Of a stretch of 64,000 bases of DNA, positions 1-64,000 are shown in pieces. Under the pieces are notes generated by a model. It saw only the letters and a list, made by a program, of their open reading frames with translations. It was not told the DNA's origin and did no database searches. Where the stretch lies: positions 62,001 through 126,000 of the forward strand of contig JARXAE010000024.1 in the NCBI GenBank assembly GCA_029866005.1, written 5' to 3'. The DNA is from Fimbriimonas sp. Lineage in GTDB: Bacteria > Armatimonadota > Fimbriimonadia > Fimbriimonadales > Fimbriimonadaceae. Numbering within the stretch: the first letter of the stretch is position 1; every line of letters starts with the position of its first letter. A program made the translations under genes and the position numbers.

Positions 1-523
1 GCTCGGCCAGCTCGGCGAGAGGGATTACACCCTCGGCTTTGGTGCCTAGGTTGACAAAAACGCGGTCGTTATCAACTTGGATAACGGTTGCTTCAATGAG
101 ATCACCCTTGCTGAGTCGCTTATAAGTCGAATCGCCAGCTGATTCCGATTCTCCGGAATCGAGCGCATTCATGTACTGCTCGAACAAATCAGAATCGTTC
201 TTGGTCGTCACACCCTCGGTTGTCGGTGCAACTTCGGCGGCAACCGGCGCCGGAGTTTCGGCGACAACGGGAGCAGCCTCTGGTTCTGCGACGGGGGCGG
301 ATGCTTCTACAACTTCTGTTGCAGTTGGTTCAGATTCAACAACGGGCTCGCTCGGAGCAGCTGCCTCGACGGCAGGCTCCACAACCTCAGTTGCAGCTGG
401 TTCAGCTTCGGTAGGTGCGACTTCGGCAGTCGCGGGCTCGGTCAGGGACGCTTCAACAACGGCTTCTACCGGGGCGGTTGCCTCGGACTCAGCGGCTGGC
501 GTCAAATTCTCATCGACAGTCAT
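1..523 (-). CDS. rpsA: 30S ribosomal protein S1, N-terminal part (runs off the window)
   Basis: Only the first 174 codons lie in the window; the ATG is at 523. The protein starts with MTVDENLTPAAES and continues as a roughly 110-residue tail made almost only of Ala, Glu, Pro, Val, Thr and Ser, with TEVVE occurring twice. From about residue 135 a typical S1 (OB-fold) repeat begins, with KGDLIEATVIQVDNDRVFV followed by NLGTKAEGVIPLAEL, which is the pattern of ribosomal protein S1. S1 binds mRNA on the 30S subunit. The acidic, probably unstructured N-terminal extension is longer than in proteobacterial S1. Another S1-domain protein is possible, but the domain start fits rpsA best. Confidence 0.85.
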   Translation of the reverse strand, partial: MTVDENLTPAAESEATAPVEAVVEASLTEPATAEVAPTEAEPAATEVVEPAVEAAAPSEPVVESEPTATEVVEASAPVAEPEAAPVVAETPAPVAAEVAPTTEGVTTKNDSDLFEQYMNALDSGESESAGDSTYKRLSKGDLIEATVIQVDNDRVFVNLGTKAEGVIPLAELAE

Positions 524-591
524 GGGTTTCTCAGAAACGTGCGCAGGACGCACGGACTAAGAATATACCCCACAGGTTCTATGGAAGTAGG

Positions 592-2031
592 CTACGCGGT
601 ATGATTCCAGTGTTTTACTGCCGGGTACAACACCGTGTATCTGCCAAAAGCAACCGAGTAATCCGTTCCGGTTGGCAAAATCTTGTCGACAACCTTAACA
701 ACTTCTTTACAAGCTGATTGGACGTTTGGCCAAACTCCAATTCCCACGCCCGCAAGAATCGCTGCGCCCATTGCAGGGCCCTCATCAACTTCTAGACGAA
801 CGCAAGGGGCTCCGAAGCAGTCCGCTAGCATTTGAACCCAGAAGTCGCTCTTACTGCCTCCGCTTGTCACGCGGATTTCAGCGGCACTTGCGCCCAACCC
901 CCGAAGCAGATTGAACGCACCAAGAAGACCGAAGCTGAGTCCTTCGAATACGGCGCGGTCGAAGTCGGATCGGGTCGTTTCGAGTCCAAATCCGGCAAAA
1001 CTTGCTCTCGCGGCCGGGTCGATGTTAGGGCAACGTTCCCCGGTGAGGTAGGGCAAAAACGTCATACCCGAGCCAGGTACGGCGGTTGCCGCGCTTGCCG
1101 AGATTTCGTCGTAGCTTCTCCCCCCTCCGAGTGTGTCGCGGTACCAGCGCAGTGCCCCACCACAACTCAGCATAACTCCCATCGCGTGCCATCCCCGATT
1201 GGCGTGGCAAAAGGTGTGGGCGGCTCCTGAAGGGTCGTGTTCATTGCCCGGCAGAGAGGTGAACACAACACCACTTGTTCCTAGGCTCACGGAGATGATC
1301 CCCGGCTCTACCGCTCCGGTGCCAACGGCAGCAGCAGCTTGGTCACCACCTCCACCAACCACGGGGATTCCCGCATTGAGATGGTCATGCAATGTCGTAT
1401 GTCCGGTGACTTCATCTGATTCGTAGACCTTTGGGAACAGTCCTAGGCTGATTCCGAGAGCCTCGGCAACGGGCTGAGACCATTTGCGATTTTTGACATC
1501 AAAAATTCCCGTTCCGCTTGCATCGCTCACTTCAGCGCCATAATCACCAGTCAGTTTGAACCGGATGTAGTCCTTTGGGAGCAATACTTGGCGGACCTGC
1601 TGAAAGTTCTGAGGCTCGTTGTTCCTTAGCCAGAGGAGCTTGGGGAGCTGAAAACCAGTCAGCGCGGGGTTGCAGGTTAGTTCTTTGAGGCGCTCACTGC
1701 CAATTGTCGTCTCAATTTGCTCACACTCGGCAACGGTTCTTTGATCGTTCCAGAGTAGTGCCGGACGGATAACTTTTCCTTGTGCATCAAGGAAGACCGA
1801 TCCATGCATTTGGCCAGTCACGCCGATGGCATCCGGACTCTTTTCATCAATTTCGGCGAGGCAACTCTCGACTCCTGCCCACCAGTCATCAGGATTTTGC
1901 TCGGTCCAACCAGGCTTGGGGACGCTGATCGGATATTCGGCAGAAGCTTGCTTCAGGACCGTTCCCTTTTCGTCAATTAGAAGAACTTTACAGCCAGATG
2001 TCCCAATGTCGATGCCGAGTAGCTTTGCCAT
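592..2031 (-). CDS. xylB: Xylulokinase (FGGY family)
   Basis: This 479-residue FGGY carbohydrate kinase has the usual length for xylulokinase, which phosphorylates D-xylulose to xylulose 5-phosphate for the pentose phosphate pathway. The N-terminal phosphate-binding motif GIDIGTSGCKVLLID is at residues 6-20. The substrate motif GVTGQMHGSVF and LLWNDQRT follow near residues 70-100, and GGGGDQAAAAVG near residue 230 carries the catalytic Asp. It stands alone on the minus strand, divergent from the phosphatase gene with only 40 bases between the start codons. A TATGCT box lies 10 bases before the ATG. No xylose isomerase or transporter gene is beside it, so a related ketose could be the substrate. 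Confidence 0.9.
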   Translation of the reverse strand: MAKLLGIDIGTSGCKVLLIDEKGTVLKQASAEYPISVPKPGWTEQNPDDWWAGVESCLAEIDEKSPDAIGVTGQMHGSVFLDAQGKVIRPALLWNDQRTVAECEQIETTIGSERLKELTCNPALTGFQLPKLLWLRNNEPQNFQQVRQVLLPKDYIRFKLTGDYGAEVSDASGTGIFDVKNRKWSQPVAEALGISLGLFPKVYESDEVTGHTTLHDHLNAGIPVVGGGGDQAAAAVGTGAVEPGIISVSLGTSGVVFTSLPGNEHDPSGAAHTFCHANRGWHAMGVMLSCGGALRWYRDTLGGGRSYDEISASAATAVPGSGMTFLPYLTGERCPNIDPAARASFAGFGLETTRSDFDRAVFEGLSFGLLGAFNLLRGLGASAAEIRVTSGGSKSDFWVQMLADCFGAPCVRLEVDEGPAMGAAILAGVGIGVWPNVQSACKEVVKVVDKILPTGTDYSVAFGRYTVLYPAVKHWNHTA

Positions 2032-2059
2032 TTACTCAAAAGCATATCCGCTGAGAGCC

Positions 2060-2065
2060 TATACT
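2060..2065 (+). promoter_or_regulatory. Probable leaderless -10 box for the Ppx/GppA-like gene
   Basis: TATACT is followed by six bases and then the GTG start at 2072. The expected transcription start coincides with the GTG, and there is no ribosome binding site. Confidence 0.55.
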
Positions 2066-2071
2066 TTGGGG

Positions 2072-2998
2072 GTGCGTCGTGCTGTCATCGATGTTGGCTC
2101 TAATTCCGTGCTCCTTTTGGTGAGTGAGTTTAGTAACAACTCGTGGGTTCCGGTTCTTGAGGATACGGCGATCACGGCACTCGGCGAAGGGACCAAGCAG
2201 ACTGGATTGCTGTCCGAGCGAGGGATAACTGACACTCTCGCGGCGGTTGATGATTTTTGGCGAATCGCTCTTGAAACGGGGGCGGAAAAGGTCGTCGCCG
2301 GGGCGACGATGGCGGCTAGGATTGCGACAAACACCTCCGAGTTTCTGATGCAAGCTTCCCGACAGAAGACTCCAATTATTGTCCTATCAGGAGATCAAGA
2401 GGCAGAGTTGGGGTTTGAATCAATCGTGAATGACCCCTTGTTCAGTGGGTCGAATCGAATCTCGATTGTCGACCCCGGAGGGCAGAGCACCGAAATGGTA
2501 ACGGCTTCCCGGACTGCAGATGGCTGGGATGTTGACTTCCGCCGCAGCTACCCGATTGGAACGCTTGGGCTTAAATCTACGAATTTTCCAAACGAGGAGG
2601 TGGATGGGTTATCTCTGCTCCGCGCGTCGGGAGTGATTGACGACTTGATTGGAGTTTGCTACCGTCCGGGGCAGTGCGGTGAAGTCGTTATTTTGGGGGC
2701 GGCCGGAACGAATCTTGTTTCCGTGCGAGACCAACTGGAGTCATGGCAACCCGAGGTTGTTCATGGGGCAACGCTCCAGTACGAGGAAATCAGTAAGGCG
2801 GTGGGGTGGATGATGCCGATGAGCGACCAAGAGCGGCGGGGCATCCCTGGGCTAGAGAAAGGACGCGAGAATACAATTCATATCGGAGCCTTCATCCTGG
2901 AGCGGTTCCTCTTTGCTCTACGGGCAGAATCGTGCCGAGTAAGTGTTCGGGGCTGGCGGCATGCTCTACTAGCGAAACTTGACGAATACCCGCTATAA
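2072..2998 (+). CDS. Ppx/GppA-family phosphatase
   Basis: Read from GTG 2072 this gives 308 residues. The open frame extends upstream into xylB, but conserved sequence begins only here (RRAVIDVGSNSVLLLV). Motifs of the exopolyphosphatase/guanosine pentaphosphatase ASKHA fold are present: the phosphate-1 loop at residues 4-16, LSGDQEAELGF near residue 105, and VDPGGQSTEM near residue 132. In the last motif the usual DIGGGSTE has Pro for Ile and Gln for a Gly. The family hydrolyses polyphosphate or pppGpp. The protein is near the short end of the family and lacks the C-terminal HD domain of E. coli Ppx/GppA. It is followed seven bases later by the comEA-like gene, which has its own promoter box. 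Confidence 0.85.
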   Translation: MRRAVIDVGSNSVLLLVSEFSNNSWVPVLEDTAITALGEGTKQTGLLSERGITDTLAAVDDFWRIALETGAEKVVAGATMAARIATNTSEFLMQASRQKTPIIVLSGDQEAELGFESIVNDPLFSGSNRISIVDPGGQSTEMVTASRTADGWDVDFRRSYPIGTLGLKSTNFPNEEVDGLSLLRASGVIDDLIGVCYRPGQCGEVVILGAAGTNLVSVRDQLESWQPEVVHGATLQYEEISKAVGWMMPMSDQERRGIPGLEKGRENTIHIGAFILERFLFALRAESCRVSVRGWRHALLAKLDEYPL

Positions 2999-2999
2999 A
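2994..2999 (+). promoter_or_regulatory. Probable leaderless -10 box for the comEA-like gene
   Basis: TATAAA overlaps the stop region of the previous gene and is followed by six bases and ATG 3006. No ribosome binding site is present. Confidence 0.5.
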
Positions 3000-3005
3000 T
3001 AACTC

Positions 3006-3668
3006 ATGGAGAATCCGAATTGGCGGCAAGTGCTTGCGAGCATCCTCGGAATCTCTGTGCTGGGCTTGGTCGGATATCTCGGTGGCGCGAGGACGAAGTC
3101 GACCCTGCCCGCTGAGCAACCTCCAAAGGTTCAGAAACTTGTTGAGTCAACAACTTCGCCAGTGCTTGAGCGAGGAGTGGAACCCAAGGAGGAGAAGCGC
3201 ATCGTGCTTGACATCGGCGGAGCGGTTGCGAAACCAGGTGTCTACTGGCTCACAGAGGGGTCTCGGCTGGACGAGCTGGTTGTCCTCGCTGGCGGCTTAC
3301 TGCCTGCCGCAGATCGAGAGAAAATCAACATGGCCCAACAACTACGAGATGGATCCAAAGTGACCATCCCGTACAGACAGCTCAATTCAGACGGCCCGTC
3401 GATGCCAGCACCTTCTCCGATCGATCAGGGGACTCCAGAGCCGGCCCCAGCGGACCCTCCGGTGACCCCAGAACCAAGGATCTTGAATCTGAATGAGGCC
3501 ACGGCGATAGAACTCCAACAGCTCCCCGCTATTGGGCAGGAGTTGGCAGGTCGGATTGTTAAGTATCGCGAAGGCGTTGGAGGATTCAGAACGTTAGATG
3601 AGTTAAAGCAAGTGCGGGGGATTGGAGATAAGTTGTTTGAGAAGATTCGTGCTTATCTGACTCTATGA
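3006..3668 (+). CDS. ComEA-like DNA-binding protein (SLBB plus helix-hairpin-helix)
   Basis: This 220-residue protein has an N-terminal membrane anchor (about residues 9-27). An SLBB-type domain spans residues 64-125 and includes DIGGAVAKPGVYWL and GGLLPAADREKINMAQ. A Pro-rich linker follows, then a tandem helix-hairpin-helix domain at residues 158-220 with LNLNEATAIELQQLPAIG and VRGIGDKLFEKI. This is the architecture of ComEA, the DNA receptor that captures double-stranded DNA outside the inner membrane during natural transformation. The pseudopilin-like gene at 31604 would fit with a type IV pilus uptake system, but no comEC lies nearby. The stop overlaps the next start (ATGA). Confidence 0.85.
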   Translation: MENPNWRQVLASILGISVLGLVGYLGGARTKSTLPAEQPPKVQKLVESTTSPVLERGVEPKEEKRIVLDIGGAVAKPGVYWLTEGSRLDELVVLAGGLLPAADREKINMAQQLRDGSKVTIPYRQLNSDGPSMPAPSPIDQGTPEPAPADPPVTPEPRILNLNEATAIELQQLPAIGQELAGRIVKYREGVGGFRTLDELKQVRGIGDKLFEKIRAYLTL

Positions 3669-4489
3669 AAATTCTTGCAGTCCCAAATTGGACCTTCTTT
3701 GATCCGGATTTGTGTGAACAAGGGATCCAGCATGCGTGTGGTGAGGTGTTCGTCCACTATGCCAAGGGTGACGTTGATCACGGTCGCACAGTGACGGCAT
3801 TCTCGGGAGAATCGGTTGCCGTATTTGCGACTATGACTGCATTATGCAATTTCTTCTTGCCTAAGATTGAACTTCGGAAAGGAGGTGTTCACCCGTTTGC
3901 TGGCGCGTTGGATGTCGCTCCGTTCGTCCTTCTCAAGGGTTCAGAGCGCGAATTGATCTCGGGGACTCGTGCCTGGGCATCATCATTTTCAGAACGGTTT
4001 CACATCCCGGTCCGTTTGTACGAGAAGGCAGCTCTCCCAGGACAGGAGTGCAGGCTACCGGTGTTGCGAGGTCAACTGGGTCCAGTCTCTGTACCTTTCG
4101 ATTTTGGTCACGTTGACCACCCGGAGTGGGGCTACTCAGTGGTCGGGGTCAGGGATTTCCTGCTTGCGGTCAATTTTAACTTTCCAATATCATCGCTTTT
4201 CAGGGTCCGCGAACTCGCCCGCGAAATCAGGATCTTGCGGGAAAGTGGAGACTCGGTCTTTGAAGGAGTTCGATCCTTGGCATTTCAACTCACCCATCAG
4301 AACCTTGCTCAACTGAGCCTCAATCTAACCGCTCCAGATCGGACGAGCGTTGATCAGATCGACGCTTGGGTGAGAACCAAAACAGAGGTGGCGTTCAGTA
4401 CCGAATTGATCGGGGTGATTCGAGATGTTGACCTGCCGAAATCGACTTGCTTGACACCTGCTCGGAGTCAGATTGTGCCAACCTTATAG
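3665..4489 (+). CDS. Stand-alone formiminotransferase-domain protein
   Basis: This 274-residue protein matches the N-terminal formiminotransferase half of FTCD. Family landmarks are VPNWTFFDPD near the start, DHGRTVTAFSGE (DHNRSV in relatives), RKGGVHPFAGALDVAPFV (RxGxHPRxGAxDVxPF), IPVRLYEKAA, FDFGHVDHPEWG and VVGVRDFLLAVNFNF. The family moves a formimino group from formiminoglutamate to tetrahydrofolate. There is no cyclodeaminase domain, and no histidine-degradation genes are visible. It overlaps the comEA-like gene and precedes purK by five bases, so it is probably co-transcribed with purine and nucleoside genes. The exact substrate is inferred. Confidence 0.75.
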   Translation: MKILAVPNWTFFDPDLCEQGIQHACGEVFVHYAKGDVDHGRTVTAFSGESVAVFATMTALCNFFLPKIELRKGGVHPFAGALDVAPFVLLKGSERELISGTRAWASSFSERFHIPVRLYEKAALPGQECRLPVLRGQLGPVSVPFDFGHVDHPEWGYSVVGVRDFLLAVNFNFPISSLFRVRELAREIRILRESGDSVFEGVRSLAFQLTHQNLAQLSLNLTAPDRTSVDQIDAWVRTKTEVAFSTELIGVIRDVDLPKSTCLTPARSQIVPTL

Positions 4490-4494
4490 GCGTC

Positions 4495-5595
4495 GTGGCT
4501 CAGTATCAGGTTGGTATTTTGGGAGGTGGGCAACTCGCCCGAATGTCGATGATTGCCGCCCATCAATTGGGAGTCAAGGCAGTTTCATTAGATCCCGATC
4601 CGGCATCTCCGGCAGCTCAAGTGGGTCCTTTCATCGTTGGTTCGATTACGCTTCCTGAGGATATTGCGAAGGTGATGAGCTGCTGTGAATTTGTCACCTT
4701 TGAGAACGAGTTCATTCCTGCTTCCGCCCTCCGAGAGGCGTGCGCCCTCGCAAGTTTTGACCCGGCAAATGTCACTCCTCGTATTGAAACTTTGGAGGTA
4801 ATCCAGGACAAGCTCACCCAGCGCCGAGCGCTTCTGGCTCACAGCGTTCCATCTCCACGCGCAGTCCCAGCTGCCGATGCCAGAGAACTCGGCTTTCCTT
4901 GCGTGCTGAAGGCTAGGTTCGGGGGATACGACGGAAAAGGGACGCGCTACGCGAAGAGTGAAGCAGAGTATTTGTCGATTCTGGGAGAGATTGACGTCCA
5001 GCAATGGCTGGCCGAGGAGTTCGTCTCCTTCAATCGAGAACTCGCGGTTATGGTGTGCGCTGGACCAACAACCAGCTGTTTCCCAGCGATGGTGACAGAG
5101 CAGAAGAACCACGTTTGCGACCTGGTTTACGGTGTTGACGAGGAAGACACGCAGGAGCGGGCAACCAAGGTTGCGATTGCAGCTGTCGAGGCAGTTAAGG
5201 GTCAGGGACTGTTCGGAGTTGAGCTTTTCGAGCACCCAGACGGCAGGATTAGTGTTAATGAAATCGCGCCAAGACCCCACAACTCAGGGCATTACTCCCT
5301 CGACTGGGGTGGCACCTCACAGTTTGAGGCGCACATCTTATTGACGCTGGGAATCTTTGGCGCTGTACAAAAGGGAAAATCGACTTGGATGGCAAACCTG
5401 TTAGGCCAGGAGGGTGCTCAGGACTATGCAAAAGCACTTGCAGCTCTGACCGAGAAGCACCCGGAGGCAAGAATGCACTGGTATGGCAAAGCCGAGGCCA
5501 AACCAGGACGAAAGATGGGCCACCTCAACATTTGCGATGATTCCATGGACACCGCGGCACGCGATGCTTTCTACAAGGCATGGGTGAACCTATGA
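4495..5595 (+). CDS. purK: 5-(carboxyamino)imidazole ribonucleotide synthase
   Basis: Reading from GTG 4495 gives 366 residues, five bases after the previous stop. The in-frame ATG at 4447 would overlap that gene by 43 bases and adds non-conserved sequence. PurK uses ATP and bicarbonate to carboxylate AIR in de novo purine synthesis. The N-terminal loop VGILGGGQLARMS, the ATP-grasp segments FPCVLKARFGGYDGKGT and AEEFVSFNRELAVMV, and the C-terminal VNEIAPRPHNSGHYS (metal site and substrate loop) are all intact. purE is not in the window. The stop overlaps the next start in ATGA. Confidence 0.93.
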   Translation: MAQYQVGILGGGQLARMSMIAAHQLGVKAVSLDPDPASPAAQVGPFIVGSITLPEDIAKVMSCCEFVTFENEFIPASALREACALASFDPANVTPRIETLEVIQDKLTQRRALLAHSVPSPRAVPAADARELGFPCVLKARFGGYDGKGTRYAKSEAEYLSILGEIDVQQWLAEEFVSFNRELAVMVCAGPTTSCFPAMVTEQKNHVCDLVYGVDEEDTQERATKVAIAAVEAVKGQGLFGVELFEHPDGRISVNEIAPRPHNSGHYSLDWGGTSQFEAHILLTLGIFGAVQKGKSTWMANLLGQEGAQDYAKALAALTEKHPEARMHWYGKAEAKPGRKMGHLNICDDSMDTAARDAFYKAWVNL

Positions 5596-6701
5596 GACGA
5601 GCTATTCTTCTTGTTCTGGATGGATGCGGGGCAGGCGAGGCGCCAGACGCCGCGCTGTTTAACGACCATGACCACCCCTCTACTCTAAAGCATGTTTGGG
5701 ACTACTGCGGGGGGCTTAATGCGCCAACTCTGGCGGGTTCGGGCTACTTCGCGGCTGGTGGGATCGAAACTCCTGTCGGTTTAGAGGGTTTTCGGGTTGA
5801 GTATGGTCGGCTTCAGGAGGTGTCGATCGGAAAGGACTCGGTGACGGGCCACTGGGAGATGATGGGGATTCACACCAAGGTGGGGTTTCCCACCTACCCC
5901 CAAGGTTTCCCTTCTGAACTGGTCTCAGAGTTTGAGCGACGGATTGGTCGAAAGGTTCTCGGGAACAAACCAGCCAGCGGGACGGCCATTCTCGCGGAGC
6001 TTGGGGATGAGCACCTTCGAACGGGTTCACCCATTTTGTACACAAGCGCCGACAGCGTTTTCCAAGTAGCTTGCCACGAGGAGCACGTCCCGATTGAGCA
6101 GCTTTATGAATTCTGCCGGATCGCCCGCGAGCTGTGTGAGGCACCTCACAACGTTCAAAGAGTAATTGCTCGACCGTTTTTGGGTTCATCAACTGCCGGT
6201 TTTGCTCGGACCGAACGGCGAAAAGACTTTCCACTCGTAGCGCCTCCGAACTTGATTGATGACATCAAAGATGTTTTCGGAATTGGTGTGGTGCCGGAAC
6301 TGTTTGGGGGCAGGGGATTCCGTACGGTCAAAAGAACCCAGAACAACTCTGAGCATGAGGGAATGCTTTGGGATGCACTGGAATCCGATGCGAGATTTGT
6401 TTTCGCGAACTTCGAGGATTTCGACATGCTCTACGGACATCGAAATGATCCACTTGGGTTTGGAAAGGCATTCGAGACATTCGATAGCGTTCTTTCAGAA
6501 CTGCTTTCTCGCATGACCCGGGAGGACATCCTGATCCTCACGGCTGATCACGGTAACGACCCGACGACGCCCTCAACCGACCACTCGCGCGAGTTTGTCC
6601 CATTTTGTGTAATTCAGGATGGATCAGGGGTGGATAGTATCGGCGACTCGCAGGGCCTCTGGAAAGTCGGGGACGTGGTGCGAGCTTGGCTTAATCCTTA
6701 G
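5592..6701 (+). CDS. deoB: Phosphopentomutase
   Basis: This 369-residue member of the alkaline phosphatase superfamily starts at ATG 5592, which overlaps the purK stop. DeoB interconverts ribose or deoxyribose 1-phosphate and 5-phosphate and is a two-metal enzyme. Metal-site motifs are LVLDGCGAGEAPDA at the N-terminus, KDSVTGHWEMMG near residue 82 (the Thr is the phosphorylated residue in the family), YTSADSVFQVACHEE, NFEDFDMLYGHRNDP and LTADHGNDPTTPSTDHSREFVP split across residues 315-336. Translational coupling to purK ties nucleoside salvage to purine synthesis. A hairpin about 90 bases downstream probably ends the operon. Confidence 0.9.
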   Translation: MRRAILLVLDGCGAGEAPDAALFNDHDHPSTLKHVWDYCGGLNAPTLAGSGYFAAGGIETPVGLEGFRVEYGRLQEVSIGKDSVTGHWEMMGIHTKVGFPTYPQGFPSELVSEFERRIGRKVLGNKPASGTAILAELGDEHLRTGSPILYTSADSVFQVACHEEHVPIEQLYEFCRIARELCEAPHNVQRVIARPFLGSSTAGFARTERRKDFPLVAPPNLIDDIKDVFGIGVVPELFGGRGFRTVKRTQNNSEHEGMLWDALESDARFVFANFEDFDMLYGHRNDPLGFGKAFETFDSVLSELLSRMTREDILILTADHGNDPTTPSTDHSREFVPFCVIQDGSGVDSIGDSQGLWKVGDVVRAWLNP

Positions 6702-6791
6702 TGCCCGCAGAGATTAGGTGCAAGTACCAGTTTTAAGATTCATAGGGATAAAGGCACCCAAATTGTTCCGATTATCAACTACCGAGTAAAA

Positions 6792-6830
6792 TGCATACTC
6801 GAGACGCGAAGTGGCGTCTCTATGCAATTT
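6792..6830 (+). terminator. Long hairpin, probable terminator after deoB
   Basis: TGCATA-CTC-GAGACGC, a six-base loop (GAAGTG), then GCGTCTC-TATGCA. This gives 13 base pairs with a three-base bulge, followed by ATTTCTT. It includes the ATG at 6791, which is therefore unlikely to be a start codon. The T-run is weak, so a structural role in the next gene's leader is possible. Confidence 0.55.
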
Positions 6831-6847
6831 CTTGCTGGTACACGAGG

Positions 6848-8383
6848 ATGAAAAAATCTACTGAAATCGCGTTTCGTCTGTTTGCCGACGGCGTTCTACT
6901 CCTGATCGCCTCGGCCGTCGGAATTCTTGTCGGATTCGCCTTCGGTGCAGAGCCAGGTAAGCCATTCAGTGCCTATGCCTCGGAGAACATTCTTTCTCCG
7001 ATATCACTTCTTGCGATTTGTCTGCCGGTTTTCTACTTCGCAGGCTTTTACACGAAAGGTCGAGCCTACTCAACCAGCTACAAGCCAATCTTTGTTGCCC
7101 AAGTTTCGGGAATTGCGGTTCTTGCCTGGGGATTCTTACTCTTCATGCTTGGTCGGAACGTTGAATCTAGTCGCAGCCTCGTCATGAGTACAGGCGTTAT
7201 GGCGATCATTCTCGCCATCGGAGCTCGGATCTGGAGCATGGTCTGGATCAAAGTTCAGCACAAAACACTAGCTCGACCAACGGCTAACGGAGTTGCATTT
7301 GATGAATACAGACCAAAAAGTGTCTTAGTGATTGGTGGAGCTGGCTACATCGGATCAGGACTCCTCAAAAAACTCATTGATAAGGGTTACCGCGTAAGAC
7401 TCGTTGACGCCTTCATGTTTGGTGAAGAGCCAATCGCGGCAGTAGCCGGGCACGAGAATCTTGAAATTGTCCGGGCTGACTTCCGGCAGATTGATAAGGT
7501 GGTTGAATCGATGCGGGGGATGGATGCGGTGATTCATCTTGGCGCCATCGTTGGAGACCCTGCCTGCGCCCTTGATGAGGATTTCACGATTGAAGTCAAC
7601 TTGATGGCAACTCAGATGATTGCGGAATGTGCGAAGGGATTTGGCATCAAGAAGTTCATTTTCGCTTCAACATGTTCAGTGTATGGTGCTTCCGATGAGG
7701 TTCTCAACGAGAAGTCACACCTGAATCCGGTTTCCCTCTACGCACGATCAAAGATTGCCTGCGAGCGAATCCTCCTGGAAATGCAAGATGATAGTTTCAG
7801 GCCAACAATATTGCGCTTTGGGACGGTCTTCGGACTCAGTGGACGGACTCGATTTGACCTTGTGGTGAATCTACTCACCGCAAAAGCAATCGTTGACGGC
7901 AAGATCACGGTGTTCGGAGAAGATCAGTGGCGCCCATTTGTGCACGTTGACGATGCTGCACTTGCGGTTGCAACGGCTCTGGAAGCGCCTCTTGACGTCA
8001 CTGGCGGACAGACGTTCAACGTCGGGTCAGATGAGGGCAATTACACCCTAGGTGACGTAGGTCGCCTGATTCAAAAGTTTGTCCCAACTGCTGAGCTCAT
8101 CGCCAGCGGCAGTGATGGCGACCGACGCAACTACCGGGTTGATTTCTCAAAGATCAAAAACCAGATCGGATTCAAGACTCAGTGGACGCTCGAAATGGGT
8201 GTCAAACAAGTCATCCAAGCGTTTGAGCGTGGCGACGTGACAGACTACAACGCGCCACAGTATTCTAATGTCAAGCTACTGAGTGAAGAAGCCTTACTCA
8301 AGGGTCTGATGACGGAAGCACAGCGGTTGCGAAACATGGTCGAAGAAGCAGCTTACGATCAAGGCATCATTCGGTCAAACTAA
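6848..8383 (+). CDS. Membrane-anchored NAD-dependent sugar epimerase/dehydratase (extended SDR)
   Basis: Reading from ATG 6848 gives 511 residues; the ATG at 6791 lies in a hairpin stem. The first 150 residues contain about four hydrophobic helices, like the anchor domain of CapD/PglF dehydratases. The soluble part begins with the NAD loop VLVIGGAGYIGSGLL near residue 160. It then shows ASTCSVYG and the catalytic Tyr-x3-Lys in SLYARSKIACE, with RFGTVFG and RPFVHVDD downstream. The soluble part resembles UDP-sugar 4-epimerases and GDP- or CDP-sugar reductases more than PglF. It heads a four-gene run for nucleotide-sugar synthesis, only four bases before the next gene. The exact sugar cannot be told. 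Confidence 0.8.
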   Translation: MKKSTEIAFRLFADGVLLLIASAVGILVGFAFGAEPGKPFSAYASENILSPISLLAICLPVFYFAGFYTKGRAYSTSYKPIFVAQVSGIAVLAWGFLLFMLGRNVESSRSLVMSTGVMAIILAIGARIWSMVWIKVQHKTLARPTANGVAFDEYRPKSVLVIGGAGYIGSGLLKKLIDKGYRVRLVDAFMFGEEPIAAVAGHENLEIVRADFRQIDKVVESMRGMDAVIHLGAIVGDPACALDEDFTIEVNLMATQMIAECAKGFGIKKFIFASTCSVYGASDEVLNEKSHLNPVSLYARSKIACERILLEMQDDSFRPTILRFGTVFGLSGRTRFDLVVNLLTAKAIVDGKITVFGEDQWRPFVHVDDAALAVATALEAPLDVTGGQTFNVGSDEGNYTLGDVGRLIQKFVPTAELIASGSDGDRRNYRVDFSKIKNQIGFKTQWTLEMGVKQVIQAFERGDVTDYNAPQYSNVKLLSEEALLKGLMTEAQRLRNMVEEAAYDQGIIRSN

Positions 8384-8387
8384 GCTC

Positions 8388-9593
8388 ATGGCTCAAGTTC
8401 GGATCGGAATCGTGGGTGGTGGGATTGTCGGTCTCTCAGTGGCCCACAAAATCTCTCTCAAGTTTCCCGATGTCAAGATCCTCCTCTTTGAGAAGGAGGC
8501 AAAGCTTGCCGAACACCAAACGGGCAGAAATTCCGGAGTAATTCACTCCGGAATTTACTACAAGCCAGGCTCGTTAAAAGCCACGACTTGCCGCGATGGC
8601 AAAGCCCAGCTGGAAGCCTTCTGTGATGAACATGGGGTGAAGCGCGAAAGGTGCGGCAAGGTCATTGTTGCGCTGAATGATGCAGAGTTACCAGCTTTGG
8701 ATCGGATCTATGAACGAGGTCAACAAAATGGCGTGGAATGCCATTACATCACGGCTGAACGTTTGCGTGAGTTGGAGCCGCATGTCGCAGGGATCAAAGC
8801 TCTTCACGTTCCTGAAACCGGCATTGTTGACTATGTTGGGGTCTGTTCTAAATTGGGCGAGCTTCTCGAAGCCAAGGGGCACGAGATTCGACTCAATTCG
8901 AAGATCATCAACATCATCAAAACAACTGACGGAGTGACGATTGGCACCGAGGACAAGAATGGCGAGCATCTCGACTTTCTGGTGAATTGCGCCGGTTTGT
9001 ATTCGGACAAAGTTGCCCAGATGGCAGGGCACAAACCATCAATCAAAATCATTCCGTTCCGAGGCGAATACTACGAGTTAAAGGAAGACGTCCACCACCT
9101 CTGCAAAAACCTAATCTATCCGGTTCCAGACCCCGCATTCCCGTTCCTGGGCGTTCACTTTACTCGGATGGTTTTGGGAGGGGTCGAATGCGGTCCAAAC
9201 GCGGTTCTTGCGTTTGCTCGAGAGGGGTACACGAACCGACAGATCAAGCCAAGCGAGCTCTTTGAGTCGTTAACTTACGGCGGATTCATAAAGCTTGCTG
9301 GCAAGTTTTGGAAGACGGGGGCGGGCGAGATGCATCGCTCGTTTAGCAAGAAGGCCTTTGTCAAGGCGCTCTCTCGGCTCATTCCTGAAATTAGGGAGGA
9401 GCATCTGGTCGCAGCTCCAGCGGGGGTTCGAGCCCAGGCGATCAGTCCCGAAGGAGTTCCGGTTGATGACTTTGTGATTGAACACGACGAGCGTGCGGTC
9501 CACGTAATCAATGCAGTCTCTCCGGCTGCAACCGCATGCCTTGCGATCGCTGATCACATCGTGGCTGTTTTGGAACCTAAACTGGTGGGCTAA
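8388..9593 (+). CDS. lhgO: L-2-hydroxyglutarate oxidase family protein
   Basis: This 401-residue FAD-dependent protein of the DAO family has the FAD loop GIVGGGIVGLSVAHKI at residues 6-21. The LhgO signatures HQTGRNSGVIHSGIYYKPGSLKA, here split over residues 44-66, and NCAGLYSDKVAQMAG follow, then FRGEYYELKED and PVPDPAFPFLGVHFTRM. The family oxidises L-2-hydroxyglutarate to 2-oxoglutarate and passes electrons to the membrane quinone pool. Its place between two sugar epimerase genes (four bases after one, one-base overlap with the next) suggests it works on a product of this polysaccharide pathway, which is unusual for LhgO. The family call is firm; the substrate here is an inference. Confidence 0.85.
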   Translation: MAQVRIGIVGGGIVGLSVAHKISLKFPDVKILLFEKEAKLAEHQTGRNSGVIHSGIYYKPGSLKATTCRDGKAQLEAFCDEHGVKRERCGKVIVALNDAELPALDRIYERGQQNGVECHYITAERLRELEPHVAGIKALHVPETGIVDYVGVCSKLGELLEAKGHEIRLNSKIINIIKTTDGVTIGTEDKNGEHLDFLVNCAGLYSDKVAQMAGHKPSIKIIPFRGEYYELKEDVHHLCKNLIYPVPDPAFPFLGVHFTRMVLGGVECGPNAVLAFAREGYTNRQIKPSELFESLTYGGFIKLAGKFWKTGAGEMHRSFSKKAFVKALSRLIPEIREEHLVAAPAGVRAQAISPEGVPVDDFVIEHDERAVHVINAVSPAATACLAIADHIVAVLEPKLVG

Positions 9594-10438
9594 TGCGGAT
9601 CGGGGTGACCGGTGGCGGTGGATTTCTCGGTCGCTCACTTGTCATCGAGTTGACAGGTGCAGGTCACGAAGTCGTTGTCCTGGACGAACGAGAGGTGAAC
9701 TGTTGGCGACAAGTTTACGGTCGAGCATTTGATGGCGATCTGAAGCGGGTTTTTGCGGGCTGCGACCTGATTTTTCATCTGGAGTGGAGCGGATCATTTC
9801 GCCAAGCAAAGGAAGATCCAGTGGGGACGCGTCAACGCAACTTGACCACAGTTCATCGGGTGCTGGATTGTGTTGTTCCGGTCGTTTTCACAAGTACCAG
9901 CCTTGTTTACGGCGGGAACCTGGCGCATCCATCGGGAGAAGAGGAGGATGTGGCTCCGCGTGCCCCCTACGGAGAGCAAAAACTGGAGGCTGAGAGGCTT
10001 GTTCGCGAAGCAGGAGGGTGTGCAGTGAGAGTATTCAACCTCTACGGTCCGAACTCTACCGATCCAGCGCAGATCATTCCTCGACTTATTACCGCCGCCC
10101 GCGGCGACGGTCGAGTCTCGCTCAATGGCGACGGATTGCAGAAGCGAGACTTTGTTCACCGGATTGACGCAGCAAAGGCACTTCTGGAGCTGGCGTCTCG
10201 AAAGGTCGCTGGGAACGTTTTTAATCTGAGTTCTGGAATTGGAACAACAATGATCGACCTGGTGAACCTGGTTTTTGCGGAGGCAGGGCGTGAGCCTGAA
10301 ATCACTTGGAATCCTCCGGTCGCCGGTGAGGCGAGGATGATTTGTGGTGACCCGACAGCTCTCAAACAACTGACCCAATGGGAGCCAACAATCCAACTCA
10401 GCGAGGGAATTCGAACCTTGCTCGCTCATCCTTCGTAA
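9593..10438 (+). CDS. NAD-dependent epimerase/dehydratase (extended SDR)
   Basis: This 281-residue protein is on the short side for an extended SDR. The NAD loop GVTGGGGFLGRSLVIEL is at residues 4-20, FTSTSLVYGG near residue 100, and the catalytic Tyr-x3-Lys is YGEQK near residue 126. RDFVHRIDAAKALLEL sits where the RDFVHVDD motif of UDP-glucose 4-epimerases and dTDP-sugar reductases lies. Its ATG shares a base with the upstream stop (TAATG), so translation is probably coupled to the oxidase gene. It most likely modifies a nucleotide-bound sugar for the surface polysaccharide. Confidence 0.83.
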   Translation: MRIGVTGGGGFLGRSLVIELTGAGHEVVVLDEREVNCWRQVYGRAFDGDLKRVFAGCDLIFHLEWSGSFRQAKEDPVGTRQRNLTTVHRVLDCVVPVVFTSTSLVYGGNLAHPSGEEEDVAPRAPYGEQKLEAERLVREAGGCAVRVFNLYGPNSTDPAQIIPRLITAARGDGRVSLNGDGLQKRDFVHRIDAAKALLELASRKVAGNVFNLSSGIGTTMIDLVNLVFAEAGREPEITWNPPVAGEARMICGDPTALKQLTQWEPTIQLSEGIRTLLAHPS

Positions 10439-10451
10439 ACTAAGAATTGCC

Positions 10452-11189
10452 GTGAATCTTGTCAAGGAAGTCGAGCATCTTGGAGTGAAAGGGCGAGTGG
10501 TCTTGGTGCACACGTCGCTACGATCAGTGGGCGATGTTGACGCGAAAAACTACATCAATGACTGGCGCGAGGCGGTTTCGGAACAGGGGCTGGTTCTTTT
10601 TCCGACGTTTACGGGCCGCCCTACAGATTTGCCTGAGAACCCTCCGGCGTTCGATGTGTCGGAGAGCATGCCCGTGAACATCGGGATCGTTCCAGTAGAG
10701 GCTGCGAAACTGGATGGCGGTTTCCGGTCGCATCATGCGACTCACTCGGTGAAGGGCTTCGGCGAAACCGCTCAGGACTTTCTGAATGACCACTTTGACA
10801 GCTACACACCTTGCGATGAACACAGTCCGTTTCGCAAGCTCGTCGAAGCAGATGGGCTGATCGCGCTTGTGGGCTGCACGCATACCTCGAACACCACGAT
10901 TCACTCGGCTGAGGAGCAAGCAGATGTGCCCTATCACCTGATTCCGGGGGAAGGGACAAGCATCATCATTGATCGCGAAGGAAACCGTTTGGAGCAGCGA
11001 ACAAGGTTTCACTCATGGGCTACCGAGCGCGATTTTATGCGTATTGATGAGGATCTTGGCGCATTGGGGATTCAGACTTACCACTCGATTGGAGACGCCA
11101 TCGTACGTCTTGTAGACGCAAAGCTGATGATGGATTGGCTCGTACAGCGGCTTCGGGCATACCCGTATCTGCTTTGCAAACCGAAGTGA
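10452..11189 (+). CDS. AAC(3)-family N-acyltransferase
   Basis: This 245-residue protein (GTG start) belongs to the aminoglycoside 3-N-acetyltransferase fold family (AAC(3)/YokD). Signatures are VVLVHTSLRSVG near residue 17, RSHHATHSVKGFG near residue 92, TPCDEHSPFRKL near residue 117 and ALVGCTHTSNTTIHSAEE near residue 137, which includes the catalytic His region. Many relatives are not resistance enzymes but acylate amino sugars or peptides. Its position at the end of a run with two sugar epimerases suggests it acylates an amino group on a sugar precursor. Nothing in the sequence shows antibiotic resistance. Confidence 0.8.
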   Translation: MNLVKEVEHLGVKGRVVLVHTSLRSVGDVDAKNYINDWREAVSEQGLVLFPTFTGRPTDLPENPPAFDVSESMPVNIGIVPVEAAKLDGGFRSHHATHSVKGFGETAQDFLNDHFDSYTPCDEHSPFRKLVEADGLIALVGCTHTSNTTIHSAEEQADVPYHLIPGEGTSIIIDREGNRLEQRTRFHSWATERDFMRIDEDLGALGIQTYHSIGDAIVRLVDAKLMMDWLVQRLRAYPYLLCKPK

Positions 11190-11203
11190 CGGGGTAGGTC
11201 AGT

Positions 11204-11280
11204 TGGTCGGGGCGACACGATTCGAACGTGCGACCTTTTCCACCCCATGGAAACGCGCTACCAAACTGCGCTACGCCCCG
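11204..11280 (-). tRNA. tRNA-Pro (anticodon GGG)
   Basis: On the minus strand the cloverleaf begins CGGGGCG and ends CGCCCCG-A-CCA, so the CCA is encoded. The D arm is GCGC..GCGC, the anticodon arm TTTCC-ATGGGGT-GGAAA (anticodon GGG), and the T arm contains TTCGAAT. It is 77 bases long including CCA. The gene lies just downstream of the terminator of the TPR gene. Confidence 0.95.
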
Positions 11281-11324
11281 AAAGGAAGACAAAGGATACC
11301 CCGATCTGGTGCGACGGGGTATCC
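11281..11324 (-). terminator. Rho-independent terminator of the TPR gene
   Basis: GGATACCCCG (11294-11303) and CGGGGTATCC (11315-11324) form a perfect ten-pair stem with an 11-base loop. On the minus strand TTTGTCTTCC follows. It lies ten bases after the TPR gene stop and just before tRNA-Pro. Confidence 0.8.
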
Positions 11325-11333
11325 GAGATTCGC

Positions 11334-13130
11334 TCAGCCTCGAGCAGGAGCCGAGATCACCGGGGTTCGGCCTGTCGTGTTGAAGTACTTGTAAACGTTA
11401 TCGACGGTAGGGGTTGAACGTCCCCTGAGGTTTCTAGCATCCAGAGCCTCAGCTCGAATCATCGAGTCCGTGCGGTTCTTCAATAGAGCAGGGCGAAGCG
11501 CCTCAATGGCGGCTCTTTGCTTTCGGTAGATGTCGTTGCCAGGGTCTTTGGTCTGCGCGTTGACAACCGCGGTGTATGACTTCGCCAGTTCTGCGTCTTT
11601 GGCAGCCAATGCGGCAGCGTTTGTATAGAATGCGGCTGCGTAATTGGGGCTTGCCTTAGTGGCAGCATCAGCGAACTTCACCGCATCATCGAACTTCTTT
11701 TGGTAGAGAGATGCGATGGCGATTCCGGCAAGTGCCTGACCCGAACTAGGTCGACATTCGAGCGCCGTTGAGTACATCGCCTTTGCGAACTCGAATTGAT
11801 AATCTTTGTCGGCAGATGGAAGGTTCGGCGTCAGAGCAAGTGCGATTGCTTCGTTCCCTTGCTCCACATACATGTCGTGATCAGCCGCATCGGCCTTGAT
11901 AGCTTTCTCGAAGTTTGCTCGACCCCTGTTGATCTGGTTCAGCTTGTTTGCAAGCGCGGCTGCAAAATAGAATGCCTCGCTGCGACCTTCGCTTTCCTTG
12001 AGGAGCGAGGCGGCGGCATCGGCGAGCGCGGATTGACGGTCTCGCTTGATGGCGATGTAGGCTTGTGCAGTCTTGACTCCGAGCGAGTCAGGAGAGTTGA
12101 GAATCGCCTCCTTGATGGCTTCATCAGAGCCAGGGTCATCTCCTAACTCCGCTTGGTTGATTGCCAACAACGCGAATGAATAAGCATCGTACTCACCAAA
12201 TTTCTTCAGGTTCTTTAAAAGACCATCAGCTTGGTTGACTCTGCTGAGCATCAAGTAGCTAAAGACCAAACGGTTCACCAAATCGGTCCGCTTGTATTGA
12301 TTCGGGATCTCCTTCTCGAGAGTTTCTACAACCAGCGCGTAGCGCCGGGCCTTGATCGCCGAGTCTAGAAACTCAACAGAGGTGGGATCCTTCTTCATGG
12401 CATCGAGGTCTTCCTCTCGAATCGCCGTTCGCATCTTCGCCGCGCTCATCAAAGACTTTTTGATTGAGTCAACCACTTCGCGCCGGTCGGAGGTTGCTTT
12501 CGATGTCGCGGAGAAGGCTCTTTGAACGTTGAGCGAGATGATCAGTTCTCGGGCATCCCGGTTCTTCTTGTCTACTTCCAGAACATCCTCTGCGTTCTTC
12601 TGGGCCTTGTCAAAGGCGCCCTTGGCGAAGTTTGCTCGTCCGAGCAGAAGGCGGGCAGGAAGTGAATCTTTGTCGGCCTTGAGCGCGATTCGACCTTCGG
12701 TGATCGCCTCATCGAACTTACTCTCAGCAAGGAAGGCATTTCCTTTATCAACGTGGGCCGCGGCGCCGAGAGACACTCCGTTGTCAATACTTAACGCTAA
12801 AACCTTCTCGGCGTTTTCGCCCTCAGAAGTAAAGCCTTTAAACCGGAGGTTGATGGTTCCATCCTCTTCGGCAAGCGTATCGAGTTTGAATTCGTAAGGT
12901 GTCGAACCGTCCGTTTCGCGGAGATCGTCTCCGACGTAGAGTTCAATTGCCTGGATCGGGTTAGTGGTCATCGGCTTCACGACGAAAGTGACTTCGCCGG
13001 TCAGTGATTCTCCACCTTTCAGGGCGACAGGAGTCGTGCCTTTCATCAAAAAGACATCGATAGAGAACTTTGGCTTGGTTGCTCCGCCTTGGAGTGCCAA
13101 AAATGCAGTGAGAAGTGGAAGTACGCTCAT
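11334..13130 (-). CDS. Secreted tetratricopeptide-repeat protein
   Basis: This 598-residue protein has a short signal peptide ([17 protein letters not shown]). Residues 20-115 form a beta-rich domain resembling an Ig-like domain ([27 protein letters not shown]). From about residue 125 to 560 there are helical TPR-like repeats, such as [40 protein letters not shown] and [19 protein letters not shown]. Such proteins usually act as periplasmic scaffolds; the partner is unknown. It is monocistronic, with its own terminator downstream. Confidence 0.75.
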
Positions 13131-13207
13131 TGAACCGACCTACAGACGGTAAGTATGACGAATCAAGGACCCAATCATATCTGTTTCGAGGCGAATCTGG
13201 TGGGTGT

Positions 13208-13933
13208 TTAGTCCTCAAGCCACTTGCGGAAGGGGAGATCGAAGGAGAGGTCATTGAGGATTCGGTGTCGATACCAGTGCATCACCACTCTGGGCACCCA
13301 GCCAAAAGGGTTAAACACATCTCGAAACAGGTCGACAGAAGCTGCGGTGACTTCGTTTGTTTTACGTCTGCACATCAGGGACGCCAGGTCGTAAACGAGG
13401 TAGAGCAATCCAAGTGCATTCCAGAGAACTGCCTGCCAACTTTCTAGGCTCGTCAAAGCTTCTTCGACCATGATGAACGCGATAATGGTGCTGCTGGCGA
13501 TGAGAGCCAGTACATACCCCCCTACGAAACTAAAGTCTCTTCCGCAAAGCATCGCGTAGACCGCAAAGCACCCGATGCCGGCTAGGATGGACCAAGCGGG
13601 AAAGTGGAATGTGGTGGCGGTCCGAGCCGCCAATGCGGTTATCCCCACGCAGATCAAGACTTGAAGCGGGGCTGTTTGTACCTCCCATGACTTCCCTCTC
13701 CCAATGGTCCTGATCAGACTGATCAGAGCTAAAGCCAAGACCCATACCCAAACGAACCGAGATTCTCGGGCGAACTCGCTCGGGATGGCCCAAGCCCCTA
13801 AAGCGATCACAAGCACCCAAAGGCAGAACCGATAGAACGTTTCCCGGATAAATAGAAGTCTTCTGGTATACGTAGCTTGAGTTACATTCCCAGCCATTGC
13901 CTCTGGTTCAGGCACGTAGTTTGGCACATACAT
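13208..13933 (-). CDS. Polytopic membrane protein of unknown function
   Basis: This 241-residue protein is not recognised. Six or seven hydrophobic helices can be seen between residues 33 and 175, for instance FCLWVLVIALGAWAIP, VWVWVLALALISLI, VLICVGITALAA and GGYVLALIASSTIIAFIMV. The C-terminal 60 residues are soluble, basic and aromatic-rich (FNPFGWVPRVVMHWYRH, then FRKWLED at the end). Its start lies one base from the stop of the upstream secreted-protein gene, so the two are very likely one transcript. Confidence 0.65.
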   Translation of the reverse strand: MYVPNYVPEPEAMAGNVTQATYTRRLLFIRETFYRFCLWVLVIALGAWAIPSEFARESRFVWVWVLALALISLIRTIGRGKSWEVQTAPLQVLICVGITALAARTATTFHFPAWSILAGIGCFAVYAMLCGRDFSFVGGYVLALIASSTIIAFIMVEEALTSLESWQAVLWNALGLLYLVYDLASLMCRRKTNEVTAASVDLFRDVFNPFGWVPRVVMHWYRHRILNDLSFDLPFRKWLED

Positions 13934-14713
13934 TTAGAACACCCAATTGACGGACCAAGTGGCGAGATTGCCGCGCACGAGACCTGCTTGCACAAACGCC
14001 TGTTTGCCGAGTACGCGGATTTCGGTTGCGGCTCCAACGTTCCAATTGAAGGTGTCGTACTCGCCATACGCGCGCCAGCTATCGTTTAGGGGCAACGTAT
14101 AGGAACCGAAGAAACCCTTCCATCGTGTGCCCCCAAGGCCCAGCGTAAAGTACGATTCGCGACTACACTCTTTGGTGCCGACGATGAAAAACGATCGGCT
14201 GAGCTTTGAATCTTCGACGGGGTTGTCATCGCCGTTTGCCGCTGGACGGTCGGTGATGTTATGGCAACCGATCGAGAAGGTCCAGTCCCCCGTCTGCTCC
14301 GCGCTGATGGGAAGTTGATACTGAAGGTGTTGCACGCTATCTCCAGTCCCACTGACAATCAGGTGAGTGATCGCGATTCGCGAGCCGAGAGAATCAAGAG
14401 AAAACATGCCCTGGAGAGTCCCGTCGCTGCTCTGCACATTGGCGCTTGTTGTATTGAACCACCGAAAGGTTCTGTCGGTGCTCCTTGAGCACAGGCCCAG
14501 AACAACTCGCTTGGTTTCGAGCACATACGCGATAGGAGTCGAAAGTGACATCGCTCCGTTGATTCCGGTTTTCCCATCTCGAAGAACCGGAAACCCGTTG
14601 CCGCTGAGCCCGGCCATGTCTCGAAACTGAGGAAAAGTTCTCGGCCCACCAATGCTCTGGGACAGCGCTCCCGAAGCCAACAGCGAAATAAAGATGGAGC
14701 AGGCGAAGCGCAT
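13934..14713 (-). CDS. Secreted beta-rich protein, possibly outer-membrane barrel
   Basis: Reading from ATG 14713 gives 259 residues. That start is preceded seven bases upstream by a GATAAT box, and it places a signal peptide (MRFACSIFISLLASGALSQ) at the N-terminus. The rest alternates polar and hydrophobic residues with many Gly, Ser, Thr and aromatics and ends in WSVNWVF; the terminal Phe after alternating hydrophobics resembles the last strand of outer-membrane barrels. Two Cys residues are present in the middle. No family is recognised. It abuts the membrane-protein gene downstream and may act with it. Confidence 0.65.
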   Translation of the reverse strand: MRFACSIFISLLASGALSQSIGGPRTFPQFRDMAGLSGNGFPVLRDGKTGINGAMSLSTPIAYVLETKRVVLGLCSRSTDRTFRWFNTTSANVQSSDGTLQGMFSLDSLGSRIAITHLIVSGTGDSVQHLQYQLPISAEQTGDWTFSIGCHNITDRPAANGDDNPVEDSKLSRSFFIVGTKECSRESYFTLGLGGTRWKGFFGSYTLPLNDSWRAYGEYDTFNWNVGAATEIRVLGKQAFVQAGLVRGNLATWSVNWVF

Positions 14714-14720
14714 AGCAACT

Positions 14721-14726
14721 ATTATC
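14721..14726 (-). promoter_or_regulatory. Probable leaderless -10 box for the secreted beta-rich protein
   Basis: On the minus strand GATAAT is followed by seven bases and the ATG at 14713, without a ribosome binding site. Confidence 0.5.
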
Positions 14727-14814
14727 TCGTAAAATCTTCTTGATCGGCCCTGAGACTTTGGCTGAATCAAAATCCCGTAAGGAGATTTACCAGCATCGTC
14801 GCACCAACTCGCTC

Positions 14815-15378
14815 ATGAACTATGTACTTGCAGATCGAGACGGGACGTTGATCGTTGAAAAGCACTACCTCAGCGACCCAGGTGAAGTCGAGTTGATCCC
14901 CGGGGTGGCCGAAGCGATTCGGCTTCTGAAAGAACTCGGGTGGGAGGTCATCTGTGTTTCCAACCAATCTGGTGTGGGAAGAGGCTTGTTTGAGTCCGCA
15001 GACGTGGAGCGGGTCAATCTGCGGGTCTCCGAACTCCTCCACGAAGGTGGTGCCAGAGTCTTGGAGTTTTACTACTGCCCAGACCCGCCAGGAGTCGAGT
15101 CGACGCATCGGAAGCCGGCGCCGGGGATGGCGCTTGACGCAGCCCAGAAGCATGGCTTTGAGCCGAGGGCGGTAGTCGTCGTTGGGGATAAGCCCTGCGA
15201 TATCGATCTTGGGCGAAATCTGGGCGCGGTCTCGGTTTTGGTTCGCACTGGGCACGGCTCTAAGCACGAAGAGTTGGGTGACGCGGATCCAGACTTTGTA
15301 ATCGACAGCTTCGCCGACCTGCCTGCCATAATAGGCAGTCTAGGAGAAACTGATGCAAGACTGGGAACAAGTAGCTAA
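14815..15378 (+). CDS. gmhB: D-glycero-D-manno-heptose 1,7-bisphosphate phosphatase-like HAD phosphatase
   Basis: Reading from ATG 14815 gives 187 residues. The HAD motif I is ADRDGTLI at residues 6-13, motif II is VCVSNQSGVGRG near residue 49, and motif III/IV is VVVGDKPCDIDLGRN near residue 122. RKPAPGM near residue 101 is typical of the HisB-N/GmhB group, which removes the 7-phosphate from heptose bisphosphate. The zinc loop that in GmhB holds three Cys and one His is reduced here: CPDPPG with one Cys, then HRKP. The gene lies 26 bases out of frame over the gmhA-like start, so the two are coupled. A TTG at 14740 preceded by TAAAAT is an alternative start. Confidence 0.8.
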   Translation: MNYVLADRDGTLIVEKHYLSDPGEVELIPGVAEAIRLLKELGWEVICVSNQSGVGRGLFESADVERVNLRVSELLHEGGARVLEFYYCPDPPGVESTHRKPAPGMALDAAQKHGFEPRAVVVVGDKPCDIDLGRNLGAVSVLVRTGHGSKHEELGDADPDFVIDSFADLPAIIGSLGETDARLGTSS

Positions 15379-15970
15379 TTCGCACATCCGAGAAAGCATC
15401 CGCGTCAAAGAAGCAACTTTGGAGACCTGCATTCCCTCGCTTCTTGAGGCGTGCGACGCCCTAACTGAGGCGTTTGCAGGTGGCAAGAAACTGCTCATTT
15501 GCGGAAACGGCGGGAGCGCGGCGGACGCTCAGCACCTTGCCGCTGAGTTCATCTCAACCCTCTCTCAGGCATTCCCACGCAAGGCGCTTCCGGCGATTGC
15601 ACTGACGACAGACAGTTCAACTCTCACGTCTAGGGCTAACGATTATGGCTTTGACGAGGTGTTCTCTCGTCAGGTTGAGGCTTTTGGGCAACCCGGGGAC
15701 GTGCTCCTTGCGATCTCAACGAGCGGAGGTTCGCAGAACTGTCTTGAGGCAATGAAGGTTGCTAAAGAGCTCGGTGTTAAGAACATCGCTCTCGTTGGTG
15801 GGTCTGGAGGACAGATGGCGGAGATTGCCGATGTGGCAATCATCGTTCCTAGTAATCAAACGATGCATATCCAGGAGTCGCATCTCGCTCTCTATCACAT
15901 CCTTTGCCACATAGTTGAGAGGCAGTTGAATCCAGAAATGGCTGCTACCGAGGCCGCGAGACTGGGATGA
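15353..15970 (+). CDS. gmhA: Phosphoheptose isomerase-like SIS protein
   Basis: This 205-residue SIS-domain protein starts at an ATG preceded by a good ribosome binding site (TAGGAG) inside the end of the gmhB-like gene. CGNGGSAADAQHLAAEF near residue 49 and QTMHIQESHLALYH near residue 168 hold the phosphate-binding loop and the His, Glu and Gln residues of GmhA. AISTSGGSQN is the second SIS phosphate motif. GmhA turns sedoheptulose 7-phosphate into manno-heptose 7-phosphate. DiaA, which is close in sequence, is the alternative, but the neighbouring gmhB-like gene favours heptose synthesis. No heptose kinase or nucleotidyltransferase is nearby. Its stop overlaps the next ATG by four bases. 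Confidence 0.82.
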   Translation: MQDWEQVANSHIRESIRVKEATLETCIPSLLEACDALTEAFAGGKKLLICGNGGSAADAQHLAAEFISTLSQAFPRKALPAIALTTDSSTLTSRANDYGFDEVFSRQVEAFGQPGDVLLAISTSGGSQNCLEAMKVAKELGVKNIALVGGSGGQMAEIADVAIIVPSNQTMHIQESHLALYHILCHIVERQLNPEMAATEAARLG

Positions 15971-16551
15971 AACGAGCAGTTGACATCGTAGGAGCAACCA
16001 TCGCGCTTATACTTTTTGGCATCCCCATGATCGTCATCGCGCTTTTGATCAGGGTTCTTGATCCTGGACCGGTTTTCTTTCGTCAGGCCCGACTTGGAAA
16101 GAATGGAACGCCATTCTTGATCTTCAAATTCCGATCCATGAAGGTTCACGCCCCCGACATTCGGAATGAAGATGGTTCGGCTTTCACTGGGGATGATGAT
16201 CCTCGCGTCACCAAACTAGGACGATTCCTTCGGAAGACGAGCTTGGATGAGCTCCCTCAGTTCATCAATGTTCTTTTTGGACACATGAGCCTTGTAGGGC
16301 CACGCCCCGATCAGGTTGATCAGATTCAGTACTACACTGAAATCGAGAAGCAGAAATTGTTAGTCAAGCCAGGGATTACCGGACTTGCTCAGATTAGCGG
16401 TCGCAATTCCATCAGTTGGGACCAGCGAAAGGAGCTTGATGTTAAGTACGCGCAAAACAACTCGGTTTTGGGCGATTTGGCGATTGTGGCACGAACTATT
16501 CCCTACGTTCTGTTGAGAAAGGACGTTAACTCCGAAACCACGAAACCATGA
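15967..16551 (+). CDS. Initiating sugar transferase (monotopic phosphoglycosyl transferase)
   Basis: This 194-residue protein is the minimal catalytic form of the bacterial sugar transferase family (PglC size, without the four-helix WbaP domain). One N-terminal hydrophobic segment (VDIVGATIALILFGIPMIVI) is followed by FFRQARLGKNGTPFLIFKFRSM, here residues 38-59, with conserved Arg and Lys. The Asp-Glu pair and LDELPQFINVLFGHMSLVGPRP at residues 93-114 mark the catalytic core. It moves a sugar phosphate from a UDP-sugar to undecaprenyl phosphate at the inner membrane and so starts repeat-unit assembly. The N-terminal phosphoheptose gene and the C-terminal acetyltransferase gene both overlap it by four bases. 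Confidence 0.9.
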   Translation: MKRAVDIVGATIALILFGIPMIVIALLIRVLDPGPVFFRQARLGKNGTPFLIFKFRSMKVHAPDIRNEDGSAFTGDDDPRVTKLGRFLRKTSLDELPQFINVLFGHMSLVGPRPDQVDQIQYYTEIEKQKLLVKPGITGLAQISGRNSISWDQRKELDVKYAQNNSVLGDLAIVARTIPYVLLRKDVNSETTKP

Positions 16552-17495
16552 ATTGGAGAGAGCGCATCGTACAAGGGTCTTCACCCCGTTTTCGGAACCA
16601 CCCAGGCATTTCGCTTCAGGCCGCGCGGCGACTCGCAGAAAAATCCCTGCCAGATCAAGAGCCCGTTTTAGCGGGAAACTCGGGCTGTGCGCTAGTTTCT
16701 AAGCTTACATTTGATACAGAGTTGTTGGGAGTTTCATGTGGTCGAATTTCTGCGATTGGTGCCCAAAATGAACTCGATGCGATTGCGATCTCCCAAAAGG
16801 CGATAGACCTAGCCAACTCGATGGAGATTGAGCATTTGTCAGTACGCTGCGATGCAGATGATCAGATTTTGCTGGACGCTCTCCAAGCTTGCGGGTTCGA
16901 ACCTGTCGATGCAATCCTCACATTCACAAGGTCGCTCCGCAACTACTCACCAGTGGAGGTCGATCCGCAAATCCGATTGGCAACCGCAGATGATACAGAG
17001 GAGGTTGGTGAGATTGCCCGGACCGCGTTCTCGATAGACCGGTTCCATTCGGATCCCATGATCGACAACGAGCGAGCGAATGAACTCCACTATCAATGGG
17101 CGAAGAACTCTGTGCTTGGAACTGCCGCGGATGCGGTGGTCGTTGCGACGGATGCTCAAGACAAGCCGATCGGCTTTGTGACGTGTAAGTTGAACGCGGG
17201 CACCTTCGAGGCTCTCGGGAAATTCGTCGGAACGATTGTTTTGGTTGCCACATCGGACGCGGCGCGAGGACAAGGCTTCGGACAGCGAATGACAAAGCAA
17301 GCTTTGAACTGGTTTTTGCAGAGCGGAGTAGATATTGTCGAAGTCGGGACACAAGCTGTCAACAAGCCTGCGGCAAGACTCTACGAGAGCGCAGGGTTCC
17401 AACTGACCGACAATTCGGTTTCTTTGCGAAAATGGCTAGGAACCGGTTCATCTGTCGTGGAGACTGAAGCTGAATCTGCCAAAATCCTTTTGTAG
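16548..17495 (+). CDS. GNAT acetyltransferase, WecD-like
   Basis: This 315-residue protein has a WecD-like N-terminal half (LTFDTELLGVSCGRIS near residue 54, like FDSELFGF of dTDP-fucosamine acetyltransferase). A GNAT domain at residues 145-300 carries the acetyl-CoA loop TSDAARGQGFGQRMTKQAL near residue 234 and VNKPAARLYESAGFQ near residue 272. It probably N-acetylates a nucleotide-bound amino sugar made by the DegT aminotransferase encoded 13 bases downstream. The start overlaps the sugar transferase stop. Confidence 0.8.
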   Translation: MNWRERIVQGSSPRFRNHPGISLQAARRLAEKSLPDQEPVLAGNSGCALVSKLTFDTELLGVSCGRISAIGAQNELDAIAISQKAIDLANSMEIEHLSVRCDADDQILLDALQACGFEPVDAILTFTRSLRNYSPVEVDPQIRLATADDTEEVGEIARTAFSIDRFHSDPMIDNERANELHYQWAKNSVLGTAADAVVVATDAQDKPIGFVTCKLNAGTFEALGKFVGTIVLVATSDAARGQGFGQRMTKQALNWFLQSGVDIVEVGTQAVNKPAARLYESAGFQLTDNSVSLRKWLGTGSSVVETEAESAKILL

Positions 17496-17508
17496 GTAGC
17501 TGGCAAAC

Positions 17509-18684
17509 ATGACACAGACTTTTGCAATTCGGGATGAGTTTATTCCCTTTTCCCCTCCCTTGATCGAAGCGGACGATATCGCGGGCGTGGTGGACACCCT
17601 CAGCACTGATTGGATCACCACCGGACCAAAGACTCGTCGATTCCAAGAGGTTTTTTGCGAAACCTACGGCGCACCTGCCGCTCTCGCAGTGAACTCGTGT
17701 ACAGCTGGGCTCCATGTTGCGCTAGTCGTCTTGGGAGTAGGACCGGGGGACGAAGTTATTACGGTCTCGCACACTTTTTGTGCAACCGCCAATGTGATCG
17801 AACACGTTGGAGCAAAGCCAGTTCTGGTCGACATTGAGCCTGAGACCATGAACATGGACCCAGCAGCCTTTGAGGCAGCGATTACTCCGAGAACCAAAGC
17901 TGTCATCCCTGTTCACTATGCAGGGCATTCCGCCGAGATGGACACGATCAATGCGATTGCAAAAAAGCACGGTATCCACGTGATAGAAGATGCAGCCCAC
18001 CCAATCTCCGGTAAGTACAAGGGGGCTTTTGTCGGTTCGTCCGAAAACCCAACCTCATTCAGCTTCTACGCCACCAAGAATCTCACCACCGCCGAAGGTG
18101 GAATGCTGACGGGCACTCCGGAGTTCATTGAGAAGGCGCGTGTCGTTCACCTCCACGGAATGAGCAAAGATGCCCTGAAGCGGTACGAAAAAGGCGGATC
18201 TTGGAAGTATGAAGTCGTCCTACCTGGGTTCAAATACAACATGACCGATCTCCAAGCGGCGCTCGGTCTTACCCAGCTCGCAAAGCTTGATCGCTTCCAG
18301 GCGCGCCGCCGAGAAGTTGTTTCCCAATACTCCAAGGCACTTGGCGATCATCCTGCTTTCACGATTCCGGTTGAGAAGCCAGAAGTCGAATCGTCTTGGC
18401 ACCTCTACGTTCTTCGCCTGAACCTCGACCAGTTGACGATCGATCGAGATCAGTTCATTGACGAGTTGAAGGAGCGTAATGTAGGTACTTCAGTGCACTA
18501 CATCTCAGTTCATTTGCACCCGTTCTATGCGCAGAAGTACGGCTTTTCCCCAGAGTCTCTTCCCGTTACTTGGGATACCTACAACCGAATCATCAGCCTG
18601 CCACTTAACGTGAGGATAACAGACGAGGAAGTTGCCTACGTGATTGGTGCACTCAAGGATATTGCAGCAAAGTACACTCGATAG
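17509..18684 (+). CDS. DegT/DnrJ/EryC1/StrS-family sugar aminotransferase
   Basis: This 391-residue PLP enzyme has NSCTAGLHVALVVLGVGPGDE near residue 63 (21 residues in the protein, quoted in part), VIEDAAHPISG near residue 161 with the PLP-binding Asp, and the lysine that binds PLP in FYATKNLTTAEGG near residue 186. The family adds an amino group from glutamate to a keto-sugar nucleotide. Together with the preceding acetyltransferase it would make an N-acetylated amino sugar. Its stop is directly followed by the wecB start without a gap. Confidence 0.9.
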   Translation: MTQTFAIRDEFIPFSPPLIEADDIAGVVDTLSTDWITTGPKTRRFQEVFCETYGAPAALAVNSCTAGLHVALVVLGVGPGDEVITVSHTFCATANVIEHVGAKPVLVDIEPETMNMDPAAFEAAITPRTKAVIPVHYAGHSAEMDTINAIAKKHGIHVIEDAAHPISGKYKGAFVGSSENPTSFSFYATKNLTTAEGGMLTGTPEFIEKARVVHLHGMSKDALKRYEKGGSWKYEVVLPGFKYNMTDLQAALGLTQLAKLDRFQARRREVVSQYSKALGDHPAFTIPVEKPEVESSWHLYVLRLNLDQLTIDRDQFIDELKERNVGTSVHYISVHLHPFYAQKYGFSPESLPVTWDTYNRIISLPLNVRITDEEVAYVIGALKDIAAKYTR

Positions 18685-19785
18685 GTGGGCAAACCAAGAG
18701 TTGTTCTAGTCGTTGGAACGCGGCCGGATGCGATTAAAACGCTTCCGGTCGTGATCGCACTTCAGAAGGAGCAGTCACTCGAAACAGTTCTTGTTTCGAC
18801 AGGACAGCACCGAGAGATGCTTCAACAGGTTTTCCATACGTTTGGAGTGCAACCGGATCGTGACTTGGGGCTGATGAAGCACGGTCAATCACTTGGAGAG
18901 CTAACAGGGCGGATGTCTTTAGCTCTTGATGAGCTCTTTAAGGAATTGAAGCCACAGTTTGTGATCGCTCAAGGAGACACAACAACAACGTTCGTAGCAG
19001 GTCTGTCGGCATTCTACAACCAGATTCCTTTTGGCCACGTCGAGGCAGGACTCCGAACGCATAACGTCTTTGATCCGTTTCCAGAAGAATTCAACCGCCA
19101 GGCAGTCGGTCTCTTTGCCACTCACCATTACGCACCGACCGAGCTCTCGGCGTCCAATCTCCGCCGAGAGCACGTGGCGGATGAGAAAATCTTCGTCACA
19201 GGAAACACTGGGATCGACGCTGTCCTCATGGTCGCGGAGCGCGAACCGCAGACTTGGTTCCCTGAACACGCTGGTCGAGTCATTCTGATGACGATGCACC
19301 GCCGAGAGAACTGGGGAGACCCCATGGCGACATGCGCTAAAGCCGCACGGCAACTCGTTGATGAGCACCCAGACACCCTCCTCGCAGTACCAATGCACCG
19401 CAATCCGATTGTTCGCGAAGTATTGGAGCAAGAACTCGGCGGCCACGACCGCATTCACTTGATCGAACCGCCAGAATATGCTCGATTTACAAAGCTGATC
19501 CAGCGGGCAAACTTGATCCTTACTGACTCAGGTGGAGTACAGGAAGAGGCCCCAAGTTTTGGCATCCCCATTCTGGTGCTCCGAAACACCACCGAGCGTC
19601 CCGAAGGTGTCGATGCGGGTTGCGCCAAGCTGATCGGCACCAATCCGGAAGCACTGCTCAGTGAGGGGACGAGACTACTGAACGACAAAGTTGTTTATTC
19701 GGAAATGAGCCAGGTAAAGAGCCCTTACGGCGAGGGCAAGGCTTCGGCCATGATTGTCGAAGCCATCAAGAACTACTTCGCTTGA
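18685..19785 (+). CDS. wecB: UDP-N-acetylglucosamine 2-epimerase (non-hydrolysing)
   Basis: This 366-residue protein begins with GTG on the base after the upstream stop. The family signatures are VVGTRPDAIKTLPVV near residue 8, STGQHREMLQQVFHTFG near residue 38, HVEAGLRTHNVFDPFPEE near residue 114, and TDSGGVQEEAPSFGIP near residue 275. WecB interconverts UDP-GlcNAc and UDP-ManNAc, a precursor for surface polysaccharides. It closes the six-gene run. Its 3' end overlaps the convergent dinB-like gene by 13 bases. Confidence 0.92.
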   Translation: MGKPRVVLVVGTRPDAIKTLPVVIALQKEQSLETVLVSTGQHREMLQQVFHTFGVQPDRDLGLMKHGQSLGELTGRMSLALDELFKELKPQFVIAQGDTTTTFVAGLSAFYNQIPFGHVEAGLRTHNVFDPFPEEFNRQAVGLFATHHYAPTELSASNLRREHVADEKIFVTGNTGIDAVLMVAEREPQTWFPEHAGRVILMTMHRRENWGDPMATCAKAARQLVDEHPDTLLAVPMHRNPIVREVLEQELGGHDRIHLIEPPEYARFTKLIQRANLILTDSGGVQEEAPSFGIPILVLRNTTERPEGVDAGCAKLIGTNPEALLSEGTRLLNDKVVYSEMSQVKSPYGEGKASAMIVEAIKNYFA

Positions 19786-20291
19786 CGTTTCCACATTTCG
19801 TGGAGCAGCACGCATTGGCCGCCATGATAGCTATCATGCTCCACGATGTGGGCTACGATCCAGCGAAACGTGAGGGTTCCCCACGTGCGTTGAAACTCTC
19901 GTCGTGGATCCGGCTCTTGGCGAATGAGCTCGGTCATTTGCCTTCTTGTTGTTTGCAGGATCTCTAGATACCATGCGAACGGCTGATTCGGGGGAGTTGG
20001 CCAATTCACGTTATCTTGGTCCAGCTGGGAGTCGTACGCAACTGCCGGGTGCTCGGCATCGAGCTCTGAGTCTGCTGCGAATTTTTTGATCCAGTAAAGA
20101 TCGCAGCAGGCCATGTGGAGCATGATTCCGCCAATGCTTGGCCCGTTCGAGAAGGGCTGCCAGAACATGGCTTCCAGCGGCGGTTCTCCGAGGTTCTCCA
20201 ACCACTCTCTTGACCCGTCCTCCCAGGTCGCAATCAGAGTTCCGATTTCTGGTTCAAATCCGTTGACCGGGGCAACATCTAAGTTTTTCAT
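19773..20291 (-). CDS. DinB-family protein
   Basis: This 172-residue protein has the four-helix DinB/YfiT-like fold. Three metal-ligand histidines are plausible: HMACCDLYWIKKF near residue 57, where the first His sits, and HIVEHDSYHGGQ near residue 151, where the pattern H-x3-H is typical of the family. Members are metal-dependent, often thiol transferases (bacillithiol or mycothiol S-transferases), but many are uncharacterised. It starts on the last base of the HerA-like gene, so it is translated from the same message. Confidence 0.8.
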   Translation of the reverse strand: MKNLDVAPVNGFEPEIGTLIATWEDGSREWLENLGEPPLEAMFWQPFSNGPSIGGIMLHMACCDLYWIKKFAADSELDAEHPAVAYDSQLDQDNVNWPTPPNQPFAWYLEILQTTRRQMTELIRQEPDPRREFQRTWGTLTFRWIVAHIVEHDSYHGGQCVLLHEMWKRQAK

Positions 20292-21781
20292 TAGCGTCTC
20301 CTTCGCGATGCGCCGCCGAGGATACCGCCCATGATGCTTCCAAGTACTCCTCGAACAATTTGGCGACCGAGCTGGCTTCCGGCGGCGCGCATCGTGGACT
20401 TGACGACCGATTCGAGAATCGAGTCGGTACGCCTCGCCGGCGCTTGTCTGAGTTCCGGAATCTTGTGCTGAGCTTCTTCTTGAGCCTCTTGAGCCCTTCT
20501 GGTTAACTCCTCGTACGCACTGTCCCGGTCGACGCCTTGCGAGTACCGGCGATGAAGCGACGAGGCGTTGATCACGTCTTCGCGCTCTGCATCGGTGACT
20601 GCTCCGAGCCGGCTAAGAGGGGGCTTGATGAAGACCCGCTCAACGACTGTAGGTGTTCCATCAGCGGCGAGGGTACTCACGAGGGCTTCGCCGATACCAA
20701 GTTCAGTGATAACCTCCTTCGTATCAAAATCTGGATTTTGTCGGAATGTCTCTGCCGCGGTTTTGACTGCCTTCTGATCGCGCGGCGTAAAGGCCCTGAG
20801 CGCGTGTTGGAAGCGATTACTAAGCTGACTAAGAACGGAATCTGGGATATCCAGCGGATGCTGGGTGACGAAGAAGATGCCAACACCTTTGGAACGGATC
20901 AGGCGAACAACTTGCTCAACCTTGGTGAGTAGCGCTTCGGGTGCGTCAGTGAACAAAAGGTGCGCCTCGTCAAAGAAGAAGACAAGCTTTGGCTGATCCA
21001 GGTCGCCTGCTTCAGGCAAGTTCTCGAAAAGCTCACTGAGGAGCCAGAGGAGGAAGGAGGCGTAGAGCTTTGGCGACAGCATCAGTTTGTCGGCAGCGAG
21101 GACGTTGATGATCCCCCGCCCGTCGGATGCGCGCTGGAGAAGATCCATCACGTTGAGCGCGGGTTCACCGAAGAAGATCTCTCCGCCCTGCTCTTCAAGC
21201 ACTAGCAACTCGCGTTGAATTGCACCAATCGAAGTGCTCGTAACGTTGCCGTATTCTCCTCGAATCGACTCTGCATTTTCGGCCATCCAAGACAAAATCG
21301 ACTTGAGGTCCTTCATGTCGAGGAGTAGTAACCCGCCATCGTCAGCGATTTTGAAGGCGATGCTCAGTATTCCTTCCTGTGTGTCGTTGAGGCCGAGCAT
21401 CCTGCTGATCAGTAGGGGCCCCATCTCACTGATGGTCGCGCGGATCTGGGTTCCTTTCTCGCCAAACACGTCCCAAAGTGCGACTGTTGACGAGCGATAA
21501 TTGAGAGGAGCAAGACCTAGCTGTTCCGCCCTGGCTTCGATCTTGGAGTTGCCGCCTCCGGTTTGTGACAGACCCGCGAGATCACCTTTTACGTCGGCCA
21601 TGAAGACGGGCACACCAATCTCGGCGAGACCTTCCGCAATCGATTGAAGGGTAACTGTCTTTCCCGTTCCTGTGGCTCCCGCGATTAAGCCGTGGCGATT
21701 GCAAAACTTGGGCAGAATGAACGCGTCATTTTGCTTCTTATCCGAAGTCTTGCCTACGAGAATGCCGGGAAGATTTGCCAC
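20291..21781 (-). CDS. HerA/FtsK-superfamily ATPase (DUF853 type)
   Basis: Read from GTG 21781 the protein has 496 residues. The frame stays open to 21940 but would then run through the tRNA-Pro gene. The Walker A loop is AGATGTGKTV at about residue 34, preceded by LPKFCNRHGLI. Walker B is KLVFFFDEAHLLF near residue 260, and FVTQHPLDIPDSVLSQL and NRFQHALRAFTPRDQ follow as in DUF853 (YjgR) proteins. The last 100 residues are a charged helix, then a Gly-rich and Arg-rich tail ending GGASRRRR. HerA-like ATPases move DNA, but the role of this subgroup is not established. Confidence 0.8.
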   Translation of the reverse strand: MANLPGILVGKTSDKKQNDAFILPKFCNRHGLIAGATGTGKTVTLQSIAEGLAEIGVPVFMADVKGDLAGLSQTGGGNSKIEARAEQLGLAPLNYRSSTVALWDVFGEKGTQIRATISEMGPLLISRMLGLNDTQEGILSIAFKIADDGGLLLLDMKDLKSILSWMAENAESIRGEYGNVTSTSIGAIQRELLVLEEQGGEIFFGEPALNVMDLLQRASDGRGIINVLAADKLMLSPKLYASFLLWLLSELFENLPEAGDLDQPKLVFFFDEAHLLFTDAPEALLTKVEQVVRLIRSKGVGIFFVTQHPLDIPDSVLSQLSNRFQHALRAFTPRDQKAVKTAAETFRQNPDFDTKEVITELGIGEALVSTLAADGTPTVVERVFIKPPLSRLGAVTDAEREDVINASSLHRRYSQGVDRDSAYEELTRRAQEAQEEAQHKIPELRQAPARRTDSILESVVKSTMRAAGSQLGRQIVRGVLGSIMGGILGGASRRRR

Positions 21782-21812
21782 AACGACACACAGTTTACTT
21801 GGGAACAGTGTG

Positions 21813-21889
21813 TGGTCGGGATGACAGGATTTGAACCTGCGACCTCCGCGTTCCGAACACGGCGCTCTACCAAGCTGAGCCACATCCCG
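21813..21889 (-). tRNA. tRNA-Pro (anticodon CGG)
   Basis: The minus strand begins CGGGATG and ends CATCCCG-A-CCA with encoded CCA. The anticodon arm is CCGTG-TTCGGAA-CGCGG (anticodon CGG), and the T loop is TTCAAAT. It is the second proline tRNA in the window and sits seven bases downstream of tRNA-Thr, so both are probably cut from one transcript. Confidence 0.95.
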
Positions 21890-21895
21890 AAAAAC

Positions 21896-21970
21896 TGGAG
21901 CCTCAGACGGGAATCGAACCCGTGACCTCTTCATTACCAATGAAGTGCTCTACCGCTGAGCTACTGAGGC
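21896..21970 (-). tRNA. tRNA-Thr (anticodon GGT)
   Basis: The minus strand begins GCCTCAG and ends CTGAGGC-T-CCA. The anticodon arm is CTTCA-TTGGTAA-TGAAG (anticodon GGT) and the T loop TTCGATT. The 75-base gene includes the CCA and precedes tRNA-Pro(CGG) on the same strand. Confidence 0.95.
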
Positions 21971-22010
21971 GTAAGGTCAAAGAGTATACCCACCGCTCGG
22001 AAATCTGGTC

Positions 22011-22016
22011 TACAAT
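22011..22016 (+). promoter_or_regulatory. Probable leaderless -10 box for the YCII-domain gene
   Basis: TACAAT is followed by six bases and ATG 22023. No ribosome binding site is present. Confidence 0.55.
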
Positions 22017-22022
22017 GGGCTT

Positions 22023-22646
22023 ATGCTTACGAGCCTAATTGCAAGTGTTTTGTTCGTCCAAAAGACCAAAGTGGTGGAACCCCAACTCTGGTTCATGTTC
22101 TTTTTGAAAGGCGACGGAAAGCGACCGAGTGATCCAAAGGAGCTTGAGAAGATGCAGGCTGACCATATCCAGAATTTGCAAACTCAAGGTGGTTTGGGAC
22201 ACCTCTTGGCGGCAGGTCCGCTCACCGATCCGACGCAATTACGAAGGGGGATCACCGTTGCCGTCGCCAAGAATCGCGACGAAGTCGAGTCGTTCTTCAA
22301 AACCGACGCGTTTGTCAAAGCGGGAATCATGTCGGTCACCGCCGCCGCGTGGGAGACCGGTCATGCGCGGTTCAATCCTAACTACGACAAGAATGCGGTG
22401 GAAGAATACGAGTTACTCATCACAACTCAGGGTCTGATGCGCGGAACGCGAAACTCGCTGAGGAGCTTTGCCGTCGGAGGAAGAACTGAACACACTCCCT
22501 CCGAGAAGTATCAGTTTCTGGGTGAGGTTTGGATTTCACGCAAAGTCGATCACGACAAGCTCATCACGGCCCTTGATGGAACCTCTGCTCCACGGGAGAT
22601 CATCCCGCTTTGGATGGCCAAAGACATACTTAAACCAAAGGATTGA
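22023..22646 (+). CDS. YCII-related domain protein with short N-terminal hydrophobic segment
   Basis: This 207-residue protein starts with a weak signal-like stretch (MLTSLIASVLFVQ). Residues 20-115 resemble a YciI-type domain: FMFFLKGDG, HIQNLQTQGGLGHLLAAGPL with the conserved His, and DEVESFFKTDAFVKAGIMS. The last 70 residues could be a second, diverged copy (YQFLGEVWISRKVDHDKLI). YciI proteins are small ferredoxin-like dimers of mostly unknown role. The gene stands alone behind a leaderless-type promoter, and its end overlaps the convergent dioxygenase gene by 17 bases. Confidence 0.65.
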   Translation: MLTSLIASVLFVQKTKVVEPQLWFMFFLKGDGKRPSDPKELEKMQADHIQNLQTQGGLGHLLAAGPLTDPTQLRRGITVAVAKNRDEVESFFKTDAFVKAGIMSVTAAAWETGHARFNPNYDKNAVEEYELLITTQGLMRGTRNSLRSFAVGGRTEHTPSEKYQFLGEVWISRKVDHDKLITALDGTSAPREIIPLWMAKDILKPKD

Positions 22647-23445
22647 TCTCGCTCGCCGCCTTGTCCCCGGCCCTCAATCCTGGAAACCAAGTTGCGAGAT
22701 CATTCTCGCGCTGAGGGGAATCTGGCTGGCTGATGACCGCCCCATCCTCGAAGTAAATGATGGTCATCACTTCTCGGGTGGTTGTGTGGGAAGCATTTCC
22801 GGGCGCGCCGTGAATGCACCATCCGTTATGGAAAGTTGCATCGCCGGCCGTCATATCACCAGCGGAAACGACTTCGAACCCGTTTGTTTGTATCCTGTTT
22901 TCAAGTTCCGTGTCGCTGTCATCGGAGATGTTCATCGGACCAAGATAGCCAAGGGACTGAGATCCGTTGGCGAAGTTGAGCGTTCCCATCTCTTTGCTGG
23001 CATCAACCAGGGGCATCCAGAGCGTTACGCACCTTACGCCGTCCAAGGGCCAGTACTGTTGATCTTGGTGCCACGGCGTTGGGCCACCTTGGGGTTCCTT
23101 ATACAGCGCTTGATCGTGGTAGACACGAACCCGCTCGACTCCCATCAGCTTTGCCGCGACTCCTGCAAATCGCTTTGACAGGGTAAATCTCCTTACCTGT
23201 TCATCCATCAGCCACAGATTCATATGTTGTATGAAAGCCTTTCCATAGGTATCTCGTTCCTCCATTGGCTTGTAGTTTTTGGCGTACTCGGTCGTGAGCG
23301 TGGTGATCGGTTGTCGATAGGCATCCACCTCAGTCGGGCTGGCTAAGCCACGAATCAGCGCCCAGCCATTTTGCTGGTAGTGATCGACAGATTCTGGTTT
23401 GAGTGGGTACTCACTCTCAAGCGAAGGAAGGTTCGAGTTGTTCAT
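22630..23445 (-). CDS. Phytanoyl-CoA dioxygenase family protein (Fe(II)/2-oxoglutarate)
   Basis: Reading from ATG 23445 gives 271 residues. The iron site is visible: His-x-Asp in WHQDQQYW near residue 131 and the distal His in CIHGAPGNAS near residue 219, with an Arg ten residues later (TREVMTIIYFED) for 2-oxoglutarate. FDRAL-like elements are replaced by YHDQALYKEPQGGPTPWHQD. Members hydroxylate small molecules; the substrate is unknown. It is divergent from an AraC-type regulator with 57 bases between the starts, which suggests control by that regulator. Confidence 0.85.
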   Translation of the reverse strand: MNNSNLPSLESEYPLKPESVDHYQQNGWALIRGLASPTEVDAYRQPITTLTTEYAKNYKPMEERDTYGKAFIQHMNLWLMDEQVRRFTLSKRFAGVAAKLMGVERVRVYHDQALYKEPQGGPTPWHQDQQYWPLDGVRCVTLWMPLVDASKEMGTLNFANGSQSLGYLGPMNISDDSDTELENRIQTNGFEVVSAGDMTAGDATFHNGWCIHGAPGNASHTTTREVMTIIYFEDGAVISQPDSPQRENDLATWFPGLRAGDKAASEINPLV

Positions 23446-23478
23446 TACGAATAGTGTTGCAAACAGATCTGGAAGTAA

Positions 23479-23495
23479 ACCATTGCTATAATGGT
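23479..23495. promoter_or_regulatory. Inverted repeat over the -10 box between the dioxygenase and AraC genes
   Basis: ACCATT-N5-AATGGT encloses TATAAT (23487-23492), the best -10 box for the AraC-type gene, whose ATG is at 23503. The symmetry is what an autoregulatory site would look like, but AraC proteins usually bind direct repeats, so this is tentative. Confidence 0.35.
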
Positions 23496-23502
23496 ATGAA
23501 TC

Positions 23503-24348
23503 ATGTCTGAAATGGGAACAATGGAACGACATCACCGACTGGTTACATCTCCGGTCCAGACTCCTATTGGCTCATTGCTACTGGGCGGACTTTGGCTGTT
23601 TGGACATGGCGTAAATCCCACCGGGCGACTTCGAAGCTATGATGGAGCAGCGCTCGTTCTGGTAACTCGCGGAGAAGGCTTGTACAAAGATGCGTCACGT
23701 AAAAAGCAAACGGTGAAACAGGGTGACGCTATTCTTGTATTTCCTGGGACTCCTCACTGGTACGGCCCTCAGAAGGGGCAGATTTGGGACGAGGTTTATG
23801 TCGCGTTCGACGGTCCCCTTTTTGATGCCTGGTTCCGAAGCGGACTGCTATCACCAGAGAACCCCATCCGGCACCTCGGTTCTTCCATTGACGATAAGGC
23901 TTCATGGCTCCTGCTATGGATCGAAAGATTCGTTGAGATGAGCGACCAGAAGCAACAACTTCAGGCACTCGTCGCACTGATGGGTCTTGTCTCCGAGATT
24001 GCGCTTGGCGAGGGAATGCGCCCTTCTGAGCAGAATACTTGGCTAGGGAAAGCTCAGAGCATTCTGTGCCAAGACCTTCGCGAGGAAATCGATCTCACCA
24101 AGGTCGCGAAAGAAATGGGAATGAGTTACGAGGCCTTTCGAAAGCGATTCCTTGCTTACGCAGGAGTCTCCCCTCTTCGTTTCAGAAACGGACGAAAGAT
24201 TGAGGCTGCGAAGCAACTGATTCGTTATTCACCCCAAACCTCCAACAAGGAGATCGCTGACGCGCTTGGCTTCAGCGATGAGTTCCACTTCAGCAAACGG
24301 TTCCGTCAGATCGCTGGCGTGACACCGCAGGCGTTCAGACGGAGCTGA
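23503..24348 (+). CDS. AraC-family transcriptional regulator
   Basis: This 281-residue protein has an N-terminal cupin-like sensor domain (ALVLVTRGEGLYKDA, KQGDAILVFPGTPHWYGP), which is the AraC-type ligand-binding barrel. The C-terminal two-helix-turn-helix DNA-binding domain at residues 180-281 includes DLTKVAKEMGMSYEAFRKRF and the family signature SNKEIADALGFSDEFHFSKRF. It is divergent from the dioxygenase gene and convergent with a GHL10 glycosidase-like gene, both plausible targets. The -10 box ends ten bases before the ATG. Its 3' end overlaps the convergent gene by 14 bases. Confidence 0.88.
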   Translation: MSEMGTMERHHRLVTSPVQTPIGSLLLGGLWLFGHGVNPTGRLRSYDGAALVLVTRGEGLYKDASRKKQTVKQGDAILVFPGTPHWYGPQKGQIWDEVYVAFDGPLFDAWFRSGLLSPENPIRHLGSSIDDKASWLLLWIERFVEMSDQKQQLQALVALMGLVSEIALGEGMRPSEQNTWLGKAQSILCQDLREEIDLTKVAKEMGMSYEAFRKRFLAYAGVSPLRFRNGRKIEAAKQLIRYSPQTSNKEIADALGFSDEFHFSKRFRQIAGVTPQAFRRS

Positions 24349-25306
24349 CGAAGTCCCGAAAAACTCGCCAGTACTCATCGGAAACATCGCCAAACAAGGA
24401 AACTCCCGCTCCGCCACGTTGGTGGACGATTTGTAATGCTTGGGAAAACTCCGCAGGGTTTCCGAAGGCGGGCATGTATAATCCGGCACAGATCGGCACT
24501 GGTGTGGCAGCGATGTTCTCAAGCATGCACTTCCCAATCCAGTCCACTTGCTCATTGTAGAAGCTGTGGTAGATCATCGGACAGAAAAGATCTAGGGTCC
24601 ACTTGTCCCAGTCTTGGCGACAGATTTTCCGCGCCATTGATGGAGTTGGAAACACAGCAGCCGTAATCTCCTTGCCATATTCATGTACAAAGCGGGTGAC
24701 CTGGTCAACCAAGGTCGTCACAGACTTGTATCGATAGTGTAACCAATCCTGGTTATGACTGGGGTCTGTCAGATCCAGCGGATCCCAACCCATATCCGCC
24801 CGGACAACCTCTCTGACTCGCTCCGAGTAATCAAAGTCGTAATCAGCCATTTCCTCCGATTGGTCGAGACCGTACTCCTTCCAAAGCCCGACGGGAAGGA
24901 TAACATCTGGGTAACGGACATAGTCCAAGTGCACCCCCTGGACAAGAGGATGCTCCGCCAACCTCTGCGCCCTTGCTGTGATGTGGTCGCGCACTTCTGG
25001 AAGAATCGGTGAAAGCCAGCGGTAGTAGTGGACATATGGAGGATCAGTGAGGGACGATTTGCCCGAGCGCGACACCATGTACCAATCTGGGTGTTGCTCC
25101 CTTACCTCGGGTTCACGGCAGTTGGTGGTGATCATCCAACAATGCAATTCCAAGCCGCATGACCGAACAATCTGGAACTCTCGATCATCGATACCGTCGG
25201 CAAGAAAGACACCCGTGATTCCGTTCGCACGGAGTTGTGAATACTTTTCGGTCAAAGCCTCATCAGTTGCCGTCCGGTCAATACTCGTCCACACCCAGAA
25301 CTTCAT
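24335..25306 (-). CDS. GHL10-type glycoside hydrolase-like protein
   Basis: Reading from ATG 25306 gives 323 residues. It resembles the family 10-like glycosyl hydrolase-like proteins (GHL10/DUF187, TIM barrel): QRLAEHPLVQGVHLDYVRYPD near residue 115 (quoted in part), DPSHNQDWLHYRYKSVTTLV, and DLFCPMIYHSFY. HLDYVRYP carries the conserved Asp and Arg of the group. There is no signal peptide. The substrate is unknown. The start is six bases downstream of a CATAAT box. Confidence 0.75.
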   Translation of the reverse strand: MKFWVWTSIDRTATDEALTEKYSQLRANGITGVFLADGIDDREFQIVRSCGLELHCWMITTNCREPEVREQHPDWYMVSRSGKSSLTDPPYVHYYRWLSPILPEVRDHITARAQRLAEHPLVQGVHLDYVRYPDVILPVGLWKEYGLDQSEEMADYDFDYSERVREVVRADMGWDPLDLTDPSHNQDWLHYRYKSVTTLVDQVTRFVHEYGKEITAAVFPTPSMARKICRQDWDKWTLDLFCPMIYHSFYNEQVDWIGKCMLENIAATPVPICAGLYMPAFGNPAEFSQALQIVHQRGGAGVSLFGDVSDEYWRVFRDFVSSV

Positions 25307-25312
25307 GGGGTG

Positions 25313-25318
25313 ATTATG
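25313..25318 (-). promoter_or_regulatory. Probable leaderless -10 box for the GHL10-like gene
   Basis: On the minus strand CATAAT is followed by six bases and ATG 25306. Confidence 0.5.
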
Positions 25319-25353
25319 AGCAATCGAATCGCCCAAGGGAGTAAAAGATTAGG

Positions 25354-27210
25354 GTGAGTTCCCCGCAAACAAAGGCTGAGGTCAAAGCCGAACAGAAAAA
25401 GATCGACAAATTAACCATGAAGCGGGTGTTTGGACTCTACAATCCACACCGGAAGGAGACAGCGGTCATGCTGTTTACCGTCGCCGTCGGAACCCTATTG
25501 GGTCTGGTATCGCCCTTCTTCGTCAAGATCATTATCGACGAGGGTCTACAAAAGAAGGATCTGGGAGTCATTACGACTTACTCGGTCTTGACCATTGTGA
25601 TCACGCTGCTGGCCGCGGGCGTGACAATGCTTTATGGCTATCAGAGCGTCATCATCGGTCAAAAGATCATGCGCCAGCTACGTAACGATCTCTTCACCCA
25701 CCTGCAGGGGATGTCGCTTCGATTCTTTACGTCTGCTCGAACTGGCGACATTCAGACGCGCCTCATCTCGGATGTCGGTGGGGTCCAGAACGTGGTTTCC
25801 AACACGTTTGTCGATGCGCTCAGCAACATCGCGATCGTGGTGTCTTCGCTGATTACGATGTTCTGGTTGGACTGGCGCCTTACTCTTCTTGCGATTTCGC
25901 TCATTCCCGTCATCGGCTTCTTTGGAAAGATGGTCGGCGAAATGTCACGGGACATTCGCAAGGGAGTTCAGGAAAAGACAAGTGATTTGAACTCCATGAT
26001 GCAAGAGAACCTCTCCGTGAGTGGCGCGTTACTCGGAAAGACGATCGGTCGTGCCGATGTTCTCGCGGAAAAGTTCGACGTTGAGAACCAGGCGTTGGCC
26101 GGCTGGCAAGTCAAGGCTTCGGTGCTCCAGTACGCCTTCTTTGGGATGTTCCGGATTATCACTCAGATTATTCCGGCGCTCATCTTCTGGCTTGCGGGAT
26201 GGTTGCTCACGCGCGGAGATCAGAACATCTCGGTCGGAATGCTGGTCGCCTTTTCGGGACTACAGACGCGAATGTTCTTCCCGCTGACTGGCTTGATGAG
26301 CCTCCAGGCCGAGTTGATTGGTTCCTTTGCGCTGTTTGATCGAATCTTTGAATATCTGGATATGAAGCACGATATCCAGGAAAAGCAAGGTGCAACGGTG
26401 CTTCCTAAAGCTTCGATCGCGGGAAGGGTTTCGTTCGAAGGCGTTGGTTTTAAGTACGACCAAGAGAGCCCCGACTGGACGCTCGAAAACATTAACTTTG
26501 AGGCCGACGCTGGACAGCTGATCGCCCTTGTCGGTCCTTCTGGTGCTGGTAAGACAACGATTACCTATATGATCCCTCGCTTGTACGATGTCGACGCAGG
26601 AACAGTGCGAATTGACGGAATTGATGTACGAGACATTGCATTAGAAGATTTGAAAGCTGCAGTCGGAATGGTAACGCAGGAGACGTATCTCGTGCACACC
26701 ACAGTCAAAGAAAACCTGCGGATTGCCAAGCCCGACGCGACTGACCAGGAACTGATTGACGCTTGCAAGCTCGCGGCTATCCATGACCACATTGATTCGC
26801 TTGATCAGAAGTACGACACCGTTGTTGGCGAAAGAGGCTACAAGCTGAGTGGAGGCGAGAAGCAGCGTCTAGCCATTGCAAGGGCGATCCTCAAGAATCC
26901 TCCAATTCTGATTCTGGATGAAGCCACGAGTGCCCTTGATACCACTTCAGAACGGCTGATTCAGAACTCGCTGAATACGCTCATGAAGGGTCGAACGACG
27001 TTCGCTATCGCTCACCGCCTCAGCACCATTCTTAGTGCCGACCAAATCTTAGTCATCCAAGACGGCAGAATTGTCGAAAGTGGGAAGCACGCCGAATTGC
27101 TTGATCAACATGGCTTGTACGAGAAACTATACACCGAGCAGTTTAATCACGAAAACGAAATGCGCTCTGCCGAAACCTCTCTCACCCCACAATCGTCTGT
27201 AGTCGCATGA
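25354..27210 (+). CDS. ABC exporter, fused permease and ATPase
   Basis: This 618-residue half-transporter (GTG start) has six membrane helices in residues 30-330, in the order of the type IV exporter fold, and an ATPase domain in residues 360-590. Walker A is GPSGAGKTT at residue 393, the signature is LSGGEKQR near 499, Walker B is ILILDEATSALD near 518, and the H-loop is AIAHRLS. It would act as a homodimer exporting lipids, peptides or drugs. The next gene overlaps it by four bases and encodes a secreted protein, followed by two DM13-type proteins; whether these act together is unknown. Confidence 0.9.
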   Translation: MSSPQTKAEVKAEQKKIDKLTMKRVFGLYNPHRKETAVMLFTVAVGTLLGLVSPFFVKIIIDEGLQKKDLGVITTYSVLTIVITLLAAGVTMLYGYQSVIIGQKIMRQLRNDLFTHLQGMSLRFFTSARTGDIQTRLISDVGGVQNVVSNTFVDALSNIAIVVSSLITMFWLDWRLTLLAISLIPVIGFFGKMVGEMSRDIRKGVQEKTSDLNSMMQENLSVSGALLGKTIGRADVLAEKFDVENQALAGWQVKASVLQYAFFGMFRIITQIIPALIFWLAGWLLTRGDQNISVGMLVAFSGLQTRMFFPLTGLMSLQAELIGSFALFDRIFEYLDMKHDIQEKQGATVLPKASIAGRVSFEGVGFKYDQESPDWTLENINFEADAGQLIALVGPSGAGKTTITYMIPRLYDVDAGTVRIDGIDVRDIALEDLKAAVGMVTQETYLVHTTVKENLRIAKPDATDQELIDACKLAAIHDHIDSLDQKYDTVVGERGYKLSGGEKQRLAIARAILKNPPILILDEATSALDTTSERLIQNSLNTLMKGRTTFAIAHRLSTILSADQILVIQDGRIVESGKHAELLDQHGLYEKLYTEQFNHENEMRSAETSLTPQSSVVA

Positions 27211-27695
27211 AAAGACTTGTTCTTCTGCCCCTTGCTCTTGCTGCGGTTCTATCCGCGAGTTTTGTCACCTCGGGGTTCGCGAGAGCCCAGGGCGAAGAGC
27301 CGGTCAGATTGTCTGCGGATGACTTAAAGACGATGCTCACCAACCTGGGACACGATCTAAAGCAGATCAACAAGGACGTTGATAAGGAGATGTGGGAGTT
27401 TGCGGTGAAAACGGCGAGCTTCAACGTTCCAGTTGGAGCCGAAGTCTCGCCGAGTAAGCAATTCATCTGGTTGACAGTCAGCCTCGGGCCAATCACGGAC
27501 AAACAAGATCCAAAAGAACTTCTGCGTCTGAACGGCCGCATTCAGCCGACGCAGGCCTACCTCTCCAAAAAGGATGTTCTCATGTTGGGCTTAGCGATCG
27601 AAAACCGGTCAGTCACCCCGGCATTGATGAAGAGTCGAATCGAAAAGCTGACTGGCGATGTCGAGAAGTCTGCCTCGGTTTGGAACAAGGGCTGA
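27207..27695 (+). CDS. Secreted protein of unknown function
   Basis: This 162-residue protein has a clear signal peptide (MKRLVLLPLALAAVLSASFV, then GFARAQ). The mature part resembles in outline the YbjN/type III chaperone-like alpha/beta fold: SADDLKTMLTNLGHDLK, FIWLTVSLGP and MKSRIEKLTGDVEKS. I do not recognise a family with certainty. The ATGA overlap with the ABC exporter gene indicates translational coupling, so the two products may be needed together. Confidence 0.65.
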   Translation: MKRLVLLPLALAAVLSASFVTSGFARAQGEEPVRLSADDLKTMLTNLGHDLKQINKDVDKEMWEFAVKTASFNVPVGAEVSPSKQFIWLTVSLGPITDKQDPKELLRLNGRIQPTQAYLSKKDVLMLGLAIENRSVTPALMKSRIEKLTGDVEKSASVWNKG

Positions 27696-27767
27696 TCCTT
27701 TTAGGTTCATCTGCGACGATTCTTTGCATATTTGGAACGATTTTGGGTGGGCATCCATTAGCCCTTC

Positions 27768-28664
27768 GTGCTCAACTTCAAACGTATTGCAATCGCCGCA
27801 AGCGTCCCTCTCCTTCTTGGAGGATGGTTCGCATTTCGACCTGAAAAACTCTTTCTTAACGAGACCGTTAATGAAGTAGTTCCGACCGCTTCTGCCGCAA
27901 ATACTAAGTTACTTAGTGAAGGCTCCTTTACCTCTTATGCTCACGAAACAAAGGGTGCTGCTCTCATCTCGGCAGTTGACGGAAAACTGATCCTTAGCCT
28001 TAAGGATTTCAATACATCCAACGGCCCAGATGTTCACGTTTACCTCGTGAAGGGTGATAACCCAGATCAGAGTAGCGTCAACAAGTCAGGCTTCCTCGAT
28101 CTCGGTGTCATCAAAGGCAACCAAGGGAACCAAAACTACGAACTTCCTGCTGGTACAAACCTTGATGAGCACGGATCCGTAGCCATCTGGTGCAAGCGAT
28201 TCAGTGTCGACTTCGGTGGGGCAACTCTCGCAAAGAAGACCAGCTACAGAATCAATACTGATAAGCCTGATCTATCCACCTACCTCCACACTGCCGGCTT
28301 CTTCGGCGACATTACGGTCACGAGTGGCAGTTTCAAAGGCGCCAAAGGCTCTGCGGCAATCGTCGAATCCGACGGAAAGCGTCTCGTCAAACTCAAAGGA
28401 GTCAAAGCGAACGGACAGAACCTACGGGTGATGTTGCTCAAACTCGAATCCATGAGTAACGACGAGAAGATCAAGGCCGCTACAAAGGTCGATCTAGGAC
28501 CGCTACCTACCAAGGGAACCGGACAATTCTCGATCAGCAAAGATCTCGATATCTGGCTGTACCGAAGCATCACTATCTGGGATACAAAAGCCAACCACAG
28601 CGTCGCCTTCGCTGAGCTCCGATCTGCACAAGAAAAGAAGACATCCAACCTCCAACTGATTTAA
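27768..28664 (+). CDS. DM13-domain protein with N-terminal anchor
   Basis: This 298-residue protein (GTG start) has an N-terminal hydrophobic segment (IAIAASVPLLLGGWFAF). Residues 48-155 form a DM13 domain: GSFTSYAHETKGAALI, LKDFNTSNGPDVHVYLV and the conserved VAIWCKRFSVDFGGATL with the single key Cys. Residues 185-290 look like a second, diverged DM13 copy that starts again with TSGSFKGAKGSAAIV but has Tyr-Arg in place of the Cys (DIWLYRSITIWDTKA). DM13 domains have been proposed to act in redox or electron transfer at the cell surface. The gene is followed 29 bases later by a shorter relative. Confidence 0.8.
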   Translation: MLNFKRIAIAASVPLLLGGWFAFRPEKLFLNETVNEVVPTASAANTKLLSEGSFTSYAHETKGAALISAVDGKLILSLKDFNTSNGPDVHVYLVKGDNPDQSSVNKSGFLDLGVIKGNQGNQNYELPAGTNLDEHGSVAIWCKRFSVDFGGATLAKKTSYRINTDKPDLSTYLHTAGFFGDITVTSGSFKGAKGSAAIVESDGKRLVKLKGVKANGQNLRVMLLKLESMSNDEKIKAATKVDLGPLPTKGTGQFSISKDLDIWLYRSITIWDTKANHSVAFAELRSAQEKKTSNLQLI

Positions 28665-28693
28665 CTAGTCAAACACAACAAGGAACAAAACAT

Positions 28694-29134
28694 ATGAAAA
28701 CATTCACCGTCATCAACCTCGCCGTCGCTGTTGCAGCCACTTCCCTCACCGCCATTCCTACCTCCGCCTTCGCCGCTCCTCAACAGGACAACATGAAGAT
28801 GGAAAAGATGATGATGGCCATGACCTCCGGCAAGTTTGTGGGAATTGAAGTCAACGGCGGGACCATCACACTCTCCAAAGAAATGGGAAAGTACGTCCTG
28901 CGACTCAGCAAGGATTTCATGATCCCAAAGACCCCTTCGCCCCACTTCCAAGTCATCGACAAGGACGGAAATGCATTCCTTCTCAAGCGGATCACCATCG
29001 CTGGCGATAAGACCAACCTTGAAGTTGCCCTTCCGAAGTACATCAAGAGCGTGAAGAGCGTTCAAATCTGGTGCTCGTTCGCTGAGGTGAATCTTGGTGA
29101 AGCAAAGTTCGCCAAGGCAATCGAAATCAAGTAA
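28694..29134 (+). CDS. Secreted DM13-like protein
   Basis: This 146-residue protein has a signal peptide ending around AFAAP (residues 1-29), then a Met-rich stretch (MKMEKMMMAM). One DM13-like domain follows: GGTITLSKEMGKYVLRLSK, FQVIDKDGNAF and VQIWCSFAEVNLGEAKF, where the Cys and the hydrophobic pattern match IWCKRFSVDFGGATL of the upstream protein. The ATG is preceded by AAGGA at eight bases. A hairpin after the stop ends the message. It may form a redox pair with its neighbour. Confidence 0.7.
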   Translation: MKTFTVINLAVAVAATSLTAIPTSAFAAPQQDNMKMEKMMMAMTSGKFVGIEVNGGTITLSKEMGKYVLRLSKDFMIPKTPSPHFQVIDKDGNAFLLKRITIAGDKTNLEVALPKYIKSVKSVQIWCSFAEVNLGEAKFAKAIEIK

Positions 29135-29153
29135 GCCTTACCAAACCGAATAG

Positions 29154-29200
29154 CACCCCCATGTCTCCTTTGCCTTGTGCATCGGGGGCGGGGGTGTTTT
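29154..29200 (+). terminator. Terminator after the DM13-like genes
   Basis: CACCCCC (29154-29160) pairs with GGGGGTG (29190-29196) and is followed by TTTT. The loop of 29 bases is long, but part of it can pair (ATG with CAT). Confidence 0.6.
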
Positions 29201-29219
29201 GCTGTATCCTCAGTCTTCC

Positions 29220-30287
29220 GTGCCATATTCGAAGATCGTTCAGTCAATCCCTTCCATGGTGCCGTTCGTAGCACCAGAGGAGCTAGAGGAGCGACTTGGA
29301 AGCCCGTTTTTGCTGAGGCTTGGGGCAAATGAGAGCCCGTTTGGAAGCTCGAGCTTTGCTGTCAAAGGCGCGAAGGCGGCACTCGAAACTTTGCAAAACT
29401 ATGCGGATCCAAGGGCATTGGAGCTTCGGGGCGCGTTTTCGAAGAAGCTTGGCGTTCCCATTGAGTCTATTGTCCTGGGTAGCGGAATTGATGAACTGCT
29501 ATCTCTGTTTTGTCGGCTGTTTCTGAATCCAGGTGACACGGTCGTCACAACCCTGGGGAGTTATCCTACGTTTGACTTTGCTGTTCTTGGAACGGGTGCT
29601 ACCCTGCAACGGATTCCTTATCGTGATGACAAGCCTGATCTGACTTCCCTGTCCGAGGCTGCTCAGGGAGCAAAGATTGTTTATCTTGCAAACCCGGATA
29701 ACCCCTCGGGTTGGTTTCATGACAGCGAAACCATTTCGGCATTCATCAAAAGCCTGCCGCCAAACTGTGTCCTTCTGCTCGACGAGGCCTACATCGAGTT
29801 TCTGACCGAAGCGACTCCTTTGAGCTTTGCCGAGACTCCGGGCAACGTCGTACGACTTCGAACATTTAGCAAAATGTTTGGGATCGCCGGACTTCGGCTA
29901 GGCTACGCGGTCACAGCTCCAGAGCATGTTGCTCAACTGGACAAGATTCGACTGCACTTTGGCATCAACTCGGTCGCTCAGGCGGCTGGGCTCATGGCAC
30001 TTCAACATTTCGGTCACACGATTCTCATCAGAGAGAAGAACCGTCAGTGTCGCGAGACCTTGTACGAGATGGGACGCCGACGAGGGTTTGAACCCCTTCC
30101 GAGTTACACGAACTTCGTCACGTTTGACTGTGGCACTAAGGAACAGGCGGAGGCGCAACTCAATCAGCTGCTCGAAGCAAGGGTGTTCATTCGAAAGCCT
30201 TCCCAGCCACCGCTTGATCGTTGCATTCGGATCACGATCGGCACCGCTGAGCATCTGGAATTGCTCGACGCTCTATGGTCGGTCTAA
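29220..30287 (+). CDS. hisC: Histidinol-phosphate aminotransferase-like PLP enzyme
   Basis: Reading from GTG 29220 gives 355 residues. An ATG at 29175 lies in the terminator hairpin and is rejected. The protein is a class I/II aminotransferase with HisC features: LRLGANESPFGSS near residue 32 (LNxNExP in HisC), VLGSGIDELLSLF, LANPDNPSGW with PLP contacts, LLLDEAYIEF, and TFSKMFGIAGLRLGYAV holding the PLP Lys and the C-terminal Arg of the cofactor site. It would make histidinol phosphate from imidazole-acetol phosphate. No other his genes are nearby, so use on another aromatic or phosphorylated keto acid is possible. A TATCCT box lies nine bases before the start. Its 3' end overlaps the convergent gene by 15 bases. 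Confidence 0.82.
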   Translation: MPYSKIVQSIPSMVPFVAPEELEERLGSPFLLRLGANESPFGSSSFAVKGAKAALETLQNYADPRALELRGAFSKKLGVPIESIVLGSGIDELLSLFCRLFLNPGDTVVTTLGSYPTFDFAVLGTGATLQRIPYRDDKPDLTSLSEAAQGAKIVYLANPDNPSGWFHDSETISAFIKSLPPNCVLLLDEAYIEFLTEATPLSFAETPGNVVRLRTFSKMFGIAGLRLGYAVTAPEHVAQLDKIRLHFGINSVAQAAGLMALQHFGHTILIREKNRQCRETLYEMGRRRGFEPLPSYTNFVTFDCGTKEQAEAQLNQLLEARVFIRKPSQPPLDRCIRITIGTAEHLELLDALWSV

Positions 30288-31349
30288 CAGCTTAGTTGCC
30301 CCCTCGACATCGCCACTGAGCAGCCGAGTACTTGCAAGCCTGGTTCGTTCAGTGTCTCCGGCTCTCCGCTTCTCGAAAAGTTTGAGAGGTGCTGAGAGAT
30401 CAGCTTTGGTAAAGGCAAAACTAGGGTCGATTCGGCGACGGGCGACCTGAGTTGCGATCAAGTCACGAAGGCCGAACTCCTTTGACGGTTCGATCTGGGT
30501 TCCTTCGCCCCAGTCGTTCCAAGTGACCACTTGAATCGCGTCGGCGCCGGAGTCGATAGCCTTGGAGAGGGTCTCGGTATAGGTCTTTCCCCCTTCGTCG
30601 GGGAGTTCTCCGTGACTCTTGCCGCCACCGCCTTGATCATAGAAGTCTTTGAACCGCGGGAATGCCGAGGCAACTTTGATTCCCCAGCTTGCGGCTCTTG
30701 ACGGATATTCCCAGGTGAACTTCATACCGAGCGAGGGAATCGGCCAGTCGAACGCGCCGCCTGCGGATGGAACCTGCTTGTGTTCGCTCAGCAGGACTGG
30801 AGAACCCGCAGCGGTTAGGAAGGCGTCCCACTCAGGCTTTTCGAAGAATTGGGGACCGAATACGAAGGCTACCGGCTTTCCTTTCAGTGTTAGCCAGGAC
30901 GGCTTTGATACCCAAGGCTTGAGCCAGGCACCGTCAGCTGTCGCGTACTCGACACTCCGGGTTGTTTCGGCAAGGTTGCCTTTGATTGCGTTTCGGACGG
31001 TTTGGTCTTCGTACATCACGCAGACCTTGAGTCCGGCTTGCTCGGCAACCTCAAAGAGGAGTTGGGTTCGTTTGTGGATGATCGGATAGTCGTACCAGTT
31101 GTGAGTTCCGTACCAGTCAGCAATGATTCCATCGAAGCCGGAGAGTTTCATCAGCTGAACCTGGAGTTCGACCACCTTTCGATCTGCAGAGTCGTAGGCA
31201 CCGATGATTGGCTGGAAGTGGGATGCCACTCGTCCTTCGGGCAGCGGTTTGTTCATTTTCCAGTGCCAGCCGTCCTTCTCAAACCAGGGCATCACGTGGG
31301 CGAGCAGGAGGGGCCGGTTCGGAATTGCTAGGAGGGCGGCGAGGAACAT
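30273..31349 (-). CDS. GH71/GH99-like glycoside hydrolase family protein
   Basis: Reading from ATG 31349 gives 358 residues with a short hydrophobic N-terminus (MFLAALLAIP) that could serve for export. A TTG 48 bases upstream is the alternative start. The TIM-barrel signatures of GH71/GH99-like proteins are present: LLLAHVMPWFEKDGWHW, IIGAYDSADRKVVELQVQ, GFDGIIADWYGTHNWYDY near residue 85, and VTWNDWGEGTQIEPS near residue 300. The known families cut alpha-mannan or alpha-1,3-glucan; the substrate here is unknown. The C-terminal 60 residues are helical and charged. Confidence 0.75.
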   Translation of the reverse strand: MFLAALLAIPNRPLLLAHVMPWFEKDGWHWKMNKPLPEGRVASHFQPIIGAYDSADRKVVELQVQLMKLSGFDGIIADWYGTHNWYDYPIIHKRTQLLFEVAEQAGLKVCVMYEDQTVRNAIKGNLAETTRSVEYATADGAWLKPWVSKPSWLTLKGKPVAFVFGPQFFEKPEWDAFLTAAGSPVLLSEHKQVPSAGGAFDWPIPSLGMKFTWEYPSRAASWGIKVASAFPRFKDFYDQGGGGKSHGELPDEGGKTYTETLSKAIDSGADAIQVVTWNDWGEGTQIEPSKEFGLRDLIATQVARRRIDPSFAFTKADLSAPLKLFEKRRAGDTERTRLASTRLLSGDVEGATKLLDRP

Positions 31350-31439
31350 TCTGGTCTCATTGTGCAACGAATTGGGCTGAGGCGAGGGGCTGGGCAAAAA
31401 CTTTCAAGTCAGATCGGAGTAGAATTTAAGTAACAAATT

Positions 31440-31536
31440 GCTCGCAAGGGGAGCCGATGGCGGCTGAGAGTGTGGAGGTTATTCCACTTACCCTTTGAAC
31501 CTGATCTGGTTAGCACCAGCGTAGGGATGCGTGAGC
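31440..31536 (+). ncRNA. TPP riboswitch aptamer (THI element)
   Basis: The aptamer is complete. P1 pairs GCTC..GCA (31440-31446) with TGC..GAGC (31528-31536). GGGG (31448-31451) pairs with ACCC before TTTGAACC. The invariant CTGAGA lies at 31464-31469. The second arm matches the consensus throughout: ACCCTTTGAACCTGATCTGG, then TTAGCACCAGCGTAGGGA. A stem of TGGA..TCCA closes the variable arm. It binds thiamine pyrophosphate. The downstream gene encodes a pseudopilin-like protein rather than a thiamine gene. Confidence 0.95.
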
Positions 31537-31537
31537 T

Positions 31538-31592
31538 GATTTGGATGCCCGTTGGGAATCCTAATCTGCCGCGAAACCACCTGCGGCAGTTT
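31538..31592 (+). promoter_or_regulatory. Probable riboswitch expression platform, two tandem hairpins
   Basis: Hairpin one pairs GATTTGGAT (31538-31546) with ATCCTAATC (31558-31566), eight of nine bases. Hairpin two pairs CTGCCGC (31566-31572) with GCGGCAG (31583-31589) and is followed by TTT. The ribosome binding site GGGAG (31593-31597) lies right after it, six bases before ATG 31604. Either weak termination or occlusion of the binding site could be the output. Confidence 0.55.
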
Positions 31593-31603
31593 GGGAGAAC
31601 AAC

Positions 31604-32365
31604 ATGAAGAAGGCATTCACGCTCATCGAACTCCTTGTCGTTATCGCGATCATCGCCATTTTGGCCGCGATTCTCTTTCCCGTTTTTGCCCAGGCGAAGG
31701 AAGCGGCGAAGCGGACGGCTTGCCTCTCCAACGCACGACAGATTGGTCTCGCTCAGAAAATGTATTCGGGGGACTCGGACGATGTGATGCCGATCTTCCA
31801 CGCTTACAACACGACTCCGGCGCCGTGGGTGGATGGGCACTTGGGGACGGAGCTATTGCTTCTTCCCTACTGCAAGAACCGCGATGTCTTCAAGTCTCCA
31901 CTTGATGCTGGAGGGCCGTACTTGGCCTCAGATCCTGGTCTGGTTGGGCGTCCCTCGCCCACTTATTGGGCGGCCTATGGCTCGTCGTACCGGTTTGGCG
32001 GATGTGCGTTTAGCAAGGTCGCAGGGTTCAGTATGCAGAACGATGCGGTGCGCTCGGAGAACTGGTCGGTGTCGGAGACCTCTTTTGTTGACCCAGCAGG
32101 CACACGAACGATTCGTCTTGAGATGATGCCGTTCTTTGCCGCAGTCAATGATCCTTCTTGCACCCGGTATGGATACGACTGCGGCTATTTCGCGAAGTGG
32201 TCTTCGATTGGCGGGTCGGTCATCTTTGCGGACGGTCATGCAAAGTCGTTGACTTCGGCGGGGCAGTTTGACAACACCATCGTCGATCCGGCGGGGCACC
32301 GGTCAGGTGAGTTGACTGGGACCGGGGCGGCTTACGACGACACTTGGTATTGGCGATGTGACTGA
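31604..32365 (+). CDS. Pseudopilin-like protein (prepilin-type N-terminal methylation domain)
   Basis: This 253-residue protein begins [20 protein letters not shown], the classic class III-like prepilin leader with a very short Lys-rich leader, the cleavage site after Ala4 before Phe5, and Glu at position 5 of the mature protein. [19 protein letters not shown] follows, as in the large prepilin-like families of Armatimonadota and Planctomycetota. The C-terminal globular part ends with [14 protein letters not shown], the DG part of the H-x9-DG motif, although the His nine residues before is missing. Four Cys are in the second half. The gene sits alone behind a TPP riboswitch, which is unexpected for such a protein. 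Confidence 0.85.
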
Positions 32366-32373
32366 CGTCAAGC

Positions 32374-32379
32374 TAAACT
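32374..32379 (+). promoter_or_regulatory. Probable leaderless -10 box for the gene at 32386
   Basis: TAAACT is followed by six bases and GTG 32386. This separates the gene from the riboswitch-controlled message. Confidence 0.5.
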
Positions 32380-32385
32380 AATTGG

Positions 32386-33159
32386 GTGGCAAACAACTCC
32401 CGAGGAATGGTGCGTTTCGCGGCGTTTCTTCGGGAGATTGAGGCAGAAACGCATCAAGCTGCCGAGTCTAAGACAAGGTGGATTTGGATTCTGACGATCC
32501 TCGTATTTCTCATTTCGTCCGTTGGGATCGCGGTTCAAGCCCCTCGTATGTTAGGAGCGGTATGTCCATTATTCATCTTGCTCTTCGCAGTGGCCGTGTG
32601 GTTCCACACAAGATGGAGCAGTCGCATATCTCGGAAGGCGATCCTGAAGGATCCCTTGGAGTCACATTATCAGGAAATGATCGAGGGGCTTAGAACATTT
32701 GCAGTTCAAGGCACTCTCTCAGAGCGGATTCATCCGGCCCTATCTGCGCAACTCGAAAGCACTTTCTCCTCATATTTTCAAGTTCGGGACTGGCTCAAGA
32801 CTCCATCCTCAGTGTCAATTTTGGGACAGGCAACTCATCGTGAAGTGCAAGAGTCGGTTCGACGAGCAGTGCGTGAGGCCGTATTCTCCATTTACGGTTT
32901 CTACCGGGTGTCCGGGATGCAGCGAAAGACATGGCAAAAGCGAATCGAAGCAGACCCTAACGCGGAAGCCGCCGCCGCCGACTTAGCTAGGGTGTGCGCC
33001 CTTGTCCAGCAGATCGCTGAGATTGCTGAAAAGTCGAAATCGCTGGGGCGGACAATCTCGCTGATGGATCAACTTCAGGCAGTGAAAGAAGCCATTGAAG
33101 AGTTGGAGTCCAATTCGATTAGTCAGCTCCGAGCCTTACCGGCTCCCAAGCGGTCTTAA
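32386..33159 (+). CDS. Membrane protein of unknown function with coiled-coil C-terminus
   Basis: This 257-residue protein (GTG start) has two adjacent membrane helices (IWILTILVFLISSVGIAV and GAVCPLFILLFAVAVWF, residues 29-70). The remainder is cytosolic and mostly helical, with heptad-like charged stretches in the last 60 residues (VQQIAEIAEKSKSLGRTISLM and MDQLQAVKEAIEELES, quoted in part). No family is recognised. The leaderless-type promoter makes it a separate unit from the pseudopilin gene. Its stop overlaps the convergent DUF5107 gene by four bases. Confidence 0.65.
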   Translation: MANNSRGMVRFAAFLREIEAETHQAAESKTRWIWILTILVFLISSVGIAVQAPRMLGAVCPLFILLFAVAVWFHTRWSSRISRKAILKDPLESHYQEMIEGLRTFAVQGTLSERIHPALSAQLESTFSSYFQVRDWLKTPSSVSILGQATHREVQESVRRAVREAVFSIYGFYRVSGMQRKTWQKRIEADPNAEAAAADLARVCALVQQIAEIAEKSKSLGRTISLMDQLQAVKEAIEELESNSISQLRALPAPKRS

Positions 33160-34913
33160 TCGAAGTCTCCATTCAACCAATCCCTCAGTATTTGAGGAAG
33201 CTCGTGCCCTTCGGAGATCAAGGTGAGTATCTCTCGTTCAAGGTCGCGGTAGGGCATTGGTGGGAACTTGGCTTTGGTTGCCATTTGGACTCGGCTTGCG
33301 ACTTCCATTTCCATTCCGCCTTTTCGGCTGAGGAGGTGGGCGTGGAGGTAGTAGAGCATGCCGAGGTTTTGGTGGCGAAGGGCTTCGTCGATGAAGTAGG
33401 CAGCCTCCTCGTAGAAGCGGGCTTGGATGAGCTGGCAGGCGACTTCGATGAAGTTTTCGGGGACGTCGTTGAAGCTGGCGAGGAGAGGAGAGGGGTCTTT
33501 TCCGTGGTTGCGGGGCTGGGCTAGGAAGGCCTCGGCGCGAAGGCAGGGCTCAAGCGGGGAGAGGTAGTGGGCGTTTAGCAGCTCGGTGCGTTCGGCGTTT
33601 TCGTCATCGAGGTTTCCGATGCGGCGGTTAACGGACTTGGCCCACCAGGCGAGGGGGTCGTCACCGTTGAAGAGCAGAGCATGCTCGTAGCAGGTGTCAG
33701 CACGCTGGTAGTCGCCTCGCTCGGTGGCACGGGCGGCGAGTTCGAGGTAGGCCGGGACTCGGAGGGTGAAGTCGGAGGTGAGACTCAGGAGTTGGGCATC
33801 TGAAAAGTCTCGAACGCAAGTATTGGCGCGAGGTGAGCTTGGGACGGATTCAATTAGTGGCTCGAAGGAGTCCTTGGGAGGAAGGATCCTGGCGAGAGTA
33901 GATCCCGAAGAGTCACGTAATTCTGCGGCAACGACCTTCCAAGGGATGCTCGTCAAATCGCTGTAGTGAACCTTTTCAGGATAGAGATCGACCGGCATCT
34001 CGAAGGTTGCGCCCGAATCGTTTTGGATTAGGAGTTTTGCTCCTAGGAAGATTCGAGATGCTCGAAAAAAGAACTGTGGGCGATCGGGGGGTTCTTTTGA
34101 GTTTTCGTCGACTGGTTTTCGCGGGACGTAAAGAAGACCAACGCCATACTCGTTGCAGATGGAGACATCACCGACTCCATTGACCGGCGTTAGATAGAAA
34201 CTGTAGGAGTCGGATTGGCCGGGACCGAGCGTTGTTCCGGGGACGCGGCGTTGCAATTGTAAATCTTCTTCCCAGACTCCCGCATTGGGCCTTTCGAAGG
34301 TGCCGGGTTCGAAATTCAGACAGAAGGTTCCAGCGAAGATTGAGTCAAGGTTGTAGACGACATTATAGTGCTCATTTTCAATCCAAACCGTGTTTGATTC
34401 GTAGGGGATAGATTTTCGGGTGCGGTTGTGAACAGTGACCTCTACTCGCACCCGAGCATCGCCGGGAGAGAGGCTATAACGAGTCGTGATTGAGGCCGAT
34501 CCTGGTTGAGTGATGATTACGGAAGGATTGGAGTCCTCTGCATCGGAATTGTCGACAATAAAGTCGGCCCGTGCGAGCGATCTGGAGTGATGTACTCCTG
34601 GAGTGGAGACCAGAAGTCCTCGACGATACTCGACCGCGGTCGAGGCTGGGCTTCCAAGGAAAACCTCTGATCCGCCTCCGAAGGCAGCACCTGTGCTTCG
34701 CTTGTCTGATACCTCCCAGAGCCGGCCCCCAAGTTCGGGAACAATGGTTAGCTTCAGGTACTCGTTTTCAAGGATGACGGCTCGAACTACCCGACTCACC
34801 TTTGGTTCACTTGAGGTTAACGATGGGAGAGGCCAGGATGCCGGACTGAAGCCGTTCTCCTCAAGGACATCGACGGTGAGCTCTAGGGAATCTTCGTAGA
34901 CTTGGACGGGCAT
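33156..34913 (-). CDS. DUF5107 and TPR-like protein
   Basis: This 585-residue protein has an N-terminal DUF5107-type domain: VILENEYLKLTIVPELGGRL near residue 46, GVHHSRSLARADF, TVHNRTRKSIPYESNTVWIEN. This beta-sandwich resembles those of galactose mutarotase-like folds. The C-terminal half (residues 370-585) carries TPR-like helices (AARATERGDYQRADTCYEHAL, AKSVNRRIGNLDDENAERT). The domain is common in proteins beside carbohydrate-processing genes, so a role in polysaccharide handling is likely but unproven. No signal peptide is visible. Confidence 0.75.
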   Translation of the reverse strand: MPVQVYEDSLELTVDVLEENGFSPASWPLPSLTSSEPKVSRVVRAVILENEYLKLTIVPELGGRLWEVSDKRSTGAAFGGGSEVFLGSPASTAVEYRRGLLVSTPGVHHSRSLARADFIVDNSDAEDSNPSVIITQPGSASITTRYSLSPGDARVRVEVTVHNRTRKSIPYESNTVWIENEHYNVVYNLDSIFAGTFCLNFEPGTFERPNAGVWEEDLQLQRRVPGTTLGPGQSDSYSFYLTPVNGVGDVSICNEYGVGLLYVPRKPVDENSKEPPDRPQFFFRASRIFLGAKLLIQNDSGATFEMPVDLYPEKVHYSDLTSIPWKVVAAELRDSSGSTLARILPPKDSFEPLIESVPSSPRANTCVRDFSDAQLLSLTSDFTLRVPAYLELAARATERGDYQRADTCYEHALLFNGDDPLAWWAKSVNRRIGNLDDENAERTELLNAHYLSPLEPCLRAEAFLAQPRNHGKDPSPLLASFNDVPENFIEVACQLIQARFYEEAAYFIDEALRHQNLGMLYYLHAHLLSRKGGMEMEVASRVQMATKAKFPPMPYRDLEREILTLISEGHELPQILRDWLNGDFD

Positions 34914-34937
34914 GGTTTTCGGTTACACTATTGGGCG

Positions 34938-35135
34938 GTGGCGGTTGTACTTACTCCTCTCGGAAAAGCAGTTGTGGGGACTGTAAAGTGGCTCGTGGTG
35001 CCTCTTTGTGCCGCCCTCATAGGATACGTCCTGATCGGGCCCAATATTGGCAAACCGGTGGAGAAGAAAGCTCAGGTCGAGTCGAAACTTTCGGAGAACG
35101 GGAAGAAGTTTCGCGATGTTCGCGGAATTAAGTAG
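34938..35135 (+). CDS. Small single-pass membrane protein
   Basis: From GTG 34938 the product has 65 residues: one membrane helix (VKWLVVPLCAALIGYVLIG) and a charged, soluble tail rich in Lys and Glu (KKAQVESKLSENGKKFRDV). It lies between two minus-strand genes and is short, so the call rests on the helix, a TACACT box eight bases upstream, and the absence of any other explanation of the stretch. The ATG at 34902 lies inside the divergent gene and is not used here. Confidence 0.5.
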   Translation: MAVVLTPLGKAVVGTVKWLVVPLCAALIGYVLIGPNIGKPVEKKAQVESKLSENGKKFRDVRGIK

Positions 35136-35159
35136 TCTCGAGTTTTGAGATCTATTCCG

Positions 35160-35927
35160 TTAGGCTAACCCGGGGCCAAAGAAGTCGATGGCGTTTTGGG
35201 TCGTTTGGGCAGCCATTTCATCTTGGGTCATGTCATGAAGCTCGGCGAGGGCTTTGTTCAGGATCGGAATGTAGGCGCTTCGGTTTGGTTTGCCTCGGTG
35301 GGGGACGGGAGCCATGTACGGGGCGTCGGTTTCCAGAACGATCTTGTGGGGCGGGATGAACTTGAAGACTTCTCGTAGCTCGTCCGCCTTTTTGTAGGTG
35401 ATGGGGCCGTCACAGCCAAAGAAAGCTCCCAGGCGAAGGGCACGGCGAGCGTCTTCCTTGGTTCCAGCAAAGCAGTGGAACAGGTAAGGGCGGCGCGGGA
35501 GTTTTTCGAGTACATCGAGAAGGTCAGAGTAGGCTTCGCGGGCGTGGAAGACGACGGGTTTGTTCATCTCCTCAGCGAGCTTAAGCTGGTCACGGAGCGC
35601 TTTGTGTTGAACGGAAGTCGGAGCGTAGTCCCAATGGTAATCCAGGCCGATCTCACCGAGGGCGAGGACTTTGGGGTGTTTGAGTGCCTTGACCAGGAGA
35701 GGCATATCGATGGGGTCGTAGTTGGCGGTGTAATTGGGGTGCCAGCCGCAGATTGCAAAGACGTGCTCGTGTTTTTCGGCGAACGCGATTGCCTGGGTCC
35801 AGTCGTTGGGTTCGCACCCGACAACAACTATTCTCTCGACTCCGGCTTCTTTGGCGGCGAGGACTTCCGCGTCAGGATCGGGGTAGTTCTCGAGGTTGTG
35901 GATGTGGCAGTGGGTGTCGATAAGCAT
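35160..35927 (-). CDS. tatD: TatD-family metal-dependent hydrolase
   Basis: Reading from ATG 35927, eight bases after the ydcF stop, gives 255 residues, the normal length. Metal ligands are visible: THCHIHNLENYPD at residue 4 (HxH), GEIGLDYHWDYAP near residue 88 (Glu), VVFHAREAYSD near 124, YLFHCFAGTKEDA near 149 and LETDAPYMAP near 199. TatD proteins are 3'-5' DNA exonucleases and may repair oxidative damage or process tRNA or D-aminoacylated products. The gene ends the ydcF-tatD unit. Confidence 0.9.
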   Translation of the reverse strand: MLIDTHCHIHNLENYPDPDAEVLAAKEAGVERIVVVGCEPNDWTQAIAFAEKHEHVFAICGWHPNYTANYDPIDMPLLVKALKHPKVLALGEIGLDYHWDYAPTSVQHKALRDQLKLAEEMNKPVVFHAREAYSDLLDVLEKLPRRPYLFHCFAGTKEDARRALRLGAFFGCDGPITYKKADELREVFKFIPPHKIVLETDAPYMAPVPHRGKPNRSAYIPILNKALAELHDMTQDEMAAQTTQNAIDFFGPGLA

Positions 35928-35935
35928 GGTTGGAG

Positions 35936-36646
35936 TTAGAGGGTTACCGGTCTGACATGTTCGGGGAAAGTTTCGGAGAGACGCTGCCACGCCATATGAA
36001 CCGCCGGAGGAACATTGACTTGGGCGATATAGTCTTGGCCTTGGGGTCCATAGGCGGAGAACCGCGGGATTTCGCCGAGGATGAGTTCTAGGAAGCGGTC
36101 GAAGGACCAGCCTTCGTTCTCGAGGCCGCTGGGGGTGACCGTGGGGATAAACGGCGGCGCGTTGAAGACGTTGGCTTCGGGGAAGGATTTTTGGAAAGAG
36201 GCGTGGGTTCGACGCTGCATCGTGGGGTCTTGGACGAGGATCATGGACTGGGGCTGAAGGCCAATCCTCTCCAACAGGATTTTCGACTGAACGGCATTTG
36301 AACCACAGTTGGTCGAGATCGATTCGACCATGATCCTTTCGGCGGGGACACGATATCTCCCAACCATCAGATCGTGAAAGATGTCGGCTTCAGCACGGTC
36401 TTCGCCTTCGATTCCCTCTTCCTCTAGGTTTGCCCAGAGACTGGGGGTGGAGTGTCCGATTCCTCCCGAAATCAGCACCATGGGGGCAAGTCCCACATGA
36501 AAAAGCTGGGCGCCGTAAGTTGCGTTGACAGGTAGGGCGGAGCCGAGAACGACGATGAGGTCGGCTTGGGTTGGGAGCTGATTTGGTGCGGCGAGGAACC
36601 TGGCGAGCAGATTGAGGTCCTCAACGGTTTGCGGTTCTAGCTGCAC
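35936..36646 (-). CDS. YdcF-family protein (DUF218)
   Basis: This 236-residue protein (GTG start) has the ElyC/SanA/YdcF domain: DLIVVLGSALPVNATYGAQL near residue 29, VLISGGIGHSTPS near 57, ESISTNCGSNAVQSKILL near 107, and LVQDPTMQRRTHASF near 134 where the usual motif is VTxxxHxxRA. E. coli YdcF binds S-adenosylmethionine, while ElyC and SanA act on the envelope. There is no membrane anchor. A decayed second copy of its C-terminal third is found near 40780-41035, next to the amine oxidase gene. Confidence 0.8.
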   Translation of the reverse strand: MQLEPQTVEDLNLLARFLAAPNQLPTQADLIVVLGSALPVNATYGAQLFHVGLAPMVLISGGIGHSTPSLWANLEEEGIEGEDRAEADIFHDLMVGRYRVPAERIMVESISTNCGSNAVQSKILLERIGLQPQSMILVQDPTMQRRTHASFQKSFPEANVFNAPPFIPTVTPSGLENEGWSFDRFLELILGEIPRFSAYGPQGQDYIAQVNVPPAVHMAWQRLSETFPEHVRPVTL

Positions 36647-36657
36647 TTGATGTTAGT

Positions 36658-36684
36658 AAACCCCGCTCGGTGCGAGCGGGGTTT
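36658..36684 (-). terminator. Terminator between the alkaline phosphatase and ydcF genes
   Basis: CCCCGCTCG (36661-36669), loop GTG, CGAGCGGGG (36673-36681) is a perfect nine-pair stem flanked by AAA and TTT. It begins 21 bases after the phosphatase stop and would work mainly on the minus strand. Confidence 0.8.
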
Positions 36685-36701
36685 AGGAATGCTCAGTCGA
36701 A

Positions 36702-38225
36702 TCAATGCTGGTGGCAGCTGCAATCTTCGGAGGTTTGCCATGGCTCGAGCTCGGCGAAGACGGCATCCTTGTTCTTCTCCATGTGCTTCGCGGCTTCCTC
36801 GAAGGTCATCTGGGGTGGGTTCTCGTGCTTCAGACCTTTGGCGGCGAGCATGAGGTTGAAGAACTCGAAGTTGTTGGTCATGCCGTGGCAGTATTGACTG
36901 CCGGGACCGAACGCGCTCACGAGGACGTGGTCGCTGGTGTGGTTGAGACTCGTGTAACCAACTTTGTGATAGTTCTGAAGAATCAGCGCGAGGACCGATT
37001 GTGGGGCCTTTTGGAGTTCGAGAAGACCGAAGGGAGATTTACCTTGAATCGTATCGGCGATCGCTTGAGCCTCGGCTTCTTTGAGTCCGTAAGTCATCTT
37101 CTCGCGGATCACGTCTTGCACCATGCTGGCCGTCGGCTTCTTGCCAATGGCATCGAAGATGGGGCCGAACGAGGCCTTGATTCCAGCGATAGAGGCGAAA
37201 CCTTTTGTGGTGTCTCCATACTCTTCGCCAGCTCCGTTGAGGGATGGACCTCCGGTGGCGTGATCGCTGGTGATGATAACCAGGGTTTCACCGTCTTTCT
37301 CAGCGAACTCGATCGCGACTTTCACTGCATCTTCGAAAGCGATTTGGTCGTGGATTTGTCCTGCGATGTCGTTCGCGTGGCCGGCGTGGTCGACCTTTCC
37401 GCCTTCGATCTGGAGGATGAAGCCGTTCTTGCCGCCCTTAAGGTTTTCGATGGCGGTCTTTGCCATTTCGGCGAGGGTCGGGACTTGAGTTTGGATCGAG
37501 ACGTCGTTCATGCGATCCACGGAGAATGGCACGTGGCTGTCACTGAAGATTCCGAGGATTTTTCCGGACTTGAGTCCGAGCAGAGAGTTTCGGTCTTTGA
37601 CGACCTGGTAACCCTTGGCGGCAAACTCCTTGTAGAGGTCTCGCTTGTCCTTTCGCTTCTCAGCGTTGAAGAACTTATCTCCTCCACCGAGAAGGACATC
37701 TACGTTGTTTGTAAGATGCTGAGCGGCGATATCGGCCTCTCGGTCTCGGTTGTCGATGACTACGGCGAAACCAGAGGGAGTCGCGTGGGTCATCGTGGTG
37801 GTCGTAACGAGTCCGGTTTTGATCCCAGCTTCCTGAGCGATGTTGTAAAGCGTTCGAAGCTTTGTTCCGTCTGGATAAACGTTGATTTGACCGTTCCACT
37901 GGCGTCGACCGGAACCCCAAGCGCCGGCAGCTGCCGCGGAGTCAGTCACGATGGAACTCAGTGAGCGGGTGTCCTGGAATCCGGTGGCGACATCGGGTCG
38001 CTCCATGAGCTCGGTCCAGAAGGAGTGCTTCCCTTCCGTCATCTGCTGGTAGTGGTTTGCCATGGTAACGACCTGGAGAGCCATGCCGTCGGCGACGCAG
38101 AAGATGATGTTTTTGGGTCGCTTACCTTTCCATGCTTGCGGCTGAAACGCCTCGATTCGGGCGAAAGGAATGCTGGCAAGGCCAGCGGCGCCAAGAGTGA
38201 GAAGTGAGCGACGGGAGACAGACAT
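36702..38225 (-). CDS. Alkaline phosphatase, Tat-exported
   Basis: This 507-residue protein has a twin-arginine signal (SRRSLLTLGAAGLASIPFARI at the N-terminus, here shortened to SRRSLLTLGAAGL), so it is folded before export. Alkaline phosphatase motifs are complete: FCVADGMALQVV near residue 42, IVTDSAAAAGAWGSG near residue 90 with the catalytic Ser, THATPSGFAVVIDNR near 146, IEGGKVDHAGHAND near 294 and ITSDHATGGPS near 334, which give the two zinc sites. The last residues are DCSCHQH, a Cys/His-rich end that could bind metal. It would release phosphate in the periplasm. A TAAACT box lies nine bases before the ATG. Confidence 0.88.
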   Translation of the reverse strand: MSVSRRSLLTLGAAGLASIPFARIEAFQPQAWKGKRPKNIIFCVADGMALQVVTMANHYQQMTEGKHSFWTELMERPDVATGFQDTRSLSSIVTDSAAAAGAWGSGRRQWNGQINVYPDGTKLRTLYNIAQEAGIKTGLVTTTTMTHATPSGFAVVIDNRDREADIAAQHLTNNVDVLLGGGDKFFNAEKRKDKRDLYKEFAAKGYQVVKDRNSLLGLKSGKILGIFSDSHVPFSVDRMNDVSIQTQVPTLAEMAKTAIENLKGGKNGFILQIEGGKVDHAGHANDIAGQIHDQIAFEDAVKVAIEFAEKDGETLVIITSDHATGGPSLNGAGEEYGDTTKGFASIAGIKASFGPIFDAIGKKPTASMVQDVIREKMTYGLKEAEAQAIADTIQGKSPFGLLELQKAPQSVLALILQNYHKVGYTSLNHTSDHVLVSAFGPGSQYCHGMTNNFEFFNLMLAAKGLKHENPPQMTFEEAAKHMEKNKDAVFAELEPWQTSEDCSCHQH

Positions 38226-38337
38226 CGTATTCCGAGTTTAGCGTTTTCGGAGGATAGAATTTGATTAGCTGACAGGAGTTCACTCCTTCGCTAACGTGTC
38301 CTTAACATTTGGATTAGCGACCGGAGGGGTTTCCGAC

Positions 38338-39738
38338 CTAGGGTTTTGTACGCCAGACTTCGTAGTTTCTCCCGTTTTCCAGGATGGTCCATTCCCACTC
38401 GGGTTTGACACGTCCGGTACGCGTGAAAATGACGCTATTGGGCTTGAGAGTTTTAGGATCATCTGATTCTGCCACGGACTTGTTGAGAACCATGATAAGC
38501 GATGGGAGAGAGGTCTCTTGAAGATTTGTCGTACCGGTAGCGAGTTCTTTTTCTTGACGGCTGAGACGGAAGACGGTGTCGATTTCCGGGTGGCGAAGGG
38601 CAATGGTATGCGCCTCAGCTTGACCCGACTGGACGTAATAGGAGGTCTGAAGTCCGCTGATAAGGAACAGGAGAAGGATTGCGACCCCGACGACGACTTG
38701 AGGATTGCGGGCGTTGGACTTTTCCTTCGTTGCAAGTGAATTCGCGGCGAGTATCGCCAGGGGTGCGATCACGGGAAGGATGTAGTGGGGGAGCTTTGCG
38801 CTTGAGACCGTGAAGAAGAGGAAAATCGTCGCCGCCCAGGTGAAGAGGTAGCGGTTGAGAGGCGTGGCGGACTTGCTTTGCCAGATTCGTCTTGCCTCCG
38901 TAAGGCCCCAGGGAATGACGGCGATCAGGAGGATGGGGATGTAGAACGGGAGTCCGGCGAGGCCGAGGGAGTGGGCGGCGTCTCCCCCAGTGAACCGTTT
39001 TAAGTTTTGGTCGATGAGGAATTTCTGAACGAAGTCTTGGCCGTTGGCGAGGTAGCAAGGGACGTACCAGGTGGAGATTGTTGCGATGAGGACAAGGAGT
39101 GCGGGGAGGAAGCCTTTGAAGAACTTGGGTCGCAGCTCGGGGTTTTGGTAGTAGGTGAGGGCAGCGATGGGGGCGAAAAGGAGGAGTGCCACTGGACCCT
39201 TGGCGAGGACTCCGATGCCGAGGAAGAAGGCGGTGAGCAGGACGTTTGATGTTGGCCGCTTTTCGTCGGCGGCGGGGTTAAGGTGATTCCAGAAACTTAG
39301 AAATGCACCGGTCAGTGCAAGGTTAAGCGCGGCGTCGGTCATCATGAGGCGACCGAGAATGAGGATGAGCAGGCTACTTCCCAGGCAGTAGACAACGTGG
39401 CGGGCTTGCCACTCGCCTAGATGCCGCTTCGCAAACTTTGAACAGAGGACATAGAGGGCGATAGTGCAGAGGACAGATGGGATTCGGGGGCCGATCCAGA
39501 TTCCGAAGATCTTCATGAACGGCGTAGCGAGCCAGTAGAGAAGGATTGGTTTTTCGAACCAGGGGCTGCCGTTGTAGTACGGCGTGATGAAGTCTCCCCT
39601 CCGAAGCATCTCGGCAGTGACGGCGCCATAGAAGCCTTCGTCAAGGTCGAAGAGTCCGCTTGCCCACCAGGTCACCATTGGGAGAATGGCGAACAGGTAC
39701 GCGAACCACATCGGATACGGCGGGCTCGGGCGCTTCAT
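38338..39738 (-). CDS. Glycosyltransferase family 39/ArnT-like membrane mannosyltransferase
   Basis: This 466-residue protein has about ten membrane helices and the GT-C signature near the N-terminus: LFDLDEGFYGAVTAEML with the Asp-Glu pair in the first outer loop, and GDFITPYYNGSPWFEKPILLYW following. Such enzymes take a sugar from a polyprenyl-phosphate donor outside the cell and attach it to protein, lipid A or another lipid. The final 90 residues are a soluble outer domain (TDTVFRLSRQEKELATG). The amine oxidase gene ends on its start codon (one-base overlap), so they are probably one transcript. Confidence 0.85.
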   Translation of the reverse strand: MKRPSPPYPMWFAYLFAILPMVTWWASGLFDLDEGFYGAVTAEMLRRGDFITPYYNGSPWFEKPILLYWLATPFMKIFGIWIGPRIPSVLCTIALYVLCSKFAKRHLGEWQARHVVYCLGSSLLILILGRLMMTDAALNLALTGAFLSFWNHLNPAADEKRPTSNVLLTAFFLGIGVLAKGPVALLLFAPIAALTYYQNPELRPKFFKGFLPALLVLIATISTWYVPCYLANGQDFVQKFLIDQNLKRFTGGDAAHSLGLAGLPFYIPILLIAVIPWGLTEARRIWQSKSATPLNRYLFTWAATIFLFFTVSSAKLPHYILPVIAPLAILAANSLATKEKSNARNPQVVVGVAILLLFLISGLQTSYYVQSGQAEAHTIALRHPEIDTVFRLSRQEKELATGTTNLQETSLPSLIMVLNKSVAESDDPKTLKPNSVIFTRTGRVKPEWEWTILENGRNYEVWRTKP

Positions 39739-40751
39739 TAACTTAGATTAAACCTTGGGATATCGCGCGGGTGCATTTTGCCTTCGGCGAAATCGGCCAG
39801 GCGCTCGCCGATCCAGGGACCGAATTTGAAGCCATGGCCAGAACATGGGGATGCCCAGAAGACGTTCGGAGCAGACTCACCCCAAAGGAAATCTTCGTCG
39901 GCAGTTCGGGTGTAGACACAAGTCGTTGGGCTTTCGAGAATTGGGTTTTGGATGCCGAATCTTGTTCTTGCGCAACTGCGAATCATCTCCAGATGCTCTG
40001 GATTTGGAGAGCCCGGTTCGTTGGGGTCCGTTGCGTCGCCTAGGTTGTGGACGCCGATCTTGATTGCGCTTCGCTCCGGTTCGGAGGGGAACCCGTAGAG
40101 CATGGGGTGGGTATCGTCGATCCAGACCATTCCTTCCATTGGTTCGGCAGTCCTGACGTAGGCGAACGTCTGCCTTGTGACGGTAACGGGGAGGTTGAAC
40201 AGGCTCTTTGCCCAGCCACCTGCGCAGACGATGACGCGGTCGAATGTAGATGTGAGTTGCTCGGGTGTTGGGATGTGTTCTTGGATGTGCGTTGCGTTGC
40301 TGAGCGACAGGAGAGTTTGGACGGCTCGGCTTGCGTAGACCCATCCGGCTTCCTTGGTGACGTAACCGATTTCGTCTTCTTGGATTGAGATGTCCGGAGA
40401 GTCGGGCCAATTGAAGACGGACTGCGTGACACCGTTGGCGCGAAGTGACTCAGTAACCTGTTGAAGTTCCTGGCTCTTCCGCTTTCCGAAGTAGACCAAA
40501 CCAGTCTCGAACAGAATTTGTTCGTTTGTTTGGGTTTGGAGTTCCTGCCACAGCGGGTAGCCCTCTTGCATGATCTCCGTGTAGAAGGGGTCGGGGTAAG
40601 CCTTGCGAACGATTCGGCTGTTGCCGTGGGAGCTACCGTTGATATGCCCCGGTGGGTACTGATCAAAGATGGTGACCGCGTGACCGCGCTGTGCGCACGC
40701 GTACGCGGTGCTCGCCCCCATGATCCCTGCCCCAATAACTGCAATCTTCAT
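39738..40751 (-). CDS. FAD-dependent amine oxidase, sarcosine oxidase/SolA-like
   Basis: Reading from ATG 40751 (preceded by GGGAGG) gives 337 residues; a TTG nine bases upstream is an alternative. The FAD loop IAVIGAGIMGASTAYACAQRG is at residues 3-23 (quoted as parts: AVIGAGIMGAS and AYACAQRG). NGSSHGNSRIVRKAYPDPFY near residue 36 and SPCSGHGFKFGPWIGERLAD near the C-terminus match monomeric sarcosine oxidase and N-methyltryptophan oxidase; the Cys would hold FAD covalently. It oxidises a secondary amine, giving hydrogen peroxide and formaldehyde in the classic case. A decayed copy of its N-terminal 77 codons lies at 41975-42211. Confidence 0.85.
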   Translation of the reverse strand: MKIAVIGAGIMGASTAYACAQRGHAVTIFDQYPPGHINGSSHGNSRIVRKAYPDPFYTEIMQEGYPLWQELQTQTNEQILFETGLVYFGKRKSQELQQVTESLRANGVTQSVFNWPDSPDISIQEDEIGYVTKEAGWVYASRAVQTLLSLSNATHIQEHIPTPEQLTSTFDRVIVCAGGWAKSLFNLPVTVTRQTFAYVRTAEPMEGMVWIDDTHPMLYGFPSEPERSAIKIGVHNLGDATDPNEPGSPNPEHLEMIRSCARTRFGIQNPILESPTTCVYTRTADEDFLWGESAPNVFWASPCSGHGFKFGPWIGERLADFAEGKMHPRDIPRFNLS

Positions 40752-40779
40752 TGTTGACAAATCCCTCCCTGCCCCTCGG

Positions 40780-41035
40780 CTTGCGCGAAACCTAATCCCC
40801 GGAGTCGCTTGGAGTCGATAGTCACCAGCCTATCCCAAGCGGCATCCATCTCACTCAGAATATCCAGGTGATTGATGAATCCCTGACCAGGGTCCGCATG
40901 CCGCTAATGTCGGAATCTCACCCAAAACAAGTACCAGAAATCGGTCGAACGACCACCCCTCATTTTCCAATTCAGTTGGAGTGACGACAGGAACAAACGG
41001 CGGCGCGGATTCAATTTCATCAATCACATCCGAAG
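40780..41035 (-). pseudogene. Remnant of a second ydcF-like gene (C-terminal third)
   Basis: On the minus strand a stretch reads APPFVPVVTPTELENEGW, then SFDRFLVLVLGEIP, ending near AACGP. This matches the intact YdcF-like protein encoded at 35936-36646 in about 29 of 39 residues over this part. The rest of the domain, including the N-terminal two thirds, is missing, and the homology continues downstream only after a frame change. It lies directly before the amine oxidase gene. It is a dead relic rather than a short gene. Confidence 0.7.
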
Positions 41036-41085
41036 CACTTCGCAGATCAGGTAGTTTTACCGGTCTTTTTTCGGTAACTCACATA

Positions 41086-41091
41086 TACACT
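41086..41091 (+). promoter_or_regulatory. Probable -10 box of the PEP-CTERM gene
   Basis: TACACT lies 55 bases before the ATG. No convincing -35 box is seen at the usual spacing. Confidence 0.35.
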
Positions 41092-41101
41092 AATGACAGT
41101 T

Positions 41102-41132
41102 AGTTCCGGTTTGGAACTTGGATTTGGAACTT
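41102..41132 (+). repeat. Inverted and direct repeat in the PEP-CTERM leader
   Basis: AGTTCC (41102-41107) and GGAACT (41113-41118) form an inverted repeat with a five-base gap. TTTGGAACTT occurs at 41110-41119 and again at 41123-41132. Together they make a short leader with possible hairpin or protein-binding function just upstream of the ribosome binding site GAGGG. Confidence 0.55.
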
Positions 41133-41146
41133 AGAGGGAAATTTTT

Positions 41147-41854
41147 ATGAAAAAATCATTAAAGAATGCCGCAATCGTTGCGATCGCGGTCTCGACTCTT
41201 GGTGTCGCTGGGCAGGCTGAAGCATTTACGTATACAGTGGACCAATCTGCCACATGGCTGGGATTCATGAACGTGTTTGACCTGCCTTCGAACGGTGGAG
41301 CGTATCAGTTTGGTAGCGCCTGGGGAACAGCCGATCTGACTGCTACTTGGAGCAGTCCTTCAAGCCTCACCCTCGGAACCAACAACATCAACGATCCGAA
41401 CCCTTACTGGTACGTTGGTGGCGGAGCCCCTGGCGCTCAAGGCAACAAGATCATGGACGCCAACATGTACGTGCAAGTCGCGGACGGTTCGTTGAGTAAT
41501 CAAACTGTGACTTTCACCGGCAATGTGGTTGCGAATACGCTCTTCGGTCAGACTGACTCATTGGGCAACGCATGGACCAGCGTTGCGTTCATCAAAGAGT
41601 TCACCTCGGACTTCAGTAGTTTTACACAGACGACCATTCCTCTCACAACGGGAACGTTCAGCATCAGCAAGGCCATTTCTAGTAACGCGACAAATATCGT
41701 GCAGTACGGTTTCCAAACGATAGGATCGAACGTTTGGATCACAGACGCTGCGGCGAAAGGCAACATCCAAATTCAGGCGGTGCCGGAGCCGACGACCATG
41801 CTTGCTCTCGGAGCTGGGCTTGCCTTCCTTCGCCGACGAAAGTCCACTCGCTAA
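41147..41854 (+). CDS. PEP-CTERM sorting-domain protein
   Basis: This 235-residue secreted protein starts with a signal peptide (MKKSLKNAAIVAIAVSTLGV, cleaved near QAEA). The mature part is rich in Thr, Ser, Asn, Gly and Trp and beta-like. The C-terminus is a PEP-CTERM signal: VPEPTTMLALGAGLAFL followed by RRRK, which exosortase recognises and cuts, releasing or anchoring the protein at the surface. No exosortase gene is in the window. It has a ribosome binding site (GAGGG) and a strong terminator, so it is a complete unit. It is flanked by dead gene pieces on the other strand, suggesting that it arrived by rearrangement. Confidence 0.85.
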   Translation: MKKSLKNAAIVAIAVSTLGVAGQAEAFTYTVDQSATWLGFMNVFDLPSNGGAYQFGSAWGTADLTATWSSPSSLTLGTNNINDPNPYWYVGGGAPGAQGNKIMDANMYVQVADGSLSNQTVTFTGNVVANTLFGQTDSLGNAWTSVAFIKEFTSDFSSFTQTTIPLTTGTFSISKAISSNATNIVQYGFQTIGSNVWITDAAAKGNIQIQAVPEPTTMLALGAGLAFLRRRKSTR

Positions 41855-41879
41855 TCTATCTTAACTGAGCGAAAACCCC

Positions 41880-41914
41880 CTGACTTCGGTTCTGCACCGA
41901 AGTCAGGCTTTTCT
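41880..41914 (+). terminator. Rho-independent terminator of the PEP-CTERM gene
   Basis: CTGACTTCGGT (41880-41890), loop TCTGC, ACCGAAGTCAG (41896-41906), then GCTTTTCT. The stem is a perfect eleven pairs, 26 bases after the stop. Confidence 0.9.
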
Positions 41915-41974
41915 CTGTGGATCAAGCCCTCGATTTCATAGTGAGTCGGTAAGGAGAACAGGATGTTTCCACGA

Positions 41975-42211
41975 AATCCCTTCGTTTGCTTGGGTTTGGA
42001 ATTCCTGCCACAGCGGTTAGACCTCCTACATGATCTCAGCGTAGAACGGGTCGTGTTATGCCTCGCGGACGATTCGGCTATTGCCGTGGGAACTGCCATT
42101 GGCATGGCCGGGCAGGAACTGGTCAAAAATGGCGACCTAATGACCGCGTTTGGCGCAGGCGCAGGAGGTGCTTGTACCCACGATTCCAGCTCCGATGATG
42201 GCGATCTTCAT
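41975..42211 (-). pseudogene. Remnant of a second amine oxidase gene (N-terminal 77 codons, four stops)
   Basis: From the ATG at 42211 the minus strand aligns codon for codon, without any gap, with the intact amine oxidase at 39738-40751: IIGAGIVGTSTSCACAKRGH, then IFDQFLPGHANGSSHGNSR, then DPFYAEIM and PLWQEFQTQANE. Stop codons fall at aligned codons 25, 52, 62 and 65, where the intact gene has Ala, Tyr, Gln and Tyr. The similarity ends sharply at about 41975. It begins five bases after the ppc stop. Confidence 0.85.
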
Positions 42212-42215
42212 TTCA

Positions 42216-44903
42216 CTAGCCCGTGCTTTGCATTGCAGCGGCGATTCCGGCAATGCTTTGCAGCATTGCTTCGCGCCAGGTTCCTTCTTTGTCTTGCTCG
42301 GTCAGATTTTCCCAGCGGTTCATGAGGTGGATTTGTAGCTTGTTGAGGGGAAGGGTCATCGGGTTGCGGAAGGCGACGGTTTGGCGGATGACTTTGCTGT
42401 TTTCAAGCAGCTCCTTTTCACCTGTGATGGCGAGCAGCCCATGTTTTGTACGATCGTACTCCTGCTCAATCTCTTTCCAGAATGATTGATCCTTTGCACG
42501 CTTTGCGTAGAGAGCAGCGGTCGGGATGTCGGCTCGAACGAGTTCAAGTTGTGCGTTATCGACAACGGTTCGGAAGAACGGCCACTCTTGGTACATGCGT
42601 TGAAGCTGATCCTTACCGTTGGGATGCTTTAGCAGTTCTTGCAACGCAGAACCGAAACCGTACCAACCGACGAGGAGCGCTCGACTTTGAACCCATGCAA
42701 AATTCCACGGGATTGCACGGAGACCTTCAACACCCTCGGCAGAGGCACCTGGGCGATAGACTGGGCGGGACGCAATCGGGAGGAGTGAGATGTGATCAAT
42801 CGGAGTCGCCTCGGTGTAGAAGTCCCAGAAGCCGGGAGTTTCGTAGACCAGCTTGCGGTAGGCGTAGCGACTGTCCTCACTTAGCTTTGACATGACGTCT
42901 TCGTACTTGCTATCGTAATCATGTTCGTTCGGTTCAATTGTGGCGATTAGACACGCAGAAACGATTTGTTCTAGGTGTCGGTGAGCGATCGCGGGCAATG
43001 AGTAGCGGAAACTAATCACTTCACCTTGTTCGGTGAATCGAATTTGCCCGCAGAATGCGCCTTTGGGCTGACTAAGTATTGCCTGTGAGGCACGTCCGCC
43101 GCCTCGCCCAACCGTTCCACCACGTCCGTGGAAGAGGCGAATTTTGATGCCGGTTTCCTCGCTGACCTGGGCGATTTGGCGCATCCCGTTTTGGAGTGAC
43201 CAGTTTGCAGCAAGGTAACCGCCGTCTTTGCTCGAGTCGCTGTAGCCAAGCATCACCTCTTGATAGCCGATGCCGTCAATGTACTTACGATAGAGCGGAA
43301 TCGCGAACAACTCTTTCAGCAAGCCCGCCGCTCGCTCTAGATCGTCGACGGTTTCGAATAGTGGAACAATGTTTGGGTTGTGCGGCGTTCCAAGAGATTC
43401 TTCACTCCAAAGCCCCTCTTCCTTGAGGAAGAGCATCACCTCTAGCATGTCGCTCACCGAGGTGGACATGCTCGTAATGTAGGTATCCATCCCAGGTTCC
43501 TGGCTCATGACTTGAATCGAGCCGAGAACCGTTTCAAGGTAGTCACCTTCGGGTTGACGGATGAGCGGGCGCGGGTTTTTAAGTTCTCTTAGTAGTATCG
43601 ACTGCTTTGTTTCTTCTTCTGCTTCGACGTATTCTTCGGGTTCCTTAATCAGCCCCGATTGCGCGAGGAGTTCACCCATTGCAATAGCGTGGACTTTGCT
43701 GTGTTGGCGCACATCGATGCTGGCAAGATGGTCGCCAAAGACACTCATTCTGCGGCGGATATCTTTTAGCCGGCTTCTCTCAGACAGCAGTTCAGAGCCG
43801 ACAGATTCTGAGATGACATCCAGGGCCGCTACCGCGTTGTAGAACAATGCCTCAGGCTTTCCGAGGTAGGAGATCACTCCGAGTAGCAGGAGCACAAACG
43901 GTTCCTGCGCGTACCGTTCTCGCTCAAAGTCACCGAGGTGTGGATCGAAGAATTTGATTTGAGACTGAAGCTCGGGGTTGTCGAGACCAGGGGTGTGCTT
44001 GACGGACTGGGTGAACTCCCAGCGGAGCTTTTCGAGATCTGCGATAAGCCTGGGGATGATGAGTTGTTGTTGGGCTTCGGCGGCGTCCGTCGTTGCGTCC
44101 GGAGTGACATTCGGATTTCCGTCCCGGTCGCCCCCGATCCAGGAGTGGTAGCGGAGGATGTCGGGAACTTCAACCCGATTGCCAGTCACCTCAAAGAGAG
44201 CATCTTCCAGATCTCGGTAGAGCCAGGGCACGACATCCAGGATCGTGCGATCAAAGAAGTAGAGCGCGTTTCTGACTTCTTCGTCTACAGACAGGCGTTT
44301 GTTGCGCATCTCGTCGGTGTGCCAGAGTTCGACGATCACATTTTCCAACGTTTGAGGAAGGTCGTGACCAACGTCCAAGGGGCTATTGAGATCATGGGTT
44401 CCCTGGCGGTGAGCAAGTAGGTGAGAGACATCGCGGAGCTTGTCGAGGATCACTTTTCGCTTCGCTTCGGTCGGGTGCGCGGTGAGGGTCGGGGCGATCC
44501 AGAGTTTGTTGACGGCTTCTATCAACTTCTCTGAGCCGTGCCTGGCGTGTAACTTTTTGACGGTTTCTCGAATTGACTCACGTCGGTCGCCGGTCTTGGA
44601 TCGTTCTCGGTTGACTCGCACGATCTCCTTTTGTTCGGCCGAGTTGATGAGCTGGAAGAGGAGAGTGAATGCCTTTCCAAAAGCTCGAAGACCCTCAGCA
44701 CACTGCAACTCAGGAGTTTGTGCAACTACCGCATCAAAGTCCTCTTCCGGATCGTTCACCAGCTTCCTCGCGGCTTGCACCAGCCAAGAGGCCTCATGAT
44801 CGCTCAGGACCTTCCCCATGACCTGATCCAAAAGCTGGATATCGGCGCTCAGCTCGGGCGAGAGACCGAAGGATTGGGGGTTGAGACCGAGGAAGGCATC
44901 CAC
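42216..44903 (-). CDS. ppc: Phosphoenolpyruvate carboxylase
   Basis: This 895-residue protein (GTG start) is full length. The catalytic His143 is in LTAHPTEAKR, the phosphoenolpyruvate/bicarbonate-site Arg residues are in GYSDSSKDGGYLAANW near residue 553 and FHGRGGTVGRGGGRASQAI near 593, and the C-terminal RNPMTLPLNKLQ near residue 860 ends at the usual allosteric region. It makes oxaloacetate from phosphoenolpyruvate and bicarbonate to refill the TCA cycle. A GATAAT box sits six bases before the GTG. It lies 32 bases downstream of the M28 peptidase gene but seems to have its own promoter. Confidence 0.96.
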   Translation of the reverse strand: MDAFLGLNPQSFGLSPELSADIQLLDQVMGKVLSDHEASWLVQAARKLVNDPEEDFDAVVAQTPELQCAEGLRAFGKAFTLLFQLINSAEQKEIVRVNRERSKTGDRRESIRETVKKLHARHGSEKLIEAVNKLWIAPTLTAHPTEAKRKVILDKLRDVSHLLAHRQGTHDLNSPLDVGHDLPQTLENVIVELWHTDEMRNKRLSVDEEVRNALYFFDRTILDVVPWLYRDLEDALFEVTGNRVEVPDILRYHSWIGGDRDGNPNVTPDATTDAAEAQQQLIIPRLIADLEKLRWEFTQSVKHTPGLDNPELQSQIKFFDPHLGDFERERYAQEPFVLLLLGVISYLGKPEALFYNAVAALDVISESVGSELLSERSRLKDIRRRMSVFGDHLASIDVRQHSKVHAIAMGELLAQSGLIKEPEEYVEAEEETKQSILLRELKNPRPLIRQPEGDYLETVLGSIQVMSQEPGMDTYITSMSTSVSDMLEVMLFLKEEGLWSEESLGTPHNPNIVPLFETVDDLERAAGLLKELFAIPLYRKYIDGIGYQEVMLGYSDSSKDGGYLAANWSLQNGMRQIAQVSEETGIKIRLFHGRGGTVGRGGGRASQAILSQPKGAFCGQIRFTEQGEVISFRYSLPAIAHRHLEQIVSACLIATIEPNEHDYDSKYEDVMSKLSEDSRYAYRKLVYETPGFWDFYTEATPIDHISLLPIASRPVYRPGASAEGVEGLRAIPWNFAWVQSRALLVGWYGFGSALQELLKHPNGKDQLQRMYQEWPFFRTVVDNAQLELVRADIPTAALYAKRAKDQSFWKEIEQEYDRTKHGLLAITGEKELLENSKVIRQTVAFRNPMTLPLNKLQIHLMNRWENLTEQDKEGTWREAMLQSIAGIAAAMQSTG

Positions 44904-44909
44904 CCCTCT

Positions 44910-44915
44910 ATTATC
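44910..44915 (-). promoter_or_regulatory. Probable leaderless -10 box for ppc
   Basis: On the minus strand GATAAT is followed by six bases and GTG 44903. Confidence 0.5.
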
Positions 44916-44935
44916 GCTGAGTTCGAGTTACCGAC

Positions 44936-46300
44936 TTACTTCTGTCTTGGAAGCATTGTCTCGGCGTTTGCTAGAGCGAATGACGTGACTGCCATGCTGG
45001 TGCTGACCTGACGCATGTAAGCGGGGACGACCTCTTCGTATCGGTCATACTGGGTGTGCCAGATGTGGCCGTACTTCTGACTTCCCGACTTGCCCATGAA
45101 GAACGCAGGGATGCCCTTGGCATTGAAGCTCGCCTGATCGCTACCTCCACTGGCGTTGTACTTTTCGACTGGTCGGAAGGTCATCGGCATCTCGGGGAAT
45201 GCGGCGGTCATCGCGGTGAACGCAGGCTGGAAGAAGGGCTGCCAGCTGGCGATTCCCGAGCAACCATTTTCGTAGTTTGAACCACCGTCATCAACGACGC
45301 AGGCGCTGATCTTGCTCAACTCGCTCTCGTGTTGCCGTACGTATTCAGTTGAACCAAGAAGTCCTTGTTCTTCGCCACCCCAGAGAATGAATCGAATGGT
45401 GCGCTTGGGTTTTAGACCGCTGGCGATGAGAAGCCGAGCGGCTTCTAGGGTTGCCGACGAGCCGGTTCCGTTGTCGGATGCGCCTTGTGATCCTGGTGCA
45501 TCCCAACTATCGAGGTGCCCACCGATGACTATGACTTCGTCGGGTTTTTCGGTTCCCTTGATCTCGGCAACGACGTTGTGGACGGCGACTGGACCTTTGT
45601 GCCAGATGTGGTCCATGCTGAACTCGGCGACGGTTTTGCGTCCGAAATTGACGTTTCGAGCCAGTCGATCCCAATCTTCGCGACGGATGGTCAGTTCGCG
45701 GGTGGTCGGGCGCTTGGTGAAATCCTTGTCTTTCCAGGTTCCGTGGGCGTGGAGGTGGTCGTCCTTGGCTCCGTAGACGAAGCCGTTGATGCCAGCTGCC
45801 TCGATGGATTTGCGAACTGCGGCATCTTCAGCGGTGGACTGAGCGCCGCGCATTCCGACGGTGGCTCCGGCGAGGAGCCAGGCTCCTTTGAGGGAATTCT
45901 TCACTTTCTCGAGTTGGTCGAGGTTGTTCGGCGCGATGAGGACGTGACCCTTGAGAGCACCTTCGGTTCCGGGCATCCAGCAGTTACTGCTGAACTTGAT
46001 CTCACTCTCAAATGGCTCAAGCATTCGGGCGTGATTGTTTGGTCCTCGAGAGAAGCCAACAGGAATGTCGGCCCATTTTTCGAGGTGGGCATTTGCGTAG
46101 CCGAAAGACTTGAACTTGGCAAGTGCCCAGTTCTCTGCCTTGGTGAGTTGAGGGGAGCCAGTGACGCGGGGACCGATGCTGTAGCAGAGCTCGGAAAGGT
46201 GCTTCATGACTCGGTTGTCCGACTTGCTGAGGGCGATGATTTGGTTGAGTTGTGGTTCGAGTTGGCCTTCGGGAGCGAGGATAAGCGCGGCTAAGAACAT
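44936..46300 (-). CDS. M28-family metallopeptidase, secreted
   Basis: This 454-residue protein has a short N-terminal hydrophobic segment (MFLAALILAP) that probably serves as a signal. The M28 zinc site is complete: GGHLDSWDAPGSQGASDNGTG near residue 252 (quoted in part, with the His, Asp and the bridging Asp), LWGGEEQGLLGS near residue 308 with the catalytic Glu-Glu pair, then DDGGSNYENG and HIWHTQYDRYEEV near residue 420 with the last His. The region around residues 110-180 looks like an inserted PA domain. It is an aminopeptidase or carboxypeptidase outside the cytoplasm. A TAAACT box sits six bases before the ATG. Confidence 0.88.
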   Translation of the reverse strand: MFLAALILAPEGQLEPQLNQIIALSKSDNRVMKHLSELCYSIGPRVTGSPQLTKAENWALAKFKSFGYANAHLEKWADIPVGFSRGPNNHARMLEPFESEIKFSSNCWMPGTEGALKGHVLIAPNNLDQLEKVKNSLKGAWLLAGATVGMRGAQSTAEDAAVRKSIEAAGINGFVYGAKDDHLHAHGTWKDKDFTKRPTTRELTIRREDWDRLARNVNFGRKTVAEFSMDHIWHKGPVAVHNVVAEIKGTEKPDEVIVIGGHLDSWDAPGSQGASDNGTGSSATLEAARLLIASGLKPKRTIRFILWGGEEQGLLGSTEYVRQHESELSKISACVVDDGGSNYENGCSGIASWQPFFQPAFTAMTAAFPEMPMTFRPVEKYNASGGSDQASFNAKGIPAFFMGKSGSQKYGHIWHTQYDRYEEVVPAYMRQVSTSMAVTSFALANAETMLPRQK

Positions 46301-46306
46301 GAGTGG

Positions 46307-46312
46307 AGTTTA
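46307..46312 (-). promoter_or_regulatory. Probable leaderless -10 box for the M28 peptidase gene
   Basis: On the minus strand TAAACT is followed by six bases and ATG 46300. Confidence 0.55.
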
Positions 46313-46334
46313 GCCGGGAACGGGTTAGCGAATG

Positions 46335-47102
46335 CTAGTTCGTTATCTGAGCGATGAGGAAGTTGCTAACGTAAACGAGGACCATGCTGATGACGACAGC
46401 GTTTGTAGTGGCCCTACCGACTCCGACGGCGCCGTTAGTGGTTCGCATTCCTTGTTGGCAGGCGACAATACTGATAATGAGACCAAAGACAGGGGCTTTG
46501 ATGAGGCCTTTCACGATGTCGTCGGGCTTGACGAACTGGGTGATCGAGGTGAGGTAGGTTCCGGGGGCGATGTTTTCGGACATCGCGACGAGCAGGCCGC
46601 CGCCGATTCCGATAGTCATACAGATCATGGCGAGGATCGGGAGCATGAAGATGCTGGCGACCATTCTTGGGATCACAAGATAGTTGGTTGGATGGACGCT
46701 GAGCATTCGTAGGGCGTCGACTTGCTCGGTCACTTGCATGGTTCCGATTTGGGCAGCCATTGCAGAGCCGCAACGGGCGGAAACCATGATTCCGGCGAGG
46801 ACGGGGCCGATCTCGCGGATCATGGAGAGGGCGACGGTTGCTCCGACGAACGAGCCGGCGCCGTAACGGTTGAGAAATGAGCTGAGATAGAGGCTGAAAA
46901 CGGCTCCGCTGAAGAAGCCGGTAAGGGCGACGATCGGGACGGAATTGACTCCGACGAAAGCCATTTGGTTGATCGTCTCTTTGACTTCAACTTTTCCGGC
47001 AAAGAGGCGCTTAAAGGCGTCGGCGACAAGGAGGGTGACTTCGCCGATGAAGATGAGCACTTGCTCGATTGGCCGCGTGATAGGGCTGAGCAATGCGTTC
47101 AT
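46335..47102 (-). CDS. mlaE: MlaE-family ABC permease (lipid transport)
   Basis: This 255-residue membrane protein is the permease of the Mla-type phospholipid transporter. Family landmarks are NQMAFVGVNSVPIVALTGFFSG near residue 45 (quoted in part: FVGVNSVPIVALTGFFSGAV), the coupling-helix motif AARCGSA in VSARCGSAMAAQIGTMQVTEQVDALR (residues 112-137, cited in part), and PRMVASIFMLPILAMI near 149. No MlaF ATPase or MlaD partner is adjacent. Mla systems keep lipid asymmetry in diderm envelopes, which agrees with a two-membrane cell. Confidence 0.9.
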   Translation of the reverse strand: MNALLSPITRPIEQVLIFIGEVTLLVADAFKRLFAGKVEVKETINQMAFVGVNSVPIVALTGFFSGAVFSLYLSSFLNRYGAGSFVGATVALSMIREIGPVLAGIMVSARCGSAMAAQIGTMQVTEQVDALRMLSVHPTNYLVIPRMVASIFMLPILAMICMTIGIGGGLLVAMSENIAPGTYLTSITQFVKPDDIVKGLIKAPVFGLIISIVACQQGMRTTNGAVGVGRATTNAVVISMVLVYVSNFLIAQITN

Positions 47103-47110
47103 ACCCAGTG

Positions 47111-47116
47111 ATTGTA
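47111..47116 (-). promoter_or_regulatory. Probable leaderless -10 box for mlaE
   Basis: On the minus strand TACAAT is followed by eight bases and ATG 47102. It lies at the very end of the upstream yciI-like gene. Confidence 0.45.
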
Positions 47117-47443
47117 TCAGGGTTGGAAGTGTGCCGGGTCGCCGAGAAGGGAGACTTTGAAGGGCCGGACCACATAACTGAAGAGAATGCCTACTGCGGG
47201 GTCTTTTTCGGCGACCGCTGCCGCGTGCTCTTCGTTATCGGCGATGAAGATTGCGTATCCGCTTGGACAATCTTCCAGGGTTCGACCGATGACGAGGGCG
47301 GTTCCACTTTGGGTAAGAGTCTTCCAATAGGCTAGGTGCTGGAGGATGAGACCCATCTCGTCTTTGGTCGGACCCTGCATCATGTCAGGGCGATTTAAGC
47401 CAAATTCGAGGAAAAACTGAGGCACTTTTGCGAGTTTATCCAA
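47117..47443 (-). CDS. YciI-like protein
   Basis: This 108-residue protein resembles the YciI fold: FFLEFGLNRPDMMQG, HLAYWKTLTQSGTALVIGRTLED with the conserved His and Gly-rich turn, IFIADNEEHAAAVAEKDPAV and FSYVVRPFKVSLL. It is short, cytosolic, and of unknown biochemical role. It overlaps the end of the methyltransferase gene by eight bases and so is probably translated from the same message. Confidence 0.75.
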   Translation of the reverse strand: MDKLAKVPQFFLEFGLNRPDMMQGPTKDEMGLILQHLAYWKTLTQSGTALVIGRTLEDCPSGYAIFIADNEEHAAAVAEKDPAVGILFSYVVRPFKVSLLGDPAHFQP

Positions 47444-48638
47444 ACCGTTCCGTCAGGGCATAGCGAATGCTGTTGCCGACTCGAAACGCGATCAGGGAAA
47501 AAGGAAGGTCTCCGTTTGTTTTGAGCTCCTTGAGGATTTTCGAAGGGTCCAGATTGGTGCCTCGCTGCTTGAGTTCGAAGACTTTTCCGCCCAGCCTTTG
47601 GAGTTCGGCTTTGAGTTGATTTTTGGTCGGGCTTGCAATGACTTTGTAGGTTTTGTATGCCGGGCATGGAGCTGGATCGTAGGAGGTGAGGTAGCCGGGG
47701 GAGTCGCCGAGTTGCGGGTGGCCGAAGGTGCCCAGACAGTGCGCTCGGACGACGGCGGGGTCGCAGTCGTGGATGAAGCTTTTGGGTGTATCGGTTGTTT
47801 GAAGGTACTCGATAGAGGCTTCGATTCTCGTTGGTTCTTGGTTGGCGTGTAGGATGACGGCTTGGCGTTTGGGTTTGGTGTTTTCTGTTCCGAGCCAGAT
47901 GATGGCTTCGAGGCATTCGCCTTGGTGGGAGATGAATTCGAGACTGCCGCCAAGACTTTCAAGGTAGTCGTCGGGGAGGAGGGGGGAGAGTTTGATTCCG
48001 GCAAGTTTGGAGTCTTTGAGTTTTGCGGCGAGGTCGGTCGGGTTGGGGGTGTAGTCTTCGGGCTTGGTGAGTCGGCGTCCAGTGTCGGATCGGCGATCGG
48101 GGTCGGCCCAGAGGTAACCACCTCCCCACGCCGGGTAGGCCCCCTTGGGAAGGTCGGGAGATTTGTTGATGAGGTGTGTCGCTCCGTCGCCTATGATGAT
48201 GTGAGCAGTTCGATCCTCCGAATCGTTGGCAGAGTTATCTGAGGTGGATCCCCAATGAGTTTGCTCGTAAGGCAGTTGGTTCAGATTGTGGTCGAGTACA
48301 TGTGCTCTTGCGGGGTCGGTCTCGTAGGCGATGACGGGGCCGCGTTCGGCGAGGGCGAGGGTGTCGCCGCCGAGGCCAGCGGTGAGGTCGATGACCGGAG
48401 CGCCTTGGGGGAATTGGCTGGCGTGATAGCGGGCGACGGCGAGGCTAGTGGCTTGTTCGAGGGCTTCTCTTTCGAAGAGCATTTTGTTGGCGAGGTCGCC
48501 AAATTTTTTGGTCGCTCGTTTGCGGAGATCGAGTTGCATGAGCGCCCAGCGCGCGGCTTCGTCGCCGTGTTTGGTGGCGAGTTGCTTGGGCGTGAGGGAC
48601 GGGGCGTCGGCGAGGGCTTCGATGTGGAGCAAGTTCAA
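47436..48638 (-). CDS. Class I SAM-dependent methyltransferase with THUMP-like C-terminal domain
   Basis: This 400-residue protein begins with TTG; a second TTG at 48632 is nearly as good. An N-terminal helical region (KQLATKHGDEAARWALMQLDL) precedes the SAM-binding motif PVIDLTAGLGGDTLALAERG near residue 81 (VxDLxxGxGGDxxAL). YLWADPDRRSDTGRR near residue 172 resembles the DPPR-type catalytic loop. The C-terminal third (YKVIASPTKNQLKAELQRLG) matches the THUMP-like domain seen in such proteins, so the target is probably RNA. No characterised close relative is known to me. Confidence 0.8.
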   Translation of the reverse strand: MNLLHIEALADAPSLTPKQLATKHGDEAARWALMQLDLRKRATKKFGDLANKMLFEREALEQATSLAVARYHASQFPQGAPVIDLTAGLGGDTLALAERGPVIAYETDPARAHVLDHNLNQLPYEQTHWGSTSDNSANDSEDRTAHIIIGDGATHLINKSPDLPKGAYPAWGGGYLWADPDRRSDTGRRLTKPEDYTPNPTDLAAKLKDSKLAGIKLSPLLPDDYLESLGGSLEFISHQGECLEAIIWLGTENTKPKRQAVILHANQEPTRIEASIEYLQTTDTPKSFIHDCDPAVVRAHCLGTFGHPQLGDSPGYLTSYDPAPCPAYKTYKVIASPTKNQLKAELQRLGGKVFELKQRGTNLDPSKILKELKTNGDLPFSLIAFRVGNSIRYALTERFG

Positions 48639-49047
48639 ATAGTGTATTCGGTTTTTGGCAATTTGCCGGGTCTGTAACGTTGAGCGTGTGTAGAGTTGGA
48701 TGGGCGCCTCAGGTTCAATGGATGGTCAGTTTTGGCAAAATGAGGGGCGGTAAAGGGCGGGGTTTTTGGTGGGTTGGACAAGGTGGCGCGGCCTGGGTTC
48801 TTACTTTTCGGTGATGGTTGTTCATCACTTACTAGGCGAAGTTTTGAGGGGTTTGTCAACCTGGTAGTGAAGATCATTTGGGATGGAGGGCGAGTTCCTC
48901 GGCGAGTGGAACTTCGGTTGAGGAGATTTGTTTTGAACGCCTGAGAAGTTGATTCAAGAGATTTGGTTGGTGACCGCAGCTGGCTACGATTCGTAGACAA
49001 TGGAGGGGAGCCGACTCGGTATCGGGGACGGACAAGACCCCGAAAGG
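48639..49047. other. Non-coding stretch between the methyltransferase and pdxS genes
   Basis: No convincing gene is seen in this 409-base stretch. It holds two small hairpins: GTGATG-N6-CATCAC (48811-48828) and AGTTCC-N9-GGAACT (48893-48913). It is G-rich on the plus strand near 48740-48780. Promoter elements for the two flanking divergent genes lie at its ends. Confidence 0.6.
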
Positions 49048-49053
49048 TATCCT
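49048..49053 (+). promoter_or_regulatory. Probable leaderless -10 box for pdxS
   Basis: TATCCT is followed by seven bases and ATG 49061. No ribosome binding site is present. Confidence 0.5.
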
Positions 49054-49060
49054 TAACACT

Positions 49061-49942
49061 ATGAGTTTGAAGACTTGGCGCGAAAAAGTTGGGCTGGCGG
49101 AGATGCTGAAGGGGGGCGTTATTATGGACGTTGTGAACCCGGAGCAGGCTCGGATTGCAGAGGACGCGGGCGCGGTTGCGGTCATGGCTTTGGAGCGAGT
49201 TCCGGCGGATATTCGCCGCGACGGCGGCGTTTCGCGGATGAGCGATCCGGAGATGATCATTGGGATTCAGAACACGGTTTCGATTCCGGTGATGGCGAAA
49301 GCTCGGATCGGTCACTTTGTCGAGGCGGAGATTTTAGAGGCGCTCGAGGTCGACTTCGTCGACGAGAGCGAAGTTCTCACCCCTGCCGACCACGCCAACC
49401 ACATCGACAAGCATGCATTTACAGTTCCGTTTGTGTGCGGTGCGCGAAACTTGGGCGAGGCTCTTCGGCGATGCGCCGAGGGTGCGGCGATGATTAGAAC
49501 CAAGGGTGAAGCGGGGACGGGCGACGTTGTTGAGGCGGTTCGGCACATGCGCACGATCATGGCGGAGATTCGGCTTGTTCACAACGCTCGAGAAGACGAG
49601 CTGTACGTTTTGGCGAAGGAGCACCAGGCTCCTTTGGAACTCATCCGCGAGGTTCATGCTTTGGGCAAGCTTCCAGTGCCTAACTTCTCAGCGGGCGGAA
49701 TCGCAACTCCGGCGGACGCGGCGTTGATGATGAAGCTCGGTGCGGAGACGGTGTTTGTTGGCTCGGGAATCTTTAAGAGCGGCGATCCGGCAAAGCGGGC
49801 AAAGGCGATTGTTGAGTCGGTTCTGTTCTACAAGGATGCGAAGAAGCTTGCGGAGATTAGCAAGAACCTCGGCGAGCCAATGGTTGGAATCAACTGCGAC
49901 TCGTTGCTGCCTTCGGAGCAGCTGGCGACTCGCGGCTGGTAA
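49061..49942 (+). CDS. pdxS: Pyridoxal 5'-phosphate synthase, synthase subunit
   Basis: This 293-residue TIM-barrel protein is highly conserved. The first catalytic lysine lies in [16 protein letters not shown] near residue 80, preceded by the Asp in [17 protein letters not shown] near 22 and [19 protein letters not shown] near 44. [20 protein letters not shown] near 145 carries the second catalytic lysine and phosphate loop. PdxS joins ribose 5-phosphate, glyceraldehyde 3-phosphate and ammonia into PLP. Its glutaminase partner pdxT is not next to it, unlike in many bacteria. The gene is monocistronic, with opposite-strand genes on both sides. Confidence 0.96.
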
Positions 49943-49952
49943 GAATCTAGTT

Positions 49953-51008
49953 TTAGAGCTTTGAACGGAGCAGGTTGATGTCTCGTTCAAGGCTCTCGAT
50001 TTTTGCGCCGACTCGGGGGGCGGGGCCTAGTTCGCTGAGGAAGTCCTTTGAGAACTTGTTGCTGGTCGCGTGGCTTGCGCGTACGGCGTCGATGTATTTG
50101 TCGAAGACCTTTGCGGAGTTGGGTTCGGCTTCTAGGGGTGGGTAGTTCTCAATGTATCCCCGGAGGTGTTCGGCCCGGGTAGCGCTTCGGAAGGGTTCGA
50201 TGCTTGCGAATTTGAGAGTGCGTCCGAATGGGGTGTTCCAGGATCCGCCGAGGTCTTGGGGTTTTTCGAGGGCGGTGTGGATCATTGAGAAGTCGTTCCA
50301 GACGAATTTTCGATAGTCGACTTTGCGGAGGGCCGTCTTGAACCATTGGTCGGAGCACTCTTTGTAGGCTGGCGAGGTTCTCCACTTAGGTGCGTAGGCG
50401 ACGAATTCTATGAGTGCCTTTTGATGCTCGCTTAGTTCGAGGAGTCGGGCTCCGGCCCACTGTCCTTCGCCCCTTGCTCGGTTGAGAAGAAAGAGGAGTT
50501 TCCAGACTTGGGAGGCTTCTTCGATTCGGTTTGCATTGGCAAGGTGTCCGGCTAGGCGGGACAGCAGAATGATTTGACCCCGGTTGATCTGGCGATCGGT
50601 ATCGATGGATTCCGAGGCAGATGCTCCGCTCCATTGCTTGGCGGATTCTAGCCTTGGGATTTCCTTGAGCTTGGGCGAGATTTTGCTCCAGATGTTTTGG
50701 GTTTGGGGGTCGAGGAGAATGACTTGGCTTGACGGCTTTGGGAAAGTAAGTTCGGTTGCGACTCCTCGAGTAAGGTCATTTGCGACTTCCTGAGCGATCA
50801 GGACTCCGTCTGACTTCACGATGGGGAATTTCTGGATGATCTCTTCCCTTCCGAGCGGGAAGCAGAGTTCGTGGGCGCGGTTGACTTGGGCGGGATAGGA
50901 TCGGAATGCGGGAAGGACTCCGTTGTTAGCGAAGTACGCAATGGCTGCGGTTGCGATGACCGCTAGTCCGAAGCCGGTGACGATGAAAATCTTGCGAAGT
51001 GATTTCAT
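49953..51008 (-). CDS. Membrane-anchored protein of unknown function, paralogue of the upstream gene
   Basis: This 351-residue protein has an N-terminal anchor (IFIVTGFGLAVIATAAIAYFA, quoted within 20 residues as FIVTGFGLAVIATAAIAYF). The rest is mainly helical and outside the cytoplasm: SRLAGHLANANRIEEASQVW, GQWAGARLLELSEHQKALIE. It shares its layout with the 435-residue protein encoded just upstream, whose stop overlaps its start by four bases: an anchor, a segment of about 80 residues with ELxF or SFE motifs, then paired helices of the form RAxxALxxxxxxxAxxxW. I recognise no family. The pair may form a heteromeric complex. Confidence 0.6.
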   Translation of the reverse strand: MKSLRKIFIVTGFGLAVIATAAIAYFANNGVLPAFRSYPAQVNRAHELCFPLGREEIIQKFPIVKSDGVLIAQEVANDLTRGVATELTFPKPSSQVILLDPQTQNIWSKISPKLKEIPRLESAKQWSGASASESIDTDRQINRGQIILLSRLAGHLANANRIEEASQVWKLLFLLNRARGEGQWAGARLLELSEHQKALIEFVAYAPKWRTSPAYKECSDQWFKTALRKVDYRKFVWNDFSMIHTALEKPQDLGGSWNTPFGRTLKFASIEPFRSATRAEHLRGYIENYPPLEAEPNSAKVFDKYIDAVRASHATSNKFSKDFLSELGPAPRVGAKIESLERDINLLRSKL

Positions 51009-52312
51009 TTGGGGATGGCGACGCCAAAGTCGTAGTCTCTGGATGAGCCTGTGGTTGGGCGGTCAATGACTCCACCGTCGTCTTTAAAGTTCGGTCCGAT
51101 GCTGTAGATGACTCGGCGGTTTTTGTCCTTAACCACACGCAGGGGTTGGCTGTCGCTGTCGAGGGCGTAGCGGCCCTTGAGTGGCAGGTCCTTCTGGCTT
51201 GGATCTTCGAGGAGTTTGATGGCTTGCATCAGAGTGTTGCGCTGGGCGTAGGATTTGGCGCAGGCTTTTCCGGCTTGGGCGAAGACTGGGAGGAGGATTT
51301 TGACCATCGTGTAGCTGAGGCCCTTTTTGTCATTGATTTCTCTATCCATCCAATCTCCGGAATCTGAAACCTTTTTGATATCGTAGGGGTCGGTCCCGAG
51401 GCGTTTGTAGAACTCGGCGTAGATCTCGTGGACGCGAGAGTTTGTGGCGGCTCCGGCGAACGGAATCTTGCTGAAAAACCTGAGGAGCCGACTCCCTGCA
51501 GTTTCGGCTTCGTCAATGCCGAGCATCAGATTGGGCGACTTTGAGAGCACATCGAAGCCTTCGAGCGCGAAAACATGCTCGGTCTTCATCGTCTTGGCGA
51601 AGTCGAGGGGTTGGTCAAGACGTTGGAGGGTCTCCCACGCTGCGGCACGCCAGGCGGGGTCGTTCCCACGTTGATTCAGCGCTTTCCGAATGGATTCTTC
51701 GATGATCGATTCGCCAGCGATTCGGACTAGGATGCCGATCAAGATCGGTTCATCATCGGCCATGAGAGCGACGCTGGCTCCGCGTCGCCAGGCTTCGGCG
51801 GCCTGCTTTGGTTGGTTTTGGTCGAGGGCGACGGAGGCGCGATACCCGGCGAGCTTGATCATGGATTTGAGCGGCGCGAACTCTGGATAGAGGGTGTTGA
51901 CGAGCGGTCTTCGATTACGCGGGAAGACGCAGTATTGGAGCTTGGCGGCTTGGTCGACCTTTTGCCAGAATGGCTCGAACTTCTGGTAGCTGTCGAGGAT
52001 GAGGGGCTTGTCTTCGGTCTTATTGTCGGTGCCGAAATATCGGAGCTTTTCGTAGTTGGCGGCGTACTCGTCGAGGACTTCCTTCATGAGGGCCGCGCCG
52101 TTTTCCTTTGCTGGAACTTCGAAGCTGGCGAGGAGTTCGTCGGTCGTCGTGAAAAGACCGGCGGCTTTGGCTTTGGCCTCGTTTGCGTTGAATTTCAGCG
52201 CAGCAGAGGGAATGTCGGTGAGTGCGTAGGCAATGCCGAGGAACGCTACAAACGCGATGGAAATGCCTCGGACGACTCGGAGAGGCTTGGAAAGACGGCG
52301 CTTCGCAGACAC
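51005..52312 (-). CDS. Membrane-anchored protein of unknown function (larger paralogue)
   Basis: This 435-residue protein (GTG start) has a basic N-terminus followed by one membrane helix (ISIAFVAFLGIAYALTDI, residues 17-34). The outer part is helical with SVALDQNQPKQAAEAWRRGA and GILVRIAGESIIEESIRKAL, the latter typical of a helical repeat. It ends in a loop that recalls the type II secretion G-like tail of some Planctomycetota proteins: DSDSQPLRVVKDKNRRVIYS then IGPNFKDDGG. A CATAAT box six bases before the GTG is its promoter. No function can be assigned. Confidence 0.6.
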   Translation of the reverse strand: MSAKRRLSKPLRVVRGISIAFVAFLGIAYALTDIPSAALKFNANEAKAKAAGLFTTTDELLASFEVPAKENGAALMKEVLDEYAANYEKLRYFGTDNKTEDKPLILDSYQKFEPFWQKVDQAAKLQYCVFPRNRRPLVNTLYPEFAPLKSMIKLAGYRASVALDQNQPKQAAEAWRRGASVALMADDEPILIGILVRIAGESIIEESIRKALNQRGNDPAWRAAAWETLQRLDQPLDFAKTMKTEHVFALEGFDVLSKSPNLMLGIDEAETAGSRLLRFFSKIPFAGAATNSRVHEIYAEFYKRLGTDPYDIKKVSDSGDWMDREINDKKGLSYTMVKILLPVFAQAGKACAKSYAQRNTLMQAIKLLEDPSQKDLPLKGRYALDSDSQPLRVVKDKNRRVIYSIGPNFKDDGGVIDRPTTGSSRDYDFGVAIPK

Positions 52313-52318
52313 AATTGC

Positions 52319-52324
52319 ATTATG
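52319..52324 (-). promoter_or_regulatory. Probable leaderless -10 box for the paralogue pair
   Basis: On the minus strand CATAAT is followed by six bases and GTG 52312. Confidence 0.5.
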
Positions 52325-52364
52325 GACGAGGTTCCCTCGTCCATAAGTTCAGATTTCAGCGACC

Positions 52365-53738
52365 TTACGCGGATCGTCGCTTTCGACTACTCAGCAGCTT
52401 GGTACGGTCGCGGTACTTGTTGACCGTTCGGCGAGCGACGTGGACACCTTTATCGGCGAGGATCTTGGCGATTCGCTCGTCGGACAGCGGGTTGTCGGGG
52501 TTTTCGGTCGCGAGGATTTCCTCGATCATCTTTTGGATCCGCAGGGCTGGTTTGAAGAACACCTCGAACGAAACAGTTTCGCCAGTTGAGAGCTGGACGA
52601 ACTTGCCTTGGGTAGCGCGGCTGACGGTGCTCTCGTGGATATCGATATCGTGAGCCAGCTGGGTTCGGGTGAGCGGCATGAGGAACGAGACGTCGCCAGT
52701 GGAGACGAATCCGGCTTGCTTCTCGATGAGATACTGGCCGACTCGCATCATGGTTCGGTGGCGCTGTTCGAGGCATTCGATCAGATCGGCGGCGCGGCCG
52801 GTGAAATGGACGAGATGTCGCCTTTCGTCCTTATCGACTTTTGCTTGCTGTTGCAGGTCTTCAAGGCGCTTCTTGTAGTAGCCGTTGACACAGAATTCGG
52901 ACGCAGATGGGCCACGGACGCTGACTTCCCAACCGAATTCAGAGCGGGTTAGGACGATATCTGGTTGGATGGCAGGGAGCCGTGCTTCGTGGCTTTGACT
53001 GCTGGGCCTGAAGGCGTCGCCGGGGAACGGGACGCAGCCCATGACGAGATCGAAAACTTCGTTGATGACCGCCGGGGTGACCGAGAATCGGCGGGCGAGC
53101 TTCATGCGCTTGCCGCCGGTAAAGAGGTCCAGGTGGTCACGGACGATTTTGCGTGCGATCTTGCCCTCAAGGGTGTCCACTTCCCGCAGTTGGAGCAGGA
53201 GACTCTCTTGGATTCCGCTTGCACCGATTCCGGCCGGTTCACACTTTTTGAGTTGAGCGATGACGTACTCGGCGTCTTCGATCGAGCAGTTTCCGCCAAG
53301 GGCGATTTCTTCGACCGGTTCGTACAGGTATCCGTTTTCGTTAAGGCAGCCGATAGCAAACTCTCCGGCTCGGCGGAGGTCTTCGGAGAGCTGCGGCAGA
53401 AGCTGGGCACTCAGGTACTCGTGGAGCGTGGTTTCGGAGGACGCGAGATCGATCCAGCTTGGCGTGACATCGTCGGTGGGCAGGGATCGCCAGAGCTCGC
53501 GGTCGTCGCCGTGCGGTTTGAGTTCGCGGGGGGCTAGGTTGCGAAGGATTTCTCGCTCTGTCAGCGGAATTTCGTCTGGCGCAAGGCGCTCTAGGGCGGG
53601 GTTCTCATTGAGTTCCGCCTCCAGCTTTTGCTCGAGTTCTTGCATCGAAAGTTGCAAAATCTGGCTGGAAAGCAAGAGCTTGGGGTCGACTCGCAACCCT
53701 GTTTCTAGCCGATGATTCGTCCTAATGCCTGTATTCAA
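52365..53738 (-). CDS. rpoN: RNA polymerase sigma-54 factor
   Basis: This 457-residue protein (TTG start, GAGGGA eight bases before it) has the three regions of sigma-54. Region I at residues 15-60 is Gln/Leu-rich (LLLSSQILQLSMQELEQKLE), which contacts activators. A core-binding domain fills residues 90-250. The DNA-binding part includes the HTH IDIHESTVSRATQGKFVQ and, at residues 435-444, the RpoN box ARRTVNKYRD, which reads the -24 element. Sigma-54 needs AAA+ activators, none of which is in this window. No -24/-12 promoter was found by eye either. Confidence 0.95.
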   Translation of the reverse strand: MNTGIRTNHRLETGLRVDPKLLLSSQILQLSMQELEQKLEAELNENPALERLAPDEIPLTEREILRNLAPRELKPHGDDRELWRSLPTDDVTPSWIDLASSETTLHEYLSAQLLPQLSEDLRRAGEFAIGCLNENGYLYEPVEEIALGGNCSIEDAEYVIAQLKKCEPAGIGASGIQESLLLQLREVDTLEGKIARKIVRDHLDLFTGGKRMKLARRFSVTPAVINEVFDLVMGCVPFPGDAFRPSSQSHEARLPAIQPDIVLTRSEFGWEVSVRGPSASEFCVNGYYKKRLEDLQQQAKVDKDERRHLVHFTGRAADLIECLEQRHRTMMRVGQYLIEKQAGFVSTGDVSFLMPLTRTQLAHDIDIHESTVSRATQGKFVQLSTGETVSFEVFFKPALRIQKMIEEILATENPDNPLSDERIAKILADKGVHVARRTVNKYRDRTKLLSSRKRRSA

Positions 53739-53860
53739 TGCCGAAATCCCTCACTGCCATTCAGCGCAGCAAGTTTGTTAATCCACTTAGGGCGTGCCGT
53801 TCAACCTGGTATGCGTGCGGGAGTTTTGAGTTGGAAGTTGGAGGTTGGACATCGGAAGCA

Positions 53861-54763
53861 CTAGGAATCACGGGTGTTGGGAGCAAAGCAGTCCAATGCC
53901 GTTTGGTAGAGAGCAACTGCCAGTTCGTGCTTTCTGCGAACCTCAATTGGCAAGAGCACGGCAGGATATTCAGAGGCATAGGATTTGAGCAGAAGCCAGA
54001 CATGGTGTGCATCAAGGAATCCACCGCTTCCGAGGCTTGCCCTGTGGCAAATTTCCGTGGTGAATTGGTGCCAATAGACATAAGGGAATTCTTCGGAAAA
54101 TGTTAGCTCTGCGTTGATCAAAGCGAGGCATGCCTCAATGACTTTGGAGTCAGCGCGCTCCACGACCGAGCGCAGGCTATCGGTGAGATGCGGCCACTGA
54201 TACTCCGGCGCGGCATAGATCGCCCCTCCACACTCGTAATCTGAGAGCACCTCATCCACATGTTCGAAGAGCACCTCCAAGCGGCTGCCAAGGGAAGTTG
54301 CCGCCACCGTTGTTGGCCGCACCCCTCCAGTGCTCGTGAGGGGCCGTATCAAAGTAGCCAGGCTCATAGACTGGATAAGGTCCTGACGATAAGCTACTTG
54401 ACTCGGCAACGGACCAGTGTTTTGAAGAGTTGACCTGAAGCTTTGGAGTAGATGGTCAGTTTTGGCTTCGTACACCGGATAACCATCAAAGCCTATCAGA
54501 ATCTCCTCAATCATTCCGAGCAAATAGAATGAATTGGTGAGTCTCGATTGATCTCCAAGAATCTGGTCCACAGTAACATCAACCAGCTCGGCCCTTTCGA
54601 TGTACTGTTCGGCCAGAGTGTGCAAATCGGCATCGCTAAATGCGCTCCAGCTACCAGATCCCATCTGCCTGCACCACTCGGAGACGAAATGCAGTGACGG
54701 CAAAAAGGGAATTCGGTTTTGGGCAAAGGTTTGAAACAAGAATTGCTCCGACAAGCTGATCAC
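53861..54763 (-). CDS. Protein of unknown function
   Basis: This 300-residue soluble protein (GTG start; CATACT nine bases upstream) is not recognised. It is mostly helical and acidic, with no signal peptide or membrane segment. Distinct stretches are SGSWSAFSDADLHTLAEQYI near residue 36, EVLFEHVDEVLSDYECGGAI near 178, and FPYVYWHQFTTEICHRASLG near 232. The codon use looks like the neighbours. It could be an immunity- or contact-system-like protein, but nothing proves it. The 122 bases between it and rpoN hold no gene. Confidence 0.5.
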   Translation of the reverse strand: MISLSEQFLFQTFAQNRIPFLPSLHFVSEWCRQMGSGSWSAFSDADLHTLAEQYIERAELVDVTVDQILGDQSRLTNSFYLLGMIEEILIGFDGYPVYEAKTDHLLQSFRSTLQNTGPLPSQVAYRQDLIQSMSLATLIRPLTSTGGVRPTTVAATSLGSRLEVLFEHVDEVLSDYECGGAIYAAPEYQWPHLTDSLRSVVERADSKVIEACLALINAELTFSEEFPYVYWHQFTTEICHRASLGSGGFLDAHHVWLLLKSYASEYPAVLLPIEVRRKHELAVALYQTALDCFAPNTRDS

Positions 54764-54814
54764 GATCTATGAAGTATGTCCCGTTCGCTAGATGAGCGTA
54801 GAATTGGGGAGTTC

Positions 54815-56206
54815 ATGGCGCATGTAATTGTTTGCGGGTTGGGGCAGGTGGGGTTTCGGTGCACGATGCTTCTGCGGCAGCTTGGTATTCCGGTTACGGT
54901 GGTGACGACTGAGGATAAGCGGGGGTTTAAGAAAATCGTCCAGGAGGCTGGGGCGATAGTTCAGATTGCAGATGCGCGCGACATCGATTCTTTGCGACTA
55001 GCCGGTCTTTCGGAAGCTCGGGCGCTGTTGGCGGTGACCAGTTCGGATTTGGCGAACTTGGAGATCGCGATGGATGCAGTTGAAAGTGGGGCGACTTGCC
55101 GAGTTGTGATTCGGCTCGGCGATCAGACCCTTGCGGCGAGGTTGCACCGCGAGTCGGGCATTGATCGGACACTTGCGATGTCAATGGTGGCGGCTCCAAG
55201 CTTTGCGGCGGCGGCACTTGATCCCAGTGTTTTGGGAGCGTTCGAGTGGAGAGGAGAGCAGTACACGTTGGTTCGGACTGACTCGCCGTCAGCAGAAGAC
55301 ATCGGTTTGGCAGAAGATTTAGTGGCGCACCGTCGAGAGGCGACGGCAGTTCCGAGGCGGTCGACAAGACCCCGTATATCGTTTCAGCAGTTTGCGGGAT
55401 CGATTCCTGGAAGTCTGAAAGTTGCTTTCCTCCTCATTTCGTTACTCGCTATGGCGAGCATCATGGTGTTCCACCTCGGAATGAAACTTTCGTTGATCGA
55501 CTCTCTGTACTTTGTGGTTACGACATTGACGACGACCGGATACGGGGACATCAACGTGGGAAGAGAATCTTGGATTCTGAAACTGTACACCTGTGTGATG
55601 ATGGTTCTTGGCTCGGCAGGAGTAGCGGTTGTATATTCGATCATTACCAATTACATCGTCTCGACTCGGTTCGACGAACTTGCGGGTAAGCAACGGGTGA
55701 ATGTGAGCGGACATGTAATCGTGGTCGGGCTCGGCAACGTTGGGCGGAGGACGGTTGAGTACCTGCGCCACATGGGAATTGAAGTGGTAGCGGTCGATAC
55801 CGATGCCTCTGCACGAGATCGCCGAATGTTGCCTGATTCGGTTCACTTTTTGGTCGGTGATGGCCGAGAGGTAGATGTCTTGGAGCGAGCGGGGGTTCAT
55901 CGGTGCTCGGCGGTGATTTCAGTAACCGATAACGATGCGACAAACCTGTCAACAGGGCTATCTGCAAAGAAGATCAAGCCCAGTTTACGAGCGGTGGTTC
56001 GGATTTTCGACGCTTCTTTTGCTCGAAAGGTGGAGGGGGTTTTGAATATCGACGCGGCGTTGAGTGCTTCTAAACTGTCGGCACCTTCGTTTGTGGCGGC
56101 AGCCCTGGGGGAAGGGTTGGTCTACTCGTTTGTGGAGGATGGCTTGCTGAAGGTGATTCGCGATGACGAAGGACGATTGGGATTTGAAGAGTTGGAGTTG
56201 GTATAG
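54815..56206 (+). CDS. Potassium channel with RCK domains on both sides of the pore
   Basis: Reading from ATG 54815 (GGGGAG four bases before it) gives 463 residues. Residues 1-120 are a TrkA-N/RCK Rossmann domain (AHVIVCGLGQVGFRCTMLL). Two membrane helices and a pore loop follow at residues 202-290, with the selectivity filter TTGYGD at 240-245. A second TrkA-N/RCK domain begins near residue 303 (GHVIVVGLGNVGRRTVEYL) and ends with a TrkA-C-like part. An NAD(H), nucleotide or Ca ligand would gate potassium flow. The common order is channel then RCK; here an extra RCK is placed before the channel. Confidence 0.85.
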   Translation: MAHVIVCGLGQVGFRCTMLLRQLGIPVTVVTTEDKRGFKKIVQEAGAIVQIADARDIDSLRLAGLSEARALLAVTSSDLANLEIAMDAVESGATCRVVIRLGDQTLAARLHRESGIDRTLAMSMVAAPSFAAAALDPSVLGAFEWRGEQYTLVRTDSPSAEDIGLAEDLVAHRREATAVPRRSTRPRISFQQFAGSIPGSLKVAFLLISLLAMASIMVFHLGMKLSLIDSLYFVVTTLTTTGYGDINVGRESWILKLYTCVMMVLGSAGVAVVYSIITNYIVSTRFDELAGKQRVNVSGHVIVVGLGNVGRRTVEYLRHMGIEVVAVDTDASARDRRMLPDSVHFLVGDGREVDVLERAGVHRCSAVISVTDNDATNLSTGLSAKKIKPSLRAVVRIFDASFARKVEGVLNIDAALSASKLSAPSFVAAALGEGLVYSFVEDGLLKVIRDDEGRLGFEELELV

Positions 56207-56230
56207 CCTTCCGCCTTCAGCCGTTTGATT

Positions 56231-57028
56231 TCAGTCTCCCCCACCGCCACAGCCTCCGCCTCCGCAGCCTCCTCCACCGTCGCCACCACCTGAGCCACCG
56301 TCGCCTCCTCCGTGGCCTCCCGAGCAGTGACCTCCGCCGCTACAGTGTCCACCGTGGGCATGTCCGCCCGAGTCTCCGCCAGAGCAGCCTTCGCCTGAGG
56401 AGCTACATTGGCCGTTCCGTTGGCGTTGTTGGTTAGATAACAAAGCAGCGAAGATGAGGAGCATGCCCCCGACTCCGATAACAATCAGGATCGGAATCAT
56501 GCTCGCCGAGACTTGGGCAATGGAGGTGCAACCGACCAATAGTACGGCGGTTGCGACGAGCAGAGCTCCTAAGCGTAACTTCGAGAGAGTTGGTTGCTTC
56601 TCTAGGGCGACTTTGGTTGCAGGTTGGGCGCGCCAGATGTCGGCGGGGGCTTCGTTCCCGAAGGTTTGGCGATAGAGCTCGAGGGTCGATCCGAACTGGA
56701 TTTGGTGCTTGGAGTCTTCGCTTTCACCGCCTTTGGTGGGGTCATGGTGGAGCGGCCTGGGTAGAAGAGGCATGAAGCGCTCCCAGTAGGAGCGGGTGTA
56801 GACGAGGTGGAGGTGCCAGGCTTCGTCAACAATGAGCGACGGGGTGACCGGCGTCTTGGAGATCATGGCGAGAGCGACAAAGCGCTTGTACTCGAGGATG
56901 ACCCGCTGGGTGAACTCGGGAGTCCAGCCTTGCTCTTCGGCAAGGCGATCGGCGAACGAGGTTTGGACTGGTCCGCCGTCAATGTCGAATGCCTCTATGG
57001 AGGCGATGAGGGTTTGGTTGTTATCCAT
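56231..57028 (-). CDS. Membrane protein with WHLHLxYTRxYW domain and Gly/Cys/His-rich tail
   Basis: Reading from ATG 57028 (AAGG six bases before it) gives 265 residues. Residues 40-110 resemble a glycine-rich-domain protein module (VDEAWHLHLVYTRSYWERF, LPRPLHHDPTKGGESE), with invariant Trp-His-Leu-His. Two membrane helices follow (LGALLVATAVLLVG, PILIVIGVGGMLLIFAALL). The last 60 residues are an extraordinary tail of Gly with Cys, His, Ser and Asp (GGHAHGGHCSGGGHCSGGHG, then GGGGCGGGGCGGGG). The tail could bind metal or form a loose amyloid-like or gel phase. Relatives with a similar tail are seen as TIGR04222-type proteins. The function is unknown. Confidence 0.65.
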   Translation of the reverse strand: MDNNQTLIASIEAFDIDGGPVQTSFADRLAEEQGWTPEFTQRVILEYKRFVALAMISKTPVTPSLIVDEAWHLHLVYTRSYWERFMPLLPRPLHHDPTKGGESEDSKHQIQFGSTLELYRQTFGNEAPADIWRAQPATKVALEKQPTLSKLRLGALLVATAVLLVGCTSIAQVSASMIPILIVIGVGGMLLIFAALLSNQQRQRNGQCSSSGEGCSGGDSGGHAHGGHCSGGGHCSGGHGGGDGGSGGGDGGGGCGGGGCGGGGD

Positions 57029-57072
57029 TTTGACCTTCAATCGTGGTTACGGCTGGAGTTGGCAACGGGATG

Positions 57073-60057
57073 TTAAGGTGTGATTAGCTTTATCGACTTC
57101 AGATTCATCACCGCACCTTTGGGCATCATTCGGACCTTGACTTCGAACCGGGTTTTGCCGGTTTTGGTGAGGGTGATTTCACCGAGATCGAGGGCCTTGA
57201 AGGAGCCCCAGCCGCCGGTGCTGGCGATGGTGAATTGCGTTTCGATATCGCCGCTCAGGAGGGAGCACAGGGCGCCTTCGCTGCCGGCTTCGCAGGCGTA
57301 TTCGAATTGGAGTTTGTACTTGCCTGGGCGGACGATGTTGATGTCCCAGAAGACGCTGTCGGTCTGGTTGGTCCAGAAGCCGATTGCTTTCTTCTCGCTT
57401 TCGAACTTAGCCGTGGTACCCGTGACCGTGGCATCGCCGGCGAGAAAGGTGAACGACCCGTTGGGGTTCTGTTGGGGCAGAACTTTAATGATGTTGGGTT
57501 CACCTTCGAGTTCGACTTTGATGACGATTGGTTCAGTTCTGCCATCGGGCAAGTTGAGAACTGGGCTCGCGAGTCCTTCGGTGATTGCAACTTGCTTTCC
57601 GGTTGCCAAGATCTTAGCAGTCCGGATTGGAGTTTGCAATCCGGGGAGTTCAACGGTGGCGATATTCGGATCGAAGACGGTGCAGTAAAGAGTGTTTCCT
57701 TTTCTGGTCACCCGGCCCCATGGAAGCGGTCTCGCGAAAGGCGAGGCTTTGGTTCCGTAGACGGCTTCGCCGTTTTTCTCGAGCCACTTCCCGACTGTGT
57801 TGAGCCGGTCGACGCTTGGTTGAGGGATTTCTCCGAGTCCGGTTGGACCGACGTTGAGGAGGTAGTTTCCGCCTTTACTGGCGCAATCGACGAGGTTGAA
57901 GATGAGAGTCTCCGCGGACTTCCAGTTGTTGTCGCCGGCGTGGTAGCCCCATGAGCCGTTCATGGTCATGCAGCTTTCCCAGTCGATGCTAAGACCGTTG
58001 GCGGGGATTTCTTGCTCGGGAGTTCCGAAGTCTCCGGCGAAGCCAGCGGCGGAGAGACCGCTCATTCCTGCACGGCCGGTGTCGACGCGGTTGTTGATGA
58101 TGATGTCAGGCTTAAGGCCTCGGACGTAGTTGTAGAGGTCAACTCCGCGCTCATGATTCCATGTGTTCAACCATTCGCCGTCGAACCACATGACCGCAGG
58201 GTTGTAGCGGGTGACAACCTCTTTGAGTTGGGCCTTCATGAACTTGACGTAGCGCTCGAAGTCGGCTTTGACCTCAGGTCGTTCGTCGTATTTTTCTCGC
58301 GGTGTGTGGTCAGGGTTGTGCCAATCGAGGATGGAGTGGTAGGTGCAGAACTTGATGCCTTGCTTCTTGCACTCGTCGCTGAGTTCTTTGAGCGGATCGC
58401 GCTTAAACTGGGTGTTTCCGATGTGCCAGTTGCCTTGATTACTTGGCCACATTGCGAAGCCTTCGTGGTGCTTGCTGGTGATGACGATGTACTTCATCCC
58501 GGCGGCTTTCGCGGCTCCGACAATCTTTTTGGCGTCAAAGTTGACGGGGTTGAACTGCTTTTGGAGGGGTTCCCAGTCTTTGATTTTTACTTTGGCGGTG
58601 TTGATGAGCCACTCGGACGCACCACCGTACTCTTTGCCGTTCCAGGTTCCGGCGGGGATGCTGTATAGACCCCAATGGATGAACATTCCGAAGCGGGCGT
58701 CTCGCCACCAAGCCATGCGGGCGTCCTTTTGGGCTTTGCTTTCGGTCATGAAGCTTTGCTCGCCGGAGTTGAACGCACGGAAGCCGGTGATAATTGGAGC
58801 TCCGAGTGCCTTTTCGACGGTGAGTTTGAGGGCGGTGACCGTGGTCGGGACGACGCGGAAGAGTCGCTTGTTGCCAATGGTGGTTCCGGTGGCCAGGGAC
58901 TCCCACTTGCCATCTACTTGGGCTTTGACGTCGAATTGGGCGATGGTTTGACCCTTGGCGATGTCTTCGGTCAGTTCAACTCGGTCGATGAGAGTTGGCT
59001 TTTTGAATGTGATGGAGAGGGATTTTGTGTCTTCTACCTTGATCGGCGCAGTGAGCGGCGTCTTGAAGGTCTTGTCGAGTTTTGCTTTGAGGCCGAGCAG
59101 GGCTTTGACGTCGTTTTCGTGGATCAGACCTCGGGTGTCGGGGGGGACGTTGAGGAGGAAAGAGGAGCCGTGGCCGACGGATTGATAGAAGAGATTTTCG
59201 AGATCGGTTGCGGTCTTGACCCTTGCGTTCTCGGATTCGCGCCAGAACCAGCCTGGGCGGATGCTGACGTCGCACTCACTGGGCACCCAGTCGGTTCCGT
59301 TTGGGTCACCTGCACCAAGCTCTTTAGAAAGTGAGGTTCCTGGGGTGTAGCGGCTCCGGTTGATCGTCGCCCAGCTTGTAGAGGGGGACTTCCCGGCTTC
59401 ATTTCCAACCCAGCGGACGTCGGGTCCGGCGTCGGAGAAGATGACAGCATTAGGCTGGAGGCGGCGAACAGTGTCGATATACCGCTTCCAATCGTAGACT
59501 TGCTTCTTGCCGTTTGCACCTTCGCCGTTGGCTCCGTCGAACCAGACTTCGAAGATGTCACCATAGTTGCCGAGGACTTCTTCGAGCATACCGACGAATG
59601 TGTCGTTGTACTTGTCGGTTCCGTAAGTCGGGTGATTACGGTCCCAGGGGCTGAGGTAGACGCCGAGTTTGATTCCCTCTTTTTTGCAGGCTTCTGAGAG
59701 TTCTTTTAGGACGTCTCGTTTGAGCGGAGATTGAGCGACGGTGTGCGTGGAGAACTTGCTCGGCCAAAGGCAGAAGCCGTCGTGATGCTTGGCGGTGAGA
59801 ATGACGCCCTTCATTCCAGCTTTTTTGAAGGTCTTCACCCATTGGCGGGTGTCGAGCTGGGTCGGGTTGAAGCTGCGCGGGTCCTCGTTGCCTTCGCCCC
59901 ATTCTTTTCCGCTAAAGGTGTTTGGTCCAAAATGGACGAAGCCGTAGTACTCCATCTTGTGCCAGGCGAGCTGGCGAGGGGAGGGAGTTGGTCGGGATTG
60001 GGCGGCGGACATTGTGGCGAGTGAAAGCAAGGAAGCAACGACGATGGCGCGAAGCAT
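57073..60057 (-). CDS. Two-domain alpha-L-fucosidase (tandem GH29 plus carbohydrate-binding parts)
   Basis: Reading from ATG 60057 gives 994 residues with a signal peptide (MLRAIVVASLLSLATMSAAQ). The first GH29 barrel (residues 25-335) has AKHHDGFCLWPSKFS and the likely nucleophile Asp174 in FEVWFDGANG. A discoidin-like domain (residues 345-430) follows, as in GH29 subfamily B. A second GH29 barrel (residues 440-770) has TSKHHEGFAMWPSN and Asp626 in PAVMWFDGEWLN, as in subfamily A. Residues 775-880 are a beta domain of the usual GH29 C-terminal type, and 880-994 resemble a DUF5077/CBM domain. It would remove alpha-linked fucose outside the cytoplasm. A perfect TATAAT box ends six bases before the ATG. 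Confidence 0.92.
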   Translation of the reverse strand: MLRAIVVASLLSLATMSAAQSRPTPSPRQLAWHKMEYYGFVHFGPNTFSGKEWGEGNEDPRSFNPTQLDTRQWVKTFKKAGMKGVILTAKHHDGFCLWPSKFSTHTVAQSPLKRDVLKELSEACKKEGIKLGVYLSPWDRNHPTYGTDKYNDTFVGMLEEVLGNYGDIFEVWFDGANGEGANGKKQVYDWKRYIDTVRRLQPNAVIFSDAGPDVRWVGNEAGKSPSTSWATINRSRYTPGTSLSKELGAGDPNGTDWVPSECDVSIRPGWFWRESENARVKTATDLENLFYQSVGHGSSFLLNVPPDTRGLIHENDVKALLGLKAKLDKTFKTPLTAPIKVEDTKSLSITFKKPTLIDRVELTEDIAKGQTIAQFDVKAQVDGKWESLATGTTIGNKRLFRVVPTTVTALKLTVEKALGAPIITGFRAFNSGEQSFMTESKAQKDARMAWWRDARFGMFIHWGLYSIPAGTWNGKEYGGASEWLINTAKVKIKDWEPLQKQFNPVNFDAKKIVGAAKAAGMKYIVITSKHHEGFAMWPSNQGNWHIGNTQFKRDPLKELSDECKKQGIKFCTYHSILDWHNPDHTPREKYDERPEVKADFERYVKFMKAQLKEVVTRYNPAVMWFDGEWLNTWNHERGVDLYNYVRGLKPDIIINNRVDTGRAGMSGLSAAGFAGDFGTPEQEIPANGLSIDWESCMTMNGSWGYHAGDNNWKSAETLIFNLVDCASKGGNYLLNVGPTGLGEIPQPSVDRLNTVGKWLEKNGEAVYGTKASPFARPLPWGRVTRKGNTLYCTVFDPNIATVELPGLQTPIRTAKILATGKQVAITEGLASPVLNLPDGRTEPIVIKVELEGEPNIIKVLPQQNPNGSFTFLAGDATVTGTTAKFESEKKAIGFWTNQTDSVFWDINIVRPGKYKLQFEYACEAGSEGALCSLLSGDIETQFTIASTGGWGSFKALDLGEITLTKTGKTRFEVKVRMMPKGAVMNLKSIKLITP

Positions 60058-60063
60058 GGGCGA

Positions 60064-60069
60064 ATTATA
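60064..60069 (-). promoter_or_regulatory. Probable leaderless -10 box for the fucosidase gene
   Basis: On the minus strand the consensus TATAAT is followed by six bases and ATG 60057. A second TATAAT for the plus strand lies 28 bases away. Confidence 0.65.
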
Positions 60070-60096
60070 TCGGTAACCCGCAAGGGGATGCATCCG

Positions 60097-60102
60097 TATA
60101 AT
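60097..60102 (+). promoter_or_regulatory. Probable leaderless -10 box for the DUF3137-like gene
   Basis: TATAAT is followed by seven bases and an in-frame GTG at 60110. The ATG at 60101 is inside the box and so is an unlikely start. Confidence 0.6.
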
Positions 60103-60109
60103 GGATTCG

Positions 60110-60943
60110 GTGACTTTATTCTTCGGGCAGCTTCGAATAGAGATGTGGCCAGATTGGCTTTCTAAGAACTTTTCTCTGAGTTACGTTGTGTATGGCATCT
60201 TTGCGATCGTGGCGGTCATCGGCACGATTCGGACGAGTAAAGGGTTACGGAAGGGGCAATCGGACGAGTTCATGATGTTTGCCTTCCAAAAGGGCCTTTC
60301 GTATGATCGTGGTGGAGAATCCGTGATGCCGATGATGCCCCGCGATCCGATTTTTGATTTCTCGACAAAGGCGTTTCTTGGCATTCCGGATCACTCGATG
60401 CATCCGGTGCTTGTCGAGTTTGGCGAACAGTTTGAGCGGTTTCGCTGGAACCCATTCAGCGATGATGATACGGATCGCGTTCCGTACCCCCAAGCGATCA
60501 TGCGTGGCCGAGACAAAGATGGGATCAATTGGACGATCTTTCAGCACGTTCAGCCCCGCAGTTCGGTAAGTTGGTGCCTTATCGCCGAGAGCCCGGTCTT
60601 ACTCCCGCTCCTATCAATGACCCCAGAGAACGCAGGGACCCGAGCGACAAAGAGCCTGGGCAAGCGGGAATTACAAGTTGAAAATCAAGCATTCAACAAT
60701 CGGTATTTCATTCAAACCGACGAGCCCGATCGGGTTTTGCACTTGCTACATCCGCAGGCAATTGATCGACTGATGTATCTGATTCCTGCCGAGTGGGAGT
60801 TCAGCCCGAGGTACATCATGGTTTGCCTTCCGGGGACTGCATCCTCGCAGAATTTAGACACGTACTCTCTGGCAATCAAGGACTTCATTCGTATGATTCC
60901 TGGATACTATCGTAAAGACTTCGGATTTACAAATCTCCCATGA
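60110..60943 (+). CDS. DUF3137-like membrane protein, partner of LemA
   Basis: From GTG 60110 the protein has 277 residues; an ATG nine bases upstream would lie in the -10 box. One membrane helix (YVVYGIFAIVAVIGTI, residues 25-40) is followed by a soluble domain of DUF3137 type: VENQAFNNRYFIQTDEPDRV and LLHPQAIDRLMYLI near residue 200. Its stop overlaps the lemA start by four bases. DUF3137 proteins commonly pair with LemA, and the pair is thought to act at the membrane, though the biochemistry is not established. Confidence 0.7.
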   Translation: MTLFFGQLRIEMWPDWLSKNFSLSYVVYGIFAIVAVIGTIRTSKGLRKGQSDEFMMFAFQKGLSYDRGGESVMPMMPRDPIFDFSTKAFLGIPDHSMHPVLVEFGEQFERFRWNPFSDDDTDRVPYPQAIMRGRDKDGINWTIFQHVQPRSSVSWCLIAESPVLLPLLSMTPENAGTRATKSLGKRELQVENQAFNNRYFIQTDEPDRVLHLLHPQAIDRLMYLIPAEWEFSPRYIMVCLPGTASSQNLDTYSLAIKDFIRMIPGYYRKDFGFTNLP

Positions 60944-61503
60944 CACTTCCCATCATCATCGGTATCGTTGTCGTTCTCGCCTTGATTGCGATTGTGGTTC
61001 CAATCAAGTTCATGAACATGTTTGTAAACCTGGACAAGGTGTGCGACGAATCTTGGTCGGGGATTGATATTGTTCTCCGGCGGCGATATGACCTCATTCC
61101 GAATCTGGTTTCGACGGTGAAGGGGTACATGGACCATGAGCGAACCGTTTTAGAGCAGGTTTCGAAACTCCGCGAGCAAGGCGTTCAGTCGCGGTCGGTC
61201 GATCAGGTGATGGATGTTGAGAAACAATTGGCTCCGGCTTTGGCGAACCTTTTTGCTCGGGCGGAGGCCTATCCGGAGTTGAAGGCTTCGGCGGCGTTTA
61301 CTGAGCTTCAGAGAGAGTTAGTCGATACCGAGGATCGGGTTGCGGCGGCTCGGCGGATTTATAACAACAACGTTCGCGAGTTTAACACCGCGATTGCGAT
61401 GTTCCCGGGGTCGGTGTTTGCCGGGGGTCGGAAGGATAAGCCGTTTTTTGAGATTGATGATCCAGTGGCGCGGCGCCCGGTGACGGTTAGCTTTTCGTCT
61501 TAA
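60940..61503 (+). CDS. lemA: LemA-family protein
   Basis: This 187-residue protein has an N-terminal membrane helix (IIIGIVVVLALIAIVVPI) and the helical LemA body: NMFVNLDKVCDESWSGIDIV, LRRRYDLIPNLVSTVKGYM, ERTVLEQVSKLRE and IYNNNVREFNTAIAMFPG near residue 140, the family signature. It is translationally coupled to the DUF3137-like gene. The C-terminus (KDKPFFEIDDPVA) is as usual. Its 3' end overlaps the convergent hydrolase gene by 17 bases. Confidence 0.9.
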   Translation: MTLPIIIGIVVVLALIAIVVPIKFMNMFVNLDKVCDESWSGIDIVLRRRYDLIPNLVSTVKGYMDHERTVLEQVSKLREQGVQSRSVDQVMDVEKQLAPALANLFARAEAYPELKASAAFTELQRELVDTEDRVAAARRIYNNNVREFNTAIAMFPGSVFAGGRKDKPFFEIDDPVARRPVTVSFSS

Positions 61504-62335
61504 GGGCGATTTCCACTAGGACATCGACATAGGCTGGGTCATCAACGGGTTGGGCATGCCCTTTATCGGGGACAATCCAGCTGCTGGCACCAGATGCCTT
61601 TGAAAGATCATCAGCATTACTGATGGTGAAAAGTCGATCTCGCTCTCCGTGGATCACTAGTGCGGGGCGGCTTGGGGACCACTTTCTGGCCACTTCAACG
61701 GGATTTACTTCGCTTGGTTTCACGCCAACCCTCGCCGTGCCGAACCAGATCACCGGTCGAAGGACGATGTCGCCTCCGGGGAGGTCCTTTTTGAGCCAGG
61801 ATTTGCAGGCGTCGTCGAGGCGGGCGAAGGCAGAGTCGGTGATGACTGCGCTGACGCCGGGTTCGTCGGAGGCGAGCCAGACGGCCGAACCACCTAGGGA
61901 GCATCCGACAAGGATCGTCTTTTCGGCCTTGAGTGCGCGGACGGTTTGGCGGATAAGCTCTGACTCAGCGGGACCAAAGCCGACGGTTTCGGAGGGGTTG
62001 TCATCTTGACCGGTCATGGGCAGGATGACAACTTGGTAGCCGCGCTTTTGGAGTTCAACACCGGTATTGGCGTAGTAGCCGCGATCTCCCCCGAGACCGT
62101 GGCACAGCACGAAGACGGTTTCTCTTTTGCCTTCGGTAATCGAAGGAGTGACCCAGGCGTTGACGCCTTTGACGGGCTGCCACGTTGCGAACTCGGATGG
62201 CTTCTCGGGCTTGGTCCGCGGCATGTGGATCAGACCATCGGCAAGCTTGTAGCACATGCCGAAGTAGAGTCCGATCCCGAGGCAGAGCCAGAGGATCACT
62301 TTACGAAACCGATTTTTCCGCCGCTGTAACTGCAT
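61487..62335 (-). CDS. Alpha/beta hydrolase with N-terminal membrane anchor
   Basis: This 282-residue protein has a basic start and one membrane helix (VILWLCLGIGLYFGMCYKLA). The alpha/beta hydrolase core shows the oxyanion stretch VFVLCHGLGGDRGYYA near residue 71, the nucleophile elbow GCSLGGS near residue 143 (Ser in GxSxG), Asp in VIHGERDRLFTIS near residue 228 and His in DKGHAQPVDDPA near residue 256. It belongs with BAAT/YqiA-like esterases or thioesterases at the membrane. The substrate is unknown. Its start lies inside the end of folD (35-base overlap), so it is co-translated. Confidence 0.82.
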   Translation of the reverse strand: MQLQRRKNRFRKVILWLCLGIGLYFGMCYKLADGLIHMPRTKPEKPSEFATWQPVKGVNAWVTPSITEGKRETVFVLCHGLGGDRGYYANTGVELQKRGYQVVILPMTGQDDNPSETVGFGPAESELIRQTVRALKAEKTILVGCSLGGSAVWLASDEPGVSAVITDSAFARLDDACKSWLKKDLPGGDIVLRPVIWFGTARVGVKPSEVNPVEVARKWSPSRPALVIHGERDRLFTISNADDLSKASGASSWIVPDKGHAQPVDDPAYVDVLVEIALKTKS

Positions 62336-63152
62336 TGCTCAATAGGCTGGCGACCGTCATCGGCCCGACTCCGCCGGGGACTGGGGTGATGGCACCGGCT
62401 ATTTCAACAGCAGATTCGAAATGAACATCCCCAACATCGCCTTTTCGACCCTCAACTTTGTTATATCCAGCATCAATGACGGTGGCTCCCGGCTTGATCC
62501 AATCACCTTTGACCATCTCGGCGCGGCCAACGGCGGCGACGAGAATGTCGGCTTCGCGACATCGGTCAGCGAGATCGAGTGTCTTGCTGTGGGCAATGGT
62601 GACGGTGGCGTTTCGCTCAAGGAGCATGAGGGCCATTGGCTTGCCGAGGATGTGGCTTCGACCGATGACAAGAGCGCGTTTTCCGGTGACATCAATGTTG
62701 TAGTGGTCGAGGATTTTGGTGATGCCGAGGGGGGTGGCGCAGCGGAAACCAGGTAGTCCGGCGGTGAGGCGTCCAAGGGAGGCAGGGGTGATTCCGTCGG
62801 CGTCTTTCTCGGCTCCGAGGGCGAGGAGAGCGGCGTCTTCGTCGAGGTGCTTGGGGAGAGGATGTTGGAGGAGAACGCCGTGGACTTCGGGGTTTGAGTT
62901 CAGGTTCCCGATGATGTCGATCAGCTCCTGTTGGGTGGTGTTCTCGTCAATCTCGAACTGCTCGCCGATCATTCCGGCGGCGGCGGCCCACTTCTTCTTC
63001 ATGTTGACGTAGGCAACCGAGGCGGGGTCTTGGGCGGCAACGACGACATCGAGGCGGGGGGTGATGCCTTTCGCTTTCAGGGCGACCACTCGCTCCGCGA
63101 GTTCAGCGCGTACGATTTTTGAGAGAGCGAGGCCGTCGAGAATGGTTGCCAT
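62301..63152 (-). CDS. folD: Bifunctional methylenetetrahydrofolate dehydrogenase/cyclohydrolase
   Basis: This 283-residue protein is complete. VAYVNMKKKWAAAAGM near residue 47 carries the catalytic Tyr and Lys (YxxxK), GVLLQHPLPKHLDEDAAL near 96 the substrate Gln/Pro motif, and GRSHILGKPMALML near 163 with PGGVGPMTVASLLSN near 260 form the NADP-binding part. FolD converts methylene-THF to formyl-THF, supplying purine and formylmethionine synthesis. It lies 14 bases downstream of nusB, and the alpha/beta hydrolase gene starts inside its 3' end. Confidence 0.95.
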   Translation of the reverse strand: MATILDGLALSKIVRAELAERVVALKAKGITPRLDVVVAAQDPASVAYVNMKKKWAAAAGMIGEQFEIDENTTQQELIDIIGNLNSNPEVHGVLLQHPLPKHLDEDAALLALGAEKDADGITPASLGRLTAGLPGFRCATPLGITKILDHYNIDVTGKRALVIGRSHILGKPMALMLLERNATVTIAHSKTLDLADRCREADILVAAVGRAEMVKGDWIKPGATVIDAGYNKVEGRKGDVGDVHFESAVEIAGAITPVPGGVGPMTVASLLSNAVTAAEKSVS

Positions 63153-63166
63153 AGTACGGCAAGAGT

Positions 63167-63793
63167 TTACTGCTTGATTGTCCAGCCAAAACGGTTGACA
63201 AGCTTCCCTTGTTCGGAGTCGGCTTCGATGGTTTCCTCTTCGATCTCGACCTTGGGTGCACGGAAGATGCGCTCGGCTTCGCCCAGGTCAGGGTCTTCGG
63301 GGGCGGTTTTGGGGTCGAAGTTGGCCTTCAGGGTTTGCTTGAGGACGGTACCGAGGACACCGTTGACGAACTTGCCACTCTCTGCGGTGCTGTACTTCTT
63401 CGCCATCTCGACGGCTTCGTTAATGGTCACGGCCGGCGGGATGTAAGGATAGTCGTGGAGCTCGTGGAGAGCAAGGCGCATGACGTTGCGGTCCACGGCG
63501 GCGAGACGATTGTAGTCGTAGTCAGGGATGGCAGCGGAAAGGGTTCGATCGAGGCCAACTCGGTGCTGCCAGGCACCTTTTGCCAGCGCGCGCGCGAAAC
63601 GGAAGACCAAGTCGAGGGTTGCGTCGGGATACTCAACTCCTTTGGTGAGGTCCTCAAGTTGCTCGTCATCGTGGAAGGCATCGAAGGTGAGTTCGAGGGC
63701 ATCATCAAGCGAGACTTGGGAGAGTTCGCAGGTGTAAATCGCGCGCAGAGCGCACTCGCGGGCGACTCGGCGGAAGCTAAATGGCGTGTTCAA
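63167..63793 (-). CDS. nusB: Transcription antitermination protein NusB
   Basis: This 208-residue protein (TTG start) overlaps the accC stop by three bases in TTGA. The NusB helical fold is recognisable: RRVARECALRAIYTCELSQ near residue 8, LDRTLSAAIPDYDYNRLAAVDRNVMR near residue 80 (cited in part), LALHELHDYPYIPPAVTINE near 105 and VEMAKKYSTAESGKFVNGVL near 127. NusB with NusE supports antitermination in rRNA operons. The protein is about 60 residues longer than E. coli NusB, with an acidic C-terminal tail. Confidence 0.92.
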   Translation of the reverse strand: MNTPFSFRRVARECALRAIYTCELSQVSLDDALELTFDAFHDDEQLEDLTKGVEYPDATLDLVFRFARALAKGAWQHRVGLDRTLSAAIPDYDYNRLAAVDRNVMRLALHELHDYPYIPPAVTINEAVEMAKKYSTAESGKFVNGVLGTVLKQTLKANFDPKTAPEDPDLGEAERIFRAPKVEIEEETIEADSEQGKLVNRFGWTIKQ

Positions 63794-64000
63794 ACGGCCT
63801 CACCGTCGAGGAACTTCGGCACGAATCCGGTGTCGAAGTTTCCGGCGACGTAAGACGGAGTCGCGACAAGTCGGCGCAAAAATGGGATGTTAGTAGCGAT
63901 GCCTTCGACTTCGAATTCATGGAGGGCGCCTTGGAGCTTGCTGACGGCCTCGGCTCGGGTTTCGCCTCTTACGATGAGCTTGGCAAGGAGAGGATCGTAG
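63790..64000 (-). CDS. accC: Biotin carboxylase of acetyl-CoA carboxylase, C-terminal part (runs off the window)
   Basis: Only the last 70 codons lie in the window. YDPLLAKLIVRGETRAEAVSK, here split, then ALHEFEVEGIATNIPFLRRL and AGNFDTGFVPKFLDG match the end of AccC (YDPLLAKLIVWGETREEA, GVKTNIPFH, YDTGFLE). AccC carboxylates biotin on AccB in the first step of fatty acid synthesis. It overlaps nusB and so heads the part of the operon that can be seen. Confidence 0.9.
   Translation of the reverse strand, partial: YDPLLAKLIVRGETRAEAVSKLQGALHEFEVEGIATNIPFLRRLVATPSYVAGNFDTGFVPKFLDGEAV

Follow-up and report, generated by a model that had tools for sequence, protein, structure and literature searches.

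The stretch of DNA analysed, hereafter the window, is 64,000 nucleotides long and corresponds to positions 62001-126000 of contig C32 in a draft genome of Fimbriimonas sp. (G000; 2.81 Mb, 38 contigs, 97.2% complete). The locus carries an intact gene cluster on the minus strand, two decayed gene ends and a PEP-CTERM gene on the opposite strand, in the following order:

42216-44903, minus strand: intact ppc (phosphoenolpyruvate carboxylase), which anchors the cluster on the left (Pfam PEPcase)
41975-42211, minus strand: 5' stub of an amine oxidase gene, decayed, codons 1-79 of the putative first copy (similarity to the intact gene)
41879-41907, plus strand: terminator-like hairpin of 12 pairs with a T-rich tail, 3' of the PEP-CTERM gene (hairpin scan)
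41147-41854, plus strand: PEP-CTERM gene, intact, 235 amino acids (PF07589 and TIGR02595 above cut-off)
41019-41974, no strand: stretch with no recognisable remains of the oxidase-to-ydcF block, containing the PEP-CTERM gene, edges approximate (blastn/tblastn)
40790-41018, minus strand: 3' stub of a ydcF/DUF218 gene, the decayed last third of a second gene, with one frameshift near 40889
40752-40789, minus strand: likely duplication junction, where the 3' flank of the ydcF stub meets the start of the intact oxidase; the relatives have the end of ppc there
39738-40760, minus strand: FAD-dependent amine oxidase of the DAO family, intact, putative second copy (PF01266)
38338-39738, minus strand: GT39/PMT-type membrane glycosyltransferase, intact
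36702-38225, minus strand: alkaline phosphatase (phoA), intact
35936-36646, minus strand: ydcF/DUF218 gene, intact (PF02698)

The two stubs and the plus-strand PEP-CTERM gene had been described in a first-pass annotation, and we found them in the same order and on the same strands, with coordinates that agree within about 10 bases. The names sox and ydcF are those of that annotation; NCBIfam names neither the oxidase (at its cut-off) nor the ydcF gene (at all). No Rfam match was found at the locus.

The intact amine oxidase matched PF01266 with 138.4 bits against a cut-off of 27.9, and its protein is 85% identical to that of relative G001 and 83% identical to that of relative G018. Two narrower identities were not supported at the curated cut-offs, that of a monomeric sarcosine oxidase (soxA_mon score of 184.1, below the curated cut-off of 479.65) and that of an N-methyltryptophan oxidase (score of 211.5 with the N-methyl-L-tryptophan oxidase model, below the curated cut-off of 257). 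Comparison of the oxidase stub with the intact gene showed that 182 of 232 bases are identical (78%, E 3e-51), as are 73% of the amino acids across 79 codons (E 2e-34). The stub was also recovered in a search of its own genome with two TAG and two TAA codons inside the match (E 3.1e-34); the stops are located at codons 25, 52, 62 and 65, and there are no indels. The ydcF stub extends to the end of ydcF and immediately precedes the start of the intact oxidase. It matched the intact ydcF of the window at 67% across 43 amino acids (E 6.2e-15), and with the ydcF of G018 as the query it matched residues 159-201 at 81% and residues 203-235 at 36%, in two frames. Its nearest sequences are the ydcF proteins of G018, G001 and the window (82, 75 and 72% amino acid identity, respectively), followed by others at 44% and 53%. 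The identity of the two stubs to intact copies is 57-78%, and by these alignments both similarities are beyond chance. Nothing suggests that either stub has a function.

Changes found only in the oxidase stub numbered 11, 6 and 10 at the first, second and third codon positions, while those found only in the intact window gene numbered 2, 2 and 9, a contrast that taken alone gave p 0.06. Of the new codons, 19 of 30 changed the amino acid in the stub, but only 21 of 78 did so among the three working genes (Fisher p 0.0007); as read from its codons, the stub has evolved under relaxed constraint. At third positions the stub and the intact oxidase differ at 32 of 81 sites, a value similar to those between pairs of the three working genes (34, 38 and 24), which suggests that the oxidase copies parted at about the time when the species split. 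At first and second positions together they differ at 25 of 162 sites, with 10 to 13 differences among the working genes. Since these positions differ less than third positions, the counts suggest a period in which the stub was still constrained.

The gene order was then compared among 41 genomes, own genome included, of which 33 had a match to the oxidase and 21 a match to ppc. The two matches adjoin only in G001 and G018, 2 of the 40 relatives, which also have the ppc closest to that of the window (92% and 91% amino acid identity, respectively, the next genome being at 70%). In both, a single, uninterrupted cluster contains ppc, oxidase, GT39, chemoreceptor, phoA, ydcF and tatD, with a GNAT-like gene before ydcF in G018; neither genome has a stub, and each carries a single full oxidase of this type and a single ydcF. 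That oxidase lies between ppc and GT39 and directly adjoins both, while ydcF is next to tatD. In the window, the start codon of the oxidase stub lies 4 bases past the ppc stop, the same spacing as before the oxidase in G001 and G018; the intact oxidase overlaps the start of GT39 by 1 base, as in these two genomes, and has not kept the ppc junction. We also compared 13 genes of the window, at E 1e-6, with 55 additional loci. These were 27 loci around oxidases and 20 around ppc, each cut with at most 1.5 kb of flank, two longer segments at oxidases already counted, and 6 ydcF loci; in none of them did an oxidase lie beside ppc, GT39 or ydcF. In the longer ppc surroundings of G002, G003 and G010, the genes in common with the window were upstream neighbours, save for a weak partial GT39 match about 12 kb from ppc in G002. 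This gene order beside ppc is restricted to three of the genomes searched.

The chemoreceptor gene of G001 and G018, located between GT39 and phoA, is 2.3 kb long, and the window has 112 bases at this place (38226-38337). Elsewhere in its own genome only distant relatives of this receptor were found (35% and 32% amino acid identity over parts). Because the gene is present in both relatives and the own genome holds only these distant receptors, parsimony suggests that it was lost in the lineage of the window.

The protein encoded between the stubs, predicted to be located at the cell surface, has a PEP-CTERM motif that scored 25.8 bits with PF07589 (cut-off of 20.7) and 25.1 with TIGR02595 (cut-off of 16). 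It has the C-terminal VPEP motif, hydrophobic stretch and arginine-rich tail of the PEP-CTERM/exosortase (EpsH) sorting system (PMC1569441), and one exosortase match above cut-off (PF09721) is present in each of G000, G001 and G018. It differs from that system in fitting none of the named PEP-CTERM subfamilies, all of which scored below cut-off. Homologues were searched in 85 genomes of the family, own genome included, at E 0.001, and 58 of them had matches. Outside the own genome, the close homologues among the matches listed are in G055 (61% amino acid identity, E 3e-84) and G080 (54%, E 1e-77), which belong to other genera of the family; the remaining matches listed were at E 6e-9 or weaker, many over the C-terminal part only. 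The best match in the 19 other genomes of the genus was at E 4.5e-5, and G001 and G018 had none at E 0.001. The gene was either gained in the lineage of the window or lost in its relatives. In 14 and 12 kb around the G055 and G080 homologues, of which 4.2 and 1.9 kb lie on the upstream side, the other 12 window genes tested had no match. The G+C content of the PEP-CTERM gene is 52.8%, and that of the window is 54.5%. Within positions 40700-42260 we found four terminator-like hairpins, against a mean of 1.7 in shuffled sequences, and no sigma-70-like promoter. Direct or inverted repeats of at least 8 bases common to 40990-41110 and 41860-42010 were absent, and a search of the own genome for copies of the 1.47-kb stretch returned only the known oxidase match.

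Together the stubs represent the outermost parts of the block running from oxidase to ydcF, and they lie on one strand in tandem order. Of the two oxidase junctions, the one with ppc survives at the stub and the one with GT39 at the intact gene; the ydcF stub precedes the intact oxidase. This arrangement argues for a tandem duplication. We consider it probable, at about 80%, that this block was duplicated in tandem, that the inside of the first copy was lost and that the PEP-CTERM gene lies in the resulting gap. The segment copied in tandem would have begun at the amine oxidase start and stopped where ydcF ends, immediately ahead of tatD; the first copy, beside ppc, would then have lost its interior, that is the 3' part of the oxidase, GT39, probably the chemoreceptor, phoA and the 5' part of ydcF. 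Its two outer ends would have remained and decayed without function, the PEP-CTERM gene would have come to occupy the gap, and from the second copy, which still has the oxidase, GT39, phoA and ydcF, the chemoreceptor would have disappeared. We infer a single event for both stubs, the end points of this event and the order of the deletion and of the PEP-CTERM gain. When positions 40761-42211 were searched for traces of GT39, the chemoreceptor and phoA (blastn and tblastn, with the block and its proteins), no match beyond the stubs was better than E 0.01; the best non-stub match to the block of the relatives covered 27 bases (E 0.01) within the PEP-CTERM gene, on the opposite strand. Because traces of the inner genes are missing, the size of the copied block is a deduction, and their full deletion would look alike. 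Since three genes (four in G018) separate oxidase and ydcF in the relatives, the duplication more likely involved the complete oxidase-to-ydcF block.

The first-pass annotation had read the locus as a rearrangement scar, left when a tandem sox-ydcF-sox array lost its middle and received a new gene. A tandem duplication whose middle was lost does fit the gene order of G001 and G018, while of a compact array we saw no sign. The same annotation had proposed that relatives in which both fragments are missing would speak against a scar. Both are literally missing from G001 and G018, yet their absence is not decisive because a duplication private to the lineage of the window predicts the same. Duplication followed by loss is a well-known kind of change, and the locus is ordinary bacterial genome evolution, a fresh instance of a known process that settles no open question; in a little-studied group, it lets duplication, decay and gene gain be read at one locus. 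As in duplication-random loss, block ends stand in tandem arrangement, one copy has shrunk to pseudogene stubs and the surviving genes have kept their order. It differs in that the lost copy can still be read at its two outer ends, with a gene of another family standing between them. Most of the duplication-random loss papers listed concern mitochondrial genomes, for example PMC5745709.

The two stubs gave conflicting grouping signals. Site patterns of the oxidase grouped the stub with the intact window gene at 10 sites and otherwise at 4, while those of ydcF did so at 5 sites and otherwise at 15 (Fisher p 0.013 between the two genes). Unrooted likelihood favoured the grouping of stub and window gene for the oxidase (delta lnL of 6.3-6.4; AU p 0.041 and 0.065 for the alternatives) and slightly disfavoured it for ydcF (delta of 1.06, AU p 0.14), whose stub was placed by unrooted tests only; with both genes together the delta was only 0.8-1.2. 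When the oxidase stub was analysed with an outgroup, five placements gave AU p values of 0.12, 0.46, 0.65, 0.63 and 0.04, and positions before and after the species split were both allowed. The disagreement could come from later recombination of the window's ydcF with a G001-like allele, from a difference in age or origin between the stubs, or from a misleading signal in short decayed sequences. This conflict and the missing traces of the inner genes were counted against a single event for both stubs.

In an import or ectopic joining, DNA carrying the PEP-CTERM gene together with the tail of a ydcF would have entered at the oxidase gene, for example by single-crossover integration via a common oxidase stretch, so that a truncated copy now lies on one side and an intact one on the other. 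This would agree with the site counts, in which the ydcF stub is not grouped with the ydcF of the window, and with the best PEP-CTERM homologues being in other genera of the family. We regard it as unlikely, as the ydcF stub falls within the ydcF group of the three species, none of the 12 further window genes tested had a match in the 14 and 12 kb around those homologues, and a tandem duplication yields the exact order of the stubs with no extra assumptions. It is very improbable that the PEP-CTERM gene is a lone mobile cassette that landed harmlessly inside a decaying gene copy and brought the ydcF tail along, a reading that draws on the terminator-like hairpin of the gene itself and on its patchy spread among the genera of the family.

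The position of the ydcF stub directly before the intact oxidase would also be expected if oxidase, ydcF and oxidase had once been direct neighbours, the middle then being lost and a gene coming in. However, ydcF is not beside the oxidase in G001 or G018, none of the 27 other oxidase loci (flanks of up to 1.5 kb) had a ydcF match and none of the 6 other ydcF loci had an oxidase match. The adjacent pair postulated in the first-pass annotation was seen in none of the loci examined, and we give such a small array little credence. A chimeric assembly of the contig could be imagined in a draft genome of 38 contigs, but it is hardly believable for stubs that are so far from identical to the intact copies and contain stops or a frameshift, each oxidase copy moreover keeping one neighbour known from the relatives.

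Apart from the tandem duplication and loss favoured above, two minor differences were observed inside the cluster. In G018 (L059), the extra gene between phoA and ydcF, missing in G001 and in the window, encodes 311 amino acids and was judged GNAT-like by eye. In the middle of GT39 (window 38338-39738; L058 16841-18295), a stretch of 240 bases is much more divergent in G018 than the rest of the gene, with 58% nucleotide identity to the window and 57% to G001, and may be a recombined segment.

Follow-up and report, generated by a model that had tools for sequence, protein, structure and literature searches.

One gene of the window (the whole 64,000-nucleotide stretch of Fimbriimonas sp. DNA analysed here) encodes a chain in which a complete GH29-B fucosidase is followed by a complete GH29-A fucosidase and a carbohydrate-binding-like domain. 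We read the product as a secreted bicatalytic exo-alpha-L-fucosidase in which complementary B and A barrels are combined with a binding module, and assign this reading a probability of about 0.8. The arrangement is a real and conserved domain architecture, new in itself and made of known enzymes. Fused CAZymes are common. For the GH29-GH29 architecture no description was found among 5.39 million open papers, a collection that does not extend to CAZy or to most subscription journals, and there was no GH29-B/GH29-A fused enzyme among the solved structures compared. The apparently convergent joining of the two subfamilies, always in one order, gives a useful and testable lead. That it recurs in distant phyla suggests a joint use of GH29-B and GH29-A activities on fucosylated glycans of the environment. 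The protein may also serve as a natural single-polypeptide defucosylation tool, for which split gene pairs supply natural single-domain controls.

Gene and domain architecture

The genome carrying the window is 2.8 Mb in size and 97% complete, and the gene lies on its contig C32. The domain order is signal peptide, GH29-B barrel, F5/8C-type sandwich, GH29-A barrel, sandwich and CBM6/35-like domain, with the following features (residues numbered from the first codon of the open frame).

57073..60093, minus strand: fused GH29-B/GH29-A alpha-L-fucosidase gene; open ORF of 1006 aa with full-length relatives in many genomes
60001..60057, minus strand: signal peptide, residues 13-31 (MLRAIVVASLLSLATMSAAQ), recognised by direct reading of the sequence
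59050..59997, minus strand: GH29-B barrel, residues 33-348; 4zrx 2.8e-107, 3ues 1.4e-100, 5k9h Z 51.5
59536..59538, minus strand: GH29-B nucleophile D186, aligned to the D replaced by A in 3uet
59398..59400, minus strand: GH29-B acid/base E232, aligned to the E replaced by A in 3uet
58756..59049, minus strand: F5/8C (discoidin)-type beta sandwich, N-terminally shortened, residues 349-446; Pfam F5_F8_type_C 1.7e-4
57754..58749, minus strand: GH29-A barrel, residues 449-780; 6gn6 2.5e-74, Z 44.6
58180..58182, minus strand: GH29-A nucleophile D638, aligned to BT2970 D229 and P. thiaminolyticus FucA1 D186
58015..58017, minus strand: GH29-A acid/base E693, aligned to BT2970 E288 (Q in 2wvs) and P. 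thiaminolyticus FucA1 E239
57490..57753, minus strand: C-terminal beta sandwich of the GH29-A half, residues 781-868; structural matches of 6gn6 and 2wvs reach model residue 833
57076..57489, minus strand: CBM6/35-like jelly roll, residues 869-1006; BH0236 CBM6 profile 1.2e-8, 2cdp Z 16.2

The in-frame ATG at 60057 (codon 13) opens a typical signal peptide and is probably the true start. It is also the start used by the sequence-only reading, whose Asp174 and Asp626 correspond to D186 and D638 in the numbering from 60093. That reading had proposed two complete GH29 barrels with separate nucleophiles, and Pfam, the catalytic-residue alignments and structure prediction agree on this point. The 1006-aa protein contains two Alpha_L_fucos stretches, both of which pass the cut-off of 25.2 bits in a whole-genome search (320.1 and 140.3 bits), and NCBIfam profiles gave no match to the fused fucosidase. 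The structure prediction that had been proposed as a check (AlphaFold2, from a 41-sequence alignment) yields two barrels, their sandwiches and a C-terminal jelly roll at a mean pLDDT of 90.8. The pTM of the full-chain model is 0.68, low relative to the pLDDT, so that the relative placement of the domains is uncertain and a fixed two-site geometry gets no support from the model. Structural matches were obtained by realigning Foldseek candidates with VIA-align.

The N-terminal half belongs to GH29-B, as had been proposed. From residue 33 to about 440-445 the best matches in both sequence and structure are the GH29-B entries 4zrx, 8ayr, 5k9h and 3ues, the best chains cover this half at Z 47-51.5, and in both sequence and fold residues 33-348 resemble characterised enzymes of GH29-B more than those of GH29-A. 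D186 and E232 match D172 and E217 of BiAfcB, 3uet being the BiAfcB D172A/E217A mutant chain. The known GH29-B alpha-1,3/4-fucosidases, which match the N-terminal half at Z of about 48-51, share its barrel, catalytic pair and C-terminal sandwich (BiAfcB, 3ues; BACOVA_04357, 4zrx; the Akkermansia enzyme, 8ayr; SpGH29, 6or4). All four have a single catalytic domain, whereas the window protein continues into a complete GH29-A enzyme and, unlike them, has a shortened F5/8C-type sandwich. This sandwich scores 22.2 bits against a PF00754 cut-off of 28.2 and aligns only over profile positions 33-114; since the alignment starts at position 33 and the score falls below the cut-off, we call it a shortened F5/8C-type domain. 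The discoidin-like domain expected after the first barrel is thus present as a sandwich of this type but not as a full, above-cut-off PF00754 domain, a fuller copy of which, above the cut-off, is found in the fused relatives L042, L043 and L044.

The assignment of the second barrel to GH29-A likewise holds. Its best sequence and structure matches (residues 450-860) are the GH29-A entries 6gn6, 2wvs/2wvv, 9eu4 and 9rzy, the best of which cover the C-terminal half at Z of about 44, and in both sequence and fold residues 449-780 resemble characterised enzymes of GH29-A more than those of GH29-B. The catalytic residues of BT2970 and P. thiaminolyticus FucA1 are given here in what we take to be their published numbering; the distances from D to E, 59 and 53 respectively, are consistent with it. 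P. thiaminolyticus FucA1 (6gn6), BT2970 (2wvv) and the Vibrio EJY3 enzyme (7db5) have the same barrel, catalytic pair and sandwich as this half, and 7db5 aligns onward through the C-terminal domain (model residues 416-975), but each has one catalytic domain and lacks an upstream GH29-B half.

The final CBM-like domain was also recognised correctly. Modelled separately, the last 138 residues reach a pLDDT of 96.1, with the agarase CBM6 2cdp as best match, and both the fold and the BH0236 CBM6 profile place them in the CBM6/CBM35 superfamily. The domain is assigned to the superfamily only, because it stays under the Pfam cut-offs of the individual families (CBM_35, 18.1 versus 28 bits; CBM_35_2, 17.5 versus 23 bits).

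Distribution and origin of the fusion

A search of 291 Armatimonadota genomes, together with one scan of a species-level genome collection, detected the fused chain in 17 Armatimonadota genomes, every one of them belonging to the family of the window genome, and in eight intact proteins of Saprospirales-type Bacteroidota (L044-L048, L050, L051 and L060). The latter end differently at the C-terminus and are without the CBM6/35-like domain; the B barrel precedes the A barrel in every fused protein. An even sample of 247 Bacteroidota contained no further clear fused case, and in one apparent candidate (G536) the two halves turned out to be encoded by neighbouring but distinct genes. On plasmids no chain covering most of the fused protein was found. 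Among the matches listed for 149 Planctomycetota and 145 Verrucomicrobiota genomes there was no B-A fusion; A-A tandems occur in these phyla instead.

In trees of 80 B barrels and 120 A barrels, the fused proteins of Armatimonadota and Bacteroidota fall into different clades for both barrels, mixed with unfused relatives. After long branches had been dropped, AU tests rejected a single clade of all fused proteins for the A barrel (p = 3e-45) as well as the B barrel (p = 1e-11), which argues against a single ancient fusion common to both phyla. The simplest reading of this double rejection is that the same pair was joined in the same order at least twice, apparently independently, in two distant phyla. 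A single, very old fusion with many later losses is a less likely alternative. Within Armatimonadota, too, fused and unfused forms are interleaved.

Adjacent unfused B-A genes, each with its own signal peptide, are found in Chitinophagaceae and relatives (L052, L053, L054, L062 and L064), and adjacent unfused B-A pairs occur in Armatimonadota as well (L066, L173 and L179). The former resemble the fused proteins in gene order, and their A barrels lie, with support, in the Saprospirales fused-A clade, but they encode two polypeptides and their B partners belong to a different GH29-B clade. In Chitinophagaceae a same-frame stop separates B from A, and read-through was therefore considered; it was rejected, since the A genes have their own start codon and signal peptide and so are separate genes. 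In the fused proteins no signal peptide precedes the A barrel, whose N-terminal lead-in is nevertheless retained (MTESKAQKDARMAWW in the window protein versus LTETKQDRDTRMEWW in L052), a combination that fits the fusion of an adjacent pair. Judging from these sequences, the fusion probably arose by this route, in which an adjacent B-A gene pair would have lost the stop codon of B and the signal peptide of A.

Several neighbouring architectures were encountered in the same searches. A ninth Bacteroidota case, in Splendidivirga corallicola BMA10 (L058:5881-9363), is a fused B-A gene with one in-frame TGA, which replaces a Trp of its relatives two residues before the catalytic Asp and marks either a pseudogene or a sequencing error. 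Another B-A fusion (L063:5989-9468 / L178:801-4280) has about 170 additional residues that separate the sandwich of B from the barrel of A. Proteins of the A-A and, in one case, A-A-A type in Planctomycetota and Verrucomicrobiota (L091:5932-9129; L099:2461-7341, the triple; G705:C65:149597-152599; G811:C119:76975-79974) resemble the window protein in having several GH29 barrels in one chain, but all of their barrels are GH29-A-like and none is GH29-B, and they are a separate kind of multi-barrel fucosidase. In one genome of the window's family (L170:113-2230, G146) a GH29-B barrel is joined directly to a CBM6/35-like domain without the GH29-A half, which suggests that the A half was lost or that the C-terminal domain has been shuffled. 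Four further proteins of about 1130-1190 aa (L088, L098, L181 and L182) combine GH29-A with a CBM6/35-like domain behind some 580-630 further N-terminal residues, which possibly form another catalytic module.

Proposed function and catalytic integrity

The GH29-B barrel would remove alpha-1,3/1,4-linked fucose from Lewis-type branches and the GH29-A barrel other terminal fucose, at alpha-1,2, alpha-1,6 or less demanding sites, while the CBM6/35-like module would hold the chain on a polysaccharide or glycoprotein. Each barrel is expected to work on its own by the retaining, double-displacement mechanism usual in GH29, using D186/E232 and D638/E693, respectively, and fusion would supply the two activities at 1:1 and bring both to one fucosylated surface. 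Activity, linkage preferences, carbohydrate binding and any kinetic gain from tethering are what we infer from the domain assignments, and complementary linkage coverage is plausible from the subfamilies of the two barrels. GH29-B enzymes prefer Lewis epitopes, and the preference of GH29-A enzymes differs by cluster, being alpha-1,2, alpha-1,6 or broad (PMC11189522). The split is leaky, five of the six GH29-B enzymes tested having cleaved aryl fucosides (PMC11189522). The proposal that one chain would cover both substrate classes presupposes a strict GH29-B and a relaxed GH29-A, and on this point it is weaker than the sequence-only reading put it.

The strongest competing account, to which we would give somewhat less than even odds, is that fusion provides co-secretion and equal dosage only, with the two barrels acting on unrelated substrates and the tether adding no synergy. 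It accords with the uncertain domain placement in the model, with the adjacent unfused pairs of other bacteria and with the interleaving of fused and unfused forms within the family; against it, the two subfamilies were apparently joined in one order at least twice, which hints at a benefit while leaving synergy unproven. The most far-reaching version of the bicatalytic reading, that a convergent B-to-A defucosylase strips difucosylated (Lewis b/y-like) or mixed-linkage fucosylated glycans in a single binding event and that the fixed order reflects intramolecular synergy, is in our judgement rather unlikely.

Degenerate catalytic modules used for binding occur among CAZymes, and one barrel could in principle have lost catalysis to become a fucose-binding module. 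We consider this very improbable. All four catalytic residues are in place and are invariant among the fused relatives, D186/E232 in 26 of 26 fused B barrels (and in 80 of the 80 B barrels sampled) and D638/E693 in 25 of 25 fused A barrels (the two columns being conserved in 120/120 and 119/120 A barrels overall). Both barrels are under equally strong purifying selection (dN/dS of 0.035-0.048 against the two closest relatives), and invariant residues together with a dN/dS of about 0.04 argue against an inactive barrel. Neither of the two has the look of a catalytic module decayed into a binding domain, and from these sequence data both halves are probably active.

A recent tandem duplication of one fucosidase, suggested by the shared GH29 family and by the A-A tandems of Verrucomicrobiota and Planctomycetota, is refuted by the 26% identity between the barrels and by the trees. 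Each barrel is clearly more similar to its own subfamily, and its neighbours in the tree include unfused members of that subfamily. With catalytic residues in both barrels and so low an identity, neither the loss of an acid/base residue nor a recent duplication within one subfamily, the two weak points named by the sequence-only reading, was found. An artefact in which faulty assembly or an overlooked stop merged two neighbouring genes, for which the adjacent separate B-A genes of relatives could be cited, is refuted by the recurrence of continuous ORFs of about 1000 aa in independent assemblies (17 Armatimonadota genomes) and by the lack of a signal peptide of its own on the second barrel.

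Genomic context and fucose use

The neighbours of the gene in the window, judged by eye from their translations, resemble a TrkA-type channel protein, a glycine-rich protein and a LemA-like gene pair, and no fucose or polysaccharide-utilization locus is visible around it. The genome lacks the FucI and FucP families, as searched with working positive controls, and a fuconolactonase query, run without a positive control, gave no match in it. Since FucI and FucP are absent and no fuconolactonase was matched, the fused enzyme may uncap glycans rather than feed the cell on fucose. Besides two other GH29 genes, the genome carries a GH95 fucosidase on contig C36, and alpha-1,2 fucose could already be within the reach of that enzyme.

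The split B/A pair of a Chitinophagaceae MAG (L052:577-8829) adjoins divergently oriented genes for L-fucose uptake and oxidative catabolism. These include an L-fucose:H+ symporter (fucP, TIGR00885; 356 bits versus a cut-off of 280) and an L-fucose dehydrogenase (NF052481; 397 versus 300), as well as a fuconolactonase-like gene (below cut-off), a 2,4-diketo-3-deoxy-sugar hydrolase-like gene and a second SDR, and this neighbourhood associates the B-A pair of L052 with L-fucose release and oxidation. The Splendidivirga copy (L058) is flanked by two sulfatase genes and another GH29-B-like gene.
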